Shown here in pieces: positions 1-64,000 of a DNA stretch of 64,000 nucleotides (the first letter of the stretch is position 1; every line of letters begins with the position of its first letter). A model generated the notes under the pieces. That model was not told where the DNA came from, searched no databases, and saw only the letters and a list, made by a program, of their open reading frames with translations. The stretch comes from an uncultured Methylococcaceae bacterium (GTDB lineage: Bacteria > Pseudomonadota > Gammaproteobacteria > Methylococcales > Methylomonadaceae): contig CAIXAE010000013.1 of the NCBI GenBank assembly GCA_903917345.1, positions 1 to 64,000 on the forward strand. Direction: 5' to 3'. The translations under genes were made by a program, and so were the position numbers.

Positions 1-75
1 GGTGCTTAGCTCAGCTGGGAGAGCATCGCCCTTACAAGGCGAGGGTCGGGGGTTCGAACCCCTCAGCACCCACCA
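1..75 (+). tRNA. tRNA-Val(TAC), first base outside window
   Basis: A cloverleaf can be folded. The anticodon loop CTTACAA gives anticodon TAC (valine), the T-loop is TTCGAAC, and CCA is encoded at 73-75. The 7-bp acceptor stem only pairs fully if one G precedes position 1, so the gene is cut by a single base at the window edge. It is followed after 6 nt by tRNA-Asp, probably in one transcript. Confidence 0.95.
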
Positions 76-81
76 GACTTT

Positions 82-158
82 GGAGTGGTAGTTCAGTTGG
101 TTAGAATACCGGCCTGTCACGCCGGTGGTCGCGGGTTCGAGCCCCGTCCACTCCGCCA
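82..158 (+). tRNA. tRNA-Asp(GTC)
   Basis: Cloverleaf with acceptor GGAGTGG/CCACTCC, anticodon loop CTGTCAC (anticodon GTC, aspartate), T-loop TTCGAGC and encoded CCA. It lies between tRNA-Val and a strong terminator, so the two tRNAs form a small operon upstream of ppiD. Confidence 0.96.
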
Positions 159-168
159 AAATCAGAAG

Positions 169-200
169 CCCCGAACCAAGATGGTTCGGGGTTTTTTTTT
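169..200 (+). terminator. Rho-independent terminator of the Val-Asp tRNA operon
   Basis: A 9-bp stem (CCCCGAACC/GGTTCGGGG) with a 5-nt loop is followed directly by nine T residues. Confidence 0.93.
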
Positions 201-230
201 GCTCGTAAATTGATACATTAAGGCTGATCT

Positions 231-2108
231 ATGCTAACTAAAATTAGAGAAAAATCACAGGGCGCCCTTGCTTGGGTTATCTTGTCATTAATTTGTGTGC
301 CTTTTGCTTTGTGGGGCATCAATAATTATTTAGACGCGGGTGGGGAATCGCCTATCGCATCTGTTGGATCTAAAGATTTTTACCAGAAAGATGTCAATAA
401 AGCTTACGAGCAATATAGCCAGAATCTTAAGGGTTTAGCTATAGACGAACTAACGCTTAAAGCGGAAGCATTACAAAAATTAATTAAAGACGAAGTCTTA
501 TTGCAATATGTGCACGCTGAAGGACTTGTGGTCACTGATGATGAGGCAAGAGACTTTATTAAGTCACTCCCTTATTTTCAGGTAGATGGTAAATTCAGTG
601 ATAAGCAATATAAAACTTTATTGGGTTCTCAGAGAATCTCATCGTCTGAGTTCGTAAATCGAATTAAAAATGCCCTTATTATGGAGCAGTTCCAGCACAG
701 TATAGTTGATAGTAGTTTTGCTACCACCTTTGATGTAGAGAGCTTCTTTAAAATACAGAATCAACAACGCGATGTCAGCTATGTAACTGTTGGACTTGAT
801 TCAGCAGCAGAGCAGCCAACAACTGAAGAAATCTCAAGTTATTATCACGTAAATCAAGAGGCCTATCGTACACCAGAACAGGTATCTGTAGAGTATGTAG
901 AGCTTAAACTTGAAGACTTGGCTAAAAAAGTCAGTGTTACTGATGACAAATTAAAAGCGTATTACGACGAACAGAAAGATCAGTATACGACGCCAGAGCG
1001 TAGAAAAATCAGTCATATTCTGATATCAATTAATGACAAAATCACAGAGAAAGATGCTTTAGAAAAGGCAGTCAAGGCTAAACAAGAATTAGCCAAAAAA
1101 GACTTTGCAGCTTTAGCAGCAGAAGTATCGGATGATAAATTAACCGCTAAAAAAGGCGGTGACCTAGGTTTATTTAACGTAGGCGTTATGGAGAAAGCGT
1201 TTGAAGACTCAGCGAGTTCTTTAAAGCTAGGTGAAGTATCAGAACCCATTAGATCATCTTATGGATATCATTTGATTAAAGTAACCGAATTGGTTGCGGG
1301 CAATACAAAATCATTCGATAGTGTAAAAGACGAGCTTACTAAGGCTTATCAAAAAGCGCAGGCAGAAAATGCTTTTTATGAGGCGAGTGAAAAATTAACT
1401 CAGTTGAGTTATGAGCATCCAGATAACTTGCAATCAGTTTCTGAGGCGTTAGATCTTAAAATTCAGAAAACAGCACTATTCAGTAAATCGAGTGGTCAAG
1501 GTATTGCAGCTGATGAAAAAGTACGTGGTGCTGCATTTGCAGAGGAAATCTTGCAAGGCAATAACAGTGCTCCCATTGAAAAAACTAATGAGCATTTAGT
1601 TGTTATCAGATTATTAGAGCATAAGGCTGCCGCTCAGCGTGATTTAAGCGAAGTAAAATCAGAAATCACAGCGGTATTAAAGCAAGAAAAAGCGCAAAAA
1701 TTAGCGATAGAAAAAGCGCAAAAAATAAAAGCCAGTTTAGAGACAGGTAAAGCGTTAAAAGATGTAGCGGTAGACTATAAATTAGAGGTTAAATCTGAAA
1801 ATGCGTTAGTGCGAGGTAAAAGTAAGTTACCCGCAGCATTAACAGAGGCCGTATTTAAAGCCGCTAAACCAGTAGGTGATAAAGCGAGTATTTTTGTTGT
1901 CGCCTTACCCTCAGGTGAGCAAGTTGTGGCTTCATTATCAAAAGTAACGCCAGGCGTTATGAGTGATGAAGATAAAAAACAAATGGACTTAGCGAAGAAA
2001 AACATCGCAAATGCCTTTGGTCAAGCAGACTTCAACCAAGTGTTAAATAGTTTGCAAGCTGAAGCAAATGTTAAAGTGCATAAAAAAGCCCAAGCTCAGC
2101 AACAATAA
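231..2108 (+). CDS. ppiD: Peptidyl-prolyl cis-trans isomerase PpiD (SurA-like periplasmic chaperone)
   Basis: A 625-aa inner-membrane-anchored periplasmic folding helper. Residues 1-10 are a short cytoplasmic tail, and about 12-30 form a single transmembrane anchor (LAWVILSLICVPFALWGI). A SurA_N-like chaperone region follows, and a parvulin-type PPIase domain lies at about 258-354 (RRKISHILI at its start, GGDLGLF and GYHLIKV later). Length and domain order match PpiD of E. coli (623 aa). PpiD family members associate with the Sec translocon and act on emerging outer-membrane proteins; whether the isomerase site is active cannot be judged here (E. coli PpiD has little activity). The ATG lies 30 nt after the tRNA terminator with only a weak AAGG ribosome site. 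It is transcribed alone and closed by its own terminator. Confidence 0.92.
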   Translation: MLTKIREKSQGALAWVILSLICVPFALWGINNYLDAGGESPIASVGSKDFYQKDVNKAYEQYSQNLKGLAIDELTLKAEALQKLIKDEVLLQYVHAEGLVVTDDEARDFIKSLPYFQVDGKFSDKQYKTLLGSQRISSSEFVNRIKNALIMEQFQHSIVDSSFATTFDVESFFKIQNQQRDVSYVTVGLDSAAEQPTTEEISSYYHVNQEAYRTPEQVSVEYVELKLEDLAKKVSVTDDKLKAYYDEQKDQYTTPERRKISHILISINDKITEKDALEKAVKAKQELAKKDFAALAAEVSDDKLTAKKGGDLGLFNVGVMEKAFEDSASSLKLGEVSEPIRSSYGYHLIKVTELVAGNTKSFDSVKDELTKAYQKAQAENAFYEASEKLTQLSYEHPDNLQSVSEALDLKIQKTALFSKSSGQGIAADEKVRGAAFAEEILQGNNSAPIEKTNEHLVVIRLLEHKAAAQRDLSEVKSEITAVLKQEKAQKLAIEKAQKIKASLETGKALKDVAVDYKLEVKSENALVRGKSKLPAALTEAVFKAAKPVGDKASIFVVALPSGEQVVASLSKVTPGVMSDEDKKQMDLAKKNIANAFGQADFNQVLNSLQAEANVKVHKKAQAQQQ

Positions 2109-2122
2109 GCAATACTAGTCAT

Positions 2123-2152
2123 AAAAAAGGGAGCTTTATGCTCCCTTTTTTT
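2123..2152 (+). terminator. Rho-independent terminator of ppiD
   Basis: Stem GGGAGC/GCTCCC, extended by A/T pairing, with a 5-nt loop and a run of seven T residues, 15 nt after the ppiD stop codon. Confidence 0.9.
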
Positions 2153-2236
2153 GTGATTTTAAAACTACACTCAGATCATTTGATTGGGTACAATTAAAGT
2201 ATCTAATGTCTTTTCAGTAATGTTCATTTTTTGTTT

Positions 2237-4363
2237 ATGAAGATGAGAACCACCATACTCCCATTGCTTTTTATATTACTGGTAGGTTGCGACGATATAC
2301 AGCTTAACAACCCTTATTCAGATAATGAAGGAAAGCAGACTGTTCTATATCAATCATTTTCTGAACGTCCAAAGCATTTAGATCCTGCAACCTCCTATAG
2401 CGAAAATGAATACGCATTTATAGCGCAAATTTATGAGCCGCTTTTTCAATATCATTACCTTAAAAGACCTTATCAATTAACGCCATTAACAGCGACTGAA
2501 TTACCCGAAATTATTTATCGTGATGCTCAAGGTAAAGTTTTAGCCAAAAATACCTCAGAGCAAGACATTGCCTATACTGATTACGTCATCAATATTAAGT
2601 CCGATATTCACTATCAACCGCATCCTGCTTTAGCAAAGGACGCGAATGGAAAGTACATTTACCATCAATTAACCCCAGACCAAGTTCAGGCATACAACAC
2701 TTTAAGTGATTTTAAAGAAGTGGGGACAAGAGAGCTGACTGCAGGCGATTATATTCAGCAAATTAAGCGGTTGGCGCATCCTAAAATACAATCGCCCATC
2801 GCAGAGATTATGAAGAACTATATCGTTGGTTTTGATGATTTCTCAAAACAAGTTAAACAATTGAAAAAGACAGACATTACTGCTTTATCAATGGCCGGGC
2901 TAGAAATCATAAATCCATATCAATATCGCATTCGTATTAAAGGTAAATATCCACAATTTATCTATTGGTTATCCATGCCTTTCTTTTCTCCCATGCCGTG
3001 GGAAGCGGACGTGTTTTATGAGCAAGCGGGTTTAGCGGATAAAAACATTACCTTAGATTGGTATCCTATCGGTACAGGGCCTTACTTATTAGCTGAGAAC
3101 AATCCTAATCGGCGGATGATCTTGCAGAAGAATCCTAATTTTCATCTAGAAACATATCCAGCAGAGGGTGAGCCAGAAGATCAGGCAAAAGGCTTACTAG
3201 CAGATGCGGGTAAAAAACTGCCTTTTATAGATAAAGTCGTTTTTATGTTAGAAAAAGAAACGATCCCTTATTGGACAAAGTTTTTACAAGGTTATTATGA
3301 TGCTTCTGGCATAGCATCAGACAGCTTTGACCAAGCGATACAATTTACAGGGACAGGCGGCATTGCATTAACAGAATCCATGCAAGAGAAAGGTGTTCAG
3401 TTACAAACATCAGTAGAAACATCTATTTTCTACATGGGCTTTAATATGCTCGATACCACCGTGGGGGGTGACAGCGAAAGAGCAAGGAAATTACGCCAAG
3501 CCATCGCGATAGCCGTCGATTATGAAGAATATATCTCTATATTTAGGAATGGTCGGGGTGTTGTAGCTCAGGGCGCGATACCTCCGGGTATTTTTGGTTA
3601 TGCAGAGGGAAGAGAAGGTAATAACTTTTATAGTTTTGATTGGCAGAATAATAAAGCACAACGTAAAAAAATTGCCGAAGCACAAAAGTTAATGCAAGAA
3701 GCGGGATACCCCAATGGCGTTGATCCCACTACAAAAGAACCGCTGATATTGTATTTTGATACAGCTGCGGTAAGTACAGATGATCGTCCCACCATGAATT
3801 GGTATCGTAAACAATTCGAAAAATTGGGTATTAAATTAGTCATTAGAGCGACTGATTACAATCGTTTCCAAGAAAAAATGCGCTCAGGTAATGAGCAGAT
3901 TTTTGTCTGGGGCTGGAATGCAGATTACCCTGATCCAGAGAACTTCTTTTTCTTACTCTACGGTCCTAATGCCAAAGTAAAATTTGGTGGCGAAAATGCC
4001 GTCAACTATCAAAGTGCAGAATTTGATAAGCTATTTGAAAAAATGCGCAATATGGATAACACGCCCGAGCGATTCCAAATCATTCAGCAAATGCAAGAAG
4101 TCGTCAGACATGATTCGCCATGGATCTTTGGCCTACACCCCAAAAACTTTTCTTTATATCACAGTTGGTTTGGTAATTTAAAACCCAACCTGATGGCCAA
4201 TAACAGGCTTAAATACACAAAACTTGATATCCACAGCAGAACAGAAAAGCGCAAGGCATGGAATTATCCCGTGTTAATGCCCATTGTTATCGGATTAATA
4301 ATCATAAGTCTTATCGCTTTATTAACGTTCTATCGCCGTCAAATGAAGAAGGCTAGCAAATGA
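2237..4363 (+). CDS. Oligopeptide-type ABC transporter substrate-binding lipoprotein with C-terminal membrane segment
   Basis: About 708 aa, family 5 extracellular solute-binding protein (SBP_bac_5; oligopeptide, dipeptide, nickel). A short hydrophobic signal ends in a lipobox (LLVGC), so it should be a lipoprotein. The body carries family features such as the YEPLFQY segment and the GTGPY motif. Unusually, the C-terminus has a second hydrophobic stretch (about residues 675-695) followed by a basic tail (RRQMKK), which would anchor the protein at both ends. ATG 2237 is preferred to TTG 2231; ATG 2243 is also possible, and no strong ribosome site separates them. The stop overlaps the next start (ATGA), so translation is coupled to the permease genes. 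The substrate is unknown. Confidence 0.85.
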   Translation: MKMRTTILPLLFILLVGCDDIQLNNPYSDNEGKQTVLYQSFSERPKHLDPATSYSENEYAFIAQIYEPLFQYHYLKRPYQLTPLTATELPEIIYRDAQGKVLAKNTSEQDIAYTDYVINIKSDIHYQPHPALAKDANGKYIYHQLTPDQVQAYNTLSDFKEVGTRELTAGDYIQQIKRLAHPKIQSPIAEIMKNYIVGFDDFSKQVKQLKKTDITALSMAGLEIINPYQYRIRIKGKYPQFIYWLSMPFFSPMPWEADVFYEQAGLADKNITLDWYPIGTGPYLLAENNPNRRMILQKNPNFHLETYPAEGEPEDQAKGLLADAGKKLPFIDKVVFMLEKETIPYWTKFLQGYYDASGIASDSFDQAIQFTGTGGIALTESMQEKGVQLQTSVETSIFYMGFNMLDTTVGGDSERARKLRQAIAIAVDYEEYISIFRNGRGVVAQGAIPPGIFGYAEGREGNNFYSFDWQNNKAQRKKIAEAQKLMQEAGYPNGVDPTTKEPLILYFDTAAVSTDDRPTMNWYRKQFEKLGIKLVIRATDYNRFQEKMRSGNEQIFVWGWNADYPDPENFFFLLYGPNAKVKFGGENAVNYQSAEFDKLFEKMRNMDNTPERFQIIQQMQEVVRHDSPWIFGLHPKNFSLYHSWFGNLKPNLMANNRLKYTKLDIHSRTEKRKAWNYPVLMPIVIGLIIISLIALLTFYRRQMKKASK

Positions 4364-5337
4364 TTCAATATATTATTAGGCGATTTTTATACGCCATCCC
4401 CTTATTAATTGGCGTTAATATCCTGACCTTTGTGCTCTTTTTCGTGGTGAATAGTCCTGATGATATGGCACGGATGCAATTGGGCCAAAAGCGTGTAACC
4501 GAGCAATCAATCAATAATTGGAAACAGCAGCATGGCTATAACTTGCCGTTACTGTGGAATGCAGAAGCGCAAGATCAAGAGAAAGTCACTCAAACTATTT
4601 TTTATCAAAAATCAGTCGGTTTATTCCTATTTAGATTTGGGGTATCAGACAGTGGTAGAAATATAGGAGCAGATATACAAGAACGCATGTGGCCAAGCCT
4701 AGCTTTGGCGCTTCCGACCTTAGTCCTAGGGCTAATTGTGGACATTAGCTTAGCGCTTATGATGGTTTTATATCGCAATAGTTATATAGAGCGCACAGGG
4801 CTGGTCTTATGTGTCGTGCTGCTGTCTATCTCCTCATTGTTTTACATTATTGGTGGGCAATTTATCTTTGCCAAAGTATTAAAGTGGGTGCCTATCTCAG
4901 GCTATGACGATGGATTTTCGGCTATAAAATTTCTATTATTACCCATCATAATTGGAGTATTTTCAGGATCAGGATCAGGTGTACGCTGGTATCGGACTCT
5001 GTTTTTAGAAGAAGTAGAAAAAGACTACGTAAGAACCGCCAGAGCAAAAGGTTTAACAGAAACTCAAGCCTTGTTTAAACACGTCTTACCCAATGCCTTA
5101 ATCCCGATATTAACCGGAGTCGTGGTTATCTTGCCGTTATTGTTTATGGGTAGTTTAATTATGGAATCATTCTTTAGTATTCCAGGTTTAGGCAGTTACA
5201 CCCTAGATGCTATTAATAGCCAAGATTTTGCTATCGTTAGATCCATGGTGTTTTTAGGCTCAGTACTCTATGTATTTGGCTTGTTATTAACCGATATTTC
5301 ATACACATGGGTTGATCCAAGAGTGAGGTTGTCTTAA
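4360..5337 (+). CDS. ABC transporter permease, DppB/OppB type
   Basis: A 325-aa inner-membrane permease. The N-terminus (IIRRFLYAIPLLIGVNILTF) is typical of DppB-family first permeases, and the cytoplasmic EAA loop is visible as DYVRTARAKGL about residues 222-232. Around six membrane segments are expected. It should pair with the next gene to form the translocation pore for the lipoprotein upstream. Start and stop overlap both neighbours, which marks a tight three-gene operon. No gene for an ATP-binding subunit occurs in this operon or elsewhere in the window. Confidence 0.9.
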   Translation: MIQYIIRRFLYAIPLLIGVNILTFVLFFVVNSPDDMARMQLGQKRVTEQSINNWKQQHGYNLPLLWNAEAQDQEKVTQTIFYQKSVGLFLFRFGVSDSGRNIGADIQERMWPSLALALPTLVLGLIVDISLALMMVLYRNSYIERTGLVLCVVLLSISSLFYIIGGQFIFAKVLKWVPISGYDDGFSAIKFLLLPIIIGVFSGSGSGVRWYRTLFLEEVEKDYVRTARAKGLTETQALFKHVLPNALIPILTGVVVILPLLFMGSLIMESFFSIPGLGSYTLDAINSQDFAIVRSMVFLGSVLYVFGLLLTDISYTWVDPRVRLS

Positions 5338-6689
5338 TGGTGGTTTTATGGACAGATGCACTCATTTATTTGTTGCTGATTAGCGTGTTATTAGTTGCGC
5401 TATCACTGCGCAACAAAGAGCACATGCAAAGACCTTTACGGAAAATTTCTCAAAGTAAGATTGGCATTGCCTCATTAGTGATCTTGCTGTTCTTCGTGGG
5501 AATAGGGCTGTTAGATTCCATTCACTTTAAACCCAGTGATACCAAAAATACAGAGATCATCAGTGTATTAGATTATTGGGCCACCAACTTAAGAGAGCAT
5601 AACGAAAAAACCTATTCAGCGCCTTTTTCTACGCATTTATACAGTAAAGAAATTATCGTTTCCCCCGATGGAGCCGTGCATTGGGATTATCAAAGACTAG
5701 ACTTTGGTGGCAGACATATTTACCTGCCAGAACATCAGCTGTTACCTGATATCGCAAAAAAAGTAGCCTTTGGATTGGTGCAAGGCATCGTTATAGACTG
5801 CTTTTTGATAGTTGTTTTTTTAATCATGCGCTATAAGCTTTCAAAAAAAGGGTCGTCACTATTTTCTTTAAGCACACGAACAAAAACAGCCCTAGTTGTT
5901 TCAGCTGTTATTATCGCAGTCGCTTATTGCCTCATTTATCTTTCTAGTTTTTATCATGTATTTGGTACCGATAAAGTCGGTGAAGATGTTTTTTATCAAG
6001 CAATAAAAAGTATACGTACCGGCCTAGTATTGGGCACCCTCACCACATTAGTGATGCTACCGCTGGCGATAATCTTTGGTATTCTGGCGGGCTTTTTTGG
6101 CGGGTGGGTCGACGATGTTATTCAATATATTTACACCACATTAAACGCAATCCCAGGCGTTTTATTAATAGCCGCATCCATACTGATGGTGCAAGTATAT
6201 ATGGCCGGACATGAGCAAGCATTTACCAGCATAATCGTGCGAGCAGACACGCGCTTACTGTTTTTATGCTTAATATTGGGTGTAACTAATTGGACAGGAT
6301 TATGCCGCTTATTAAGAGCAGAAACCTTAAAGTTACGAGAAATGGAATATGTACAAGCCGCCCGCGCATTAGGCGTTAAACAAGGCATGATTTTGTTTAG
6401 ACACATACTGCCTAATGTCATGCATATCGTTTTAATCTCAGTCGTATTAGATTTTAGCTCGTTAGTATTAGCCGAAGCCGTATTGTCCTACATTAATATT
6501 GGCGTGGATCCCACAACCTATAGTTGGGGAAATATGATTAATGGCGCAAGATTAGAAATGGCCAGAGAGCCGATCGTCTGGTGGTCATTATCGGCCGCGT
6601 TTTTATTTATGTTTACTTTAGTATTGGCCGCCAATTTATTTGCAGATACCGTACAAGATGCATTTGATCCAAGAAGAAGTGCAGAGTGA
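5337..6689 (+). CDS. ABC transporter permease, DppC/OppC type
   Basis: A 450-aa second permease, longer than usual for DppC proteins (about 300 aa). The extra length is N-terminal: two hydrophobic segments and a periplasmic region of about 100 residues before the conserved core. The core begins near residue 210 with HVFGTDKVGED (DppC-like GTD motif), and the EAA loop reads EYVQAARALGVKQG. The start codon overlaps the stop of the preceding permease by one base. No ATPase gene follows; the next gene is csrA, so ATP-hydrolysing subunits must be encoded elsewhere or shared. Confidence 0.88.
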   Translation: MVVLWTDALIYLLLISVLLVALSLRNKEHMQRPLRKISQSKIGIASLVILLFFVGIGLLDSIHFKPSDTKNTEIISVLDYWATNLREHNEKTYSAPFSTHLYSKEIIVSPDGAVHWDYQRLDFGGRHIYLPEHQLLPDIAKKVAFGLVQGIVIDCFLIVVFLIMRYKLSKKGSSLFSLSTRTKTALVVSAVIIAVAYCLIYLSSFYHVFGTDKVGEDVFYQAIKSIRTGLVLGTLTTLVMLPLAIIFGILAGFFGGWVDDVIQYIYTTLNAIPGVLLIAASILMVQVYMAGHEQAFTSIIVRADTRLLFLCLILGVTNWTGLCRLLRAETLKLREMEYVQAARALGVKQGMILFRHILPNVMHIVLISVVLDFSSLVLAEAVLSYINIGVDPTTYSWGNMINGARLEMAREPIVWWSLSAAFLFMFTLVLAANLFADTVQDAFDPRRSAE

Positions 6690-6878
6690 TTAAGCTATAC
6701 TCAAATAACTGATTGATTCAAATGCACAGACGCGTCAAAGCAAGTGATAGGTGGATTTTTAGTGGATTGTTAATGGGGTTTGAGGTTTTATTTATAATAA
6801 AAAACTGATATCATATTCAATCTTAGTCGGATACTGCGTAAGACCAGTGGGTTTATAATAGACAGTTAGGGAGAAACC

Positions 6879-7067
6879 ATGCTTATATTGACGCGTCGTG
6901 TAGGTGAGACTTTAATGATCGGTGATGAGGTAACTGTTACTGTTCTTGGAGTGAAGGGAAATCAAGTGCGTATTGGAGTTAACGCGCCAAAAGATGTATC
7001 TGTACATAGAGAAGAAATTTACGACAGAATCAAAAAAGAGCAATCTGACTCAGATTCTGACGAATAA
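6879..7067 (+). CDS. csrA: Carbon storage regulator CsrA, RNA-binding translational regulator
   Basis: 62 aa, the normal CsrA/RsmA length. The N-terminus [10 protein letters not shown] and the C-terminal [10 protein letters not shown] are nearly invariant in the family and contain the residues (Leu4 and the Arg of HREE) that contact GGA motifs in target mRNA. CsrA works as a homodimer that blocks ribosome sites or alters RNA decay. The ribosome site is GGGAG, 5 nt before ATG. The downstream order csrA/tRNA-Ser(GCT)/tRNA-Arg is the same as in E. coli. The last residues are a run of acidic and serine residues (SDSDSDE). Confidence 0.97.
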
Positions 7068-7076
7068 GCTGTTTAA

Positions 7077-7168
7077 GGAGGGATGGCCGAGAGGCTGAAG
7101 GCGCTCCCCTGCTAAGGGAGTATGGGCTTTATCTCCCATCGAGGGTTCGAACCCCTCTCTCTCCGCCA
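7077..7168 (+). tRNA. tRNA-Ser(GCT)
   Basis: A 92-nt class II tRNA with a long variable arm (about 7118-7140). Anticodon loop CTGCTAA gives GCT (serine AGC/AGT). CCA is encoded. It starts 9 nt after the csrA stop codon. Confidence 0.96.
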
Positions 7169-7243
7169 TATTAAGAAAGTCAATCGGTTCAAATAAAGAT
7201 TGACTAAAACCGAGAAAAAAAAGATAATAAGCGGCTCAATTAG

Positions 7244-7320
7244 GCGCCCGTAGCTCAGCTGGATAGAGTAATCGGCTACGAACCGATCGGTCGGGAGTTC
7301 GAATCTCTCCGGGCGCGCCA
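7244..7320 (+). tRNA. tRNA-Arg(ACG)
   Basis: Cloverleaf with acceptor GCGCCCG/CGGGCGC, anticodon loop CTACGAA (ACG, arginine CGN) and encoded CCA. It is nearly identical to tRNA-Arg(TCG) at 7463, differing at the anticodon, one acceptor base and one T-stem pair. Confidence 0.96.
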
Positions 7321-7336
7321 TTGAACCAAGAATTAT

Positions 7337-7412
7337 TCCCCTGTAGCTCAGTCGGTAGAGCGGATGACTGTTAATCATTAGGTCGGCGGTTCGAGCCCGT
7401 CCGGGGGAGCCA
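7337..7412 (+). tRNA. tRNA-Asn(GTT)
   Basis: Cloverleaf with acceptor TCCCCTG/CGGGGGA, anticodon loop CTGTTAA (GTT, asparagine), T-loop TTCGAGC and encoded CCA. Its 3' end and downstream flank recur at 9914, 12904 and 18786 as displaced fragments, so this gene has probably served as a repeated integration target. Confidence 0.96.
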
Positions 7413-7420
7413 AATATAAG

Positions 7421-7454
7421 AAAGCCTTGCATGTTGTGTGTAAGGCTTTTTTTA
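7421..7454 (+). terminator. Terminator after tRNA-Asn (AAGCCTT family)
   Basis: Stem AAGCCTTGCA/TGTAAGGCTT with a 7-nt loop and T-run, ending TTTTTTTATG. It is a member of a sequence-related terminator family repeated through the window. Confidence 0.9.
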
Positions 7455-7462
7455 TGCCTTAT

Positions 7463-7539
7463 GCGCTCGTAGCTCAGCTGGATAGAGTAATCGGCTTCGA
7501 ACCGATCGGTCGGGGGTTCGAATCCCTCCGGGCGCGCCA
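7463..7539 (+). tRNA. tRNA-Arg(TCG)
   Basis: Cloverleaf with acceptor GCGCTCG/CGGGCGC (one T-G pair), anticodon loop CTTCGAA (TCG, arginine CGA) and encoded CCA. The 32 bases at 7508-7539 recur without change at 9335-9366. It probably arose by duplication of tRNA-Arg(ACG) followed by an anticodon change. Confidence 0.95.
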
Positions 7540-7549
7540 TCTTTAAAAG

Positions 7550-7580
7550 AAAGCCTTACATTCGATTGTAGGGCTTTTTT
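7550..7580 (+). terminator. Terminator after tRNA-Arg(TCG) (AAGCCTT family)
   Basis: Stem AAGCCTTACA/TGTAGGGCTT with a 6-nt loop followed by a T-run. Confidence 0.9.
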
Positions 7581-7720
7581 TATGTCTTTTAAAATTTAAG
7601 TGGAATAACACACTGATTGATAAATAACTTAGAAATATTGCGTTCACTTTAAGTGTGAATTACACTTTGGTCTTGGTAGAAGAATATATTGTAGTTAACG
7701 CATTAAAAAGGAATCCCATC

Positions 7721-7951
7721 ATGCAAGCCTATTATGAAATAGAAACCGATATTCCTAAAAATCACCGACTTAATTTAGTGTTACCTGATGATATTCCAGA
7801 AGGTAAGGCGAAATTGGCTATTATTTATGAAGTACCCAATAAACAAACCCAAAACGTAGAAGACTTAATTAATGCGATTAAAAAGTTTCGCGTCACACAA
7901 ACTTTATCTAATCAAGAAATAAAAGCGTTAATTGAGGAAGGACGTGCCTAG
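7721..7951 (+). CDS. Type II toxin-antitoxin system, VapB-like antitoxin
   Basis: 76 aa if started at ATG 7721, which has AAGGA 8 nt upstream; longer in-frame starts back to 7655 lack such a site. The protein is small and acidic, with an N-terminal strand region (LNLVLPDDIPEG) like the short antitoxins that sit before PIN toxins. It overlaps the next gene by 8 nt. It should bind and silence the downstream VapC and repress the operon; its fold could not be assigned with certainty from sequence alone. First module downstream of the tRNA cluster. Confidence 0.7.
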   Translation: MQAYYEIETDIPKNHRLNLVLPDDIPEGKAKLAIIYEVPNKQTQNVEDLINAIKKFRVTQTLSNQEIKALIEEGRA

Positions 7952-8369
7952 TTTAGTATTGGATAATTCGGTTGCTATGCGCTGGTGTTTTAAAGACGGC
8001 AGTGATTCGGATTTAAGTTATGCTGACAAAGTCCTAGATCGTCTCGCCGACACCATTTTTTTAGTACCTAACCTTTGGCATTTAGAAGCTGCAAATGTAA
8101 TAGCTCGCGCTCAAAAGCGCCAATGGTTAACCACTGAGCAAATGCAACAGTTTTTAGACTTGGTGCTTCAACTACCTCTTAAAGTTGATTTAGAAACAGC
8201 AAAAAAAGCTATGGCTGAAACATTTAACTTGGCAAGTGTACATAACTTGTCAGTTTATGACGCGGCTTATCTAGAATTAGCCTTACGTCATCATGTGCCA
8301 CTAGCTACATTAGATTTAGATTTAAGAAAAGCCGCTTCTAATGTCAATGTAACTATTTTTAACTTATAA
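7944..8369 (+). CDS. PIN-domain ribonuclease toxin, VapC family
   Basis: 141 aa from GTG 7944, directly after GAGGAAGG; TTG 7932 is the alternative. PIN-domain acidic residues are in order: Asp in LVLDNS near the N-terminus, Glu in LEAAN about residue 46, Asp in VYDAAY about 110, and Asp in LATLDLDL about 126. VapC proteins are Mg-dependent RNases that cut tRNA or rRNA when freed from antitoxin. Coupled to the antitoxin by overlap. Directly downstream is a truncated copy of the tail of another toxin-antitoxin module (8384-8521). Confidence 0.82.
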   Translation: MPSLVLDNSVAMRWCFKDGSDSDLSYADKVLDRLADTIFLVPNLWHLEAANVIARAQKRQWLTTEQMQQFLDLVLQLPLKVDLETAKKAMAETFNLASVHNLSVYDAAYLELALRHHVPLATLDLDLRKAASNVNVTIFNL

Positions 8370-8383
8370 CCTATACACCACCC

Positions 8384-8555
8384 CTTGATCGTTTAGATAA
8401 AGAAGACAAAACATCGTTTTAGATTTGAAGCGAAATCAGTTTTTAAAAAGACTAGGAGCACATTGTTATAATTTGATTTGAATTCGGTTTATGGTCGGGC
8501 TTCGAATCCATCGGTGCACGCAATTTTTAAGAAAGCCTTACATGTATGTGTAGGG
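8384..8555 (+). repeat. Degraded duplicate of the 9226-9385 segment (antitoxin tail, tRNA-Arg end, terminator)
   Basis: From CTTGATCGTTTAGATAAAG onward this copies 9226 onward with few changes: the last 12 codons of the antitoxin gene and its TAG (8384-8422), the downstream spacer, and a damaged tRNA-Arg 3' end (about 8493-8521). A terminator of the AAGCCTT family follows at 8530-8562. It is the end of an older copy of the next module whose 5' part is missing. Confidence 0.88.
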
Positions 8556-8563
8556 CTTTTTTT
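8530..8563 (+). terminator. AAGCCTT-family terminator after degraded tRNA-Arg end
   Basis: Stem AAGCCTTACA/TGTAGGGCTT with T-run and the flank ATGTCTGTAAGAAAT, which is also found after the copy at 9940. Confidence 0.85.
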
Positions 8564-8623
8564 ATGTCTGTAAGAAATGCAAAATGATTGCTACTTTATT
8601 TGATAGCATATAAGCTATCTAAT

Positions 8624-9040
8624 ATGAATATAGTTGTAATTGATACAAATGTTTTTGTTGCGGGTCTTAGGTCAGGTGGCGGAGCATCTCGAGAAATTAT
8701 TCGTTTGGCATTAACGGGTAAAATAAAACCGATTTTTGGAAATGCTCTATGGCTTGAATATGAAGATCTATTGGGTCGTGATATATGGACAAATTCAACT
8801 TCTGATTCTGAGCGCCGGCAAGTTTTATCTGCGCTTATAAAAGTGGGTCAGTGGGTTACCGTGTATTATGGTTGGAGGCCTAATTTGCCGGATGAAGCTG
8901 ATAATCACTTGATTGAACTAGCCATTGCTGGCGGTGCTGATGTCATTATTACGCATAATATTCGAGATATAAAACGTGGTGAATTATTAAATTCAATTAA
9001 GGTACAAAGTCCGAGTGATTTTCTGGAGATAATGAAATGA
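8624..9040 (+). CDS. PIN-family toxin (COG1569 type), toxin gene first
   Basis: 138 aa from ATG 8624 (MNIVVIDTNVFVAGL); the longer frame from 8588 is unlikely because the conserved PIN start would then be internal. The N-terminal DTNV motif, the mid-protein acidic residues (LWLEYEDL) and DEADNHLIELA with THNIRD near the C-terminus match the putative PIN_3 toxin family. Its stop overlaps the antitoxin start (ATGA). Toxin-before-antitoxin order is the reverse of classical vapBC. Expected to be a metal-dependent ribonuclease; target unknown. Confidence 0.82.
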   Translation: MNIVVIDTNVFVAGLRSGGGASREIIRLALTGKIKPIFGNALWLEYEDLLGRDIWTNSTSDSERRQVLSALIKVGQWVTVYYGWRPNLPDEADNHLIELAIAGGADVIITHNIRDIKRGELLNSIKVQSPSDFLEIMK

Positions 9041-9264
9041 GTACATTAACTATTAGATTACCTGATAATACTGCTCAGCGACTCAAGTCTTATGCGCGTA
9101 GTCGCGGTCAGAGTGTTAATAAATTAGTTGAGGAAATGAGCGCACAAGCTTTAGCGGCTTGGGATACTGAGGTGCGTTTTCGGTCTTTAGCTGAGCAAGG
9201 TGATATTAGTAAGGCTATAACCATACTTGATCGTTTAGATAAAGAAGACAAAACATCGTTTTAG
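9037..9264 (+). CDS. Ribbon-helix-helix antitoxin partnered with the PIN toxin
   Basis: 75 aa. The N-terminus (MSTLTIRLPDNTAQRLKSYA) is a ribbon-helix-helix DNA-binding motif: a beta strand of alternating residues and two helices (RGQSVNKLVEEM). The C-terminal half (AEQGDISKAITILDRL) would wrap the toxin. Translationally coupled to the toxin by ATGA overlap. The last 38 coding bases are duplicated at 8384, the remains of a second copy. Confidence 0.83.
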   Translation: MSTLTIRLPDNTAQRLKSYARSRGQSVNKLVEEMSAQALAAWDTEVRFRSLAEQGDISKAITILDRLDKEDKTSF

Positions 9265-9334
9265 ATTTGAAGCGAAATCAGTTTTTAAAGAGTCTAGGAG
9301 CATATTGTTATAATTTGATTTGAACTCGGTTTAT

Positions 9335-9366
9335 GGTCGGGGGTTCGAATCCCTCCGGGCGCGCCA
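9335..9366 (+). pseudogene. Displaced tRNA-Arg 3' end, exact copy (attachment-site-like)
   Basis: All 32 bases equal positions 7508-7539 of tRNA-Arg(TCG): variable loop to CCA. The 5' half of a tRNA is absent. The flank TTTAAAAGAAAGCCTTA also continues as at 7543, then breaks off at about 9386. Such partial tRNA duplication is the usual mark of an element that integrated at the tRNA 3' end. Confidence 0.92.
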
Positions 9367-9409
9367 TATTTAAAAGAAAGCCTTAATGTGGGTGATAAAC
9401 AGCTATAAC

Positions 9410-9909
9410 AATTAAATAAACGATCTAAGATTCAACTAATTGTTCCAGTATTCAAACTTGTGGGTCAACACTCAAACTTGAGTTTTAATATTGAGATCTC
9501 TGGAATCTTTCAGAAATCTAAGTTTCAACAAATAAACTTAGGTTTTAGGACTAAAACCTAGGGATCAATCTCAAAACAAATTTCCTAGTAATAAAACTTG
9601 AGTAATCACGCTAAAACTTTTGTGCTAGAAATTAAACTTTCGTTTCAGCCCCCAAACTTTTGTTCCAGTATTTAAATGTAAGTTTCAATACTCAAACAAA
9701 AAGTTCAGTACTTAAACCTGAGTTTTAATAATCAAATCCTTGTGTCAGCGCTAAAACTTGAAGATTAATGCTAGAACTTTTGTGCCAGTAATAATACTTA
9801 AGATTAATTTCTAGAACTTAAGTTTTACTACTTAAATAAAAGTTCTAACACGAAAACTTTTGTAGCGTTTCAAAAACCTAAGTTTTGATACCCAAACACA
9901 GGTTTCAGC
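9410..9909. repeat. Strict 20-bp array, 25 degenerate units without indels
   Basis: The 500 bases split into 25 consecutive units of exactly 20 nt. Approximate consensus: ACTNAAACTTNNGTTTYART. Unit positions 5-7 (AAA) and 13 (G) are nearly invariant; position 8 is mostly C and 14-16 mostly T. The core AAACTTAAGTTT is an imperfect palindrome. Individual units differ widely, yet no unit has gained or lost a base. Twenty is not a multiple of three, and stops occur in all frames, so it does not encode protein. AAA and TTT tracts alternate at about 10-bp spacing, which would favour intrinsic DNA curvature. It occupies the whole module between a tRNA-Arg end and a tRNA-Asn end. Confidence 0.9.
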
Positions 9910-9913
9910 CCGC

Positions 9914-9947
9914 GCCCGTCCGGGGGAGCCAAATATAAGAAAGCCTT
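9914..9947 (+). pseudogene. Displaced tRNA-Asn 3' end, exact copy
   Basis: 34 bases identical to 7395-7428: T-arm 3' side, acceptor 3' strand, CCA and the first bases of the terminator. It directly abuts the last unit of the 20-bp array. Confidence 0.9.
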
Positions 9948-9971
9948 ATGTATGTGTGGGGCTTTTTTTAT
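9940..9971 (+). terminator. AAGCCTT-family terminator after displaced tRNA-Asn end
   Basis: AAAGCCTTATGTATGTGTGGGGCTTTTTTT forms a hairpin with T-run. The following ATGTCTGTAAGAAAT equals the flank at 8565. Confidence 0.8.
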
Positions 9972-10000
9972 GTCTGTAAGAAATTTCTTTTGAATGTCAT

Positions 10001-10244
10001 CTAACGTCTTTGACGCGGTGTTTCGAAATGGTCATTTTTATCCGCAACGCTTGTGCCCTTGATTTCTATGGTCTCTGGGGCAACGTTGCGGCGTTGCGGA
10101 TTTTGGGGAGGGTCTGGAAAAAAATAAAATGCAATCTCAGATACTTCGGCATCTTTTTCGGCCCTACAGACACTGTGCTGTGGAGTTGGGGAAGGTGCTG
10201 GAGTGTTCCATCTTATTTTTTTCGTTTTTATTTTTGATTTCGGG
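10001..10244 (-). pseudogene. Unrecognised minus-strand open frame without start codon
   Basis: The minus strand is open for about 80 codons between a TAA near 10244 and a TAG at 10001, with a protein-like composition (for example RAEKDAEVSE and DPPQNPQRRN). It has no ATG, GTG or TTG at its head. Base composition is richer in G and C than the AT-rich flanks. An 11-bp inverted repeat, ATCCGCAACGC at 10040 and GCGTTGCGGAT at 10091, lies inside. I read it as a gene fragment of unknown origin; it may equally be non-coding. Confidence 0.3.
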
Positions 10245-10492
10245 TTATCTTATGTCAACGATTATTTTCTGTTAATCAACCTTGTATATTTACCAGTAGA
10301 TATCTTTTATCATTTTGTTAGTTATATGATTTTTTATATACATATTCTAGATATGTTATTAACTTTGAATGTTGTAAATAACATAAACCGATTAACGGAC
10401 ATCCAATAAAACGCTATTATTACGGCAGGAAAGATAAGGTGCTTGGCTTTAACTACTTGTTTTTTATAAATAATTTGATTTAGGAATATATC
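10245..10492. other. AT-rich spacer before the third toxin-antitoxin pair
   Basis: No supported gene. It is very AT-rich and probably holds the promoter for the antitoxin at 10493. Confidence 0.5.
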
Positions 10493-10732
10493 ATGTATGC
10501 ACATCGAACTATTCAGAAGCTTAGTAATTTACACGTGCAATTTGATCTACCGCTCGAATTTGCCGGATGCACAGAAGCCGAAATTATTGTGTTACCTCTA
10601 GTGGCGTCTTCGGCTAAAGTGACAACTTGGGAAGAGCGCGTATTAGCTGTCGCCGGCACATTAGGTGACGACTTCCCCGATCATATTGATGACTCTGATC
10701 TCGGCGAAGATGCGCCTAGAGATTCATTTTAA
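10493..10732 (+). CDS. VapB-type antitoxin
   Basis: 79 aa with AGGAATATATC before the ATG. An N-terminal region (LHVQFDLPLEFAG) is followed by a strongly acidic C-terminus (DDFPDHIDDSDLGED), as expected for an antitoxin tail that neutralises a PIN ribonuclease. The stop codon overlaps the toxin start (TAATG). The DNA-binding fold could not be named from sequence alone. Confidence 0.72.
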   Translation: MYAHRTIQKLSNLHVQFDLPLEFAGCTEAEIIVLPLVASSAKVTTWEERVLAVAGTLGDDFPDHIDDSDLGEDAPRDSF

Positions 10733-11133
10733 TGAGTCGTTATCTGTTAGATACTAATATTTGTATCGCGTGGTTAAAAAATAATCAAACTGTTGTGCAG
10801 CGCATTATTGAAGCCGGTGAGAATCATATTTATCTTTGTGCGCCTGTTAAAGCGGAGTTATGGTACGGGGCTTGCAAGAGTCAGCGTGTTAATGACAATA
10901 AAGCTAATTTAGAATTGCTTTTTAGTTATTTTCCTAGTTTGCCTTTCGATGATCATGCAGTCTTGCATTTTGGAGCGATCCGTTCTCATTTAGCAACACA
11001 AGGTACGCCGATTGGACCTTATGATCTACAAATTGCTGCGATTGGTCTTTCCCACCAGTTAACTGTGGTGACTAATAACACACGAGAATTTGAACGTGTA
11101 CCGATGTTAATGTTAGCTGATTGGTTGTCATAA
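10732..11133 (+). CDS. vapC: VapC ribonuclease toxin (PIN domain)
   Basis: 133 aa with classical VapC features: LLDTNICIAWL at residues 5-15 (first metal Asp), APVKAELWYGA about 38-48 (Glu), GPYDLQIAA about 95-103 (Asp) and TNNTREFERV about 113-122 (TNN.REF). These match enteric VapC, which cleaves initiator tRNA-fMet; specificity here is inferred only. Coupled to the antitoxin. It converges on the umuC remnant. Confidence 0.9.
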   Translation: MSRYLLDTNICIAWLKNNQTVVQRIIEAGENHIYLCAPVKAELWYGACKSQRVNDNKANLELLFSYFPSLPFDDHAVLHFGAIRSHLATQGTPIGPYDLQIAAIGLSHQLTVVTNNTREFERVPMLMLADWLS

Positions 11134-11491
11134 CTATTTAACCAATACCAATTCTTTCCAATCAGTGGTGTAACGCTGAGAGATACGTTCTGCTTTGGGT
11201 TGCCAGGATTTATCAATGCCTGTGGCGGCGATGGCCATTTTCTTCGGGAAGCGGCGATTAATCTTATCCAGGGTCACCATTAAGACACTGTTCTCTATGG
11301 GTAAGGTTTCATCTTCAAACTCAAATAACTCCAATTGACCTTCCGTTGTCTTAGCTTGGATGTGACTGAGCTGCACACCACATTTTTGATAGTGATAGCC
11401 GGGCTTATAGATCTCGGTCAGGATACGATACTGAGTTTTGACATCGCGCTGTGGGGTCTGGAGGTGGGTGCTGAGGTGGCAAACTCACTTT
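11134..11491 (-). pseudogene. C-terminal remnant of UmuC (DNA polymerase V catalytic subunit)
   Basis: The last about 80 codons read in frame from MQLSHIQAK to the stop and match the UmuC C-terminal DUF4113 region: DKINRRF, then TGIDKSWQPK, then RISQRYTTDWKEL. The same frame extends upstream through ILTEIYKPGYHYQKCGVQL, then meets an in-frame TGA near 11480, and a shift to VSLPPQHP in another frame suggests a frameshift. The polymerase palm, fingers and most of the little finger are absent. It starts exactly where the fae-like gene stops, so a deletion or recombination joined them. Confidence 0.85.
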
Positions 11492-12040
11492 CTAAATCTT
11501 ACCATCCAGTCCCATCTGGAAATATTTATGGGTGATCTTATCCTGGTTTTCCAATAGCCAATCGATATCAGGTTGGTTATTCATGGCTTTTTTGATAGCG
11601 GTTGCCATCGCTTTACGGTGAATATCGAACAGGATTTGATGATCCAAGGCATCGTCGGTCGCTACACTGGGATTCAGCCATACCGAAACAATAATGCCTA
11701 AATCGTTGGCTTTGTCTTTGGGGATATCACCCGCACGTACAGCATCCAATACGCCATTGGCAATGGCTGCCTGTACTGTGCCCATTAATATATTAGTGTA
11801 ACGGGTATTTTTGACGGTAACTTTACTGACCATCAACGTCACAGGTCTTACTTGGATATCCGTATTCAAAATGGCAAATACGCGGGTATGGCCTTGGACT
11901 TGTCCGGCGGTCATACTGGCAATCGCTGTGCCGACAGGTCCGTCTAGTTCACCGATAATGACTTCCGGTTCCGCCGCTGTACCTGGAGGTCCGCCAGCGA
12001 CTAAAGCTTCGCCGGTGCGCATGATGATTCTTTCGCTCAT
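11492..12040 (-). CDS. Formaldehyde-activating enzyme (Fae) homologue
   Basis: 182 aa, whole-length Fae fold. Recognisable blocks are TGEALVAGG at the N-terminus, LMVSKVTVKN about residues 69-78, GTVQAAIANGVLDAV about 87-101 and VSVWLNP about 119-125. Fae condenses formaldehyde with tetrahydromethanopterin in C1 oxidation. In the Methylorubrum enzyme a histidine in HIDLIIG is proposed as catalytic; here the aligned stretch reads EPEVIIG, so this histidine is replaced. It is therefore more likely one of the Fae paralogues of unsettled function than the main enzyme. The ribosome site AGAGG lies 8 nt before ATG. It sits inside the tRNA-bounded accessory region. Confidence 0.85.
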   Translation of the reverse strand: MSERIIMRTGEALVAGGPPGTAAEPEVIIGELDGPVGTAIASMTAGQVQGHTRVFAILNTDIQVRPVTLMVSKVTVKNTRYTNILMGTVQAAIANGVLDAVRAGDIPKDKANDLGIIVSVWLNPSVATDDALDHQILFDIHRKAMATAIKKAMNNQPDIDWLLENQDKITHKYFQMGLDGKI

Positions 12041-12438
12041 TGTTTATTCCTCTTTTACGTAAAAGTGATTAGGATGGTAGATGTTACTGCTCAGGTAGCA
12101 TAACATTAGTTGATTAGGTAGATTACAGAAGCCTTCGAATCAGCAGTACCTCTTGACGCAAACTGAGTGACAATGAAGAACATCCGTTTCCGAAACTACG
12201 GTTTTCTTTGTAAGCTTAGTTAATACTAAGCGACATATTTTTACATGGCAGGTAATCAAGCGGCTAACTAGGCTACTTGTAAATTAAACGGAAACCTCAT
12301 TTTTTGTCATTAAAGTGAGGTTTTTTTTATGTCTCTTAAAGTTTAATTGTTAATATAAGACAAAAGCAATTGTTGTAACTATTTAATGTTATGAGCTGTT
12401 TTCAGCGTAATGTATTTTTTACTAATCGGGAATAAGTA
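12041..12438. other. Intergenic stretch with fae promoter region and a terminator hairpin
   Basis: No gene is supported. The 5' side holds the upstream region of the fae homologue. A hairpin at 12294-12330 (AAACCTCA...TGAGGTTTTTTTT) with the flank TTTTATGTCT terminates plus-strand transcription; no plus-strand gene is recognised just before it, so it may end an unknown small RNA or be a leftover. Confidence 0.5.
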
Positions 12439-12894
12439 ATGCAGATTTTGGTTGATGCCGACGCCTGTCCAAAAGCAATAAAAGACATTTTATTTCGGGT
12501 ATCAGAGCGGTTAAGTTTAACTACGACTCTAGTGGCCAATCATCCATTACAAATCCCTCCATCCCGTTATATCAAGTTTTTACAGGTAAAATCTGGGTTT
12601 GATGTAGCTGACAATGAGATTGTCAAAAGATTAGAAGTTGGGGATCTAGTGATTACTAGTGACATTCCGCTAGCCTATGAAGCTCTATCTGCCGGTGGCC
12701 ATGCAATCAATCCACGCGGTGAGCTTTATACACAAGACAATATTAGTGATCGTTTGAATATGCGCGACTTGATGGATACGTTGCGTTCTAGCGGCATTGA
12801 TACTGGGGGACCTGCTGCATTAAGTTCACGTGACGTTCAATGTTTTGCTAATCAGTTGGATAAATTCTTGATGAAACACAACTGTAATAAATAG
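12439..12894 (+). CDS. YaiI/YqxD family protein (UPF0178, DUF188)
   Basis: 151 aa, the family's normal length. Motifs are VDADACPK at residues 5-12, [13 protein letters not shown] about 50-62, VITSDIPLA about 71-79, NPRGELYT about 91-98 and [11 protein letters not shown] about 122-132. The fold is PIN-related and the acidic residues suggest a nuclease, but no biochemical role is established. It lies alone between the fae region and a degraded tRNA-Asn end. Confidence 0.92.
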
Positions 12895-12903
12895 TGAGTC
12901 ACT

Positions 12904-12960
12904 CCCGTCCGGGGGGGCAAATATAAGAAGCCTTATATGGAAATATGTAGGGCTTTTTTT
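12904..12960 (+). pseudogene. Degraded displaced tRNA-Asn 3' end with terminator
   Basis: CCCGTCCGGGGG followed by CAAATATAAGAAGCCTT matches the tRNA-Asn 3' end and flank, with lost bases in the acceptor strand. The terminator hairpin (AAGCCTTATAT...ATGTAGGGCTT with T-run) is kept. Confidence 0.82.
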
Positions 12961-13002
12961 ATGGCTGAAGTTAAGCCCTAATTTCATTAGGGTGTAATAG
13001 TT

Positions 13003-13338
13003 AGACCTCGTGGTTCAGACCCTGTACCTGCAGGTCCAATACTTCGACCTCGTGGTACAGACCCTATACCCGCTAGTCCAATGCCTAGACCTCGTGGTAG
13101 AGCCCCTATACCTGCAAGTCCAATACCTAGACCTTGTGGTACAGCCCCTATACCTGCAAGTACAATGCCTAGACCTCGTGGTACAGACCTTATACCTGCA
13201 AGTCCAATGCCTAGACCTCGTGGTACAGCCCCTATACCTGCAAGTCCAATGCCTAGACCCCGTGGTACAGACCCTGTACCTGCAGGTCCAATACTTCGAC
13301 CTCGTGGTACAGACTCTATACCAGCAGGTACGGGGTAT
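13003..13338. repeat. 42-bp tandem repeat, eight units
   Basis: Eight consecutive 42-nt units start at 13003, 13045, 13087, 13129, 13171, 13213, 13255 and 13297, the last one degraded at its 3' end. Typical core: AGACCTCGTGGTACAG then CCTATACCTGCAAGTCC. Because 42 is divisible by three and the unit lacks stops in several frames, both strands show long open frames; one encodes a proline-rich 14-residue repeat (PRPRGTDPIPASPM). None has a convincing ribosome site, and the proline frame is closed upstream by stops at 12979 and 12988. Richer in G and C than its surroundings. Coding status undecided. Confidence 0.88.
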
Positions 13339-13413
13339 CACTTTTGGAGGTTTTTCACGATCATTCAAATTATGATCCCTAAAGAAGAATAAAAAAATCG
13401 GTTAGTAGATGGG

Positions 13414-13557
13414 ATGATTGGTTTAGGCTATTTAAATCAAATGGTTTTACAAGAAGCTATTACGGTAGGCCTTAAAAGCGGTATCAGTCAGCGTTCTATG
13501 GAAGAGGTGTTAGAGGCGGCTAAGCTAAAAGTGAATATTTCTTTTTCTGCGCAATAA
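13414..13557 (+). pseudogene. Short 47-codon frame, possible remnant of a small regulator
   Basis: It reads MIGLGYLNQMVLQEAITVGL... to SFSAQ, ending 29 nt before the AbrB-type antitoxin gene. It lies in the same frame as the proline-rich reading of the 42-bp repeat, separated by one TAA at 13390. No ribosome site. The composition resembles a helical antitoxin or regulator tail, but no family is recognised. Confidence 0.35.
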
Positions 13558-13586
13558 ATTGATAATTGCGTCTTACTGAGGAGTTT

Positions 13587-13865
13587 ATGTCTCTAGCAAC
13601 CATTAAATTATCGACTAAAGGTCAAATCGTCATACCTAAAGAAATACGGGATGAGTTGTCTTGGCAAGCTGGTACAGAGCTCTCTTCGGTGTCTTCATCT
13701 GCTGGTGTAATGCTTAAAGCCACACCGAAAAAAACGGGGCGTAAATTGGAAGACTTAATGGGAATGCTTAAATATGATGGACCCTCTGTCCCTATTGAAG
13801 AACTTTGTAAACCTGCACGAGCGGTAGAAATAATACCTGAAATTAATGTGATTCAGTTGAGTTAA
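13587..13865 (+). CDS. AbrB/MazE-type (SpoVT-AbrB domain) antitoxin, apparently without toxin
   Basis: 92 aa from ATG 13587, which follows GAGGAG at a good distance; the longer frame from 13566 is less likely. The swapped-hairpin AbrB domain is clear: LSTKGQIVIPKEIRDEL about residues 6-20. The C-terminal half (GRKLEDLMGMLKYDGPSVPIEEL) resembles VapB antitoxins. No PIN or MazF gene follows; the next 180 nt hold only a umuC-tail fragment on the other strand. It is therefore an orphan, and its last residues may have changed by frameshift. Confidence 0.75.
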   Translation: MSLATIKLSTKGQIVIPKEIRDELSWQAGTELSSVSSSAGVMLKATPKKTGRKLEDLMGMLKYDGPSVPIEELCKPARAVEIIPEINVIQLS

Positions 13866-13926
13866 AAAACACTCTGCTGGTAAATTCTTTAAGTGAATGG
13901 ACGTAGCCTTAAATCGATAGTCGCCT

Positions 13927-13975
13927 CTATTTAACCACCACCAATTCTTTCCAATCGGTGATGTAATGCTGCTCA
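13927..13975 (-). pseudogene. Second umuC C-terminal scrap
   Basis: The minus strand reads QHYITDWKELVVVK then stop, against QRYTTDWKELVLVK at 11134. Nucleotide similarity (CAATTCTTTCCAATC shared) confirms a common origin. Only about 15 codons survive. Confidence 0.7.
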
Positions 13976-14054
13976 AAGATAGATAGGGACTTAATGGGTA
14001 AGGTAATAGGCTATATGAGCAACAGGGTTATATAGTTGTGGATGTTTGTTAGTT

Positions 14055-15329
14055 TTAATTAAAATAGCCTAGCGTGAATGCCGCACCAAGCCACGCTGCA
14101 ATCATAACTAGAACCAGTCCAGGGATGATTGCGCTGATAAACCGGATATTGCCACTTAGCGTGGCCAGTATGATTTTGGTGATCGAGTTTGTTGTCATGC
14201 TTGTAAGGATAGGTAGAACAGCATCGTGTGCGGTAAGTTTCCCAGTTGCAACCAGAGATGCAACTGCAACAGCTGCAGAATGGGTATCTGCAAAGCCGGC
14301 AATCGCTGCAACAACAATGACCCCTTCTTTGCCTAACGATTGCTGAAGGGCTGCAGCGAGTAACATCACAACTGAAATAGTCATAGCAAAGAGTAATGCC
14401 GTTTTTAGACTAAACAACTGCCCCAGATTAACAGCGTTTGATGTCTTTTGTCTCAGGGCTATGATGGTAAAAAACACGCCATAAACCGTAGCCGTAATCC
14501 CCGCGCAAACCAGCGGTAGCCAAAGTTCAAAGAGGGTTGATTGGTCGGTAGTCTCTAGAACTACTGTCATTTGTATTACCGTAGCTATTGTCGATAGGAC
14601 TGCGCCGGCTACAGCTCCCCATAAGAGATTTGAATCATTTGCGGCCCGTTCTCCCATGGAGCCTATGGTTGCGGCACTCGATACAAAACCAGACGTCAGG
14701 CCCGTGATAGGAAGACCAATCCGCGGCCCCATGAGTCTCAGAGAAATATATCCTATAGAACTGATGGACATAATGAGGATAACAATCTTCCAGATCGTCC
14801 GTGGGTTTAAGGCACTGAATGGGCCTAAGTATTGGTCTGGCGCTAAAGGTAAGAGTACTAACGCCGCAGTAGCTAGAATCAGTGCATCTTTAAGCTCGGT
14901 ATCACTCAGAATGGTACCGACAAAACGGTGTAGAAAGCTTCGTGCGGTCATTAAAATAGTTAGGATGACAGCCAGTCCTGAGGCCAAAATAGGCTCGCGC
15001 ATCGATAATCCACCCAGTAGAAGGGTCAATAGGAGTGCCAGTTCTGTGGTCAGACCAGGGTCTTGCTCTTGATCTTGGTGAAGAGGGCGGAAGGTTATTG
15101 TGGCAAGACCTGCAATTGCTAATGCCATCACCGCGAGAAGCATCGAATCGCCTAGAGTTAAACTCACTGCACCAAGAAGAGAAACTGTTGCAAATGTTCG
15201 TATACCCATAGCAGACCGATTAGGACCGGTCCCTTTTCGGCGTTCACGTTCGGTTCCAATAAGAAGACCGATGGCTAAGGCGATTACGTAAGGAAGAATA
15301 GGTTGATCTATGAGGGGTATAAAGTTCAT
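14055..15329 (-). CDS. MgtC/SapB-DUF4010 membrane protein
   Basis: 424 aa, almost wholly hydrophobic. The N-terminal third is an MgtC/SapB-like domain (ALAIGLLIGTERERRKG at about 17-33, GIRTFATVSLLG about 42-53); the rest matches DUF4010 (TGLTSGFVSSAATIGSMG about 209-226, AGFADTHSAAVAVASL about 341-356). About 12 membrane segments. MgtC-type proteins are linked to magnesium limitation and ion homeostasis; the DUF4010 fusion has no proven activity. The start lies 10 nt after the ATPase gene, so they form one operon. Confidence 0.85.
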   Translation of the reverse strand: MNFIPLIDQPILPYVIALAIGLLIGTERERRKGTGPNRSAMGIRTFATVSLLGAVSLTLGDSMLLAVMALAIAGLATITFRPLHQDQEQDPGLTTELALLLTLLLGGLSMREPILASGLAVILTILMTARSFLHRFVGTILSDTELKDALILATAALVLLPLAPDQYLGPFSALNPRTIWKIVILIMSISSIGYISLRLMGPRIGLPITGLTSGFVSSAATIGSMGERAANDSNLLWGAVAGAVLSTIATVIQMTVVLETTDQSTLFELWLPLVCAGITATVYGVFFTIIALRQKTSNAVNLGQLFSLKTALLFAMTISVVMLLAAALQQSLGKEGVIVVAAIAGFADTHSAAVAVASLVATGKLTAHDAVLPILTSMTTNSITKIILATLSGNIRFISAIIPGLVLVMIAAWLGAAFTLGYFN

Positions 15330-15339
15330 GAGTCCTGCA

Positions 15340-18030
15340 CTAATTGTACTGATACCATTTTCGAAACATTAATTTTTCTAGGCCTACCGCTGCATAAATT
15401 ATTATACCGACGCCTATAATTAATAACCATTCGTTATAGCCTATTGCTGCGCTACCAAATAATCGCTGCATTGGCGGCCAGTAGGTAAATAATAGTTGTA
15501 GCAATATCATGCTACAGGCACCAAAAATCACCCATAAATTAGAAAAGATTCCAACGTGTAACATGGAGTATTGTAGTGAGCGACAGTTGAACAAATAAAA
15601 TAACTCGCCGAAGACGAATACATTGACTGCACTAGTCCGTGCCGCTATCAAGCTCTCACCATGCAACAATTCCCATTCGAACAAACCAAAAGAACCAATT
15701 AAAAGTAGTATGCCGACCAGACCAATACGAAACATTAAATGTCGTGTAAGGATTGGTTGTTTTGGATTGCGCGGTTTTCGATCCATTAAGTTAGGTTCCT
15801 TAGGCTCAAATGCTAGCATAAGCCCCAGTAATAATGCGGTAGCCATATTGATCCAGAGAATTTGCACGGGTGTAATCGGTAGCGTCACGTTGGCAAATAC
15901 GCCGGCGAGGATAACAAGGCCCTCGCCAAGATTGGTCGGCAAAGTCCAGACAATAAATTTCACTAGATTGTCAAAAACTCCTCGACCTTCCTCCACAGCT
16001 GCTTCAATGGTGGCGAAATGATCGTCGGTTAGAACCATGGCAGCGGCCTCCTTGGCGACCTCAGTTCCGTTTAGGCCCATAGCTACGCCAATGTCAGCTT
16101 GACGCAAGGCTGGTGCGTCGTTAATACCGTCACCGGTCATGGCTACGACGTGTCCGTGAGCTTGTAACGCCCTTACCAACTGAAGCTTTTGTTCTGGCGC
16201 GACACGAGCGAAGATGGCACAGTTTTCTACCAGATTCGGATATTCACTTTCTGCAATGGATTGCATCTGGGCACCCGTGATGACGCGTTCGGCGTGTTCC
16301 ATTCCTAATTGCCTAGCAATCGCCTGTGCGGTAATGGGGTGATCACCGGTTATCATTTTGACTTGGATCCCTGCTTTATAACAGGCGGCAATTGAGGCGG
16401 CCGCTTCAGGTCTTGGGGGATCAATCATGGCTTGTAATCCTAAAAAAGTTAAGCCGTTGCAAACTTCATCGTGCTTAACGGAATTGTCGCTATGGTCGAT
16501 ACGGGCAAACGCCAAGACTCGCAAGCCTTGCTTAGCCATCTCTGCAAGCTGACCCAGTAACAATGATTTGTTTAGTGCTATGGGTTGCATTTGGCTATCA
16601 AAAACATTTTCACAGCGCAGTAATAGACTTTCTAGTGAGCCTTTTAAGTAGATATGGCGCAGATCTTGTGCTTGATTATGATGAAGTGTAGCCATGAACT
16701 GATGCTGGGATTCAAAAGGAATGGTATCCAACCGAGGATGGTCTTTACTGATAAGCGTATGGTGCAATCCTGCTTTGTGTGCGGAAACTAATAAGGCTCC
16801 TTCAGTAGGATCCCCTTCAATACGCCAGGTATCCGTCTCCGCAATCAAACGGGCATCATTACATAAGAGGCCCGCCTTTAAGCATTCGAGCAGAGCAGGG
16901 TATTCTTGGGCAATGATTGCCTGACCTTGATAACGGAATTCTCCAGTGGGATTATAGCCACTACCGGTGACTTTAAACAATTTACCACCCGCATAGATAA
17001 CTTTTACTGTCATCTGTTTTTGAGTCAGTGTACCGGTTTTGTCTGAGCAAATAACGGTCGTGCTGCCCAAGGTTTCTACTGCAGGTAATTTGCGAATGAT
17101 GGCATTGCGTTTAGCCATCCGAGATACTCCTATCGCCAAGGTGATGGTCAATGCTGCTGGCAATCCTTCGGGAATTGCGCCAACCGCTAACGCTACCGAG
17201 GCCATAAACATTTCTAGTATGGAATGACCGTAACCAATACCCACGGCAAAAGTCAGGGTCGCCATGCCGATGATGATCCACAGCAATAATTGGCTGAATT
17301 GACTTATCTTTCGGGTTAACGGTGTTTCCAGATCGGTAGTGCTAGCGATCATGCGATTAATAAGACCGATCTCTGTTCGGTCGCCAGTTTCCACAACGAT
17401 ACCCAATCCACTTCCATAGGTCACCAACGTTGACGAATATGCCATGTTGCAACGATCCGCTAATACCGTGTCAATATCCAGCATCGTCAGACGCTTTTCC
17501 GCCGACACAGATTCGCCAGTCATTGCCGATTCATCGATTTGCAATTCGCGAATTTGCGTTAATCGCAAGTCAGCAGGGACCTTATCGCCGGATTGCAGTA
17601 CAACTAGATCACCTGGTACTAGCTCATTAGCTAAAATTTTGTGGCGTTGACCTTCCCGTAATACTGTTGCACTGGCATTTAAGCCCCGATTCAGTGCGTC
17701 AATAGCTTTTAAGGCATTGGCTTCTTGAACAAACCCTGTCACGGCGTTAATCAGCACTACCCCAAATATCACACTACTATCAACCCATTCCTGCAAAAAT
17801 GCAGTAACACTAGCGGCAACTAAGAGGATATATACTAATGGTTGATGAAATTGTTCAGATAGTAAGCGTAAGCCCCTTTTTCCAGGGCGAAGGCTCAGAC
17901 GATTAGGGCCATAAAGATCAAGACGGCGTTGCACCTCGACATTGCTCAAGCCACTATCAACCTCAACATCGAAGTTTTTTGTCAGCTCTGATAAGGGTTG
18001 GCTATGCCAATCTGATTTTTGAGGATTCAT
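15340..18030 (-). CDS. P2-type cation-transporting ATPase
   Basis: 896 aa, a complete P-type ATPase. In order: N-terminal cation-ATPase domain ([12 protein letters not shown]), four membrane helices, actuator loop with MTGES about residues 165-169, PEGLPAALT in M4 (ion-binding, typical of P2 Ca/Na-type pumps), phosphorylation motif DKTGTLT about 332-338, nucleotide-binding domain, hinge [11 protein letters not shown] about 622-632, and six C-terminal helices. The conserved PEGL favours Ca2+ or Na+/K+-like transport over heavy metals, but the ion is not determined. Base composition is visibly more GC-rich than nearby core genes, suggesting transfer. Operon with the MgtC-like gene. Confidence 0.92.
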
Positions 18031-18300
18031 TGTTTACTCCAAAACAGCTAAGCTTAAAATTGGATGTATCTGAATTGTTAACACCTATCAAGCCAACAGA
18101 GTTGACAGAGTCATCTTATTCATTGATAAAGCTAAGCTTTATCAGCTTTGTTATTATTTAGTGTTGGTTGGTATTTTTCAGCATTGTACTAGACTTACTA
18201 TCACCATAGTAAAGGAAACCGTAGCCATTGAAAGAGTTACAATAAAGCTATCAAAATTTCAGTGTATACTTGTTTTTTTAAATAATAATTACTTATCGAG

Positions 18301-18798
18301 ATGTCAAAGATGTTGGGCTCTAACCTTAAGCAATGGCTTCATCGAATGATCCATCTTAATGAATCACCCTACCGCATCGCAATGGGCTGTTCCTGTGGTA
18401 TTTTTTGTTCTGCATTGCCTATATTCGGTCAAACTTTCATTGCTATCATCTTCTCTCGTATCTTAAAAGCCAGTGTCATCGCTAGCATCCCTTGGACATG
18501 GATTTCAAATCCGCTGACGACACTACCTATGTGGTATGGAGGTTACCGGCTGGGTATCTGGATAATGCCGAGTAAACATAAATCATTAAGTTATACAGAA
18601 ATACAAACATTAATACAGGATTTGAACCAAATGGATTTGGTCAAAGGTCTTTCCTTACTGTCCACCGAATTCTGGGAAGCACTTCAGCCACTGTGGCTAG
18701 GTACCGTTGTCATGGGGCTAGCAATGGCACTTCCGAGCTTTATCATAATCTATAAAGTACTAGTGCGCCGACGTCAAAAAAGGATGGTTAATTATTAG
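18301..18798 (+). CDS. DUF2062 small membrane protein, 3' end built from a tRNA remnant
   Basis: 165 aa with three or four membrane segments and DUF2062 signatures: SPYRIAMGCSCGIF about residues 22-35, PIFGQT about 40-45 and NPLTTLPMWYGGYRLG about 69-84. Function unknown. Divergent from the ATPase across 270 bp. The last codons and the TAG stop (GTTAATTATTAG) coincide with the anticodon-arm part of a degraded tRNA-Asn copy, so the C-terminus was probably rewritten at an integration junction. The second Met (codon 4) is an alternative start. Confidence 0.85.
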   Translation: MSKMLGSNLKQWLHRMIHLNESPYRIAMGCSCGIFCSALPIFGQTFIAIIFSRILKASVIASIPWTWISNPLTTLPMWYGGYRLGIWIMPSKHKSLSYTEIQTLIQDLNQMDLVKGLSLLSTEFWEALQPLWLGTVVMGLAMALPSFIIIYKVLVRRRQKRMVNY

Positions 18799-18840
18799 GT
18801 CGGTGGTTCTAGCTCGTCCAGGGAGGGTGACAAATATAAG
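18786..18840 (+). pseudogene. Degraded tRNA-Asn 3' half
   Basis: GGTTAATTATTAGGTCGGTGG... aligns with 7368 onward of tRNA-Asn from the anticodon loop to the acceptor end and on into CAAATATAAGAAAGCCTT. It carries several substitutions, more than the copies at 9914 and 12904, so it may be the oldest. It marks the right end of the accessory region. Confidence 0.85.
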
Positions 18841-18871
18841 AAAGCCTTACATGGATGTGTAGGGCTTTATT
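18838..18871 (+). terminator. AAGCCTT-family terminator at right end of accessory region
   Basis: AAAGCCTTACATGGATGTGTAGGGCTTTATTTTT: hairpin with an interrupted T-run. Confidence 0.8.
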
Positions 18872-19171
18872 TTTGTCTAAAATTCGGGGGTTACATCATA
18901 CTGTTATCAACTTTTCAATATTTGAGACTGGAATATTAAAAATACCTACTGTTAAACTAAAGATTGTTTAGTTAATAATCCATAAGGTATTGATTGGTAT
19001 TGTAAAAATAGAGCTATATAGTTATTGTACAATTTAAGGAATATCACAAAGAATCATGTGCTTAGGGTGTTGAAAAACCCATTATCCCCAGAGTTATCCA
19101 CAGAATTTGTGTATAACTTTATAACTCATTATGAGTCAGGTTCTTAGGGCCTTTACTTCATTTGATTTGTA
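18872..19171. other. AT-rich stretch with a cluster of three DnaA boxes
   Basis: No gene. About 200 very AT-rich bases precede TTATCCCCA (19082-19090, one mismatch to TTATNCACA), TTATCCACA (19094-19102, exact) and TGTGTATAA (19108-19116, exact on the minus strand). An inverted repeat ACTCAT/ATGAGT at 19124-19136 follows. The arrangement resembles a replication-origin or DnaA-titration site; dnaA, dnaN or gidA are not nearby. Confidence 0.6.
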
Positions 19172-19342
19172 TCAGTCCAATAGCGCTATTAACCCTTCCA
19201 CTTCTGCTTTCCATGCTAAGCGCGCATCTTTAGAATTCAAAATGCCAAGTTGAAGATGTTGGGCCATGGCATTAGCATGACTTGCCATATGTAAGGGCAA
19301 GTCGTAGTCTTTTGCAAGATTAGACACTAAGCAAAAACAATC
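19172..19342 (-). pseudogene. Coding-like fragment without start codon
   Basis: The minus strand reads SNLAKDYDLPLHMASHANAM... to VEGLIALLD then TGA, a plausible soluble protein tail. It follows the stop of the next gene in the same frame and has no start. Read as the 3' remnant of an unrecognised gene. Confidence 0.4.
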
Positions 19343-19696
19343 TTATTCGGCTATTTTTATCAGCCACCCACCTGCACCACTGCAATTGTTTTGTGCAGAA
19401 GCATCTATGGCTATTCTCGCATGAGTACCTTTTAATAAATCAGGGAGTGTTCCATTAATTTTAAAGCTACTGCCGGCGTTATGGGGCGTAATTTTGATGC
19501 GGGTTGGTAGTCCTTTAACGGTTACTTTTATGCTTTCAGGGTATGTGTTTGCAGATGCTGTAAATGAAAAGACAGAACCTGAAGGCACTTCAGTATTTTC
19601 AGCGGGAACAAATTCACTAAAATTTGGTTTCACACAAGCTTTAGTGCTACTGCTACTACCGCCTCCATAAGCCGATGCGTTGCAGGTAACTAGCAT
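19343..19696 (-). CDS. Small secreted protein with Ig-like composition, hypothetical
   Basis: 117 aa. The N-terminus (LVTCNASAYGGG) looks like the end of a signal peptide; the frame stays open upstream through a hydrophobic stretch (NYICTITLM) but offers no normal start codon, so the true N-terminus may be lost or may use a rare start. The body (SGSVFSFTASANTYPESIKVTVKGLP) is beta-rich with two cysteine positions, as in a small putative-Ig-domain protein. Function unknown. Confidence 0.5.
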   Translation of the reverse strand: MLVTCNASAYGGGSSSSTKACVKPNFSEFVPAENTEVPSGSVFSFTASANTYPESIKVTVKGLPTRIKITPHNAGSSFKINGTLPDLLKGTHARIAIDASAQNNCSGAGGWLIKIAE

Positions 19697-19755
19697 TAGA
19701 GTAATGGTGCATATGTAGTTGGGAGGGTTTAATAAAGCCCCGATTGTTCGGCTTG

Positions 19756-19777
19756 TGTTTTCTTTTTGTTCTCTTTT
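19756..19777 (+). promoter_or_regulatory. 22-nt element shared with the lexA upstream region (candidate LexA operator)
   Basis: All 22 bases equal 44927-44948 before lexA. It contains GTTT-N7-GTTC, close to the GTTC-N7-GTTC SOS box known from Alphaproteobacteria, and no enterobacterial CTGT-N8-ACAG box is seen. It lies 88 nt before the 44-aa ORF at 19844. Confidence 0.55.
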
Positions 19778-19843
19778 TCTTGCGTTATTAAGTAATTCGG
19801 ATAAAATGACACAGTCTTAAAAAATAATAAAAAAGGAGATTCA

Positions 19844-19978
19844 AATGCGTAAAAAAGTACACATGAGAGATCAAGCAGCTAATAAAATTAAAGACATCAT
19901 GAATGCTTATAAGAAAAAACCAAGTGAACAATTTAGGTGTTTTGTAAAACACCTGTTTCAGCACTCTGTGGTCGCTTA
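19844..19978 (+). CDS. 44-aa basic protein, paralogue of the ORF at 45669
   Basis: The sequence starts MRKKVHMRDQAANKIKDIM and has AAAGGAG 8 nt before the ATG. The first about 28 residues align with the 44-aa ORF after lexA (pattern M.xK.HM.DQ..NK...IM..YKK.P.EQ); the C-termini differ. Small, helical and basic, possibly a nucleic-acid or protein binder. The conserved protein sequence over divergent DNA argues that it is translated. No family is recognised. Confidence 0.72.
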
Positions 19979-20019
19979 AGTCGCTTTAAAGGTTATATTT
20001 ATAGTTTGATTTATCAGAG

Positions 20020-21417
20020 TTGCTAGGAGTTTATATCTTAAATTTACCCCAGCGATTAGCTTTTGTTGATCTTGAAACAACCGGGGGTAATCCCTTGGTG
20101 GATAGAGTCACTGAAGTTGGCGTAATCTTGGTTAATGAGGTCGGTGTACGGGAGTGGAGCCAATTACTCTATCCTCAAACCCGTATACCGGCTTTTATTG
20201 AGCGACTAACAGGTATCACCAATGAGATGGTTTTGGATGCGCCTCGCTTCAAGGACATAGCTCAAGAGTTAAATAGCTTGTTGGAGGGGTATTTGTTTAT
20301 TGCCCATAATGCGCGGTTTGATTATGGCTTTTTAAAGAATGAATTTAAACGTCTTGATATCGTCTTCAGACCCAACATTTTATGCAGTGTAAAACTGTCC
20401 AGAGCTTTATTTCCAGAACACAAACATCATAATCTTGATGCTTTAATCACCCGACATCAATTAACGGTCTCTGATAGACACAGAGCTTTGGGTGATGCGC
20501 AATTAATCTATCAATTTTGGCAAGATATCCATAATCGATTGGATGCCGATCATATTGCTGCCTCCGTTAAGAAGATGGTGGGCCGCCCCAGTATTCCTTC
20601 TTACATCGACGATGCTTTAATCCAAGGGTTGCCTGATACACCGGGTGTGTATTTGTTTTACGGTGAAAACGATTTACCTTTGTACGTCGGTAAAAGTACC
20701 CATATTAAACAACGTGTTTTATCGCATTTTTCATCCGATCACAGGCACTCTAAAGAAATGAGTTTATCTCAACAATTACGCCGAATTGATTACATAGAAA
20801 CCGCCGGTGAAATAGGGGCCTTGTTAAAAGAAGCGCAGTTAATAAAAACATTGCAACCCATTCATAATCGGCGTTTAAGACGCAGTAATGATCTATGTGC
20901 CTGGCAGTTACAACAAAAAACCGACTGCGTTATGCCTGTTCTGAAGTGGGCAGATGATTTGGACTTTGGTGGGCAAGAGAATCTTTATGGTTTGTTTCGT
21001 ACACAGAAAGATGCTCATAATGCGCTACGTAAATTAGCTCAGGATAGTAGTCTGTGTTTAGGTGTGCTGGGCTTGGAGAAAGTATCAAAAGGTAGACCCT
21101 GTTTTGCAAGACAGTTGCATAAATGTCAAGGGGCTTGTATGGGGAAAGAATCGATGTTGTCCCATGCGTTGCGCCTGCAAAAGGCCATGACTAAGTTGAA
21201 AATTAATCATTGGCCTTTTAACGGTGTAATAGGGCTTAAAGAAGCGGAAGATCTGCATGTGATTGATCATTGGTGTTACTTAGGTACTGTGCAAGCTGAA
21301 TCAGAGATTCCTGCCTTACTGGACAATGCTAGAGCCGCTTTTGATAAGGATACCTATATGATTTTAAATAAAGCTTTAAAGGCATCCCCTGAGGTTATTT
21401 ATCTAGAAAGACTATAA
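20020..21417 (+). CDS. DnaQ-type 3'-5' exonuclease fused to UvrC-like GIY-YIG nuclease
   Basis: 465 aa. Residues about 10-175 are a DEDDh exonuclease like DNA polymerase III epsilon: FVDLETTGG (DxE), HNARFDYGF (second Asp), HRALGDAQL (His and last Asp). A GIY-YIG domain follows at about 205-290: GVYLFYGENDLPLYVGKS. The C-terminus has a cysteine-containing segment like Cho/UvrC-related proteins. Such fusions are probable repair nucleases similar to Cho. The start is odd: no ATG or GTG heads the frame. TTG 20020 lacks a ribosome site, while a perfect AGGAG at 20025-20029 points to ATC 20035 as a rare start. Confidence 0.88.
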   Translation: MLGVYILNLPQRLAFVDLETTGGNPLVDRVTEVGVILVNEVGVREWSQLLYPQTRIPAFIERLTGITNEMVLDAPRFKDIAQELNSLLEGYLFIAHNARFDYGFLKNEFKRLDIVFRPNILCSVKLSRALFPEHKHHNLDALITRHQLTVSDRHRALGDAQLIYQFWQDIHNRLDADHIAASVKKMVGRPSIPSYIDDALIQGLPDTPGVYLFYGENDLPLYVGKSTHIKQRVLSHFSSDHRHSKEMSLSQQLRRIDYIETAGEIGALLKEAQLIKTLQPIHNRRLRRSNDLCAWQLQQKTDCVMPVLKWADDLDFGGQENLYGLFRTQKDAHNALRKLAQDSSLCLGVLGLEKVSKGRPCFARQLHKCQGACMGKESMLSHALRLQKAMTKLKINHWPFNGVIGLKEAEDLHVIDHWCYLGTVQAESEIPALLDNARAAFDKDTYMILNKALKASPEVIYLERL

Positions 21418-21516
21418 CAGTATGGTTGAACTCATCATTGTAGGCTGTCTGCATTATAATGTTGCGCTGTAGAGTTTGACGATTTTGCCTTTCACAAATA
21501 TTAAGAGAACTATTTT

Positions 21517-22173
21517 ATGAGCGATTTTTATAGTCAACAGCATAGGGAGTTGCAAGGGCAACACGATACACATAATTTAGCAGATCGACTTCAGCAAATC
21601 ATCGTCGAAAACCAGATAAGTGATCAACATCAGCCCTTTATTGAAAGCAGAGATTTCTTTTTCCTGACTACTGTTGATCATCGTGGATACCCTACGTGTT
21701 CTTATAAGGGCGGAAATCCCGGCTTCGTTAGAGTTTTAGATCCCCAGACACTGATTTTTCCTAATTATGATGGCAATGGTATGTTCCTCTCCATGGGTAA
21801 CATCCAAGGTAATCCGAAGATCGGTATGCTGTTCATCGATTTTGAAACACCTCATCGTATTCGTGTTCATGGAGATGCCTATGTTCAGGCAGACGATCCT
21901 CTGTTATCTGAATATCCGGGTGCAGATGGGCTTGTTAGGGTTAAGATCAGTGAAATATTTATTAACTGTCCTCGTTATATCCATCGCATGCAACGTGTTG
22001 AATCATCACAATATGTGCCGCAAGCAGGGCAGGATGCTCCCGGTCCACAATGGAAGCGAATTGACGCCTTACAAGATGTGCTCCCTGCCTATGATCAGGG
22101 TATTACAGAAAAGCTGGGTGGTATCATTACGCCCGAAGAATATGGCGCTACGGTGATGAAGGGTGAGGGTTAG
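21517..22173 (+). CDS. Pyridoxamine 5'-phosphate oxidase-family flavoprotein
   Basis: 218 aa. The split-barrel FMN-binding fold is indicated by ESRDFFFLTTVDHRGYPTCS about residues 44-63 and by the strand following (GNPKIGMLFIDF). Members of this general group use FMN or F420 to reduce or oxidise varied substrates; true PdxH has additional substrate residues not seen here, so vitamin B6 synthesis is unlikely. A 35-aa ORF follows 3 nt after its stop and may be cotranscribed. Confidence 0.82.
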   Translation: MSDFYSQQHRELQGQHDTHNLADRLQQIIVENQISDQHQPFIESRDFFFLTTVDHRGYPTCSYKGGNPGFVRVLDPQTLIFPNYDGNGMFLSMGNIQGNPKIGMLFIDFETPHRIRVHGDAYVQADDPLLSEYPGADGLVRVKISEIFINCPRYIHRMQRVESSQYVPQAGQDAPGPQWKRIDALQDVLPAYDQGITEKLGGIITPEEYGATVMKGEG

Positions 22174-22176
22174 TTT

Positions 22177-22284
22177 ATGAAAAAAGAATCGTCTTCAATC
22201 CTTAAAACCATACTGCTGGTTATTGCTTTTGTAGTGATATGGATCGTTCTTCAATCAGTTACAGGTGTTCCTATGAAGATGTAA
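22177..22284 (+). CDS. 35-aa single-span membrane peptide
   Basis: It reads MKKESSSILKTILLVIAFVV then IWIVLQSVTG... A basic N-terminus precedes one hydrophobic helix of about 20 residues. It starts 3 nt after the flavoprotein stop, with GGGTGAGG as ribosome site. Not recognised; probably an inner-membrane miniprotein of the same operon. Confidence 0.55.
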   Translation: MKKESSSILKTILLVIAFVVIWIVLQSVTGVPMKM

Positions 22285-22313
22285 TTAATAGGCTTGGCAC
22301 TACAATACCCTCA

Positions 22314-23243
22314 TTATTCCGGCAGACAAAGTTCCCATGTGGGCTTTAGGCGTGTAAAAATTTCTATAGCTTTAAGTTCGCTACTTAAGATTTTCCATCG
22401 AGCTAGATCAAACGCATTTCGATGCAAATACGCAACCCAATCTGCTAGTAACACGGCGGCATAAATTTCAGCATCGATAGATTCGCAGATAGACAGGCCT
22501 GCACTGTGTAAGTACCCCGTCTCAATGGTTTGCTCATCATAACCCCAGCGATGCAGTGCTATCGCTGCTGTACCGGCATGTAATGTTGTATCTTCAGGTA
22601 GACTTAATTCTGCAGCCGAAGCAATAGGATCGAGTGTTGTCGGTAACTCAGAGAATTTAACGTGGCTAAACAAGGTTTGGATGTGTTCGGCGAGTTCTGG
22701 TGTATTGGCCGCATGCCAGAAATTAAAGACCACGGTTTGTCGGGGCTGGGTAACCTCGGTAACGCCATGGTAGGAATCTACGTGCAGTGTAAAACCAAAG
22801 GCTTTGTTGTATTCAGGATTAACACTAAAAACTACGTCACTCTCCGGCGATGAGAATAACTCAAGGACACCGCCATGTGCGGCTTGCCATTCCTTATTAA
22901 GTTGCACAACCAGTCGAGCAATCTCATAGCCCAATAACGGTCGGTCGCTGTGTATACCAATCACTTGTCCTGGGAGCATGCGTTGCGCCGTGACTAAAAC
23001 ACGATTCACCAGTGGCAAACCTGTAATCTCCCTCATTCTGTCTAGCACTTCTGTCTGAAGCGCTGTTGGGACATTCTCACTCACGTCTCGGAGAGAACAC
23101 CTATAAAAAGCACCGTCTCGATGCTGCCACTCACCGTCTTGTAAAAATAAAGAATCCAGTACAGCACACTGATCCTCAGAAAATGCAGCATCTACATAAA
23201 AAAAGGGGAACGGATTATTGTGGTGGTTGGGCTGTGAGAGCAA
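22314..23243 (-). CDS. 2OG-Fe(II) oxygenase superfamily protein
   Basis: 309 aa. The double-stranded beta-helix core shows an iron-binding HxD motif (GIHSDRPLLGYE, about residues 97-108), a distal His (SYHGVTEV, about 157-164) and an Arg for 2-oxoglutarate (QPRQTVVFNFW, about 166-176). The N-terminal 40 residues contain the PFPFFYVDAAF start seen in prolyl-hydroxylase-like proteins. The C-terminal about 100 residues are helical and unassigned. Substrate unknown; monocistronic. Confidence 0.8.
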   Translation of the reverse strand: MLSQPNHHNNPFPFFYVDAAFSEDQCAVLDSLFLQDGEWQHRDGAFYRCSLRDVSENVPTALQTEVLDRMREITGLPLVNRVLVTAQRMLPGQVIGIHSDRPLLGYEIARLVVQLNKEWQAAHGGVLELFSSPESDVVFSVNPEYNKAFGFTLHVDSYHGVTEVTQPRQTVVFNFWHAANTPELAEHIQTLFSHVKFSELPTTLDPIASAAELSLPEDTTLHAGTAAIALHRWGYDEQTIETGYLHSAGLSICESIDAEIYAAVLLADWVAYLHRNAFDLARWKILSSELKAIEIFTRLKPTWELCLPE

Positions 23244-23382
23244 TGGTTAAACTCCTGATGTAGATGATGTGCGTATGTTCATTTGAATGGTTGTAAGCCA
23301 ATGGCGCACATCAGTTAGTTTATCAACATTTTATCCGTAGACAGTATTCCAGTGCTATAAAGATTACAAATGATGCTAACAA

Positions 23383-23670
23383 TTATTTCTTAGCATCACG
23401 ACGATTTCGATAATCTTTTACGCTTTGAGCAGATATCCATACAACGCCATTTTCTTTAAAATTACACCAATCAAAGGCTTCCGGAACAATTAAAGCTTTT
23501 AGTGCGGAGATAGTAATCCCTAATAACTTGGCCGTTGTTGCTTGTGAGTAATAAAGTTTACCTTGATGAGTGATCGTGTTTTTAGGCATTTGAGTTACCT
23601 TGTTTAGCGCTTGAGATTTATAGGTGGTAGTATAAGAAAAGTGTTTGATATCTATAGCTAAATTTGACAT
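23383..23670 (-). CDS. Small helix-turn-helix (excisionase-like) protein
   Basis: 95 aa if started at the ATG 6 nt after AGAGGA; longer frames exist to 23724. The C-terminal half contains YSQATTAKLLGITISALKAL, a winged-helix/MerR-like DNA-binding motif of the kind found in excisionase-family proteins, followed by a basic tail (DYRNRRDAKK). Likely a DNA-binding regulator; no partner gene is obvious. Confidence 0.6.
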   Translation of the reverse strand: MSNLAIDIKHFSYTTTYKSQALNKVTQMPKNTITHQGKLYYSQATTAKLLGITISALKALIVPEAFDWCNFKENGVVWISAQSVKDYRNRRDAKK

Positions 23671-23955
23671 AGTCATTCCTCTGGAGTCATTACAACCAGA
23701 AACAATTCCCGGTTGTTGAAGCATACTCTAATGATTGGTGACGACAGATTGTGACGCTTAATAAAATAGTTTTATGAATATCGGGTTCATTTCTTGAATC
23801 ATTCAAGATCAGGATAATTATGATTTAAACAATTTTCTAAATACTTTGTAACATGAGCACTAAAGCACACGGTATAGTGGGTATGTGTCTTTGTATAGAA
23901 ATTATGCTTGCCAATGAAAAAAGTTAAGATAATCTATTGAAATGAAAGTAGTTAA

Positions 23956-24603
23956 ATGGGATTTAAGATGAATAGTAATCAAAAAAATATACTGGTTTGG
24001 GATAATTTAGTTCGTATTTTTCATTGGTCTTTGGTGGCGAGTTTTATAACGGCATATTTAACCAGTGAGGAAGATAATCCATTTCATATTTATGCCGGTT
24101 ACACAGTATTAGGTCTGATTATTTTTAGAGTCATTTGGGGCTTTATAGGGACTCGATATGCACGGTTTGATAGTTTTTTGGCTTCACCGACAGCCGTTAT
24201 TATTTATGTAAAAAGCCTTTTCAGTAAAAAGTCTAAGCATTATCTGGGTCATAACCCCGTGGGTGGTTGGATGGTGCTGGCGATGCTAATCATGTTATTT
24301 ATGGTTACCTTTAGTGGTCTTAAGCTCTACGCAATTGAGGAAGGAGAGGGGCCTTTAGCAATTCAAATGCGGTCCATTAATCTAATGGCAACAGCCTATG
24401 CGTCAGACGATCCAGAACAATATTTAATAGTAGAGAAAGACGAAGTAGCTGAAGATTACTGGAAAGAGTTCCATGAGCTATCTACCGATCTGATGTTGAT
24501 TTTGATTGGTTTACATATCGCAGGGGTTGTTATTTCAAGTAAGGTTCATAAAGAAAATTTAGTTAAAGCTATGCTCACGGGCAAAAAGACTATCAATAAG
24601 TAA
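23956..24603 (+). CDS. Cytochrome b561 family membrane protein
   Basis: 215 aa with about four membrane helices. VWDNLVRIFHWSLVASF at about residues 14-30 is the typical first haem-ligand helix. Further histidines are in HIYAGYTVLG, in YLGHNPVGGW and in the last helix (LIGLHIAGV), positions fitting two b haems. Such proteins pass electrons between quinol or soluble cytochromes and a periplasmic partner. A second Met at codon 5 is an alternative start. Followed closely by the MtfA-like gene. Confidence 0.88.
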   Translation: MGFKMNSNQKNILVWDNLVRIFHWSLVASFITAYLTSEEDNPFHIYAGYTVLGLIIFRVIWGFIGTRYARFDSFLASPTAVIIYVKSLFSKKSKHYLGHNPVGGWMVLAMLIMLFMVTFSGLKLYAIEEGEGPLAIQMRSINLMATAYASDDPEQYLIVEKDEVAEDYWKEFHELSTDLMLILIGLHIAGVVISSKVHKENLVKAMLTGKKTINK

Positions 24604-24627
24604 ATTATGAGATCTTGACTGATTCGA

Positions 24628-25395
24628 ATGCATTTTTTTAAGCGTATCCGTACACGCTATATTTTACATCGCTATCCTATTAATCATGCGTTATGGGCAC
24701 AGGTCTGTGACAGTCTTAGCATTTTGCGGGGGATGACAGCGGTTGAAAAAGCACATCTACGTGAGCTAACAACTCTATTTTTACACCAAAAGAAGTTTGT
24801 TGGCGCTCAAGATTTTCAACTCACCGACTTTATGTGCGTTGTTATTGGAATTCAAGCCTGCTTACCTGTCCTTAAGTTGGGATTAAATTGTTTATCAGGT
24901 TGGGTAGAAGTGATTGTTTACCCGGATGCCTTTAGAGTGAGTAGAAACGTAGTTGATGCTTCGGGTGTTGTGCATCATCAAGAAAGCATACTTATGGGTG
25001 AGTCTTGGGCAAGGGGGCCTTTGATATTATCTTGGCATGATGTCGAAAAAGACATGTTAGGCCATCACATCGGATCTAACGTTGTGATTCATGAAATCGC
25101 ACATAAGTTAGATAGGCTTAATGGCTCTGCTAATGGTTTTCCGCCTTTACATACTGATATGGTCATAAAAGACTGGTCTACGTCTTTAAGCATCGCTTAT
25201 GAGAATTTATCTAGCCGTATAAATCACCATCACGCCGGCTGCATTAATGCTTATGCTGCGACAAATCCAGCTGAATTTTTTGCTGTGATTAGCGAGTATT
25301 TCTTTTGTGCACCTGCTGTTCTAAATACTGATTTCCCCGACATTTATAAACAATTATGCCTGTATTATCGGCAAGATACTTTGTCGAGGCGTTAG
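24628..25395 (+). CDS. mtfA: MtfA/DgsA anti-repressor-like zinc peptidase
   Basis: 255 aa, near the usual MtfA length. The zinc site HEIAHKLD lies about residues 152-159 and the third ligand region AATNPAEFFAV about 211-221. In E. coli MtfA binds the glucose repressor Mlc and has aminopeptidase activity; no Mlc/PTS gene is present here, so the role is inferred only at family level. It lies 24 nt after the b561 gene, probably in one transcript. Confidence 0.87.
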   Translation: MHFFKRIRTRYILHRYPINHALWAQVCDSLSILRGMTAVEKAHLRELTTLFLHQKKFVGAQDFQLTDFMCVVIGIQACLPVLKLGLNCLSGWVEVIVYPDAFRVSRNVVDASGVVHHQESILMGESWARGPLILSWHDVEKDMLGHHIGSNVVIHEIAHKLDRLNGSANGFPPLHTDMVIKDWSTSLSIAYENLSSRINHHHAGCINAYAATNPAEFFAVISEYFFCAPAVLNTDFPDIYKQLCLYYRQDTLSRR

Positions 25396-25445
25396 AATAA
25401 ATAGGGACGAATTGACGTTTAAAATTGACAAGGTAGTGCATGTGA

Positions 25446-25462
25446 GTGTTATATTATAACAT
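25446..25462. promoter_or_regulatory. Zur-box palindrome before the Fur-family regulator
   Basis: TGTTATATTATAACA is an uninterrupted palindrome with one central base, equal to the Zur consensus reported for several Proteobacteria (TGTTATDNHATAACA). It lies 31 nt before the regulator start, fitting autoregulation. Confidence 0.8.
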
Positions 25463-25493
25463 TGCAAACTTGTGATGCGGTCACTTTTAAGAT

Positions 25494-25997
25494 ATGTATA
25501 CTAAAGCTGAAAATAACCAAATTTCTGTAAATAGTTTAATTCATGACCATAAAAAGTGTGTTACTGAGGCTTTAAGTATCGCCGAACGCTTATGCAGTGC
25601 GCGCGGTGTACAACTAACGGCTATCCGACATCAAGTGTTAGAGTTGATTTGGAGTAGTCATAAAGCCGTTAAAGCTTATGAGTTATTAGATCTTATTAAA
25701 CCGTTACAAAATGCCGCAAAACCCCCGACTATTTATCGCGCATTAGATTTTTTACTTGAGCAGGGTTTAATTCATCGAATAGAAAGTCTTAATGCCTTTG
25801 TTGGTTGCAATTGTTCTGGGCATCAGCATGATTTATTGTTGTTAATCTGTAAACAATGTCATGAAGTTGAAGAACGTCCGGCTTTAAAGGTGATGTCTGC
25901 TTTAACGGAAGAGTTTTCGGATGCAAATTTTGTGACGCATAGCCAAGCAATCGAAGCACACGGTCTTTGTGCTAAATGCAATGAACTAAAGAGTTGA
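25494..25997 (+). CDS. zur: Fur-family regulator, probably Zur (zinc uptake regulator)
   Basis: 167 aa. A winged helix at the N-terminus (LTAIRHQVLELIWSSHKAVKAYELL) precedes PPTIYRALDFLLEQGLIHRIES, the DNA-recognition part. The metal-binding and dimer domain has HQHDLLLLICKQCHEV and a C-terminal HGLCAKC, the two CxxC pairs of the structural zinc site. The adjacent TonB receptor and the two operator-like palindromes support Zur over Fur. With zinc bound it should repress zinc import genes. Confidence 0.85.
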   Translation: MYTKAENNQISVNSLIHDHKKCVTEALSIAERLCSARGVQLTAIRHQVLELIWSSHKAVKAYELLDLIKPLQNAAKPPTIYRALDFLLEQGLIHRIESLNAFVGCNCSGHQHDLLLLICKQCHEVEERPALKVMSALTEEFSDANFVTHSQAIEAHGLCAKCNELKS

Positions 25998-26041
25998 TAG
26001 TCTGCTTTGTTTTTATGGACTTAAATTCATTCCTTAAATTG

Positions 26042-26057
26042 TAATGTTATAACATTA
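26042..26057. promoter_or_regulatory. Zur-like palindrome before the TonB receptor
   Basis: TAATGTTATAACATTA is a perfect 16-bp palindrome with the same half-site (ATGTTA) as the box at 25446 but without the central spacer. It ends at the first possible ATG (26057), so repression there would block the promoter and argues for ATG 26099 as the real start. Confidence 0.65.
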
Positions 26058-26098
26058 TGTATGAGCTTTTATTGAGCGCTACGGTTAAAAAAGAAAAG

Positions 26099-28198
26099 AT
26101 GTTTTTTAAATATAAATATTATCAAAGCTTATTAATAATCTTAATAATGCCGCTTGCGACAGCGGCTGAGCCAGAGATTCAAGAGCTAGAAGAAATAACC
26201 GTAACGGCACCCGCAGGTCAAGATGACGCCGAATGGGTTAAGCCTGTTGCCGTATTAAGCGATGAGGCATTACGTACAAAAGTGGCGCATTCAATAGGTG
26301 AAACACTTAAAAACGAACTGGGGATCACCAGCCAATCCTTTGGCCCAGCTGTAGGAACGCCCGTTATTCGTGGTCAAAGTGGTGCACGTGTCAAAGTCTT
26401 AAACAGTGGTATGAGTAATGGTGATATTTCACAATTAAGCCCTGATCACGCTAGTAGCAGTGAGCCGTTTATGGCTGAGCGCATTGAAGTATTGCGTGGG
26501 CCTGCGACCTTGCTTTATGGCAGTGGCGCTATTGGAGGTGTGGTTAATGTGTTAGATAATCGTATTCCAACAGCGCAAATAAAACAGCCGGTTTCTGGTG
26601 CTTTTGAGCAACGTTATGATACTGCCGTAGCTGAAACGAGTACCGCGTTAAAAGCAGAGGGGGGTAAAGATCAGATGGCCTATCATTTAGATGGCTTATT
26701 TAGAGATCGTAATAATATGGCGATTGGAGGGCAAGCTATTGATGTTTCGGCGGCTGAGTCACTCGACCCAACACTCAAGGTTATTCAAAATACCCAAGGA
26801 TCTGTTCCAAACACTAATGCGCAAATGATGAACGGTTCCGCGGGTTTATCGTGGGTAGCTGATCCAGGTTTTGCAGGCGTGGCGATTAATCAATTACACA
26901 ATAATTACGGTATAGCACCTGATGGAAGCGGTGGCGCAAATACTCGTATTGATATTCAACAAAGTAAATATGATTTTAAAAGTGAAGTTAAACAGCCATT
27001 TAGTTTAGTGGATGTTTTAAAAAGTAGGTTTGCTTATACCGATTATAATCATGTTGAACTAGATGGTGGTGTGCCGGGTACTGCGTTTACTAATAAAACC
27101 TTTGAAGGTCGTTTGGAGCTTAATCAAAAGCCCTGGGGCGATCTTAACGGTACGATGGGATTACAAGGCTCTACAAGTAATTTCACCGCTATGGATTTTC
27201 AAGGTAATCAAACCATTGTGCCAAATTCTTTAATTAACAGTTATAGCGTCTTTGGCTTTGAATCCTTACAAAAAGACGTTTTGACTTATCAAGTAAGTGC
27301 TAGAGTCGAAGCGAACACCATCGATCCTCAAGCTGGTTCAAATTATATTTCACCGAATGGCTTGCCTATTAACAGTAGCTATCAATATTTACCCGTCAGC
27401 GCATCCGCTTCAGCGTTGTGGGATATAGATGCACATGACAGCTTATCTTTAGCTTTAACTCGTTCTCAACGTGCACCTCAAGTACAAGAGTTGTTATCAC
27501 ATGGTTTTCATGATGCCACTCGCAGCTTTGAATTGGGCGATCCTAATTTGCATATGGAAACGTCTTACAATTTAGATTTGGCTTATAAATTTAAGTCTGA
27601 TTGGGTGCGCATAGAGTTGAATTTATTTAATACTTGGGCCAATAGTTATATTTATCAGCGTCGAACAGGGCAGTTTGTTAAGCAAGATGCAATAACTGGG
27701 ATGGCTGATGTGTGTCCTGCAAATATTGCTTGTACAGCTGTGGTACAAAGCCAGCAGGCTGATGCCTTATTTAGAGGCTATGAAAATAAATGGGTGTTTC
27801 CGGTCATGGAAAATAACCTGGGTATACTTGATTTAACGTTGTTTAGTGATTACACCCGAGGAACTTTTTTGAATGGGGGAGATGTGCCCCGTATGCCCCC
27901 ATTGAGATTTGGTTTTCAGTGGGATTATTTATACAAAGAATGGTCAGCTAATGTGCGTTTCACGCGTGCAGAAGCACAGCAAAATCCTGGGCTGAATGAT
28001 ACAACTACTGCGGGTTATTATTTGTTATCCCTAGGGTCTCAATATGAGATCAAGGATTTTCATGGCAGCAAAATTATGCTTTTTACCAAAGCCAATAATT
28101 TACTCAATGAAAATATTCGTAATTCAGTTTCTTATTTGCGTAACTTTGCACCCGAACCTGGGCGTGGAGTAGAGGTTGGATTTAGGGTGAGTTATTAG
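26099..28198 (+). CDS. znuD: TonB-dependent outer-membrane receptor, ZnuD-like zinc uptake
   Basis: 699 aa from ATG 26099, after AAGAAAAG; this gives a normal signal peptide (LLIILIMPLATAAEP). A TonB-box-like EEITVTAP comes next, then the plug domain (GTPVIRGQSGARVKVL, ERIEVLRGPATLLYGSGAIGG about residues 122-142) and a 22-strand barrel ending in aromatic GFRVSY. HGFHDATRSFELGDPNL is characteristic of the ZnuD/HmuR-like group. Placed directly behind zur and a palindromic operator, it should import zinc across the outer membrane when zinc is scarce. Heme or another ligand cannot be excluded. Confidence 0.87.
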   Translation: MFFKYKYYQSLLIILIMPLATAAEPEIQELEEITVTAPAGQDDAEWVKPVAVLSDEALRTKVAHSIGETLKNELGITSQSFGPAVGTPVIRGQSGARVKVLNSGMSNGDISQLSPDHASSSEPFMAERIEVLRGPATLLYGSGAIGGVVNVLDNRIPTAQIKQPVSGAFEQRYDTAVAETSTALKAEGGKDQMAYHLDGLFRDRNNMAIGGQAIDVSAAESLDPTLKVIQNTQGSVPNTNAQMMNGSAGLSWVADPGFAGVAINQLHNNYGIAPDGSGGANTRIDIQQSKYDFKSEVKQPFSLVDVLKSRFAYTDYNHVELDGGVPGTAFTNKTFEGRLELNQKPWGDLNGTMGLQGSTSNFTAMDFQGNQTIVPNSLINSYSVFGFESLQKDVLTYQVSARVEANTIDPQAGSNYISPNGLPINSSYQYLPVSASASALWDIDAHDSLSLALTRSQRAPQVQELLSHGFHDATRSFELGDPNLHMETSYNLDLAYKFKSDWVRIELNLFNTWANSYIYQRRTGQFVKQDAITGMADVCPANIACTAVVQSQQADALFRGYENKWVFPVMENNLGILDLTLFSDYTRGTFLNGGDVPRMPPLRFGFQWDYLYKEWSANVRFTRAEAQQNPGLNDTTTAGYYLLSLGSQYEIKDFHGSKIMLFTKANNLLNENIRNSVSYLRNFAPEPGRGVEVGFRVSY

Positions 28199-28406
28199 TT
28201 GTTTGTTTTAAAAACGTATCTTCTTTGTCTATTGAATGGGCAGGGGGTATTTTTGTTACAAAACTTATTGCAATTTTAATTTTATTTGTTTATTATCAAT
28301 ATATAATAAATTCTTGTTGGTAAATAATATTCTTATTCTGTCTGGATAATAAAGGATAGCTTTGATATGAAGTTCTTTAGAATCAATACATAACAAAAAT
28401 TGTAAA

Positions 28407-28970
28407 ATGAAAAAAAATATTTTAGCGATCACTGTTTTATCAAGTCTTAGTGGATTTGTATATGCAGACGGTGGCCTCTTATCCAGTATTGATATTTATC
28501 AAGTTGCAGGCACTATGGAGTCAAACTCTGCTGGGTTGGGTAGTCTAATGATTCAACAGGATGGAGGCGGTTCAGCAAACAAAATTAATTTAGTGCAAGG
28601 AGATGTGAGTAATAACTTGATTTCGATTACTCAAGTAGGAACTGGAAATACGACTAACGTTATATTAAATGCCTCATTGCCTGGAAATGAGGTGGGTGGT
28701 TTTTCGGATATAACGCAAGCGATAGCAGCATCTACAACCACTTCTGGAAATACGCTTAGTGTATCTCAGACGGGTAGCAACGATACGGCTAATATTTCCA
28801 TTTTAGGTTCAAGTAATACAATAACTTTGTCACAAACGGCTAATAATGCGACTGCAAACATCAGTAATGTGGGCGATAATAATAATATTTCTGTGACTCA
28901 ATCAACTGCAGGTTCAGTATTAAATCTTGTAGCTCACGGTACTAATTTGAATTACAGTGTCAGTCAGTAA
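28407..28970 (+). CDS. Curlin-repeat-like secreted protein, candidate functional amyloid
   Basis: 187 aa with a signal peptide (ILAITVLSSLSGFVYADG). The mature part is rich in Asn, Ser, Thr, Gly and Gln and shows imperfect repeats of about 18-24 residues of the curlin type: NTLSVSQTGSNDTANISILG, NTITLSQTANNATANISNVG, NNISVTQSTAG. The repeated N-x-(I/L)-x-(V/I)-x-Q-x-G/A spacing is that of CsgA/CsgB. No csgG, csgE or csgF gene is nearby. Probably exported and able to form beta-solenoid fibres; inference from repeat pattern only. Confidence 0.7.
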   Translation: MKKNILAITVLSSLSGFVYADGGLLSSIDIYQVAGTMESNSAGLGSLMIQQDGGGSANKINLVQGDVSNNLISITQVGTGNTTNVILNASLPGNEVGGFSDITQAIAASTTTSGNTLSVSQTGSNDTANISILGSSNTITLSQTANNATANISNVGDNNNISVTQSTAGSVLNLVAHGTNLNYSVSQ

Positions 28971-29017
28971 TCGATCCAATAAATCGTTTAAAAATAATTT
29001 ATCTTCACTTGATTAAC

Positions 29018-29053
29018 TAAAAAGCTTTGTACTTACGTTCAAGGCTTTTTTTA
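29018..29053 (+). terminator. Terminator after the curlin-like gene
   Basis: AAAAAGCTTTG...CAAGGCTTTTTTT forms a hairpin with T-run and ends in TTTATG like the AAGCCTT terminator family. Confidence 0.75.
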
Positions 29054-29234
29054 TGTTTTAAAAGCGGTATTATTACTTGACTATATCTAATATTTAAGCT
29101 GATTAGTGGTGACGTTGTGTCTTTCATATATTTGACATACAATCCAAAGATAATCTGGAATCAATTGATTAGCGGCATCTGATGTAATTATAATTATGTC
29201 ACTGATTTTTAAATTAATTTAATTTGGTAGTTTC

Positions 29235-30131
29235 ATGAAAAAATATTGTTCTATATCTGCTGTTATAGTCGTTTGTATTGGGTTATTGTCAATTGGAATG
29301 CATGATGCAGAAGCTAAACGTTTTGGAGGCGGAAGCTCATTTGGTAGCCGACCATCACATAGTTCTGCTTTTTCAGGTTCCTCAGCACCTGCATCAGTGA
29401 GTCGTTCTGCAAGTCAACAACAGAACGCGGCGCAAAATCAAATGGCTAGACAGAATGTTTCTCAGCGCGGTGGTTTAATGGGTATGTTGGGTGGTTTAGC
29501 GATTGGTGGATTATTAGGTTCGCTACTTTTTGGTGGTGCGTTTGAAAACATTAATTTTATGGATATCGCTATGCTGGTTATGGCTTTTTTAATGTTTAGA
29601 TACCTGGCTTCTAAAATTAAAACAGCTCAACCACAGGCCTATCAGCGCACTTCTGATAATAATCAGTCTAAAAATATGGAGATTAACTCAGCCGGTTTTA
29701 ATACGGATTATTTATTTAATAAGCAGGGGGCTTCAACGGTTAATCAAAATAACCTACCTGTGGGGTTTGATACTAATGGTTTTTTAAAAGGGGCAACAAT
29801 TGCCTACACCACACTACAAAAAGCATGGGATGCTAGAGACTTATATGAAATAAGAGGGCTAACGACGGATAAGGTTTTTGCTGAGATTCAAACGCAGCTT
29901 AAAGCGTCAGATACAGATAATCAAACTGAGATTTTAAATGTTGATACTAAGTTATTAGAAGTTCGTGACATAGGGTCTGAGCTATCAGCGGTGGTATTGT
30001 TTGAAGCGGTTATGCGTGAAGAAATCAATGGGGCAACAGAACACATTAGAGAGGTTTGGCATTTTGTTAAGCCTAAGGCAAGTTCACAAACTAAATGGTT
30101 GCTGGATGGTATACAACAATGGGCAGATTGA
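29235..30131 (+). CDS. Tim44-like domain protein with glycine-rich membrane region
   Basis: 298 aa. A signal or anchor segment (residues 5-25, VIVVCIGLLSIGM) precedes a Ser/Gln-rich linker (KRFGGGSSFGSRPS), two hydrophobic segments (MLGGLAIGGLLGSLLFGG; FMDIAMLVMAFLMFRYL) and a C-terminal Tim44-like domain from about 185 (FLKGATIAYTTLQKAWDARDL ... REVWHFVKP). This architecture is common in Betaproteobacteria and Gammaproteobacteria; its function there is not established. Confidence 0.85.
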   Translation: MKKYCSISAVIVVCIGLLSIGMHDAEAKRFGGGSSFGSRPSHSSAFSGSSAPASVSRSASQQQNAAQNQMARQNVSQRGGLMGMLGGLAIGGLLGSLLFGGAFENINFMDIAMLVMAFLMFRYLASKIKTAQPQAYQRTSDNNQSKNMEINSAGFNTDYLFNKQGASTVNQNNLPVGFDTNGFLKGATIAYTTLQKAWDARDLYEIRGLTTDKVFAEIQTQLKASDTDNQTEILNVDTKLLEVRDIGSELSAVVLFEAVMREEINGATEHIREVWHFVKPKASSQTKWLLDGIQQWAD

Positions 30132-30214
30132 ACTAAGTCAGTAAAATAGATTATAAAGAATAATAGGTTTTAAGTGGATCGGTTGAGAGTGTAATTTCTA
30201 ATAACGTATCTCTT

Positions 30215-30253
30215 TAAAAAAAGGCCTTACATGAAAATGTAGGGCCTTTTTTA
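30215..30253 (+). terminator. AAGGCCTT-type terminator
   Basis: AAAAAAAGGCCTTACATGAAAATGTAGGGCCTTTTTTA: long stem with a short loop and T-run. It resembles the AAGCCTT terminators of the tRNA locus though no tRNA remnant is present. Confidence 0.88.
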
Positions 30254-30330
30254 TATCAAAAGAAAAGAGTCAATTAACCATTTACTCTTATGGCAAGGTA
30301 AGCAATAACGCGACAGGCTTAAATTTAAAT

Positions 30331-30349
30331 AATAATGATTTGCATTTAC
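30331..30349. promoter_or_regulatory. Fur-box-like sequence before the porin operon
   Basis: AATAATGATTTGCATTTAC matches the 19-bp Fur consensus GATAATGATAATCATTATC at 13 or 14 positions. It lies about 50 nt before the first start codon. Confidence 0.55.
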
Positions 30350-30399
30350 ATATTTCTGAAGCTAGAATATCTTAACTGAAAAATAGTGGAGATATGTTT

Positions 30400-31884
30400 A
30401 TGAAACATCATAAATTTTTAAGAAAAACTCTAGTCATCATAATGACAAGTGCAGTTAGTTTTTCTGCGAGTGCTTTGGATAAGCCCCAATCCATGGAAGA
30501 TATGTGGAAAATAATTCAAGCGCAACAAAAGCAACTTAATGAGATGCAAGTGCGATTAGAAAAGGCAGAAAGTAAGTCAGTAGCCCTAAGTGCTCAAAAT
30601 TTAGACAGTAAACCTTCTTCTAACCTTTCAAGTAATACGCCAAGTTCTGAGCCACAAGTGGCAAATAATCAGGTGAAAAAATTAGAACGTAAAACGGATG
30701 TTCTAAGTCAAGAGGTTGAGAAGCTCAGGACTAACCTAGCGATTCCAGAAGAGAAGCAGCTTAAAAGTGCTTATGGCTTGGGTCCTGCGGCATCTAAGGT
30801 TTATCAGGTAGGTAAAGGGTTGTCTATTGGTGGATACGGTGAGGGCTTTTATCAAGATATTGTAGGCGACAAAGGCGCAGAAAAATCGAAAGCGGATATG
30901 GAGCGTATGGTGATGTATGTTGGTTATAAATTTACCGATAGCATCATTATGAATAGTGAACTTGAGTTTGAGCACGGCACTACTGGTGAGGGTGCTGAGT
31001 CCAAAGGTGAGGTATCTGCAGAATTTGTTTCGCTAGATTTTTTATTAAATCCTAAAGTGAATGTCCGTACCGGTTTGCTATTAATGCCGATGGGTATGAT
31101 TAATAGAATGCATGAGCCTTTATTTTATTTTGGTAATCATCGACCTGTGGTCGAGCAAACAATCATTCCAAGTACTTGGCGGGAAATGGGTGTGGGTCTA
31201 TTTGGCGCTATAACACCAAACCTAACATATACGACTTATGTGGTTAATGGTTTGAATGCGAGTGGTTTTAGTTCTACAGGTATTCGTGAGGGGACAGGGG
31301 GGGGGAGTCAAGCTTTAGCACAAGATTTGGGGTATGTGGCTCGAGTCGATTATACGCCTGATGCGTTACCTGGCTTAACCATTGGTGGTTCAGGTTACGT
31401 AAGTAATACAGGTCAAAGTTTATCTTATAATGGACAAAAAGCTGATGTATTGACTCAAATATATGAGTCTCACTTGCAATGGAAATATTATGGTTTAGAG
31501 TTTAGAGCCTTAGGATCGTGGGGGCTTATAAATAATGCGGACTTACTGTCTGCTCAAAATGTTTCCGTTATTAATGGTCAGGGTGTTGTAGGATCTCAAA
31601 ATTATGGTTGGTACACTGAAGCAGGTTATGATGTTTTACCGCTTATGTTTAGGGATACTCCCCAATATTTAGCGCCTTTTGTACGATATGAAAAATTAAA
31701 TACAATAGCCAAAGCGCCACTGGGTTATAGTTCTGATCCGACTAAAGATCAGCAAGTCTTTCAGGTGGGGTTGCAGTACAAGCCAATACCGCAAGTGGTT
31801 CTTAAGGCTGATTATAGAAACTTTGTGGCAAAACAGGGCAGTTTGCCAGATGATTTTAATTTAGGGTTTGGCTTTATTTTTTAA
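30400..31884 (+). CDS. Outer-membrane porin-like protein with N-terminal coiled coil
   Basis: 494 aa from ATG 30400 (GGAG 8 nt before); ATG 30394 is possible. Signal peptide to SASA, then a coiled-coil stretch (MWKIIQAQQKQLNEMQVRLEKAE), a Ser/Asn linker, a second heptad region and a beta-barrel ending in LPDDFNLGFGFIF with terminal Phe. The segment GYGEGFYQDIVGDKG and the repeated strand patterns fit trimeric porin-like channels. Probably Fur-controlled; first gene of an operon with the FMN-binding and membrane proteins, which suggests iron or electron-transfer work at the cell surface. Confidence 0.78.
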   Translation: MKHHKFLRKTLVIIMTSAVSFSASALDKPQSMEDMWKIIQAQQKQLNEMQVRLEKAESKSVALSAQNLDSKPSSNLSSNTPSSEPQVANNQVKKLERKTDVLSQEVEKLRTNLAIPEEKQLKSAYGLGPAASKVYQVGKGLSIGGYGEGFYQDIVGDKGAEKSKADMERMVMYVGYKFTDSIIMNSELEFEHGTTGEGAESKGEVSAEFVSLDFLLNPKVNVRTGLLLMPMGMINRMHEPLFYFGNHRPVVEQTIIPSTWREMGVGLFGAITPNLTYTTYVVNGLNASGFSSTGIREGTGGGSQALAQDLGYVARVDYTPDALPGLTIGGSGYVSNTGQSLSYNGQKADVLTQIYESHLQWKYYGLEFRALGSWGLINNADLLSAQNVSVINGQGVVGSQNYGWYTEAGYDVLPLMFRDTPQYLAPFVRYEKLNTIAKAPLGYSSDPTKDQQVFQVGLQYKPIPQVVLKADYRNFVAKQGSLPDDFNLGFGFIF

Positions 31885-31912
31885 GATGACAACACGTTTA
31901 CGGAAATACACG

Positions 31913-32455
31913 ATGAAATTACTTAAGCTGATGGTATTAAGCTTATCAATATTAATAGGTACTCCCTGTTTTGCGACTATTTATTACAGCAAAAGTGAAG
32001 CAATGGAATTGGCCTTTGGCGCAGGGGCTACTATTGAGTCGTTGTCTTTATTTCCGGATGAATTTCAAGTTACAAAAATAGAACAAGAAGCTAAGATAAA
32101 ATTAGAATCGGGTTTATTCACTTTTTATGTAGGTAAAAATAAAGATAAAATAGTGGGTTACGGAGCAATAGAAACTAGTACAGTAAGAACTAAGCCAGAA
32201 ACATTGATGATTGTATTATCGCCAGAAGGAGAATTACGTAATGTTTATACATTGGCCTTTCATGAACCTATTGAATATGAACCACCCCAAGCTTGGTATG
32301 AAAAGCTTTATAACAAATCGCTAGCAAACATGGACTTTAATAAAGGCGTAGATGGTATTAGCGGTGCGACTTTGAGTACACGGACGGCGCTTGCTAGCAT
32401 TCGTAAAGTGATGATGATTTACCAAATTATGATAAAAAATAAGGATGCTGAATAA
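31913..32455 (+). CDS. Periplasmic FMN-binding (flavinylation) domain protein
   Basis: About 180 aa with a signal peptide (KLMVLSLSILIGTPCFA). The C-terminal half is an FMN_bind domain: DGISGATLSTR contains the S-G-A-T sequence whose Thr receives FMN covalently through ApbE in RnfG, NqrC and extracellular-electron-transfer proteins. ATG 31886 is an alternative start; the longest frame overlaps the porin gene. Its stop overlaps the next start (TAATG). Likely a periplasmic one- or two-electron carrier between the membrane protein downstream and a terminal acceptor such as ferric iron. Confidence 0.8.
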   Translation: MKLLKLMVLSLSILIGTPCFATIYYSKSEAMELAFGAGATIESLSLFPDEFQVTKIEQEAKIKLESGLFTFYVGKNKDKIVGYGAIETSTVRTKPETLMIVLSPEGELRNVYTLAFHEPIEYEPPQAWYEKLYNKSLANMDFNKGVDGISGATLSTRTALASIRKVMMIYQIMIKNKDAE

Positions 32456-32949
32456 TGCGTTATTTTGTGACAGGCGAACAGCAGCGTAAAGCGCTACTTA
32501 ATGCATTAGTGTTGATGTTTTTGGGATATATTGCTTTGTTATGGTTGAGCAATGCGTTGATGTACTTTCATCATATGGCTTTAACACCTAGCTCTGTTAT
32601 CGCCTATTATTTGGGTTCAGAAGAGCAGTTTACTCAGCCTAGAAGTTATCAGGGTATGTTAGAAGTTTCTCACTTTCATCTGTTTTCTATGGGAATGTTA
32701 ATAGTAACGCTAACCCATTTAATGCTGATGACTGATTTTTCAGTACGTTTGAAAATTTGGTTGAGTGCATTAACATATGTTTCAGCGCTTGCTGACGAAG
32801 CGGGTGGTTGGCTAGTGCGATTTGTAAATCCCTTGTTTGCCTATTTTAAAATTGCGGCATTTATTACGTTAGAGTTTTCTTTAGCGACCCTAATCGTTGT
32901 GGTTATATGGGCGTTGTTAAAAGCTAGGACACAAATAGTAGCATCGTAG
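32455..32949 (+). CDS. Four-helix membrane protein of the FMN-binding operon
   Basis: 164 aa with four hydrophobic helices (LVLMFLGYIALLWL; HLFSMGMLIVTLTHLML; IWLSALTYVSALA; AAFITLEFSLATLIVVVIW). Histidines cluster at the membrane edge (MYFHHM, VSHFHLFSMG, LTHLM), compatible with b-haem ligation, but no named family is recognised. Translational coupling to the FMN_bind gene suggests it supplies electrons from the quinone pool. Not proven. Confidence 0.7.
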   Translation: MRYFVTGEQQRKALLNALVLMFLGYIALLWLSNALMYFHHMALTPSSVIAYYLGSEEQFTQPRSYQGMLEVSHFHLFSMGMLIVTLTHLMLMTDFSVRLKIWLSALTYVSALADEAGGWLVRFVNPLFAYFKIAAFITLEFSLATLIVVVIWALLKARTQIVAS

Positions 32950-32962
32950 GCTAATTAGACTT

Positions 32963-33733
32963 TTAACGCAAAAACCTACCGCCACTGATATCAATCAATG
33001 CACCATTGATATGAGATGACATATCACTCGCTAGAAACAGAACGGAGCTGGCAACTTCTTCTGCGTAGGTGTTTCTACCTAAAGGTGTTTGTTTACGGTA
33101 ATTTTCCATCATTTCTTCAGTCGAATGGATTTCATGGTGTTGGGTTTCGACAGTGCCTGGCATGACTGAGTTAGTCCTTACCTGAGGTGCAAGTTCTTTA
33201 GCTAAAGTGTGGGTAAATACCATCAATCCACCTTTCGCAGCAGCATAAGCCCCGCCACCATTTGCACCACCAGTTTGCACAGAAAGTGACAAGATATTAA
33301 CGATTCGACCTGACCCTGTTGCGCGTAACGCTGGAATTGCTCGTTTGGTTAACAAAAACGCACTGGTTAGATTAATACCTAATGATTTATTCCAGTTTTC
33401 GAGTGTACACTCTTCTATTTTTGCGCGCTTTATAAGGCCACCACCGTTATTGACTAAAATATCTAGTCTGCCAGTTTGACTAATTAGCTTATCAACAATC
33501 GCGTTGGCTTCATGTTCTTGAGTCAAATCAGCCGGCAATAACATGCATGAAATACCTTGTGAAACTAATTCATCATAAAGTTGTTCGGCACCCACTTTAC
33601 TCGAATAATAATGAATACCTACAAAGGCTCCTGCTTGACCCAACGTTAAGGCTACTGCTCTTCCAATTCCAACGCCAGCGCCACTGACTAGAGCCACTTT
33701 ACCGATTAGGTTTAAAGTTTGTTCTGGAATCAT
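32963..33733 (-). CDS. Short-chain dehydrogenase/reductase
   Basis: 256 aa from ATG 33733, placed 5 nt after AGGTGG; a GTG at 33742 is the alternative. NAD(P)-binding motif SGAGVGIGRA about residues 17-26 (TGxxxGxG form), NNGGG about 90-94, catalytic Ser in LSLSVQTGG and Tyr-x-x-x-Lys in GAYAAAKGG. Length and motifs fit classical SDRs of the FabG-like group. Substrate unknown. Close upstream, in the same direction, is the peroxiredoxin gene, and the pair may be cotranscribed. Confidence 0.88.
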   Translation of the reverse strand: MIPEQTLNLIGKVALVSGAGVGIGRAVALTLGQAGAFVGIHYYSSKVGAEQLYDELVSQGISCMLLPADLTQEHEANAIVDKLISQTGRLDILVNNGGGLIKRAKIEECTLENWNKSLGINLTSAFLLTKRAIPALRATGSGRIVNILSLSVQTGGANGGGAYAAAKGGLMVFTHTLAKELAPQVRTNSVMPGTVETQHHEIHSTEEMMENYRKQTPLGRNTYAEEVASSVLFLASDMSSHINGALIDISGGRFLR

Positions 33734-33746
33734 ATAAACCACCTAA

Positions 33747-34214
33747 TTAACTTAAACGCTTTATTTTTTCTAATACGGCTTCAGCATGTCCTTCATGATT
33801 AACGCCATATTCAACGTCTACTAAAATGCCGGTTTTATCAATGATGAAAGTGGAACGAAAAATGGCCATCATCTTGACGCCATTTTTTTCTCGTTCACGC
33901 CATACGCCATAACTTTCACACAAATCACCCTTTGTATCTGCCAGTAACATGACTTTTAAGCCAAACTTATTAATAAAATCGACATGGCTTTCACAGCTGT
34001 CTTTACTTACACCAATAACGACGGTATCTAATTGACTAAATTCATCGGCTAAGCGAGTAAAATCATTGGCCTCAATAGTGCAGCCTGGAGTGTCATCTTT
34101 GGGATAAAAATATAAAACGACATTTTTTGAGCCCGAAAAGTCAGCTAAATTTACTAATTCATTTGATTGGTTTGGTGTGCTGAACAAAGGTGCAGATTGA
34201 TTTGTTTCTAACAT
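33747..34214 (-). CDS. bcp: Thioredoxin-dependent peroxiredoxin, BCP/PrxQ type
   Basis: 155 aa, cytoplasmic (no signal). YFYPKDDTPGCTIEANDF about residues 35-52 carries the peroxidatic Cys; the resolving Cys expected five residues later in many PrxQ proteins is replaced (CTIEAN), so a one-cysteine mechanism or a more distant partner Cys (LCESYGV) is likely. FRSTFIIDKTG follows near the C-terminus. Reduces peroxides and alkyl hydroperoxides. GAGGA lies 8 nt before ATG. Confidence 0.92.
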   Translation of the reverse strand: MLETNQSAPLFSTPNQSNELVNLADFSGSKNVVLYFYPKDDTPGCTIEANDFTRLADEFSQLDTVVIGVSKDSCESHVDFINKFGLKVMLLADTKGDLCESYGVWREREKNGVKMMAIFRSTFIIDKTGILVDVEYGVNHEGHAEAVLEKIKRLS

Positions 34215-34586
34215 GACATGTTCCTCATTGATTAAAGGTCGATAGTGTGAAATAGTCTATTTAAAAACAAAGTAAATTGCTAGGTTTTTAATAAAGGTTT
34301 TATCAACCAACAGGCTAAAGTATTTATTTTGAAGACTTTATTTTGGTTTTTTGGTGTTTTGATGGGGCGGAAGAAGCGGTTTCAACGGAAAATCGACTAT
34401 TTTTGGGTATTGGTTAGACCAATAGAGTGGCTTAATAAAAGTTGGGATTGATCGCTTTTAGATGTGATGGACAAAAATAGGTATAAATTTTGGTGTACTA
34501 GTATAAGATTAATCAGACTCTGATAAAAATTATTAAATTATCATTGAGTAATCGATTACTCCGATACTAGTACTAATTAAGTTATG
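34215..34586. other. AT-rich intergenic region
   Basis: Nothing coding is visible on either strand. It contains the promoter region of the peroxiredoxin gene. I see no clear terminator, repeat or RNA. Confidence 0.5.
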
Positions 34587-35099
34587 CTATTTACGAGCGC
34601 CTGCTTTTTTATCTTCTGTACCTAAAATACGGTTTAACATATGAGTCTGTTGAGACTCTCTATCATCTAGCGTTAAATCGATCATACCTTTAAGATCTTT
34701 AAAGCGTTTTTCAGCTATTTTAAGTTCTTCTGAGGCCTTATTTAAATCACCTTCTTGTACAGCTTCACGTGCTTTCTTTAAATCACCATTTGCACGATTA
34801 CGATTACGGTCTACTTTATCATTCGCATTAATTTCTTTACTTAGTTTTAAGGCATCTTTGATGTTTTCAATAATGACCTCATCACTAGCGTCTTTACTAT
34901 CTGCCGAACCGCCATTAACTCTTGATTGAATGGCTTTTAACGACTCATTTATTTGAACTATCGTCGCATCAATACCTTGTGTTGGCGTCATTCTGTTATA
35001 CATACAAGCCATGCCCAAACAGACTTCGGCCTTAACCATTGCTGAATCTAAAGAGATTACCAATGCCGTTGTCATAACAATGCTTTTTATTATCCTCAT
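34587..35099 (-). CDS. Periplasmic helical protein, hypothetical
   Basis: 170 aa with a signal peptide (IIKSIVMTTALVISLDSAMVKA, cut before EVCLG). Two Cys close to the mature N-terminus (VCLGMACMY) could form a disulfide. The rest is charged and helical (NIKDALKLSKEI; LKKAREAVQEGDLNKASEELKIAEKRFK), like a helical-hairpin or tetratricopeptide-type bundle. No family recognised. Upstream and divergent is a 52-aa membrane ORF. Confidence 0.7.
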   Translation of the reverse strand: MRIIKSIVMTTALVISLDSAMVKAEVCLGMACMYNRMTPTQGIDATIVQINESLKAIQSRVNGGSADSKDASDEVIIENIKDALKLSKEINANDKVDRNRNRANGDLKKAREAVQEGDLNKASEELKIAEKRFKDLKGMIDLTLDDRESQQTHMLNRILGTEDKKAGARK

Positions 35100-35333
35100 A
35101 GAATAAACCTCGTTGTAGTAATTATATTTATTGTATTTATTATTTTGTCTGCAAAAACTTAGATATTGAAGTCATTTAAGCGTTGCATGACGATATGAAC
35201 TCTAACATGATTCTTTGAAATCGTATAAAAATAACTCTATCTGGCTAAGGTAGATTGCTTTTATTAAAAATTCTTGTATATCTCTAGTGCTATTAAATCT
35301 GCAAGTCTTTAAATTTAGCTGGAAGGAGTAATC

Positions 35334-35492
35334 ATGAAATTATTAACGGTATTAGGTGTTTTAATTTTTGTTTTTTTGTTCATGTTAACTAACTGTACTA
35401 AGAGTTGTTCTCCAGCCATGTTTTCCGTGGCATTATTTCCAATCATCTTAATATTAGTCTTTATTGGCTACCGAGTATTAACTAAAAAATAG
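35334..35492 (+). CDS. 52-aa membrane or lipoprotein-like miniprotein
   Basis: The start MKLLTVLGVLIFVFLFMLTN is followed by Cys-rich CTKSCSP and a second hydrophobic helix (FPIILILVFIGYRVL) with a basic end. GGAAGGAG, 5 nt before the ATG, is an excellent ribosome site. Too short to assign; may be membrane-inserted with two helices or processed as a lipoprotein at NCT. Lies 254 nt upstream of the BLUF multidomain gene. Confidence 0.65.
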   Translation: MKLLTVLGVLIFVFLFMLTNCTKSCSPAMFSVALFPIILILVFIGYRVLTKK

Positions 35493-35745
35493 AATTAAAT
35501 AGACGACTTGTTTCTTACTATTAATCTCATACCAAAACCTCTCGCTAACGTTTCTTTGATCATTAAATTAATGGGTCTTTTCTGAGTTATTTCATAAGCC
35601 TTATCCATTGTTTTTATAATGTAATTGGATGTTGCTGTATTTGATTTTTGGGTAAATATTTTATTGTAATTGGCGCTACTTTTAGTAAACTATATGTTTC
35701 ATATTAAGACATAATTTATGTCACCTATAATAAAAAAATGAAATT

Positions 35746-38700
35746 ATGATTATTATTGACTCAAAAATACGCCGTTTTTTGCATGTCCTTATTTTAATTT
35801 TTAGTGTTATTGGGCTGCTGTGCTTCTCGGAACTTTGTTTAGCGCATGAGCGATGGATTCTGACACCTGAACAAATTAATCACTGGAATGGTCAATTGCG
35901 TCCAGAGCTTTTTTCTCAGTTTTCTGCGCTTAATGTTTCAATGATTTCGGTATTTTCAATTTTCATTGTAGGATGGGTTTGGCTCGGATTTACGGGAGCC
36001 CGTGAATTATTCCCTGATTTACAAGCTAGATTATCTTCTTATGGCGATCATGTTCCGCGTATTTTAAGAGTTTGTGTTGCTTGGATTTTATTATCTTCTG
36101 CTTTGGGTGCTGAGCCACGATTTGGTGTGGCTGTTTTTACGACACCTACTTTTTTTGCACCTGATCTTGATTTAAATCAGTTGGGTCCAGAATGGGCTTG
36201 GTTACGTTGGGCTGAAGTCGTTTTGGGCATTACGATTTTATTTGGCATTTATGTACGCTTATTTGCCAGTTTATTAATTTTATTAAGTCTGTTGGGTTTT
36301 TATCTTTATGGTGAGGCTATATTTGCTTATGCTGGCGCTATTATTGGCGCTGGTATTTATTTAGTTCTACAAGGATCTGGTAGACATTATTTGCCTTTAC
36401 CCATTCTAGCTCCTTTTCAAGGAATGCAAACTTGGCTTTCGGAGCAACCGCGTCAGCGTGCGCAAGCTATTATGCGAATTTTGACAGGAACCACTTTGTT
36501 GTATTTAGGTGTATTTTTTAAAGTGATGCAGCCTAATCTTTCAATTGGCATTATTACGCACTATCAATTACCCATATTGTCGGTGCATCCAGAGGCTTTT
36601 ACTTTAGTGATGGCTTTAGTTGAGGTGAGCGCTGGTATTTTGATGATTGCAGGTGTTTTATTAAGACCTTTGTCATTGTTTTTGATTTCAGCATTTTCTA
36701 TTTTTGCAATGCTGTTACCAGAAACGGTAACCGAACACATTCTTTTTTATGGTGTGGTTTTATCTTGTCTTATTAATTCTGCCGGACATTTGCGACGACC
36801 AATCGCTAGAGATAAAGCGGCAAATATAGTCATTCTTGGTGGTGGGCTTTCAGCTCTGCAAGCGGCTATAAAAATTGAGAGGCTTATTGGTCAATACTCT
36901 AATGTTAAGATTACTTTATTACATGATCAGGCAAATTTTTTATTTACCCCTTTTTTGCCAGAGGTCATTGGTGGTACTGTTCAACCGGGTAATGTGGTAA
37001 ACCCTTTTAGACGTATCATTCAACAAACGAATGTTGTAGTCGGTCATTTTGATTCTATCGATGAGAAAGCTCAGAAGGTTATAGCAAAACGAAAAAACAA
37101 CGATATTATTGAGCTTCCTTATGATAGTTTGATTGTAGCACTCAGTCCTAAATCTAATATGGCTAGCATTTCAGGCATGATGGCTCATGCGTGTATGATT
37201 GATTCAGTAGCTGATGCTCTTCGTATAAGGCAACATGTATTAGATTTAGTTGAAGAAGCCGAGTTTGCAGATGATCAATTTGAGAGAATTCGTCTTCTTA
37301 CTTTCGCTGTGATAGGTTTTGGTGAACAAGCCTCTGCGATAGCGGTAGAAGTGAGTCAGATACTTCGGGCTGCAGAGTCTTCTTATTCGGTATTAAGAGA
37401 TTCTGGGTGGCAGGTGCATCTGTTTGAAGAGCAAGCTCAAAGTTGGTCTGAATTTGAGAAGAAGATTACACCTAAACGTGCTCGTAATCTAAAAAAAGCG
37501 GGGGTTATCGAACATTTGCATGATGAGGTTACTAGTGTGACTCAAAGAGATTTATTTTTCTCTAATGGTCAAAGTCAGCCAGTGGGACTTGTCATTAATG
37601 CTACGAAGAAAATACCGAGTATTACTTTTAAGGGGTATGGGGAGTTAAATTGGCCATTTGCAATGAGTGATGAGTTAAGTTTAAAGGGATTTGAAAATAT
37701 TTGGATTACAAAGAATAACTATAATCCGCTTTACCCTCAATTTATTTTCACGAATGACTTGGTTGATTTAGGATATACCGCTGGTTTTAATGCTTGGGCG
37801 AGTTCACAAGGTTTCAAAACTAGACCTTTTAAGAAAAGAACACATTTAATTCAACCATATAACATGGCGGAATACTCACTATGTCGTTTGGGTTGGTTTA
37901 TGATCGGTGGAAAGCCGGCATGGTTTGTTTCACGTTTGATTAATATGTTTTCTGTACCGGGTTTGGAGAGAAATTTAAGAATTATTATTGATTGGTTTTT
38001 AGTACTTGCGTTCCGTAATGACATTGCTGTTTTAGCCCAAGCAGCATCTGCGCATTTACAGAGGTCGCATTTTAAAGCAGGAGATAATGTTTTTTGTGCT
38101 GGTGATGCTGCTCTGATGGCCTATGCTGTTGATTCAGGGCAATTGAAAGTACTTCAAGAGGGACGTATAGTTAGAGAGTTAGGGCCGGGTGATTATTTTG
38201 GTGAAATTTTGCCTATGCATAATAATCGTCGTGTAGAAACAGTGCGTTGTATGACGGACTGTGAGTTAAAGATTGTGTCTCAAGAAGATCTTAATGCATT
38301 AATTAAGAGCGGTTGGTTAATGAGTAAAGCGGTCCGAAATTTAAGACATTATCAATCGGAAGTTAATCGACCTGAGTTTTCATTAGGTTTAAAAAGATTA
38401 ACCTATGTAAGTAAAGTAAATGCAGTGTTAGATGAAGAAGAAATTATTGAGATTGGACGTATTTCCAGCGTAAATAATAAAAAAAGAGATGTGACAGGTG
38501 TACTTATTTCAGTGAAGGATTATTTCTTTCAGGTTCTAGAAGGTGAAGAGTCTACAGTTGATGCTTTAGTGGAAAAAATTGGTCGAGATCCTCGTCATAA
38601 TGAAATAACTATCTTAAGTTCAGAAATCGGTTGTGAAGAGCGACTTTTTACCGATTGGGGTATGAAAACTGTAGCTCTGAGTGAAAGCAATGATCTTATG

Positions 38701-39375
38701 TTATTGGCCATTGGGATGATGTTGCAAAATATAGCGCAATCCTATAGTACTGTGGGCCGTTATACTCAGCCCGTATTACTTAAATATTTAATGGAAGGCA
38801 TAAATCCTTTAACTATTCCCATTAAAAGTTCAGAAAAAATTGTTGTATCTGGGAGTATGACTGATTTTTCAGCATTATCTCAACAATTCACTCTGGAGGA
38901 AGTCATTAACGTTTTGAATAGTTATTTGGAAATATGTTCGACATCATTTATTGAACATGGTGGCCAAGTGGCAAAATACTCGAATGGATGCGTTATTGCT
39001 CATTTTTTGCCAGATCAAGTAGATATGGCAATTGCTGCTTGTGTTGACACTTTTAGAAAAATTAAGTCTTTAAATAAAAATAGCCCTATCTACGATGCTA
39101 TCACTTTTGGGTTTGGGTTAGCCTCTGCTACTATGATTGAAGGTAATATAGGTTCGTCTATAAAAATGGATTATACCGTTTTAGGTGAAGCTGTTGATCA
39201 GGCGGTAAATTTAGGCTTACTTGCTAGAGATTTAAAAATGCCTATTGCAATTAGTCAATCTATTCAAATTCTGGCTGATAAATCTTGGAATTTTCAAGAG
39301 GTTGGGCCTATTTATTTTAAGCATAGTAATGATTCTACTAAAATTTATGCGCTTGCAAGTGTGAGTGGAAGTTGA
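35746..39375 (+). CDS. DoxX-like membrane / NDH-2-like / cNMP-binding / BLUF / cyclase-homology multidomain protein
   Basis: 1209 aa. Residues 1-350: signal-like segment and about eight membrane helices, DoxX-like (AEPRFGVAVF, GVFFKVMQPN). 360-750: type II NADH-dehydrogenase-like FAD/NAD fold (NIVILGGGLSAL at 360-371; FTPFLPEVIGG at 400-410; VIGFGEQASA at 522-531). 758-870: cyclic-nucleotide-binding domain (FGE 818-820 and RRVETV 828-833 form a phosphate cassette). 882-978: BLUF flavin photosensor with Tyr887, Asn910/911, Gln929 and Trp971-Met973 at the spacing of AppA and Slr1694. 1030-1205: class III cyclase homology domain. In the cyclase part the two metal Asp are Ser1037 and Gly1081, and the transition-state Asn and Arg are Asp1151 and Asn1155, so it is probably catalytically dead. 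The FAD-binding GD motif of NDH-2 is also not found near residue 654. Likely a light- and redox-responsive membrane sensor rather than an enzyme; this is inference. Confidence 0.85.
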   Translation: MIIIDSKIRRFLHVLILIFSVIGLLCFSELCLAHERWILTPEQINHWNGQLRPELFSQFSALNVSMISVFSIFIVGWVWLGFTGARELFPDLQARLSSYGDHVPRILRVCVAWILLSSALGAEPRFGVAVFTTPTFFAPDLDLNQLGPEWAWLRWAEVVLGITILFGIYVRLFASLLILLSLLGFYLYGEAIFAYAGAIIGAGIYLVLQGSGRHYLPLPILAPFQGMQTWLSEQPRQRAQAIMRILTGTTLLYLGVFFKVMQPNLSIGIITHYQLPILSVHPEAFTLVMALVEVSAGILMIAGVLLRPLSLFLISAFSIFAMLLPETVTEHILFYGVVLSCLINSAGHLRRPIARDKAANIVILGGGLSALQAAIKIERLIGQYSNVKITLLHDQANFLFTPFLPEVIGGTVQPGNVVNPFRRIIQQTNVVVGHFDSIDEKAQKVIAKRKNNDIIELPYDSLIVALSPKSNMASISGMMAHACMIDSVADALRIRQHVLDLVEEAEFADDQFERIRLLTFAVIGFGEQASAIAVEVSQILRAAESSYSVLRDSGWQVHLFEEQAQSWSEFEKKITPKRARNLKKAGVIEHLHDEVTSVTQRDLFFSNGQSQPVGLVINATKKIPSITFKGYGELNWPFAMSDELSLKGFENIWITKNNYNPLYPQFIFTNDLVDLGYTAGFNAWASSQGFKTRPFKKRTHLIQPYNMAEYSLCRLGWFMIGGKPAWFVSRLINMFSVPGLERNLRIIIDWFLVLAFRNDIAVLAQAASAHLQRSHFKAGDNVFCAGDAALMAYAVDSGQLKVLQEGRIVRELGPGDYFGEILPMHNNRRVETVRCMTDCELKIVSQEDLNALIKSGWLMSKAVRNLRHYQSEVNRPEFSLGLKRLTYVSKVNAVLDEEEIIEIGRISSVNNKKRDVTGVLISVKDYFFQVLEGEESTVDALVEKIGRDPRHNEITILSSEIGCEERLFTDWGMKTVALSESNDLMLLAIGMMLQNIAQSYSTVGRYTQPVLLKYLMEGINPLTIPIKSSEKIVVSGSMTDFSALSQQFTLEEVINVLNSYLEICSTSFIEHGGQVAKYSNGCVIAHFLPDQVDMAIAACVDTFRKIKSLNKNSPIYDAITFGFGLASATMIEGNIGSSIKMDYTVLGEAVDQAVNLGLLARDLKMPIAISQSIQILADKSWNFQEVGPIYFKHSNDSTKIYALASVSGS

Positions 39376-39492
39376 CTTAAAGATGATCGCTGGTAAACAT
39401 AGTTAGCATAAGTGAAGAAAAATTTATGATAAATATATCTTCGATAATTTATCGCTCCGGACAGATAAGTCCTATTAAACTGTTTATTAATC

Positions 39493-40872
39493 ATGAATAA
39501 AAAACCATTGTTGATTTTGCTTGGTGCAGTCGTTGTTTTTCTTCCGCTTTCAAATTTATTGGGTTTGTCTGGAAAGAATGAGCCGATAAGTGTTGTTTCA
39601 GGTAGTACACCAAATTTTTCTAAAGTTTCAGAAGTTTTTCAAAATAAATGTGTGGATTGTCACTCCCCAGGCATGACCCGTATGCCTATCTATGCAAATT
39701 TACCCATTGCAAAGCAATTAATGGAAAAAGATATTCGTAATGCTACTGCTAGGTTGATTTTGAATAAGTCACTTTATAGTGGTGAAGAAAAGTTTACAGC
39801 GTTAGATTTGGCAAGATTAGAAGGGGTGTTACTTAATAATAGTATGCCACCACATTTATATCTTTCAATGCATTGGACTGCTAAATTAACAGCAGATGAG
39901 AAACAGACTATTCTTGCTTGGATTTCGGAAGAAAGATCTAAATTAACATGGAGTATTGATTCCAGTAAAGATTTAAAAGGTGAACCAATACAACCCTTGC
40001 CCTTAAAAGTGACTGTTGATGATAAAAAAATAGCGTTAGGCCAAAAGCTTTTTCACGATACATCTTTATCTGGCGACAATACATTGAGTTGTGCTTCTTG
40101 CCATGATTTAACTAAAGGGGGTACTGATCAAGCTAAAGTAGCGACAGGTATAAAAGGTCAGCAAGGACCTATTAATTCACCTACTGTTTTTAATGCAATG
40201 TATAACGTTGCTCAGTTTTGGGATGGTCGAGCTAAAGATCTACAAGCGCAAGCTGCAGGACCAGTTGCCAATCCTGGGGAAATGGGAGAGCAATGGGATA
40301 ATGTAATTGCAAAGCTCAAGCAGATTCCTGAATATCAAAATGCTTTTCAAACAATTTATGAACAGCAAGGCTTAACTAAAGAAACAGTCACTGATGCGAT
40401 TGCTGGTTTTGAACAATCATTAGTGACACCTGATTCTCGTTTTGATAAATACTTGCGAGGCGATAATGGGATTTTAACGGCTGATGAAAAGTCGGGTTAT
40501 GAATTATTTAAGCTAAATTGTGCTTCCTGTCATAATGGGCCAGCAGTGGGTGGGTTAAGTTTTGAAAAAATGGGCGTTAAACAGGATTATTTCAAACTTC
40601 GTGGTGGACAGCTTACTGAGGCAGATAATGGCCGTTTCAATGTAACAAAAGAAGAAAAAGATAGGCACTTCTTTAAAGTGCCCATATTAAGGAATGTTGA
40701 AATAACGTATCCGTATTTCCATGATGGCTCAGTTAATAATTTAAACGATGCTGTCAGAATTATGGGACAAGTTCAGCGAAACAAAAACTTTAATGACACT
40801 GAAATTAATAACATTGTTAGTTTCTTAAAAACATTAACAGGTACTTATAGTGGTAAGTCGCTAAAACAATAG
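39493..40872 (+). CDS. Three-haem cytochrome c peroxidase / MauG-family protein
   Basis: 459 aa, N-terminal signal or anchor (LLILLGAVVVFLPL). Three CxxCH motifs: CVDCH at 53-57, in an N-terminal haem-binding domain, then CASCH at 200-204 and CASCH at 343-347 in the di-haem peroxidase core (NSPTVFNAMYNVAQFWDGRA about 228-247, FDGS-like YPYFHDGS near the C-terminus). Periplasmic; reduces H2O2 with electrons from c-type cytochromes, or modifies protein side chains in the MauG branch. It follows the BLUF gene by 117 nt in the same direction; cotranscription is possible. Closed by a terminator. Confidence 0.9.
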   Translation: MNKKPLLILLGAVVVFLPLSNLLGLSGKNEPISVVSGSTPNFSKVSEVFQNKCVDCHSPGMTRMPIYANLPIAKQLMEKDIRNATARLILNKSLYSGEEKFTALDLARLEGVLLNNSMPPHLYLSMHWTAKLTADEKQTILAWISEERSKLTWSIDSSKDLKGEPIQPLPLKVTVDDKKIALGQKLFHDTSLSGDNTLSCASCHDLTKGGTDQAKVATGIKGQQGPINSPTVFNAMYNVAQFWDGRAKDLQAQAAGPVANPGEMGEQWDNVIAKLKQIPEYQNAFQTIYEQQGLTKETVTDAIAGFEQSLVTPDSRFDKYLRGDNGILTADEKSGYELFKLNCASCHNGPAVGGLSFEKMGVKQDYFKLRGGQLTEADNGRFNVTKEEKDRHFFKVPILRNVEITYPYFHDGSVNNLNDAVRIMGQVQRNKNFNDTEINNIVSFLKTLTGTYSGKSLKQ

Positions 40873-40888
40873 ATTTAATAAGAATAAA

Positions 40889-40922
40889 GAAGCCTTGCAT
40901 GAGAATGTAAGGCTTTTTTTAT
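40889..40922 (+). terminator. AAGCCTT-family terminator after the peroxidase gene
   Basis: AAGCCTTGCATGAGAATGTAAGGCTTTTTTT hairpin with T-run and the TTTTATGCC flank seen at 7448. Confidence 0.92.
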
Positions 40923-40960
40923 GCCTAAAAAATTAACCGTTACTCTACAGTTATTAGCTG

Positions 40961-41704
40961 ATGAAATATATTCCACTACTCTTTGTGCTGATCCTATCAA
41001 TATTTGGTCTTAGTGTTGAGTTAAATCCTAATGCTCAGTCATGGCAATTATTAGTTGGATTTCATTTAGCTGAATTGGCCGCATTGACTGAATTATCTTT
41101 GCGAAACTTAAAGCAATTATCGACAACAAAACGTTATTGGTTTATTGGATTGCAATTATTGGCATTTAGAATTGCTTACTTCCCTATAGTGGTATTTTCA
41201 GCTACGGTTTCTTGTTATACAGAGTTAGTGTTACAAAAATTGGGTATTGATTTACCCATTCAGGTTTTTCCCGAGTTGTTTGTGAGTGGCGCAGTGTTTT
41301 TTTCAGCAATTAGTTGGGTATTATTTTGGGCGCTGAAAGAACGTTTGGCATTATTTGGCTTAATCGGAATTTTAGGGTTGCCTGCTGTATTGATTTCTTT
41401 TGCCGATAGACAAGATTTAACACTATTACCTGACAATAATTGGGCAGATATTCAATTACCCAAAGTCAGTTTGCCACAAGCTAATCCTTATGGCGTTGCG
41501 CTAACTGCGAATAATAGTTTGGGTCAAAAGATGATTGGTTTATCTGGATTTTTACTTTATGAGTATATTCCTAATTCACCTTGGGCTCAGGCAGTTCAGG
41601 GGACATTGGAGCAGGCTTATTTAAAAAAACCGAACGGTAACGCTCATGATCAATTAACGTATCATTATGCGGCTTTTTTAGCCGCTCATCGAGCGCTTCA
41701 TTAA
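40961..41704 (+). CDS. Membrane protein of unknown function
   Basis: 247 aa. About five hydrophobic helices in the first 150 residues (LLFVLILSIFGLSV; YFPIVVFSATVSCY; VFFSAISWVLFWAL; FGLIGILGLPAVL) and a C-terminal soluble part of about 95 residues (NPYGVALTANNSLGQKMIGLSG ... YHYAAFLAAH). No family recognised. Single gene between a terminator and a convergent neighbour. Confidence 0.7.
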   Translation: MKYIPLLFVLILSIFGLSVELNPNAQSWQLLVGFHLAELAALTELSLRNLKQLSTTKRYWFIGLQLLAFRIAYFPIVVFSATVSCYTELVLQKLGIDLPIQVFPELFVSGAVFFSAISWVLFWALKERLALFGLIGILGLPAVLISFADRQDLTLLPDNNWADIQLPKVSLPQANPYGVALTANNSLGQKMIGLSGFLLYEYIPNSPWAQAVQGTLEQAYLKKPNGNAHDQLTYHYAAFLAAHRALH

Positions 41705-41766
41705 AGAGCTATTGATGCTTTAAAAATTCGTGTTTAATTTACGTATTTGATATTAATCTGATGGGT

Positions 41767-42789
41767 TCATTTAAATTGCTTTTGCAACGTGATTAGTAAA
41801 TCGATTACTTGTTTCTGAGCTAATTTATCACCGATAAGGTGTTTTAATGAACTGCCAAAGCCGCTGACTTGATCTGTAAAATTTCGATTTGTATAAAAAA
41901 TTAGAGCGCCGTGGTTATAGGGTAAACACGTAATAGTGAGTTGATTAGCATTAAAGGAATGGCCTGCGTAAAACTGTCTGGCAATAATAAACTCACCATT
42001 TGAATTTCCGTATATAAATCGATGTGTAAGAATGGCGGCTGGACGGTCTTGTACAAAGCGATAACTCCATGTGTATGACTCTTCAACACCCAAAGGTAAT
42101 GAAATATTGGGATAATTACGCCAAGCATTAAATATATCAGGAAAATAGTCGCTAGCGAGGTCATGTACTTGTGAAGCTATCTTTAAATCAGTATTTGGGT
42201 CTATAAAGTTGTTATTACCTCTATCATACGGTGCAATGCCGTTTAAACCATTTTTACGATAAGATTGCCAGCGTTGCCATAAAATTTGTCTATAAATTTC
42301 AGATGCTTTATCAGATTTTTTAGAAGTGTTGGCGCGAATTAAATTTAACTCTTGTGTTGATAGATTAAATTGATCACCTGGTGTCACATTTAAAAATTCT
42401 TTTGCTTCCTCATTACCAGGAGCAATGGCAAAGTTGTTTAAAATATTGGAATTAGCTTGTGTGGGGATTAGGCCCCAAGATATTGTTAACGGGTCAAGTG
42501 AAGCTAAGCCATCTTTTTTAATTAACAGACTGATTTGAGCGGGGGGCGCTAAAACATGAACAATAACGCCTGCAGTGAGTTCATTTTCACCACTACTATC
42601 AACATCGAATAAAACAACTTCTCCTAGATTCAAACGGGTGATGTCTTTTTGACTAATTCGAAGTTGACTTAGTAACGCTTGAGGGCTTGGTATTTCAGCT
42701 AATGCAATGGAGGGCATTAGATTGATTAATAGACATAAAAGCCATGTCGGTTTGGATTTTAGTCCAGTTAAATTATTATGATTGAACAT
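41767..42789 (-). CDS. Secreted protein of unknown function
   Basis: 340 aa with a long signal peptide (WLLCLLINLMPSIALAEI). A well-ordered globular body with YRQILWQRWQSYRKNGLNGIAPYDRG about residues 165-190 and EESYTWSYRFVQDRPAAILTHRF about 235-257. No catalytic motif identified. Likely periplasmic. Confidence 0.72.
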   Translation of the reverse strand: MFNHNNLTGLKSKPTWLLCLLINLMPSIALAEIPSPQALLSQLRISQKDITRLNLGEVVLFDVDSSGENELTAGVIVHVLAPPAQISLLIKKDGLASLDPLTISWGLIPTQANSNILNNFAIAPGNEEAKEFLNVTPGDQFNLSTQELNLIRANTSKKSDKASEIYRQILWQRWQSYRKNGLNGIAPYDRGNNNFIDPNTDLKIASQVHDLASDYFPDIFNAWRNYPNISLPLGVEESYTWSYRFVQDRPAAILTHRFIYGNSNGEFIIARQFYAGHSFNANQLTITCLPYNHGALIFYTNRNFTDQVSGFGSSLKHLIGDKLAQKQVIDLLITLQKQFK

Positions 42790-42937
42790 GATTATGAAAT
42801 TATGAGGTTTAATTTGAACTATTTGTAAGCATTAACGTCTTATCATTTATGTGGGCATAGCTAGGCTGAAATCAGCCTATTAAGCTTAATAAAAAGTTGT
42901 TTTTTTCCGTCATACGAGTAGTAGAAAAGGAATATTA

Positions 42938-43843
42938 ATGCCCCTTAAGCTTATTTTTGCCAGTGCTTTTATTTCATTAGCATTGGGTTGTAGTACATTA
43001 GGACAAATCAATCCAAGTACAACCTTAGCAAATGATTCTGTTGATATGATAACAGATGATTTAGCAGGTCCAGGTCCAAAAGAAGTAACTTCCACACGAT
43101 TAGATGTTATTTATAAAGGAGAAAGTATCTCAGTTACTTTATATCAACCAAATAATACAGTTAGAACAGTGCCTGCTATTGTATTTTTACCCGGTAGGAT
43201 GGCAACTGATGATCAATACGAAAGCTATGCGCGCGCCTTAGCTTCGAGAGGATTTATTGTAGCAGTTCATGGTTGGTACTCATTATTTACAACAGATTTA
43301 GAGTTGGCACGTGACGCAGAAATTATGGCTAAATGGTTAATCAGTAATTATTCGGTGGATGCAAAAAAAATTGGAATCGCTGGACATTCAATGGGTGGTA
43401 AAGATGCGGTGTTAGCTGCAACGCAGTCAGGCTTATTTAATAGTGTTGTCGCAATTGATCCTGATGATAATGGTACGATATCAGTGGTGCGTAGTTATGT
43501 TGCTTCATTACGATCTCCATTGTTGTTAATTGGAGCTGAAGTGGCATGGCAAGCAGCCAGTGTTTGTGCTCCTAAAGAGAATAATTACCAACGATTTTAT
43601 GAGCAGGCACCAGCGGGGACAGTTGAATTAACTTTAATGGGAGCTGATCACGTGCAGATGCTTGATGATCCAGAGCGATTTGGATATGGTATTTGTCGTT
43701 GCGGTACTGCTGATAGTAAACAAGTTAGAAATACAGCAAGAAGAGCTACAGTTGGTTTTTTTGTACAACACTTAATGAATGGTTCAATATTAGCAAGTCC
43801 AAAACCACTTGACGGCCAAATTCGAGTGGCTAAAAATGATTAG
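42938..43843 (+). CDS. Alpha/beta-hydrolase lipoprotein (dienelactone-hydrolase/PET-hydrolase-like)
   Basis: 301 aa. Lipobox LALGC (Cys18) gives a lipoprotein. Alpha/beta-hydrolase features: VFLPGRM as oxyanion-side strand, nucleophile elbow AGHSMGGKD about residues 150-158 (Ser in GHSMGG), Asp in AIDPDDNG about 175-182 and His in GADHVQML about 237-244. Two Cys pairs lie near the C-terminus (SVCAPKE; GICRCG). Substrate unknown; an esterase is likely. It converges with the DUF2156 gene. Confidence 0.83.
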   Translation: MPLKLIFASAFISLALGCSTLGQINPSTTLANDSVDMITDDLAGPGPKEVTSTRLDVIYKGESISVTLYQPNNTVRTVPAIVFLPGRMATDDQYESYARALASRGFIVAVHGWYSLFTTDLELARDAEIMAKWLISNYSVDAKKIGIAGHSMGGKDAVLAATQSGLFNSVVAIDPDDNGTISVVRSYVASLRSPLLLIGAEVAWQAASVCAPKENNYQRFYEQAPAGTVELTLMGADHVQMLDDPERFGYGICRCGTADSKQVRNTARRATVGFFVQHLMNGSILASPKPLDGQIRVAKND

Positions 43844-43854
43844 TTTTAATTGGT

Positions 43855-44907
43855 TTAATCACTTTGAAGTGAGTTTATAATCGCTTTGATAGTGTTGTAG
43901 TTTAAGTTCTTGTGTGGGAATATTAAATAAGATCCTTCCCGACGAGGTTGGAACTTATCCCAGAAAGTTTCGTGTCCACCTAAATTGAAGAAGTATTTTG
44001 AGCCTTTGTAAATAGCTTGGGTAATAAAAGTGAATAATCCATTAAGCCCAGTAATCTCCCCAAGTTGATTTTTAGGCACGGGGCCAATAGTTACAGAAGT
44101 ACACCCCTCAATTTCTAATGCATTTAAAGCTGATATAACAAGTAACTCAGAAAGCCCATTAGGGCTGTTTTCTTTAATCATTACATTATTTAACAACCAA
44201 CTCTTATCTTGTTTGAGTTCATTAAGGATGAGATTGCCAATAATTTTTCCATCTAGTTCTGCGTAAAACCAACGTTTACCATTTCTATCATTGAATGGAG
44301 TGGGGCGGCATAAGTGAATTTGTGGACCTTTTCTAGCGCCTTGCCACGAAGCAACAATCTCAGTAATAGAGTCTTCAATATCTAGGTTAACGTCAATATA
44401 CTCTTTTACTATCACACCTTTATGTAAACAATTATGCACTTTTTTTCGTAATGGTTTGAATTGGGCACCTGAGTGACTGTATGGATTGTTACAAGGATTT
44501 AGAAAAAGCGTAGTACCAAATTCAATTAAGACAGGTGATAAAAATTCTTGGGCCCACAAGGAAAACTCTACAGAAGCGATAATAAAAATTATGTCTATTG
44601 CCTGAGTAGAACAAAATTGTTGAAAAGAAAGGGCGAGCTCGCCTTTTTGTTCTGGAGCGGTAACGGGATCACCTAATACAACAGCAATATTACCTACTAA
44701 ACGATAACCAATTAAACCAGGAATAGATGGGTCGGTATAAAGTAAACAGTTATCATCTAATATACCGCCAGTGCTAACACTTCCCCATTTTCTGAGGATT
44801 GATACTAGATTGTGTCGCTCAATGTGATGAAGTTTGTTTGGAATGGACATGATGAAAAAATTTGGGCAGAAATAAATACGGATAAGAATAGCAGAATAAT
44901 TTGCCAT
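43855..44907 (-). CDS. DUF2156 / phosphatidylglycerol lysyltransferase C-domain-like GNAT protein
   Basis: 350 aa, soluble version of the MprF catalytic domain fold (two GNAT units). Motifs: TGGILDDNCLLYTDPSIPGLIGYR, AVVLGDPVTAP about residues 75-85, then FKPLRKKVHNC and WFYAELDGKIIGNLIL. MprF enzymes use aminoacyl-tRNA to modify lipids; DUF2156 proteins without the membrane flippase have undetermined substrates. Met20 (44850) is an alternative start nearer to the family N-terminus. Divergent from lexA over about 100 bp, so both may respond to the shared regulatory element. Confidence 0.8.
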   Translation of the reverse strand: MANYSAILIRIYFCPNFFIMSIPNKLHHIERHNLVSILRKWGSVSTGGILDDNCLLYTDPSIPGLIGYRLVGNIAVVLGDPVTAPEQKGELALSFQQFCSTQAIDIIFIIASVEFSLWAQEFLSPVLIEFGTTLFLNPCNNPYSHSGAQFKPLRKKVHNCLHKGVIVKEYIDVNLDIEDSITEIVASWQGARKGPQIHLCRPTPFNDRNGKRWFYAELDGKIIGNLILNELKQDKSWLLNNVMIKENSPNGLSELLVISALNALEIEGCTSVTIGPVPKNQLGEITGLNGLFTFITQAIYKGSKYFFNLGGHETFWDKFQPRREGSYLIFPHKNLNYNTIKAIINSLQSD

Positions 44908-44926
44908 ATAGAGCTCAAATGCATTA

Positions 44927-44948
44927 TGTTTTCTTTTTGTTCTCTTTT
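44927..44948 (+). promoter_or_regulatory. Candidate LexA operator between the divergent DUF2156 and lexA genes
   Basis: The 22 bases are the same as 19756-19777. They contain GTTT-N7-GTTC. Position about 60-80 nt before lexA is right for autorepression. Downstream similarity to the other copy continues loosely (CTTGC, then ACAG). Confidence 0.55.
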
Positions 44949-45005
44949 AACTTGCTTTTTACAAATATCTTGTTAAGATAAGCACAGGTTAAATAAATAG
45001 TCGCC

Positions 45006-45632
45006 GTGGAAGAAATGAATGTATTAACAAGACGACAAAGAGAAATCTACAATTATCTACTTGATAATGCAGATAGTTTTAATTGTCCACCAAGTTTAGA
45101 TGAGCTGTGTATGCGTTTAGGGATGGCTTCAAGAGGGTCACTTTATAAACACATTATGGCTCTAATTAATGCAGGGTTAGTTGAGCCGTTTACAGGTAAT
45201 AAACAAGCAGGTATTAGATTAGTTAGTGAGACTTTTGATGGTGAAGTAGGGTCAGAAGGATTGCCATATGTGGGTGCAATTGCTGCGGGTAAACCCATTG
45301 AAGCGCTAGAAACACTTTCTTATATGAATGTGCCAGATGCATTAAAAACAAATAAACCCTGTTATGTATTACAAGTGAAAGGGGAGTCAATGATTGATGC
45401 CGGAATCTATGATGGTGATTGGGTAGTGATTGAGCAACGTGATTACGCAAAAAATGGTGAAATAGTTGTAGCACTTATAGAAAACTCAGAAGCTACTCTT
45501 AAATATATTGAGCAAACACCAGAAAAGATTTTGTTATTACCGGCTAATACAAGTATGAGCGCTTTTACCTATCATCCTGATCAAGTTCAAATTCAAGGTG
45601 TATTAGTAGGTCAAATGAGAAGTTATAGATAA
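45006..45632 (+). CDS. lexA: LexA repressor (SOS regulator, S24 peptidase fold)
   Basis: 208 aa. The N-terminal winged helix starts LTRRQREIYNYL; the recognition helix RGSLYKHIMALINAGL departs from the usual SPNAAEEHLKAL form, which fits a non-enterobacterial operator. Self-cleavage site Ala94-Gly95 (AIAAGKP), catalytic Ser128 (KGESMID) and Lys166 (ATLKY) are all present. GTG 45006 or ATG 45015 may start it; ATG has GGA 4 nt upstream. RecA-stimulated cleavage would derepress targets, perhaps the 44-aa ORFs at 45669 and 19844. Confidence 0.93.
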   Translation: MEEMNVLTRRQREIYNYLLDNADSFNCPPSLDELCMRLGMASRGSLYKHIMALINAGLVEPFTGNKQAGIRLVSETFDGEVGSEGLPYVGAIAAGKPIEALETLSYMNVPDALKTNKPCYVLQVKGESMIDAGIYDGDWVVIEQRDYAKNGEIVVALIENSEATLKYIEQTPEKILLLPANTSMSAFTYHPDQVQIQGVLVGQMRSYR

Positions 45633-45668
45633 CAGACAATTAAATTTATATAAGTGGGAGAATTGCCA

Positions 45669-45803
45669 TGCAACATAAAATTCATATGCACGATCAAGTT
45701 AACAATAAAGTGAATGAAATCATGAAACATTACAAGAAAAGACCTGTTGAACAAATAGTATATGTGCTAAAAAATATTATGAGATATCCATCAACAATTT
45801 AAG
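45669..45803 (+). CDS. 44-aa basic protein downstream of lexA, paralogue of the ORF at 19844
   Basis: It starts MQHKIHMHDQVNNKVNEIM and continues KHYKKRPVEQIVYVL. GTGGGAG lies 9 nt before the ATG. It follows the lexA stop by 36 nt, so it is probably cotranscribed. Similarity to the 19844 protein covers the first about 28 residues. No family recognised; too short for normal gene calling. Confidence 0.72.
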
Positions 45804-46181
45804 TTTTAGAATTAAATTGGTTATACTCATAACGTATTAAAGTAGAATATAGTAGTACGGTTACTTAGTGGGTATAACCTCATATGCTTATGAATACTGA
45901 GAAGTGAATATACTACTCGCAGTATGGTGTTCATGATATTATGTAACACAAGGTTAGATTAAATACATTTTTATTGTGGACAAAGCTATTTCAACGAAAT
46001 AGTCACATAAATCAATTGCTTGATCAGCAAGCGTTCAATTAGTTCATTATTCCCTGCTAGTTTTTAGTTATATTGCTTGTTTACCTCCCTTAAGTCTTTG
46101 TATATCAGATAGTTAAATTACGTTGTAAATTTAGCTATTGATTCAATATACGGCTAATCATTAATTAAAGAGAAATATACT
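45804..46181. other. Long leader region of rhlE
   Basis: No gene is visible. AT-rich, with several short inverted repeats. DEAD-box helicase genes often have long structured leaders used in cold response; that is an analogy only. Confidence 0.45.
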
Positions 46182-47474
46182 ATGCCATTTACTAAGCTCG
46201 GCTTATCCGATCCTTTATTACGTGCAATTGCGGAGGCGGGTTATAAAAGCCCTTCACCGATACAGCAACAAGCGATTCCTGCTGTTTTACAAGGACATGA
46301 TTTACTAGCAGCTGCACAAACAGGTACAGGAAAGACCGCTGGTTTTGCTTTGCCTTTATTACATCGATTATCTCAACATCACTTTTCATCTAATCGTCCC
46401 GTTAGGGTGTTAATTTTAACGCCTACTCGTGAATTAGCAGCTCAAGTTGGTGAGTCTGTTAGTCAGTATGGGGCCCATTTGCAGCCAAGGTTAAAAACGG
46501 AAATCGTCTTTGGCGGAGTAAAAATTAATCCCCAAATGATGCGATTGAGAGGAGGTGTAGACGTTTTAGTTGCTACGCCAGGACGTTTATTAGATTTAGT
46601 AAATCAAAATGCAGTTAAGTTAGATAAAGTCGAAAGCTTGGTATTAGATGAAGCAGATCGTATGTTGGATATGGGGTTTATTCGAGATATTAAAAAGATT
46701 ATTGCCTATTTACCAAAAAAACGTCAAAACCTCTTATTTTCTGCCACATTTTCAGAAGAAATTCGTAAGTTAACAACTGGCTTATTGATTAATCCTGTGA
46801 AAATTGAAGTTGCTCCCAGAAATACTGCTGCCGAGAAAGTTGAGCAAATTGCGTATTTATGTAATAAATCACAAAAAGCTGAATTGTTATGTCATTTAAT
46901 TAAAACAGAGCACTGGCAACAAGTTTTAGTTTTTACAAGTACTAAGCACGGTGCGAATAGACTTACAGAAAAATTAAATAAAATTGATATTAAAGCGGCT
47001 GCAATTCATGGAAATAAAAGTCAGGGTGCCAGAACGAGCGCTTTAGCAGGATTTAAAGCCGGTCAGATTAGAGTATTAGTGGCAACTGACGTTGCGGCAA
47101 GAGGAATTGATATCGCGTTATTGCCTTACGTTATTAATTATGAATTACCAAGATCATCTGCTGATTATGTTCACAGGATTGGACGTACAGGTAGAGCAGG
47201 GGAAGAGGGTAAAGCAATTTCATTAGTGTCACATGATGAAATCGGAGCTTTGAAGCAAGTAGAGAAATTAATGGGTTCTGCGATCAACCGTGAGCAAGTC
47301 TTAGGGTTTGAGGCAGCTGCAGTTGCTCCACCACTTCCAATGGAGGAACCTAGGCCGCTAAGACAGCCAAGAAATAACAAAACGAATGCCAAGCAACCAG
47401 AAAAGTTTCAGGGTAATGCCAATACTAGTAGAGCTAAGAGTTCAGAAAGTCGTAGGAGTGAATCTGTTAAATAA
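46182..47474 (+). CDS. rhlE: DEAD-box RNA helicase RhlE
   Basis: 430 aa. All helicase motifs are present: Q motif (SPIQQQAIP), motif I AQTGTGKT, Ia PTRELA, Ib TPGR, II DEAD (VLDEADRML), [25 protein letters not shown] and [10 protein letters not shown]. The C-terminus after about 375 is basic and Gln/Asn/Arg-rich, as in RhlE. Acts in ribosome assembly and RNA remodelling. A second helicase gene follows 70 nt downstream. Confidence 0.94.
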
Positions 47475-47543
47475 GTATATCTGGTATCATAGGAGTCTAT
47501 ATATCGATAATTCGTCGATACTTAATAAAAAATAAGAGTACTT

Positions 47544-48929
47544 GTGAATACCGTAGAATTTTCATCCTTACCTTTAAAACCAGCCTTACTTGAAAATATT
47601 GAGTCTCTTGGTTACAGTCATTTAACACCTATACAAGCCGAAACCCTTCCACATATATTAGAAGGTAAAGATGTTATAGCTCAGGCAAAAACCGGCAGTG
47701 GTAAAACTGCTGCTTTCGGTATTGGTTTGTTATCGAGGTTAGATTTTAGTAGCTTTAGAGTTCAGGCTTTGGTGTTATGTCCGACTCGCGAATTGGCAGA
47801 TCAAGTCTGTAAAGAGATTCGTACTTTGGCGCGTTTTACTCAGAATATTAAAGTACTATCTCTTTGCGGAGGAGTCCCCTTTGGACCGCAATTAGGTTCA
47901 TTGGAACATGGTGTACATGTTGTTGTTGGGACGCCTGGGCGTATACAAGAACACTTGCGAAAACGTAGTTTGCGTTTAAGTAACTTAAAAACATTGGTGC
48001 TTGACGAAGCAGATCGTATGTTGGATATGGGATTTGAAGAAGTGATAACTGATGTTATTTCTTATGCCCCTACCCACAGACAAACTTTATTATTCTCTGC
48101 AACTTATACTGATCCCATCCGAGAAATTAGTCATAAATTTCAATATCAACCGCTCTCTGTGAGCATTGATAGTCGTCATCATGAAAGTGTTATTGAACAG
48201 CGCTTTTATCAAGTTGAAAAATCGAAAAGAATTAACGCTCTTGGTTATCTATTGGCCTATCACAGGCCAGAATCAACAGTTGTCTTTTGTAATACGCGTA
48301 GGGAATGTCAGGATATTACCAGTGTATTATCTGATTGTGGCTTTTCAGTGCAAACTTTACATGGTGATTTAGAGCAAAAACATCGAGATCAAGTTTTAGT
48401 AAGGTTCGCTAACAATAGTTGTTCTATTTTAGTTGCCACAGATGTTGCTGCTCGGGGCTTGGATATTAAAGAGCTGCAAGCTGTCATTAATTACGATTTA
48501 CCCTGGGATCCTGAGGTTTATGTTCACAGAATTGGACGAACTGGAAGAGCGGGTAAAAAAGGCTTAGCTTTAAGTTTATGCACCGAACAAGAGCTTAATA
48601 GAGTTAAAGCAATCGAAGATTATCAGAATACGACAGCTAAATGGGATGAGGTTGCGCCATTTCAATTGACATATGAACAACGTTTTGAGCCCCCTATGGC
48701 AACATTGTGGATAGATGGTGGTCGTAAGGATAAGGTCCGACCTGGAGATATTTTAGGCGCATTAACTGGGTCAGGGGGTATTACAGGTACTGAGGTTGGA
48801 AAAATTGATATATTCGATGCTCATTCTTATGTAGCTATTAAACAAGGGAGTGTTGATAAAGCCTTATCTTGTTTAAAGAATGGAAAAATAAAGGGGCGTA
48901 GCTTTATGGTTCGTAAATCCCAGTGGTGA
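47544..48929 (+). CDS. dbpA: ATP-dependent RNA helicase DbpA
   Basis: 461 aa from GTG 47544. DEAD-box core motifs ([36 protein letters not shown]) plus the C-terminal DbpA RNA-binding domain (LWIDGGRKDKVRPGDILGALTG about 390-412), which binds hairpin 92 of 23S rRNA. Works in 50S subunit maturation. Tandem with rhlE; converges with rapZ. Confidence 0.94.
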   Translation: MNTVEFSSLPLKPALLENIESLGYSHLTPIQAETLPHILEGKDVIAQAKTGSGKTAAFGIGLLSRLDFSSFRVQALVLCPTRELADQVCKEIRTLARFTQNIKVLSLCGGVPFGPQLGSLEHGVHVVVGTPGRIQEHLRKRSLRLSNLKTLVLDEADRMLDMGFEEVITDVISYAPTHRQTLLFSATYTDPIREISHKFQYQPLSVSIDSRHHESVIEQRFYQVEKSKRINALGYLLAYHRPESTVVFCNTRRECQDITSVLSDCGFSVQTLHGDLEQKHRDQVLVRFANNSCSILVATDVAARGLDIKELQAVINYDLPWDPEVYVHRIGRTGRAGKKGLALSLCTEQELNRVKAIEDYQNTTAKWDEVAPFQLTYEQRFEPPMATLWIDGGRKDKVRPGDILGALTGSGGITGTEVGKIDIFDAHSYVAIKQGSVDKALSCLKNGKIKGRSFMVRKSQW

Positions 48930-48955
48930 AACATATATTTGATAACACATTTTAT

Positions 48956-49813
48956 TTAGTTTAGTTCACGGTGTCTTACAATTGTATTAACGGCTGGACT
49001 TTTAAAGTGAGCCATTAATAAATCGACCAAATACACAGATCGATGTTGTCCCCCAGTGCATCCAATAGCAATTGTTAAGTAGCTGCGGCCTTCTGCTTCA
49101 AATCTTGGAATCCAACGTTCAAGAAAATTAATTACATCAGTTAAAAACTCATTCACCAGTGGTTCTGATTTAAGAAACTCGGTAACGGGTTGGTCTCTGC
49201 CAGTGAATGGCCTTAATTCAGGCACCCAATATGGGTTTGGTAAGCTTCTAGCATCAAAAACAAAGTCAGCATCTAATGGGACTCCGTGTTTGAATCCAAA
49301 AGATTGAAATTGTAAGGAAATATGTTTAACGTCACGCTCACCAATTTGATCTTTTATAAGGTCGCGCAATTGATGATAGTGAGTTCGGCTAGTATCAATG
49401 ATTACATTTGCGTGGCGTGCTATCGGTGTAAGCATTTCCCGTTCAATCTTCAGCGCTTCCTTTAGAGGAATGTTGTCATCGGTTAGGGGATGTCTTCGTC
49501 TAGTTTCGCTGTAACGCTTTAATAGGGTTGCTTCTTCAGCTTGAATGAAAATAATTTCATAATCAATACCTTTTTCTTTAATCAGTTTTAAGCTATCTGA
49601 AAAGTTAGCCAGACTTTCATACTGATTGCGAGCATCTATACCAATAGCTGTTTTTGCATAGGCCTTTTGATCAGCCGACATGACATGATTGATAAAGTCC
49701 TGTAATAAAGATAATGGGAGATTATCGATACAGTAGTAACCACAATCTTCTAGAGTATCTAAAGCAATGCTTTTTCCTGAACCCGATAAGGCACTGACTA
49801 GGAGTAATTTCAT
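48956..49813 (-). CDS. rapZ: RNase adapter protein RapZ
   Basis: 285 aa. Walker A GSGKSIAL about residues 11-18; RapZ core blocks DNLPLSLL, RRHPL, PNPYWVPELRPFTGRD and the C-terminal GCTGGQHRSV (about 253-262). In enterobacteria RapZ guides RNase E to the small RNA GlmZ and so sets glucosamine-6-phosphate synthase. Lies in the rpoN cluster but directly after hpf; the ptsN gene usually found between them is missing. Confidence 0.94.
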   Translation of the reverse strand: MKLLLVSALSGSGKSIALDTLEDCGYYCIDNLPLSLLQDFINHVMSADQKAYAKTAIGIDARNQYESLANFSDSLKLIKEKGIDYEIIFIQAEEATLLKRYSETRRRHPLTDDNIPLKEALKIEREMLTPIARHANVIIDTSRTHYHQLRDLIKDQIGERDVKHISLQFQSFGFKHGVPLDADFVFDARSLPNPYWVPELRPFTGRDQPVTEFLKSEPLVNEFLTDVINFLERWIPRFEAEGRSYLTIAIGCTGGQHRSVYLVDLLMAHFKSPAVNTIVRHRELN

Positions 49814-49892
49814 AAGCTATAGATTCAGGGTAGTGGTATATAAGGTAGGTGCAAGGTTGTTTCGATTATACCTTGCACGTATTACCGTAATA

Positions 49893-50183
49893 TTATCTGT
49901 GTTGGCCTGTCTTTTCTTTATGTTTGATTATTTGACGGTCTAATTTATCAACTAAATGATCAATTGCGACATACATGTCTTCTTGATGGTCTTCAGCAAA
50001 GATATTTGCTCCACTCAAATGTAAAGTTGCTTCTGCTTTTTGAGTTAATTTTTCTACACTTAAAATAACGTGTACATCAGTAACATTATCGAAATGACGA
50101 GCTAGTTTTTCAAATTTTGCATCTATATGTGATTGTAAAGATTCTGTGATTTCAAGATGGTGACCTGTTACTAATATTCTCAT
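49893..50183 (-). CDS. hpf: Ribosome hibernation promoting factor HPF (short form)
   Basis: 96 aa, the short HPF type. VTGHHLEITESLQSHIDAKF at the N-terminus and DMYVAIDHLVDKLDRQIIKHKEK near the C-terminus are family blocks. Binds the 30S decoding centre and favours 100S dimers in stationary cells. Standard place after rpoN. Confidence 0.95.
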   Translation of the reverse strand: MRILVTGHHLEITESLQSHIDAKFEKLARHFDNVTDVHVILSVEKLTQKAEATLHLSGANIFAEDHQEDMYVAIDHLVDKLDRQIIKHKEKTGQHR

Positions 50184-50233
50184 GGATTTAAACTCCTTTT
50201 GTTGTGAAATTTGCTTTTAGTTTTTATAGGGTG

Positions 50234-51682
50234 TTACAAAATACGTTTTCGTTGGCTGGATGATGAAATTAACATTGCCTCTCTATATTTTGCAATGGTT
50301 CTCCTAGCAACGTTAATGCCTTTTGCTTGTAAAAATTCAGCTATTTTACTGTCGCTTAAAGGCCTTTCTTGATTTTCATTGTCTATAAGTTCTTTGATAA
50401 TAGACCTTATGGCTGTAGATGAGCATTCTCCTCCATCTTTAGTTGAAACATGGCTTGAGAAAAAATATTTGAATTCAATTATACCATTAGGCGTATGCAT
50501 ATATTTATGCGTCGTAACTCTTGAAATAGTTGATTCATGTAATTTAAGCTCCTCTGCAATGTCTCGAAGTACCATTGGTTTCATTGCAATTGAACCATGA
50601 TCCAGAAAGCCAGTTTGTTTCTCTATGATACTTCTAGCTACACGCAATAAGGTGTCATTTCTATTGTGTAAGTTTTTAATAAACCACTTTGCTTCTTGTA
50701 AGTGATCTTTCATAAAAACATTGTCTTTACTGTTATCTGCACGTTTAATCAAATTTGAATAAAAAGGATTAATACGAAGTTTAGGGGCAATGTCTGGATT
50801 TAAATTTACTTGCCACTGATTGTTCCTTTTGCTTACGTATACATCAGGAATAACATATTCAGACTCGGACTCTTGTATTTTTGCACCTGGTTTTGGGTCT
50901 AGTGTTCTTATTAAAGCCACTATTTTAGTCAGTTGCTGTTCTGTAACATCTAGCTTTTTTAAAAGCTTAGCTTGTTCTTGGCTCGCTAGTAACTTAAGGT
51001 GCTGAGTGACTACAATAAGAGCTTCTTCTTTATAGGGAGTTGAAGGAGGTAGTTGAAGTAACTGTAAGCGTAAACAATCAGCTAAATCAATAGCTGCAAT
51101 TCCTGTTGGATCAAACTGCTGTACTCTATGAAGTACCGCATTTACTTCATCAAAGTCTAAATCATCAAATTGATTTTTGAGCCCTTCATAGATGTCTTCA
51201 GGGCTAGTAATTAAATAACCATCTTCATTTGTTGAATCTATAATGGCAATAGCAATAGCGTGGTCACGCTCAGAAAAATGCGTTAACTCCATTTGCCAGA
51301 GAAGGTGCTCTTGCAAAGAGGGAGCATTAGTTCGTTGAGTTTCAAACTCTATTGGTTCAATACTAGATGATCCAGAGGTAGATGAGTTCTCATATATGTC
51401 GTCCCAAGAGTAATCGGTAGGTAGTTCATCTGGAATATCGGTTTGTGAACCCTCACTCGTAAAGCTGTCGACGTTTTCGGATTTATGATCAGGGATGCTA
51501 GAAAACTCGTCACTAGAATGATTTTCGTCTTCATTAATTTCTAGCATGATGTTTGATTCCAGTACTTGCTGGATTTCTTGCTGTAGATCTAACGTTGACA
51601 TTTGCAACAGTTTTATTGCCTGTTGCAATTGAGGTGTCATGGTTAGTTGCTGGCCTAGCCTAAGATTTAACGACTGTTTCAT
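50234..51682 (-). CDS. rpoN: RNA polymerase sigma-54 factor
   Basis: 482 aa. Region I (LRLGQQLTMTPQLQQAIKLLQMSTLDL) at the N-terminus, acidic region II about 50-115, core-binding region, and the C-terminal RpoN box ARRTIAKYREAM (about 461-472) that contacts the -24 element. Directs transcription that depends on enhancer-binding ATPases. Follows lptB by 44 nt. Confidence 0.96.
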   Translation of the reverse strand: MKQSLNLRLGQQLTMTPQLQQAIKLLQMSTLDLQQEIQQVLESNIMLEINEDENHSSDEFSSIPDHKSENVDSFTSEGSQTDIPDELPTDYSWDDIYENSSTSGSSSIEPIEFETQRTNAPSLQEHLLWQMELTHFSERDHAIAIAIIDSTNEDGYLITSPEDIYEGLKNQFDDLDFDEVNAVLHRVQQFDPTGIAAIDLADCLRLQLLQLPPSTPYKEEALIVVTQHLKLLASQEQAKLLKKLDVTEQQLTKIVALIRTLDPKPGAKIQESESEYVIPDVYVSKRNNQWQVNLNPDIAPKLRINPFYSNLIKRADNSKDNVFMKDHLQEAKWFIKNLHNRNDTLLRVARSIIEKQTGFLDHGSIAMKPMVLRDIAEELKLHESTISRVTTHKYMHTPNGIIEFKYFFSSHVSTKDGGECSSTAIRSIIKELIDNENQERPLSDSKIAEFLQAKGINVARRTIAKYREAMLISSSSQRKRIL

Positions 51683-51726
51683 AAGGTCTAAATTGTGTAG
51701 ATTAACTCTATATTTATGAGTTTAAT

Positions 51727-52452
51727 TTAAAGACTAAAGTTCTTTCCTAAGTAGACTTCACGGACTTCTTCATTTGCAACAATTGCATCAGCAGGGCCTT
51801 CTGCAATGACTTTACCATTATTAAGTATATAAGCACGATTACATATCCCTAATGTTTCTCTGACATTATGTTCCGTAATTAATACACCAATACCTCGGTC
51901 TTTAAGGTGTTCTATAATTTTTTTTATGTCATCAACAGAGATTGGATCAACGCCAGCAAACGGCTCATCGAGTAAAATAAATTGTGGATCTGTGGCTAAT
52001 GCTCTAGCAATTTCAACTCTTCGACGCTCACCACCTGACAGACCTACGGCAATTTGATTGCGTAAATGGTCTATATTAAATTCGCTTAATAGCTTGTCTA
52101 TAGTTGTTTCGATTTCTTTTGAGCTTAAATTACCACGTATTTCAAGAACTGCACGTATATTGTCTGCAACATTGAGTTTACGAAATACTGAGGGTTCTTG
52201 AGGTAAATAACCAATGCCGTTGATGGCTCTCACATGCATAGGGGCATGGGTGATATCTTTTGAATCTAAAGTTATTTGTCCTTCATCTGCTTTAATTAAT
52301 CCTACCATCATGTAGAAGCTAGTGGTTTTTCCTGCGCCATTAGGTCCTAGCAAACCGACAACTTCATTACTATTTACATAAAATGAAACGCCATCAACCA
52401 CATTGCGTTTGTTATAGGTCTTTATTAGATTATGAGCAGCGAGTGTGGCCAT
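51727..52452 (-). CDS. lptB: LPS export ABC transporter ATPase LptB
   Basis: 241 aa. Walker [10 protein letters not shown] about 35-43, signature [15 protein letters not shown] about 138-152, Walker [14 protein letters not shown] about 158-170, H-loop TEHNVRET. The tail [11 protein letters not shown] is LptB-specific. Drives LptFG to pull LPS out of the inner membrane. Confidence 0.96.
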
Positions 52453-52499
52453 TTTATAAAAGTAAAATTAAAGTTAGCACTATGGTGGGTTAAGTCGAT

Positions 52500-53018
52500 C
52501 TATTTCGTTGTAGCGGCTTTGGGTTTTACAATAACGTGTACCCGTTTAGAATCAGATGTTTTTTCGCCCGCATTAACTAAAGAAGTCTTTATATCATATT
52601 GAATATAATCACTTGAGTACGTTGTATTTCCTTGCCAAACAGTTGCTTGATTAATAAGAATTAATAAGTTTTTCTTGGGGTAGTACTCGCCAATTAAGGC
52701 TTCTCCCGTAATATCTTCGTCACCTTCGTTTGGTTTTTGTCTGAATTTCGCTTTATTACCCGTAAAAACCAATTTATCCGCTTCGCCATCAACGAAATAT
52801 ACAACTAATTTGTCAGAATCAACTTTTATACTACCTTGTATAGATACGACATTACCTGTGTAGATACTGGTACTGTTTTTATCATCATAAGTAGCCGTAT
52901 TTGAATCAATGACTATGGGTTGATCTGCATCCGAAGCTAGGCCCCATGCATTTGATTGTATAAGACCTAATAATAAGGTAAAGCCAAAAGCGAGGATTTG
53001 TTTGTTATTTATTGTCAT
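52500..53018 (-). CDS. lptA: LPS transport periplasmic protein LptA
   Basis: 172 aa with signal peptide (LAFGFTLLLGLIQSNAWG). OstA-like repeats: DSNTATYDDKNSTSIYTGNV and IKVDSDKLVVYF. Forms the periplasmic bridge between LptC and LptD. The start overlaps the lptC stop by 14 nt. Confidence 0.93.
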   Translation of the reverse strand: MTINNKQILAFGFTLLLGLIQSNAWGLASDADQPIVIDSNTATYDDKNSTSIYTGNVVSIQGSIKVDSDKLVVYFVDGEADKLVFTGNKAKFRQKPNEGDEDITGEALIGEYYPKKNLLILINQATVWQGNTTYSSDYIQYDIKTSLVNAGEKTSDSKRVHVIVKPKAATTK

Positions 53019-53571
53019 AGTTGCCTTTTACATTAGCAAGAAACTCAATATGAATAGGCTCTATGTAAGTCATATTCATTCCCGTTCCTGTTGTCTTATG
53101 GGGTGTGTTAATCAGTTCAGCCCACTCCTGAGTTTCGGCATAGTTAATTTCTGGTTGAACTTTTAAATTGCTTGTGTTTAGAGTGATCTTGCGATGGTCT
53201 TTATACTCGGCTCGATCTATTTTAACCTGACCGTTCAATTGTAAGTTTTTTCCATCGGCAGATAAGATGCCCGTTTCTGAATTAATAACCCAAGGGGGGG
53301 TATTATCATTGTAAAAAGTCATTATGGGTTCTATAGAATGGGATGTGCCATCATCACTATAATGAGTCATCTTATCTGCCGTTAATGTACTTTTTAAAGT
53401 GCCTTGTTCATTCATTTGCCACTTGTGGTAGCCAGAACTAAAGTAATCAGGACTATGGGCAGGGCTCACTCTTTTTGCAATCTGCAGTATTTCGGTGTTA
53501 TTAGCCAGCCAGGCACTTAATAGTGCAAAGATAGATAAGAAAATATAGTGTTTATTTTCTGTTAATCTCAT
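53005..53571 (-). CDS. lptC: LPS export protein LptC
   Basis: 188 aa. A single N-terminal membrane anchor (IFLSIFALLSAWLANN) is followed by the OstA-fold domain (LKSTLTADKMTHYSDDGTSHSIEP). Passes LPS from LptB2FG to LptA. Overlaps kdsC by 4 nt. Confidence 0.92.
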   Translation of the reverse strand: MRLTENKHYIFLSIFALLSAWLANNTEILQIAKRVSPAHSPDYFSSGYHKWQMNEQGTLKSTLTADKMTHYSDDGTSHSIEPIMTFYNDNTPPWVINSETGILSADGKNLQLNGQVKIDRAEYKDHRKITLNTSNLKVQPEINYAETQEWAELINTPHKTTGTGMNMTYIEPIHIEFLANVKGNYDNK

Positions 53572-54116
53572 TTCAAATAACTGTTTAAGATGTCATCAAA
53601 AGTACCTTGTGCTTGCATAATCAAGTCACAAATCTCACGAACAGCACCCTGGCCACCTAGTGACGTTGTACACCAGTCCGCTCTTTGCTTTACGGCGAAA
53701 TTAGCATCATTTACTGCAATGGCTAAGCCGACTCTTTTCATAATAGGTAGATCCAATAAATCATCACCCATATGAGCGGCTTGATCGGGAGCGATATCTA
53801 GTTTCTCAATGATTTCATTAAAAGCGGCTACCTTATGCTCATGTCCTTGGTAAATGAGTTCTATACCTAAATTTTTCATGCGGAGCTCAACCGTTTTTGA
53901 TTTTCTGCCTGAAATGACAGCAATTTCAACACCCGATTGGCGTAGTAGTTTAATGCCGTGACCATCGCGAGCATGAAAGCATTTGTATTCATTACCTTCT
54001 TGATCAAAAAACAATTTACCGTCAGTGAGCACGCCATCAACATCAAGTATCAATAGTTTAAGGTTTTTGGCCTTTGCTAAGATATCAGCTGGAATAAGGG
54101 GCGTATTTTTAAACAT
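53568..54116 (-). CDS. kdsC: 3-deoxy-D-manno-octulosonate 8-phosphate phosphatase KdsC
   Basis: 182 aa, HAD phosphatase. Nucleophile motif ILDVDGVLTDG about residues 23-33, ISGRKS about 69-74, GDDLLDLPIM about 117-126. Makes free Kdo for LPS. Start overlaps the kdsD stop by one base. Confidence 0.95.
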   Translation of the reverse strand: MFKNTPLIPADILAKAKNLKLLILDVDGVLTDGKLFFDQEGNEYKCFHARDGHGIKLLRQSGVEIAVISGRKSKTVELRMKNLGIELIYQGHEHKVAAFNEIIEKLDIAPDQAAHMGDDLLDLPIMKRVGLAIAVNDANFAVKQRADWCTTSLGGQGAVREICDLIMQAQGTFDDILNSYLK

Positions 54117-55093
54117 TAGACAATTCCCGCCCTGAGTAAATCATGCATATTGAGTGCGCCGATTGCTTTGCGATCATTGTCTACGACTAAAAGCGCATTA
54201 ATTTGTTTGCTTTCCATTATTTGCATAGCCTCAGCCGCTAGAATATCAGCAGAAATAACAGTACAGGCTTGTGTCATGACTTCGCTGATAGGGGTGTCAT
54301 GAAGATTAATGTTTTTTGCTAAAGTACGTCTTAAATCACCATCAGTAAAAACGCCAATGACCTTGTTATGAGAGTCAACCACGGCGGTCATGCCGAGTTT
54401 TTTTTCTGACATTTCTAATAGCGCGTGACTAATAAAGACCTGTTCGGATACCGATGGAATATCAGTGCCACTATGCATAATATCACTGACTCTTAAGAGT
54501 AATCGACGACCTAAACTGCCACCGGGATGCGATAAGGCAAAGTCATCTCTGGTAAAGCCTCGAGCTTCTAAAAGGGATACGGCTAAGGCATCTCCCATTA
54601 CTAAGGCGGCTGTTGTACTAGAGGTGGGGGCTAGACCTAAGGGACAAGCTTCTTGAGAAACGCTGACATTGATATGAGTAGTTGCCATTGTTCCCAGTGT
54701 GGATGAGGGATTGCCGGTCATAGCGATTAACGGCACACCGATGCGTTTAAGCAAAGGTAAAATAGTAAGAATCTCTTCGGTTTCACCCGAGTTAGACAAG
54801 GCAAGCACAACATCCTGTTGCGTAATCATGCCAAGATCACCGTGGCTGGCTTCACCGGGATGAACAAAGAATGCCGGTGTGCCTGTGCTGGCAAGTGTTG
54901 CGGCAATTTTGCCCGCAATATGCCCAGATTTACCCATGCCTGTTACGATAACACGGCCTTTGCAGCTAAATATTAATTTACAGGCATTAACAAAGTTGGA
55001 ATTGATTTGTGCAGATAAAGCCTTAATAGCATCGGCTTCAACTTGAATAACGGCTAAACCTAACTCCAAGAGCTTTTGATCGTTAAGCTTCAT
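54116..55093 (-). CDS. kdsD: D-arabinose 5-phosphate isomerase KdsD
   Basis: 325 aa from ATG 55093; the longer frame begins with TTG and lacks a better ribosome site. SIS domain with GMGKSGHIAGKIAATLASTG about residues 52-71 and HPGEASHGDLG about 79-89; two CBS domains from about 205 to the end. First step of Kdo synthesis and head gene of the LPS-transport operon. Confidence 0.95.
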   Translation of the reverse strand: MKLNDQKLLELGLAVIQVEADAIKALSAQINSNFVNACKLIFSCKGRVIVTGMGKSGHIAGKIAATLASTGTPAFFVHPGEASHGDLGMITQQDVVLALSNSGETEEILTILPLLKRIGVPLIAMTGNPSSTLGTMATTHINVSVSQEACPLGLAPTSSTTAALVMGDALAVSLLEARGFTRDDFALSHPGGSLGRRLLLRVSDIMHSGTDIPSVSEQVFISHALLEMSEKKLGMTAVVDSHNKVIGVFTDGDLRRTLAKNINLHDTPISEVMTQACTVISADILAAEAMQIMESKQINALLVVDNDRKAIGALNMHDLLRAGIV

Positions 55094-55346
55094 GACTAGT
55101 CTTCTTGATGGCAAGATTGCAATAGCGGTAAATAAATTGACAAAGACATGAGTCGATCAAGTTCACAAGTTTAAAGCCATATTATGCCATATTAAAGAGT
55201 ATTTTGGTTTAAATCATGCTAGAGAAAGAGTCAGAAATGCCATCTATATGGCTAACTTATGTGCTCTTTTGTAGTTGGATGCAAGAACAGCGTTATTGGT
55301 AATGTTACAATAAGAAGAATTAAACTGGATTTACTCTATTTGCATT

Positions 55347-56354
55347 ATGGTTCCATTAGTTACTGCTCCCGCATTGGTTGATCGTTTTGGTAGAACGGTT
55401 GATTATTTAAGGATATCTATCACCGATCGTTGTGATTTTCGTTGCGTTTACTGTATGGCAGAAGACATGACTTTTTTGCCGCGTCTACAGATTTTGAGCT
55501 TAGAAGAAATTCATTTAATTGCCCAAGCTTTTGTGGAGCTAGGGGTTAAAAAAATACGTATAACTGGCGGTGAACCTTTAGTCAGAAAAGGGGCCTTGGG
55601 GTTGTTAAATAACATCGGTCATCTTGAGGGATTGCGTGAGTTAGTTATCACCACTAATGGCTCTCAATTAGATGCTATGGCTAAAGATTTAAAAGCGGCC
55701 GGTGTTAAACGCATCAATATTAGTCTGGATACATTAGATGTGGATAAATTTAAAGCTATTACGCGTACAGGCGACTTACAACAAGTTTTAAAAGGTATAC
55801 AAGCCGCTAAAGCCGAAGGATTTGAGCGTATCAAACTTAATGCTGTTATTTTAAAAAATAGAAATCATCAAGAAGTAAACCCCTTAGTGCAATTTGCCAT
55901 AGATAATGGGTTGGATATCAGTTTTATAGAAGAAATGCCCTTAGGCATAGTAGATCAGCATGATAGAGCTGAAGCGTACTATTCAAGTGATTTAATACGG
56001 CAAGATATCTCAGAAAAATATACCTTAATCGCTACACCTGAGAAAACCGGTGGGCCATCGGATTATTACAAAATTCCCGATACGCAAACGCGAGTAGGTT
56101 TTATCTCACCCCACAGTCATAATTTTTGTAGTCAGTGTAATAGAGTGCGCTTAACGGTAGAAGGGCGGTTGCTGCTTTGTTTGGGGAATGAGCATTCGGT
56201 GGACTTAAAAGCCGTGCTTAGAGAGCATCCGAATGATATGGTATTATTAAAACAGACGATTATTGATGCGATGTTGATTAAGCCTGAAACGCATGAGTTT
56301 AATATTCATGAACAACCCGTCATACTGCGCTATATGAATATGACGGGTGGTTAA
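55347..56354 (+). CDS. moaA: GTP 3',8-cyclase MoaA (molybdenum cofactor synthesis)
   Basis: 335 aa radical-SAM enzyme. N-terminal CDFRCVYC cluster motif about residues 28-35, GGEPLVRKG about 76-84, and the C-terminal cluster [18 protein letters not shown] about 265-282. Converts GTP to 3',8-cyclo-GTP with MoaC. No other moa gene in the window. Divergent from kdsD. Confidence 0.95.
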
Positions 56355-56367
56355 TAACGGGTGTTAA

Positions 56368-57015
56368 TTATTTTTGAACGTCATCAATCGCTTTTTTTGC
56401 TAAAGCAGTCACTTTATCCCAATCTTTTGCTTTAACCGCATCCGCAGGGACCAACCAAGATCCACCTACACACGCGACATTACTTAGTTTTAAATAAGCA
56501 TTGTAGTTATCAGGTGAAATGCCACCGGTTGGGCAGAACGTTACATAAGGCACAGGGCCGGCAATTGATTTTAGCATCGGAATACCACCGGCTGCTTCTG
56601 CAGGAAAAAACTTGAAATGATCAAGTCCATATTCCATGCCTAACATTAATTCAGATAAAGTCGCGATACCTGGAATTAAAGCAATTGTGCTTTCTTTTGC
56701 TGCTGCTAATAAATTAGGCGTTAAACCAGGACTAATGGCAAACACAGCCCCCGCTTCTTCAGCCGCTTTTAATTGTTCTGGCGTAGTGATAGTACCCGCA
56801 CCGACAATCGCTTCTTTTACTTCTTGGCTAATTAAGCGAATAGCTTCTAAAGCGATCGGTGTGCGCAAAGTGATTTCTAACACTTTAATGCCACCTGCCA
56901 CTAAAGCTTTTGCTAAAGGCACGGCATCTTCAAGATTCTGTATCACCATCACAGGCATAACAGGGCCAGCGTTTAAAACGTCAGTAGGTTGGATTTTCCA
57001 GTTATTTGTACTCAT
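56368..57015 (-). CDS. eda: KDPG/KHG aldolase
   Basis: 215 aa. Schiff-base Lys in [11 protein letters not shown] about residues 135-145; EITLRTP and GAGTI earlier; CPTGGI later. Cleaves 2-keto-3-deoxy-6-phosphogluconate to pyruvate and glyceraldehyde 3-phosphate. Third gene of the zwf-edd-eda operon, 46 nt after edd. Confidence 0.95.
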
Positions 57016-57061
57016 AGTTTTACTCGCTAGATTAAAAATAGTTGTTTGTGTTGATGTTTAA

Positions 57062-58882
57062 TTAATCGACTAAGAATAGATTAGATGCGCCTGTTTCAGC
57101 AGAAGAAGCACCTAATCTGAAACCGCCAAACATTTCACGGCCCATACCATAATGGTGGTTTTTAGCCGTATTAGGCACAGGAACTCGGGCATTAAATTCG
57201 GCTTCATCCACTAACACATTGATGTTACCGGTTTGTAGATTCAAAGAAATAATGTCGCCATTCAATACTTTAGTTAAAGGTCCACCGGCTTCACATTCTG
57301 GACACATGTGGATTGCAGAAGGCACCTTACCAGAAGCGCCAGACATACGACCATCGGTTACTAACGCCACTTTAAAACCTTTATCTTGTAATACACCTAA
57401 AGGCGGCGTTAATTTGTGCAATTCAGGCATACCGTTAGAGCGAGGGCCTTGGAAACGAATTACAGCAACAAAGTCTTTTTCTAATTCACCGCGTTTAAAG
57501 GCGGCTAACATGTCTTCTTGGTCATCAAATACGATCGCGGGTGCTTCAATAATTTGATGCTCAGGAGATACAGCAGATAGTTTAGAAATACCACGGCCTA
57601 AGTTGCCATGCATTACGTGTAAACCACCACCAGTTGCGAAAGGTTTCTCAACAGTCCCTAATACTTCAGTATCTAAAGAGGTTTCTGGAACGGGTTCCCA
57701 TGTCAGTTTGTCATCAATAATCTTAGGTTCTTGACGGTAGTTGTTCATGCCGCGCTCGTCTGCAACCGTTAAGATATCTTCATGTAATAAACCATTTCTT
57801 AACAATTCGGCTATTAACACACCCATACCACCGGCCGCTTGGAAGTGGTTAACGTCTGCAGGGCCGTTTGGATAAATTTTAGTGATTAATGGTACGGCTT
57901 TAGAAAGTCTATCAAAATCATCCCAATTTAAAACAATGCCTGAGGCTCTAGCAATCGCAATTAAATGCATAGTGTGGTTAGTCGAGCCACCGGTTGCTAA
58001 TAAACCGATCACTGCATTAACAATCGCTTTTTCAGAAACCATGTGCGCGATAGGGCGGTAATCGTTACCTAACGCCGTAAACTTTAACACTTGGGTCGCT
58101 GCGGCTTTAGTGAGTTCATCGCGTAACGGTGTATAAGGATTTACGAATGAGCTACCTGGTAAATGCAAGCCCATAATTTCCATCATCATTTGGTTGCTGT
58201 TAGCCGTGCCATAAAAGGTACACGTACCCGGGCTATGGTAAGAGGCAGACTCTGCTTCTAATAATTCTTTACGACCAATTTGTCCAGTTGCATAGGCTTG
58301 GCGAGCGCGAGACTTTTCTTTGTTGGTTAAGCCACTGGGCATAGGGCCAGCAGGCACAAAGATAGCAGGTAAGTGACCAAAACTGAGGGCGCCAATTAAT
58401 AAGCCCGGTACAATTTTGTCACACACACCTAAATATAAAGCGCCATCAAACATGTTGTGGCTCATACCTACAGCAGTTGTCATGGCAATTAAATCACGAC
58501 TAAACAGTGATAATTCCATGCCAGGTTGGCCCTGAGTAATACCATCACACATTGCAGGTACACCACCCGCCACCTGAGCAACACCTCCTGCCGCTCTGAT
58601 CGCCTCTTTTATTTGGTCAGGTGCATATTTATAGGGTTCATGCGCTGACAACATGTCGTTGTATGCAGTGATGATCGCGATATTAGGTTTTTGGTCACCG
58701 GTTAAATCGGCTTTTTCTTGAGCACTACAGGCAGCAAATCCATGTGCTAAGTTGCCACACCCCATGCCAGAGCGGATAGGGCCCTTTTTGGCAACAGAAT
58801 CAATATATTTTAAATAAGCTGAACGCGTTTTATGGCTACGCTCAACGATTTCTTGCGTTACTTGTTCAATGACTGGATGCAT
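57062..58882 (-). CDS. edd: 6-phosphogluconate dehydratase
   Basis: 606 aa, IlvD/Edd family. Cluster-binding Cys regions (GAC-like [12 protein letters not shown] then ACSAQ, and [19 protein letters not shown] about 208-226) and the ending [16 protein letters not shown]. Forms KDPG from 6-phosphogluconate. Between zwf and eda. Confidence 0.95.
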
Positions 58883-58918
58883 AGTTGTTTCCTAGTTGAG
58901 GGTGACACGGAGGATTAA

Positions 58919-60388
58919 TTATTCTTCCCAAGCTCTACCATCTCTGGCGATCAAAGCAACTGAGGCAACGGGGCCCCAAGTGCCTGCAGAGTAGGGTTTA
59001 GGCGCATCTTTATAATGCTGCCAAGCGTTTTGTATAGAATCAACCCAAGTCCAAGCTTGTTCAATCTCTTCACGACTTAAAAAGAGTGTTGGATTGCCAC
59101 GCATTGCCTCTAGCACTAACTTTTCATAACCACCAAAGATACGGCTTTCTTTAAAGGTGTCAGAAAAACTTAAATCTAATTTGGTTTTTTGTAACTTAAT
59201 ATGCTCATCGATACCGGGGATTTTATTAAGCATTTCAATTTCAACACCTTCATTGGGTTGTAAATGAATGATCAGTTTATTAGGCGGTAATTCGCGGAAG
59301 CTGTCTTTAAAAATATTGTGCGGTAATTGTTTAAAGTAAACGACGATTTCAGTACGCTTACCGGTTAAGCGTTTGCCGGTACGCATATAGAATGGAACGC
59401 CAGCCCAACGCCAGTTATCAATATCAACACGTAAAGCCACAAAGCTCTCGGTAGTGCTTTCTGTGTTAGCGCCTTCTTCTTCAAGATAGCCGGGCACTTC
59501 TTTACCTTTAATATAGCCCTTGGTGTATTGGCCGCGAACGGTTTTTTCTTCTACGTTTTGGGTCGTAATAGGGCGTAAGGCTTTAAGTACTTTGATTTTT
59601 TCATTATGGATGCTGGCTGCTTCAAGGTTAACCGGCGGTTCCATGGCAATAAAAGTTAAGATTTGTAACAAGTGGTTTTGCACCATGTCACGTAACTGAC
59701 CAGTCTTATCAAAATAATCCCAACGCCCTTCGATACCGACTTCTTCACCGACCGTAATTTGAATATGATCAATGGTATTGTGGTTCCAGTTAGTCGTAAA
59801 AATAGAGTTTGCGAAGCGTAACGCTAATAGATTTAAAACCGTTTCTTTGCCTAGATAATGATCGATCCGATAAACCTGTTTTTCTTGGAATACACTAGCG
59901 ACCACATCATTAATTTCTTGAGATGATTTAAGGTCATGGCCAATTGGTTTTTCCATCACCATACGAGACGTTTCAGTCAATACACCCGATTTAGCTAAAC
60001 CTTGGCAAATATTTTTAAATAAGAAAGGGGATACCGCAAAGTAATTGACCATAATTCTGTTTTTTTGGTCAATCACTGCATTGAGTTGTTTAAATTGTTC
60101 AGCTTGAGTTAAGTCTATTTTTAAATAAGATAAACGAGCCGAAAAGCGTTCCCAGACAGTGGTGTCGATCGCTTCACCTAAAAAAGATTGTAAGCTTTTG
60201 AGGGCAATATCCACAAAGCCTTCACTTTTAACGTCATGCAAATCAACACCAATAATGCGAGTGTCTGGTTCTAAAAAGTTTGCATTTTCAAGACGATAAA
60301 GAGAAATAATGAGCTTGCGTTTTGATAGGTCACCCAGGGCGCCATAAATTACTAAATCACAGGGGGTATATGTATTTTTGGCTTTCAT
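58919..60388 (-). CDS. zwf: Glucose-6-phosphate 1-dehydrogenase
   Basis: 489 aa. NADP-binding GALGDLSKRKL about residues 16-26 and active-site RIDHYLGKE about 176-184. First gene of zwf-edd-eda, giving an Entner-Doudoroff branch that many gammaproteobacterial methylotrophs keep for NADPH and sugar-phosphate handling. 6-Phosphogluconolactonase is not encoded here. Confidence 0.95.
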   Translation of the reverse strand: MKAKNTYTPCDLVIYGALGDLSKRKLIISLYRLENANFLEPDTRIIGVDLHDVKSEGFVDIALKSLQSFLGEAIDTTVWERFSARLSYLKIDLTQAEQFKQLNAVIDQKNRIMVNYFAVSPFLFKNICQGLAKSGVLTETSRMVMEKPIGHDLKSSQEINDVVASVFQEKQVYRIDHYLGKETVLNLLALRFANSIFTTNWNHNTIDHIQITVGEEVGIEGRWDYFDKTGQLRDMVQNHLLQILTFIAMEPPVNLEAASIHNEKIKVLKALRPITTQNVEEKTVRGQYTKGYIKGKEVPGYLEEEGANTESTTESFVALRVDIDNWRWAGVPFYMRTGKRLTGKRTEIVVYFKQLPHNIFKDSFRELPPNKLIIHLQPNEGVEIEMLNKIPGIDEHIKLQKTKLDLSFSDTFKESRIFGGYEKLVLEAMRGNPTLFLSREEIEQAWTWVDSIQNAWQHYKDAPKPYSAGTWGPVASVALIARDGRAWEE

Positions 60389-60741
60389 AGGCTAGTCGTC
60401 CAGTAAAAGATTGTAAGCTGGTATAAGAGAAAAGCAGGTGTTATTAGAATAACGCGTTTTTATTATCGCAGAATTTAAGGTGAGATGCTGTATTGATTGC
60501 AATGATATTGCAGTCTGCAGGGCAGATTGTGATAAAACTCTCTGAATACTATTACAAATTTACGTCAGAGGTTTATTTGAAGTTGGGATTAATTACGACG
60601 GCATCCTTGCCGTCTTAAAACTGCGTACTTGCGGTGTAACTTCTATCTCCGAGATTAGATATATCTGTTTTAAAAATTAAAGCAAATTATAATCGACAGA
60701 AAGTTTATACCCTCCATTTATCCCTAACAAACAACCTCATA
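60389..60741. other. Intergenic region between divergent zwf and alkA-like genes
   Basis: No ORF is supported. A small hairpin GACGGCATCCTTGCCGTC lies at 60597-60614 without a T-run. The region should carry both promoters. Confidence 0.5.
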
Positions 60742-61656
60742 ATGCCGACATCAACACTCATTGAATGTTCGTTAAAGTTACCTGACGCGTATCGTGCTAA
60801 AGATATTTTGGGTTTTAATCAGCGTGATCCATTAGCGATAGCCGAAATAGTGGACCAACAGAGTCTAAGCAAGGGACTGTTATGGCACGAACAACTGGCT
60901 AGATTAACAATTCAGTTTAAAGATAATGCGGTTGCAGAGGTTCAACTCGCTATCGATGGTTTGGCTGCAAGTGATGATCAGATGACATTGCAAGCTAAAG
61001 CTAAAGGGCTGTTAGGATTAAATCAGGATATTGAGGGCTTTGAGTTAGCTTACAAAGATCATCCTCAGCTTGGATTATTGATTGCACAGAATTCAGGTTT
61101 AAGGGTGCCGACCTGTGCCACCTTTTTTGAAGCGATAACGTGGGCCATTACCGGCCAACAGATCAGTGTTAACGCGGCGGTATCAATTAGGCGCAAATTA
61201 ATACAGCGGGTGGGTGTTGAGCATTCTAGCGGATTGTTGTGTTATCCCGATGCGAAGCGAGTAGTGAATATAGAAGCAGGTGCGTTGCGGCAATTGGGTT
61301 ATTCTAATGCCAAAGTAAAGGCACTCTTAGGTGTTAGTGAGATGGTTCTAGCGCATCAAGCCTTATTAGAACTCACGCCTACTGCCGAGACAGTTACTGA
61401 AATATACCAGCGTTTACATGAGATTAAAGGAATTGGACCTTGGACGATAAACTATGCGCTATTGCGTGGCCTAGGCTGGTTAGATGGCTCTTTGCAGGGT
61501 GATGCGGGTGTTCGGCGTAGTTTACAGACTTTATTAAGACTAACGGATAAGCTTTCTGAGCAACAAACACAGGATTGGTTAGCGCCATTTTCGCCATGGC
61601 GTGCTTTATTAGCCGCGCATCTTTGGCAGTATGACCCTTCAATACCCCCCGTTTGA
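60742..61656 (+). CDS. DNA-3-methyladenine glycosylase II (AlkA-type HhH-GPD)
   Basis: 304 aa. Helix-hairpin-helix IKGIGPWTINYALLRGLG about residues 226-243 and catalytic Asp in QGDAGVRRSL about 251-260. The Ada-type DNA-binding domain is absent. Removes alkylated bases. Alone, divergent from zwf. Confidence 0.87.
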   Translation: MPTSTLIECSLKLPDAYRAKDILGFNQRDPLAIAEIVDQQSLSKGLLWHEQLARLTIQFKDNAVAEVQLAIDGLAASDDQMTLQAKAKGLLGLNQDIEGFELAYKDHPQLGLLIAQNSGLRVPTCATFFEAITWAITGQQISVNAAVSIRRKLIQRVGVEHSSGLLCYPDAKRVVNIEAGALRQLGYSNAKVKALLGVSEMVLAHQALLELTPTAETVTEIYQRLHEIKGIGPWTINYALLRGLGWLDGSLQGDAGVRRSLQTLLRLTDKLSEQQTQDWLAPFSPWRALLAAHLWQYDPSIPPV

Positions 61657-61718
61657 CGATTGTCATACTTAACGATATATATAGAGTACACATTTAAATG
61701 ACTATTAATGAGGTTAAC

Positions 61719-62261
61719 ATGCAACGCCCCCCGTCTTTTTTTAAAAAAATCACATTGGCCTTAGCGCTATTACCTTTTATATCAACGGCTGTTGAGGCTG
61801 ATAAATTAAGCATAGGACAGGCTGCCCCAGCGTTTCAGTTAAAGACCCAAGCCGGTGATAGTGTTGATTTACAGGCTAGAAAGGATAAAGGCTGGACTGT
61901 ATTATACTTTTATCCCAAAGCCGGCACCCCAGGGTGTACCGCTCAAGCCTGTGCTTATCGAGATGGTATCAGTTTAATTCGTAATCAAAATGCAGAGGTT
62001 TATGGTATCAGTACTGATGAGGTGAAGGACTTGCAGTCATTTCATCAAAAACATAACCTGACATTTACCTTATTATCTGACGCAGAGGGTAACGTAACAG
62101 AGGCTTATGGTGTAAAGATGCCCATCGTTAATTTTGCTAAGCGCTGGACTTTTATTCTAGACCCTCAATTAATCATCCGTTATATTGATACGGATGTTGA
62201 TCCGGTTTTAGATGCTAAACATGTGGCTGATGAAATTAGTAAATTAAAAGCAGGTCAATAA
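61719..62261 (+). CDS. Periplasmic PrxQ-type peroxiredoxin
   Basis: 180 aa from ATG 61719 (GAGG 6 nt upstream); ATG 61698 would put a poor leader ahead of the signal peptide (KKITLALALLPFISTAVEA). Peroxidatic and resolving Cys are both present in YPKAGTPGCTAQACAYRDG (C-x4-C), unlike the cytoplasmic paralogue at 33747. Ends with the DVDPVLDAKHVADEI segment of secreted Prx. Protects periplasm from peroxide. Confidence 0.88.
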   Translation: MQRPPSFFKKITLALALLPFISTAVEADKLSIGQAAPAFQLKTQAGDSVDLQARKDKGWTVLYFYPKAGTPGCTAQACAYRDGISLIRNQNAEVYGISTDEVKDLQSFHQKHNLTFTLLSDAEGNVTEAYGVKMPIVNFAKRWTFILDPQLIIRYIDTDVDPVLDAKHVADEISKLKAGQ

Positions 62262-62342
62262 AATCAAATATTCTCTTAGCTATTTAGAGTAGTACCCCGT
62301 GTGTTGTATATTGTTTTCATAGTGTAAAGAGGAGATTAAAGC

Positions 62343-63476
62343 GTGAGTGGACTATTACCCCATGTCGATCCGGATGGCTTGCTTGAATATTCGGTAGTGT
62401 ATACCGACCGAGCGACTAACCACATGTCTAAAGTATTTCAGGACACCCTGTGCGATATCTCGCGCATCCTGAAGATAACATACAACGCGCATTCAGCCAT
62501 CATCGTACCGGGTTCGGGTACCTTCGGCATGGAAGCAGTAGCGCGTCAATTTGCGAATGGCAAAAAATGTTTGGTGATACGCAACGGCTGGTTTAGTTAT
62601 CGCTGGTCCCAGATATTTGACATGGGTGCTATCCCCTCTGAAACTATCGTCTTAAAAGCACGGCCTATTGAAGACGGTACGCAACCGGCTTATGCACCGG
62701 CGCCTATTGATGAAGTGGTCGCCACTATTAGCCGTGAGAAACCAGACTTTGTGTTTGCTCCCCATATTGAAACGTCGGCGGGCATGATACTGCCGGATGA
62801 CTATTTGCGCGCAGTGGCTGATGCTGTTCATGCGGTAGGTGGCTTGTTTGTACTTGATTGCATCGCGTCGGGCACTATTTGGGTCGATATGCAAAACTGT
62901 GGCGTGGATATTTTAATCAGTGCGCCACAAAAAAATTGGAGCGGTTCACCTTGTTGTGGTTTGGTCATGTTAAGTACAGAAGCACGCAAACGTATTGATG
63001 ACACCACCAGTACTAGTTTTGCTGCAGACCTAAAGAAATGGCTACAAATCATGGAAACCTACGAACAAGGTGGCCATGCTTATCACGCAACTATGCCTAC
63101 GGATGCTTTGCGCGCACTACTGGTCGTTATGCAAGAAACAGAAAATTATGGGTTAACCAAGGTAAAAGAGGAGCAATTTAAACTGGGTAATGCGGTTCGA
63201 GATTTATTGGCAGAACGTGGCATAAAGTCGGTTGCTGCCGCAGGGTTTGCAGCACCGGGCGTGATTGTGAGTTACACGCAAGACGATGAGATTAAAACAG
63301 GAAAGAAGTTTGCCGATCTAGGCTTACAGATAGCCGCAGGCGTTCCGTTGCAATGTGATGAAGGCGCAGACTTTAAGACGTTTAGACTCGGGTTATTCGG
63401 CCTCGATAAAATTCATCATATCGAACGAACGATTGCGACCTTAACAAAGGCGTTGGATAAGATCCCAACGTTTTAG
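62343..63476 (+). CDS. Class V aminotransferase (alanine-glyoxylate/serine-glyoxylate type)
   Basis: 377 aa from GTG 62343, with GAGGAG 8 nt upstream. PLP-dependent fold type I: VPGSGTFGMEAV about residues 56-67, VLDCIASG about 176-183 (cofactor Asp), and SAPQKNWSGSPC about 194-205 with the Schiff-base Lys. Specific substrate (alanine, serine, 2-aminoethylphosphonate and others) is not evident. Monocistronic, followed by a terminator. Confidence 0.85.
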   Translation: MSGLLPHVDPDGLLEYSVVYTDRATNHMSKVFQDTLCDISRILKITYNAHSAIIVPGSGTFGMEAVARQFANGKKCLVIRNGWFSYRWSQIFDMGAIPSETIVLKARPIEDGTQPAYAPAPIDEVVATISREKPDFVFAPHIETSAGMILPDDYLRAVADAVHAVGGLFVLDCIASGTIWVDMQNCGVDILISAPQKNWSGSPCCGLVMLSTEARKRIDDTTSTSFAADLKKWLQIMETYEQGGHAYHATMPTDALRALLVVMQETENYGLTKVKEEQFKLGNAVRDLLAERGIKSVAAAGFAAPGVIVSYTQDDEIKTGKKFADLGLQIAAGVPLQCDEGADFKTFRLGLFGLDKIHHIERTIATLTKALDKIPTF

Positions 63477-63490
63477 TCAATCATCAGATG

Positions 63491-63523
63491 CAAAAAAGCC
63501 CCGCTAAGATCGGGGCTTTTTTG
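63491..63523 (+). terminator. Rho-independent terminator after the aminotransferase gene
   Basis: AAAAAGCCCCG and CGGGGCTTTTTT pair across a 7-nt loop; the T-run is on the plus strand. Confidence 0.92.
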
Positions 63524-63529
63524 TAGGTC

Positions 63530-63662
63530 TGAATCATTAAATCTTGCATCAAGATAATCCCGAGTTACGGGTAGAGATTCAGCTTGAGCCTCTTTAAATG
63601 CTTCCGCTACAGCCTCAGCTTTATCTTCTTCGAATCCAGCATCACGCAATTTTTATAAAAAC
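63530..63662 (-). pseudogene. Fragment of a DUF1640-like coiled-coil gene
   Basis: The minus strand reads LRDAGFEEDKAEAVAEAFKEAQAES, as in the N-terminal part of DUF1640 proteins. One base upstream the frame breaks (TTTATAAAAATTG; the next frame gives FIK, the residues expected before LRDAGF), and the rest of the gene is missing. Confidence 0.5.
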
Positions 63663-63807
63663 ATCGCATGGGAAAAATCATTCTCTCATTAACAATATAT
63701 TCAATTGGCGTAGACAAATTATTACACTTTAGCTTAAGTGTTAATTATGATATTAATACAGCGAAATAAAGAGACGTAGGGAAGAGTATTGCAAAACCGA
63801 TAGGCAA
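63663..63807. other. Spacer downstream of the tracrRNA candidate
   Basis: AT-rich; no gene, repeat unit or spacer-repeat pattern seen. Confidence 0.4.
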
Positions 63808-63925
63808 TAAAAAGCCCCCTTAAGTTTTACTTTGCGAGGGCTATGGTCGCTTGAAAGCGTTGCCTACGAAAAACAATTTCATTGGTATGAAAAGCAAATA
63901 GGCTATAGTTGGTTACACTATGGGT
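63808..63925 (-). ncRNA. Candidate tracrRNA divergent from cas9
   Basis: The minus strand carries, in order, a segment that can form the anti-repeat (CCTATTTGCTTTTCATACC and following), the perfect hairpin CGCTTTCAAGCG (63848-63859) and a terminator hairpin AGCCCTC...GGGGGCT (63813-63842) ended by TTTTTATT. This order is that of type II-C tracrRNAs, which often lie beside cas9. The CRISPR array is outside the window, so the anti-repeat cannot be confirmed; 5' end approximate. Confidence 0.55.
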
Positions 63926-63949
63926 AATAGAATATAGATAAGGAAGCAA

Positions 63950-64000
63950 ATGAGCAAGAAAATTTTAGGGCTTGATCTAGGAAGTAATTCAATTGGCTGG
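63950..64000 (+). CDS. cas9: Cas9 endonuclease, first 17 codons only
   Basis: MSKKILGLDLGSNSIGW is the RuvC-I motif at the extreme N-terminus of Cas9 proteins, with catalytic Asp9 (Asp10 in Streptococcus pyogenes Cas9). The compact start before the motif fits type II-C proteins. AGGAAG lies 4 nt before ATG. The gene runs off the window; HNH and PAM-interacting domains cannot be seen. Confidence 0.85.
   Translation, partial: MSKKILGLDLGSNSIGW

Follow-up and report, generated by a model that had tools for sequence, protein, structure and literature searches.

A fused BLUF protein of Methylococcales as a candidate cAMP-independent membrane light receptor

A single open reading frame in the window (the whole stretch of DNA that was analysed, 64,000 nucleotides from an uncultured Methylococcaceae bacterium) joins a tandem DoxX membrane part to an NDH-2-like and a cNMP-binding domain, which are followed by a BLUF photosensor and a PAC-type cyclase homology domain (Table 1). 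We propose, with a probability of roughly 0.58, a membrane blue-light receptor that acts independently of cAMP on a membrane redox module and derives from a two-gene light-to-cAMP circuit. The features on which this proposal draws, namely the architecture, the residue losses, the separate-gene relatives, the single-branch split, the selection and the gene neighbourhood, were read from sequence.

Table 1. Features of the fused gene and its downstream neighbour (positions within the window).
Feature	Position	Strand	Remarks
Whole fused ORF, 1209 aa + stop	35746..39375	+	ATG start, open frame; orthologues found
Residues 1-33, hydrophobic N-terminus, putatively signal- or anchor-like	35746..35844	+	Median dN/dS 0.40, fast-evolving
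Residues 34-350, membrane part, two DoxX stretches	35845..36795	+	Pfam; median dN/dS 0.062
Residues 355-760, NDH-2-like; GGG glycines kept, GD, (V/I)E and AQ absent	36808..38025	+	Pfam, motif alignment
Residues 765-860, cNMP-binding domain; retains FGE and Arg829, with changes in the pocket (L822, P823, E831)	38038..38325	+	
Residues 880-980, BLUF photosensor; Tyr887, Asn910/911, Gln929, Trp971, Met973	38383..38685	+	
Residues 1005-1205, PAC-type cyclase homology domain lacking catalytic residues	38758..39360	+	
Ser1037, where OaPAC has its first metal-binding Asp (Asp1)	38854..38856	+	Asp lost in 30/30 fused
Gly1081, where OaPAC has its second metal-binding Asp (Asp2)	38986..38988	+	Asp kept in 4/30 fused, not here
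Asp1151 and Asn1155, where OaPAC has the transition-state Asn and Arg	39196..39210	+	
Tri-haem cytochrome c peroxidase, YhjA type, 459 aa, three CxxCH, N-terminally anchored	39493..40872	+	Downstream gene

The five-part polypeptide described in the initial annotation was borne out by the open frame, by Pfam and by alignment with OaPAC and bPAC. In the Pfam check suggested there, DoxX, Pyr_redox_2, cNMP_binding and BLUF all scored above their cut-offs, but Guanylate_cyc gave no match in the window protein's cyclase domain. The same architecture, which was also to be sought in other genomes, was present in 31 of the 251 sampled Methylococcales genomes, and the independent assemblies with it include Methylobacter sp. 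KS41, Crenothrix sp. D3 and the single-contig genomes G046, G115, G170 and G182; orthologue frames were full-length and open across genera at 50–80% identity. Since the arrangement recurs in many independent assemblies, an assembly fusion of separate genes could be ruled out. Among 369 genomes of the class and 398 of the phylum (the window's own included, with some overlap), only pieces were found outside Methylococcales: the membrane part alone (G394, G712), NDH-2 followed by cNMP (G422, G665, G815, G793) and NDH-2 alone (G407, G503, G508). Plasmid-borne spread was rejected, as the plasmid collection gave no whole-protein match at an E-value of 1e-50. No description of the architecture was found in the titles and abstract starts of a limited open-access library. 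Both AlphaFold models were of poor quality (mean pLDDT 41.3 and 43.4).

In the membrane part, a scan of the whole protein gave two DoxX stretches, the better of which (residues 241–321) scored 25.0 bits against a cut-off of 23.6; the score rose to 32.2 bits when the membrane part was scanned alone. The two stretches suggest an internal duplication, although comparison of the two halves by blastp gave no significant match (E 14). A hydropathy count, which is a crude method, indicated five strong membrane segments within residues 34–350 and one more at residues 14–32.

The BLUF domain scored 88.7 bits at residues 882–974 (cut-off 25), which rules out a chance match, and it is the only BLUF match in the window's genome. 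The residues listed in Table 1, including both Asn910 and Asn911, had been pointed out in the initial annotation and were kept in all 30 fused sequences, a count that here and below refers to distinct full-length proteins, leaves out seven partials (L031, L015, L048, L017, L018, L077 and L035) and gives numbers of sequences rather than of independent events. The interval from Tyr to Gln is 42, as had been noted (929 − 887), and the spacing is presumably that of AppA and Slr1694. The domain looks intact, and the fused protein would be expected to respond to light.

In the window's subclade, the gene neighbourhood may point to a redox function. The peroxidase gene lies directly downstream of the fused gene in 20 of the 24 members of this subclade, or in 20 of 22 if only members with over 353 bases of downstream sequence are counted. 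In the window the two genes are separated by 117 bases, and in L030 and L089 the stop of the fused gene overlaps the peroxidase start. It is likely an operon partner of the fused gene. It was found downstream in none of the six members of the other fused subclade, and is therefore not a universal partner.

By profile, the NDH-2-like domain has the two-dinucleotide-binding flavoprotein fold (Pyr_redox_2 at residues 360–620, 65.7 bits, cut-off 26.1). Its best PDB matches were NDH-2 structures, and the C-terminal helix region of the NDH-2 type aligned as well. The FAD-type GGG glycines were kept in 30/30 fused rows and GxGxx(G/A) in 26/30. These features, together with the peroxidase neighbour and the strongly conserved membrane part, would suit a light- and nucleotide-gated NADH:quinone oxidoreductase, in which NAD(P)H oxidation feeds the quinone pool and the quinol-type peroxidase under regulation by the BLUF and cNMP domains. 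However, when the motif places were judged on one alignment of fused, separate-gene and reference rows, GD (FAD), (V/I)E (NADH site) and AQ (quinone site) were present in 10/10 reference NDH-2s, but in 0/30 fused proteins and 0/14 separate-gene relatives. GxGxx(G/A) is itself lost in 4/30 fused proteins, and the window's genome encodes an ordinary NDH-2 elsewhere (G000:C23). We consider such an enzyme unlikely.

Over their full length, residues 879–1203 match OaPAC (E 2.1e-75) and bPAC-type PACs (E about 7e-65), and yet the catalytic residues are largely gone. Among the full-length fused proteins, Asp1 was present in 0/30, Asp2 in 4/30, the transition-state Asn in 1/30 and the Arg in 5/30, and the window protein lacks all four; Asp1 was also absent from the 4/4 partial sequences that reach that place. 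The corresponding numbers for the 16 stand-alone PACs were 16, 15, 16 and 16. At the base-recognition place, Thr or Ser was found in 30/30 fused proteins and Lys in 21/30, so that the pseudo-cyclase may possibly bind a nucleotide without catalysis. This raises the alternative that the protein is a cyclic-nucleotide sensor whose pseudo-cyclase takes ATP or another nucleotide as ligand, integrating light with nucleotide level and not with redox state, and it is consistent with the conservation of the stretch GNIGS..K..(Y/F)(T/S) while the catalytic residues vary freely. Against it, 9/30 have Glu, Asp or Arg in place of the Lys, and the domain has the highest dN/dS of the five (0.163); we consider this reading rather improbable.

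The cNMP-binding domain (residues 775–854, 58.0 bits, cut-off 27.5) retains the canonical phosphate-binding cassette only in part. Separate-gene relatives have FGE-(I/M/L)-AL and R-x-A-T, and thus Ala at Arg+2, in 14/14 cases, and their pockets look functional. The fused proteins retain FGE and the Arg in 30/30, but the AL after FGE is replaced and Arg+2 is Glu or Asp in 30/30. Binding of cAMP has presumably been lost in the fused form, which could still bind some nucleotide through the retained FGE and Arg. These two features, the conserved base-recognition residues and the overall PAC homology would be accounted for if the chain were a working PAC that carries its own cAMP receptor, with cAMP made in light and bound by the cNMP domain of that chain or of one next to it; this is highly improbable given the loss of Asp1 in every fused protein, the further loss of Asp2, Asn and Arg in the window protein, and the missing Guanylate_cyc match, where a separate-gene PAC scores 52.6 bits. 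On these residues we rejected an active cyclase, and the chain should no longer make cAMP.

The host genomes were compared for other sources of cAMP. In the window's genome, which is 99.8% complete, neither a class III nor a class I adenylyl cyclase, the two classes searched, was detected. Among 35 genomes with the fused gene, Guanylate_cyc had no match in 12, matched only inside the fused gene in two and matched elsewhere in 21, and cAMP may therefore exist in many hosts. None of the 16 genomes with separate genes or with the PAC alone was without a match. The initial annotation had suggested a membrane sensor that takes in cyclic nucleotide as well as light and redox state or quinones, and had left the activity of the cyclase-homology domain open. 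Blue-light sensing at the membrane is well supported, but the reading of redox state or quinones is not, given the missing GD, AQ and (V/I)E motifs, and neither is that of cyclic nucleotide, given the acidic residue at Arg+2 and the cyclase search of this genome.

The two halves of the protein occur as separate genes in 14 other genomes of the 251. A stand-alone PAC accompanies the separate gene for the membrane, NDH-2-like and cNMP parts in all 14, and at the threshold used only two further genomes have such a PAC without that gene. The pair is adjacent on one strand in 5/14, on opposite strands at a distance of about 1.6 kb in two, and on different contigs in seven; the cyclase motifs of the separate form look functional. 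In the trees of both halves, one branch (100/100) parts the fused from the separate forms, as expected of a single fusion event. All five domains are under purifying selection, with median dN/dS values of 0.06 to 0.16 from pairs with dS 0.02–2 (39 to 128 of 193 pairs, depending on the domain), strongest in the membrane part. That the fused protein is a decaying remnant without present function, as the loss of several catalytic sites in one chain might suggest, can be dismissed, since this selection already contradicts decay and the frames are full-length across genera, the BLUF residues invariant and the downstream gene conserved.

In the favoured scheme of a cAMP-independent receptor, a BLUF-type PAC would originally have made cAMP, to be bound by a separate DoxX-DoxX/NDH-2-like/cNMP membrane protein. 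One fusion would then have joined the two genes, after which the residues for metal binding and the transition state disappeared from the cyclase and the cNMP pocket was altered. Light sensed by BLUF would now act through a PAC-like helix bundle and a pseudo-cyclase dimer on the cNMP domain, the NDH-2-like domain and, in turn, the membrane part. We infer that this transmission is direct, without a diffusible messenger, and that the output is redox-related. The target in the window's subclade is likely a redox function at the membrane in which the neighbouring tri-haem quinol-type peroxidase also takes part, namely peroxide or quinol handling under light. A further reading, which we hold only tentatively, is that of a fossil second-messenger circuit, in which sender (cyclase) and receiver (cNMP pocket) were captured in one chain, both lost their chemistry, and the product became a cAMP-free direct light-to-membrane switch controlling a quinone or peroxide function in methane oxidisers.

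If true, direct contact would have replaced a diffusible second messenger after gene fusion, and since the ancestral two-gene form is still alive in relatives, this step is testable. Light inhibition of methane oxidation in lakes has been described as an open ecological factor (PMC12211021). The fused protein is a candidate photoreceptor in methanotrophs. BLUF-pseudo-cyclase signalling without cAMP could also be useful as an optogenetic part, and new tools may be sought among the separate-gene PACs.

Compared with OaPAC and bPAC, in which BLUF is joined to a class III cyclase, the window protein keeps the BLUF residues and presumably the same helix-bundle transmission, but its PAC part has lost the four catalytic residues and forms the C-terminus of a 1209-aa membrane protein. 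The separate-gene pair (e.g., L054, L055, L057) has the same two halves, in the same order where adjacent, but as two genes in which the cNMP pocket and the cyclase residues are intact; downstream of them lie genes for a receiver-metallo-beta-lactamase protein and for a small cytochrome c. The NDH-2-cNMP proteins of other Proteobacteria likewise have an NDH-2 fold followed by cNMP, but they keep GD, (V/I)E and AQ and lack the DoxX, BLUF and cyclase parts. YhjA, the tri-haem quinol peroxidase of E. coli, resembles the neighbouring gene and not the receptor, with an N-terminal anchor, three CxxCH motifs and Haem_bd and CCP_MauG domains; quinol use by the window's peroxidase is putative. BLUF is also the input domain of BlrP1, YcgF/BluF and AppA, which have a catalytic or anti-repressor output. 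Unlike the fused protein, these are soluble, have an EAL or SCHIC output and lack a membrane or NDH-2-like part. Among them, YcgF provides a precedent for a BLUF protein that acts by protein contact.

The initial annotation read this gene as a single polypeptide carrying membrane, dehydrogenase-like, cyclic nucleotide-binding, photosensor and cyclase-homology parts. That reading held: the open reading frame is unbroken, and DoxX, Pyr_redox_2, cNMP_binding and BLUF all exceeded their Pfam cut-offs in a profile search. The Guanylate_cyc profile found no match in the C-terminal domain in the same search, but the solved photoactivated adenylyl cyclase (PAC) OaPAC aligned end to end with residues 879–1203 (E 2.1e-75). 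The window's own genome (99.8% complete) has no other BLUF match. The same architecture, which the annotation had proposed looking for, recurs in related genomes. Matches at E 1e-60 were present in 49 of 251 sampled Methylococcales genomes; classified by reading the match rows, 31 have the fused gene (in 4 as contig-end pieces), 14 carry a membrane/NDH-2-like/cNMP gene and a separate BLUF-cyclase gene, two a stand-alone BLUF-cyclase only, and two an N-terminal fragment only. Among the named relatives are Methylobacter sp. KS41, Crenothrix sp. D3 and further Methylococcaceae. Among 369 genomes sampled from the class and 398 from the phylum, the full N-terminal part was found in the window's own genome only, and elsewhere as pieces. 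In genome G394 (locus L103, 7539–10638), a DoxX-type membrane part stands alone, adjoining a same-strand gene for a 626-aa FAD-NAD(P)-binding protein (PF13454).

The fused gene and the gene downstream of it in the window
Feature	Position	Strand	Evidence
Fused ORF, 1209 aa, unbroken	35746-39375	+	ORF reading
Peroxidase gene: Haem_bd, CCP_MauG and Cytochrom_C domains, three CxxCH, tri-haem, N-terminally anchored	39493-40872	+	Pfam, motifs

Asp156, Asp200, Asn273 and Arg277 of OaPAC (numbering of the typed construct) serve catalysis in class III cyclases. They are kept in 0, 4, 1 and 5 of the 30 distinct full-length fused proteins, respectively, and in 16, 15, 16 and 16 of 16 stand-alone PACs; the first Asp is also absent from four partial fused sequences that extend to the site. 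On these residues, the fused protein very probably makes cAMP no longer. The base-recognition Thr position is Thr or Ser in all 30 and the Lys is retained in 21, so this pseudo-cyclase may still bind some nucleotide. Weak Guanylate_cyc matches (22 to 38 bits) lie inside four fused genes (G182, G212, G214 and G132).

The cNMP pocket has also changed. In all 14 separate-gene relatives the pocket reads FGE-(I/M/L)AL and R-(T/N/V)-A-T. FGE and the Arg are kept in 30/30 fused proteins, Arg+2 is Glu in 29 and Asp in one, and the Ala after FGE-x persists in only one, changes that may abolish cAMP binding. At E 0.01, neither Guanylate_cyc nor the class I profile Adenylate_cycl matches anything in the window's genome; its two cNMP_binding matches are the fused protein and one 250-aa open frame. 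A Guanylate_cyc match is absent from 12 of 35 fused genomes, lies inside the fused gene only in two (G182, G212), and occurs elsewhere in 21; every one of the 16 genomes that carry separate genes or just a PAC has matches, the PACs themselves included.

In the N-terminal and BLUF-cyclase trees alike, one branch with 100/100 support lies between the 30 fused forms and the separate ones, and OaPAC groups with the latter. We infer the direction of fusion, because the root drawn in both trees is the midpoint; the order from separate to fused is likely, since the catalytic residues are intact in separate PACs and OaPAC. Of the 14 separate-gene genomes, 5 have the two genes side by side on one strand, and in G120 they share a frame, with stop codons between them. 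The fused members form subclades of 24 and 6, the smaller mixing two families. Within genus g38, G132 (L079) has the fused form and five other sampled genomes (L063, L065, L067, L069, L074) have separate genes, a pattern probably due to horizontal transfer or replacement. Median pairwise dN/dS, with saturated-dS pairs left out, was 0.062 for the membrane part, 0.071 for BLUF, 0.092 for the NDH-2-like domain, 0.100 for the cNMP domain and 0.163 for the pseudo-cyclase. Every domain is therefore maintained by selection, with the tightest constraint on the membrane part and the most relaxed on the pseudo-cyclase.

In 20 of the 24 members of the window's subclade, the peroxidase gene comes directly after the fused gene; two of the four exceptions have just 353 or 2 bases of downstream sequence. 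At loci L030 and L089 the fused-gene stop overlaps the peroxidase start. At L028, where the peroxidase is missing, a short opposite-strand ORF (11617–12009), IS transposase-like by eye, abuts the fused gene. Among solved proteins, the peroxidase is closest to 9qdt (E 9.9e-116), a probable cytochrome c peroxidase. For the trihaem enzyme YhjA of E. coli, an excerpt of PMC10301912 gives the quinol pool as the proposed electron source. In the small subclade the peroxidase gene is downstream in 0/6; one member, L078 (G046), has a DNA photolyase gene (11639–13063) on the same strand, 75 bases 3' of the fused gene. At separate-gene loci L057 and L058 a peroxidase, 61–64% identical, lies nearby on the opposite strand. 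These two loci and L054, L055 and L056 have a response-regulator-receiver and metallo-beta-lactamase gene 3' of the PAC gene, and three of these loci also have there a small gene clustering with a cytochrome c; both are possibly part of an ancestral circuit. Elsewhere in the window, three genes in a row (30394–32949, +) form a possible electron-transfer unit; the middle one matches FMN_bind marginally (22.4 bits, cut-off 22), and the outer two have no Pfam match.

The sequences themselves show the residue losses, the gene arrangement and the selection; each functional step that follows we infer. BLUF would be the light input. The PAC-like helix bundle would shift the pseudo-cyclase, now a dimer or contact domain. 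PMC6937261 places the active site at the cyclase dimer interface and describes the signal as carried by the BLUF α3 helices. From the pseudo-cyclase the change would pass through the cNMP and NDH-2-like domains to the membrane part with its tandem DoxX, with an output linked, in the window's subclade, to the membrane-anchored peroxidase. We give this reading as a whole a confidence of 0.58.

The NDH-2-like domain is altered in fused and separate forms alike, judged by its motifs: GD, (V/I)E and AQ occur in 10/10 reference NDH-2 proteins, 0/30 fused and 0/14 separate-gene proteins. At the first Rossmann motif, all 30 fused proteins retain GGG; the separate-gene proteins have GGTVAA there. In contrast to both forms, the NDH-2-cNMP proteins of four other proteobacterial genomes, which have no DoxX part, retain all three motifs.
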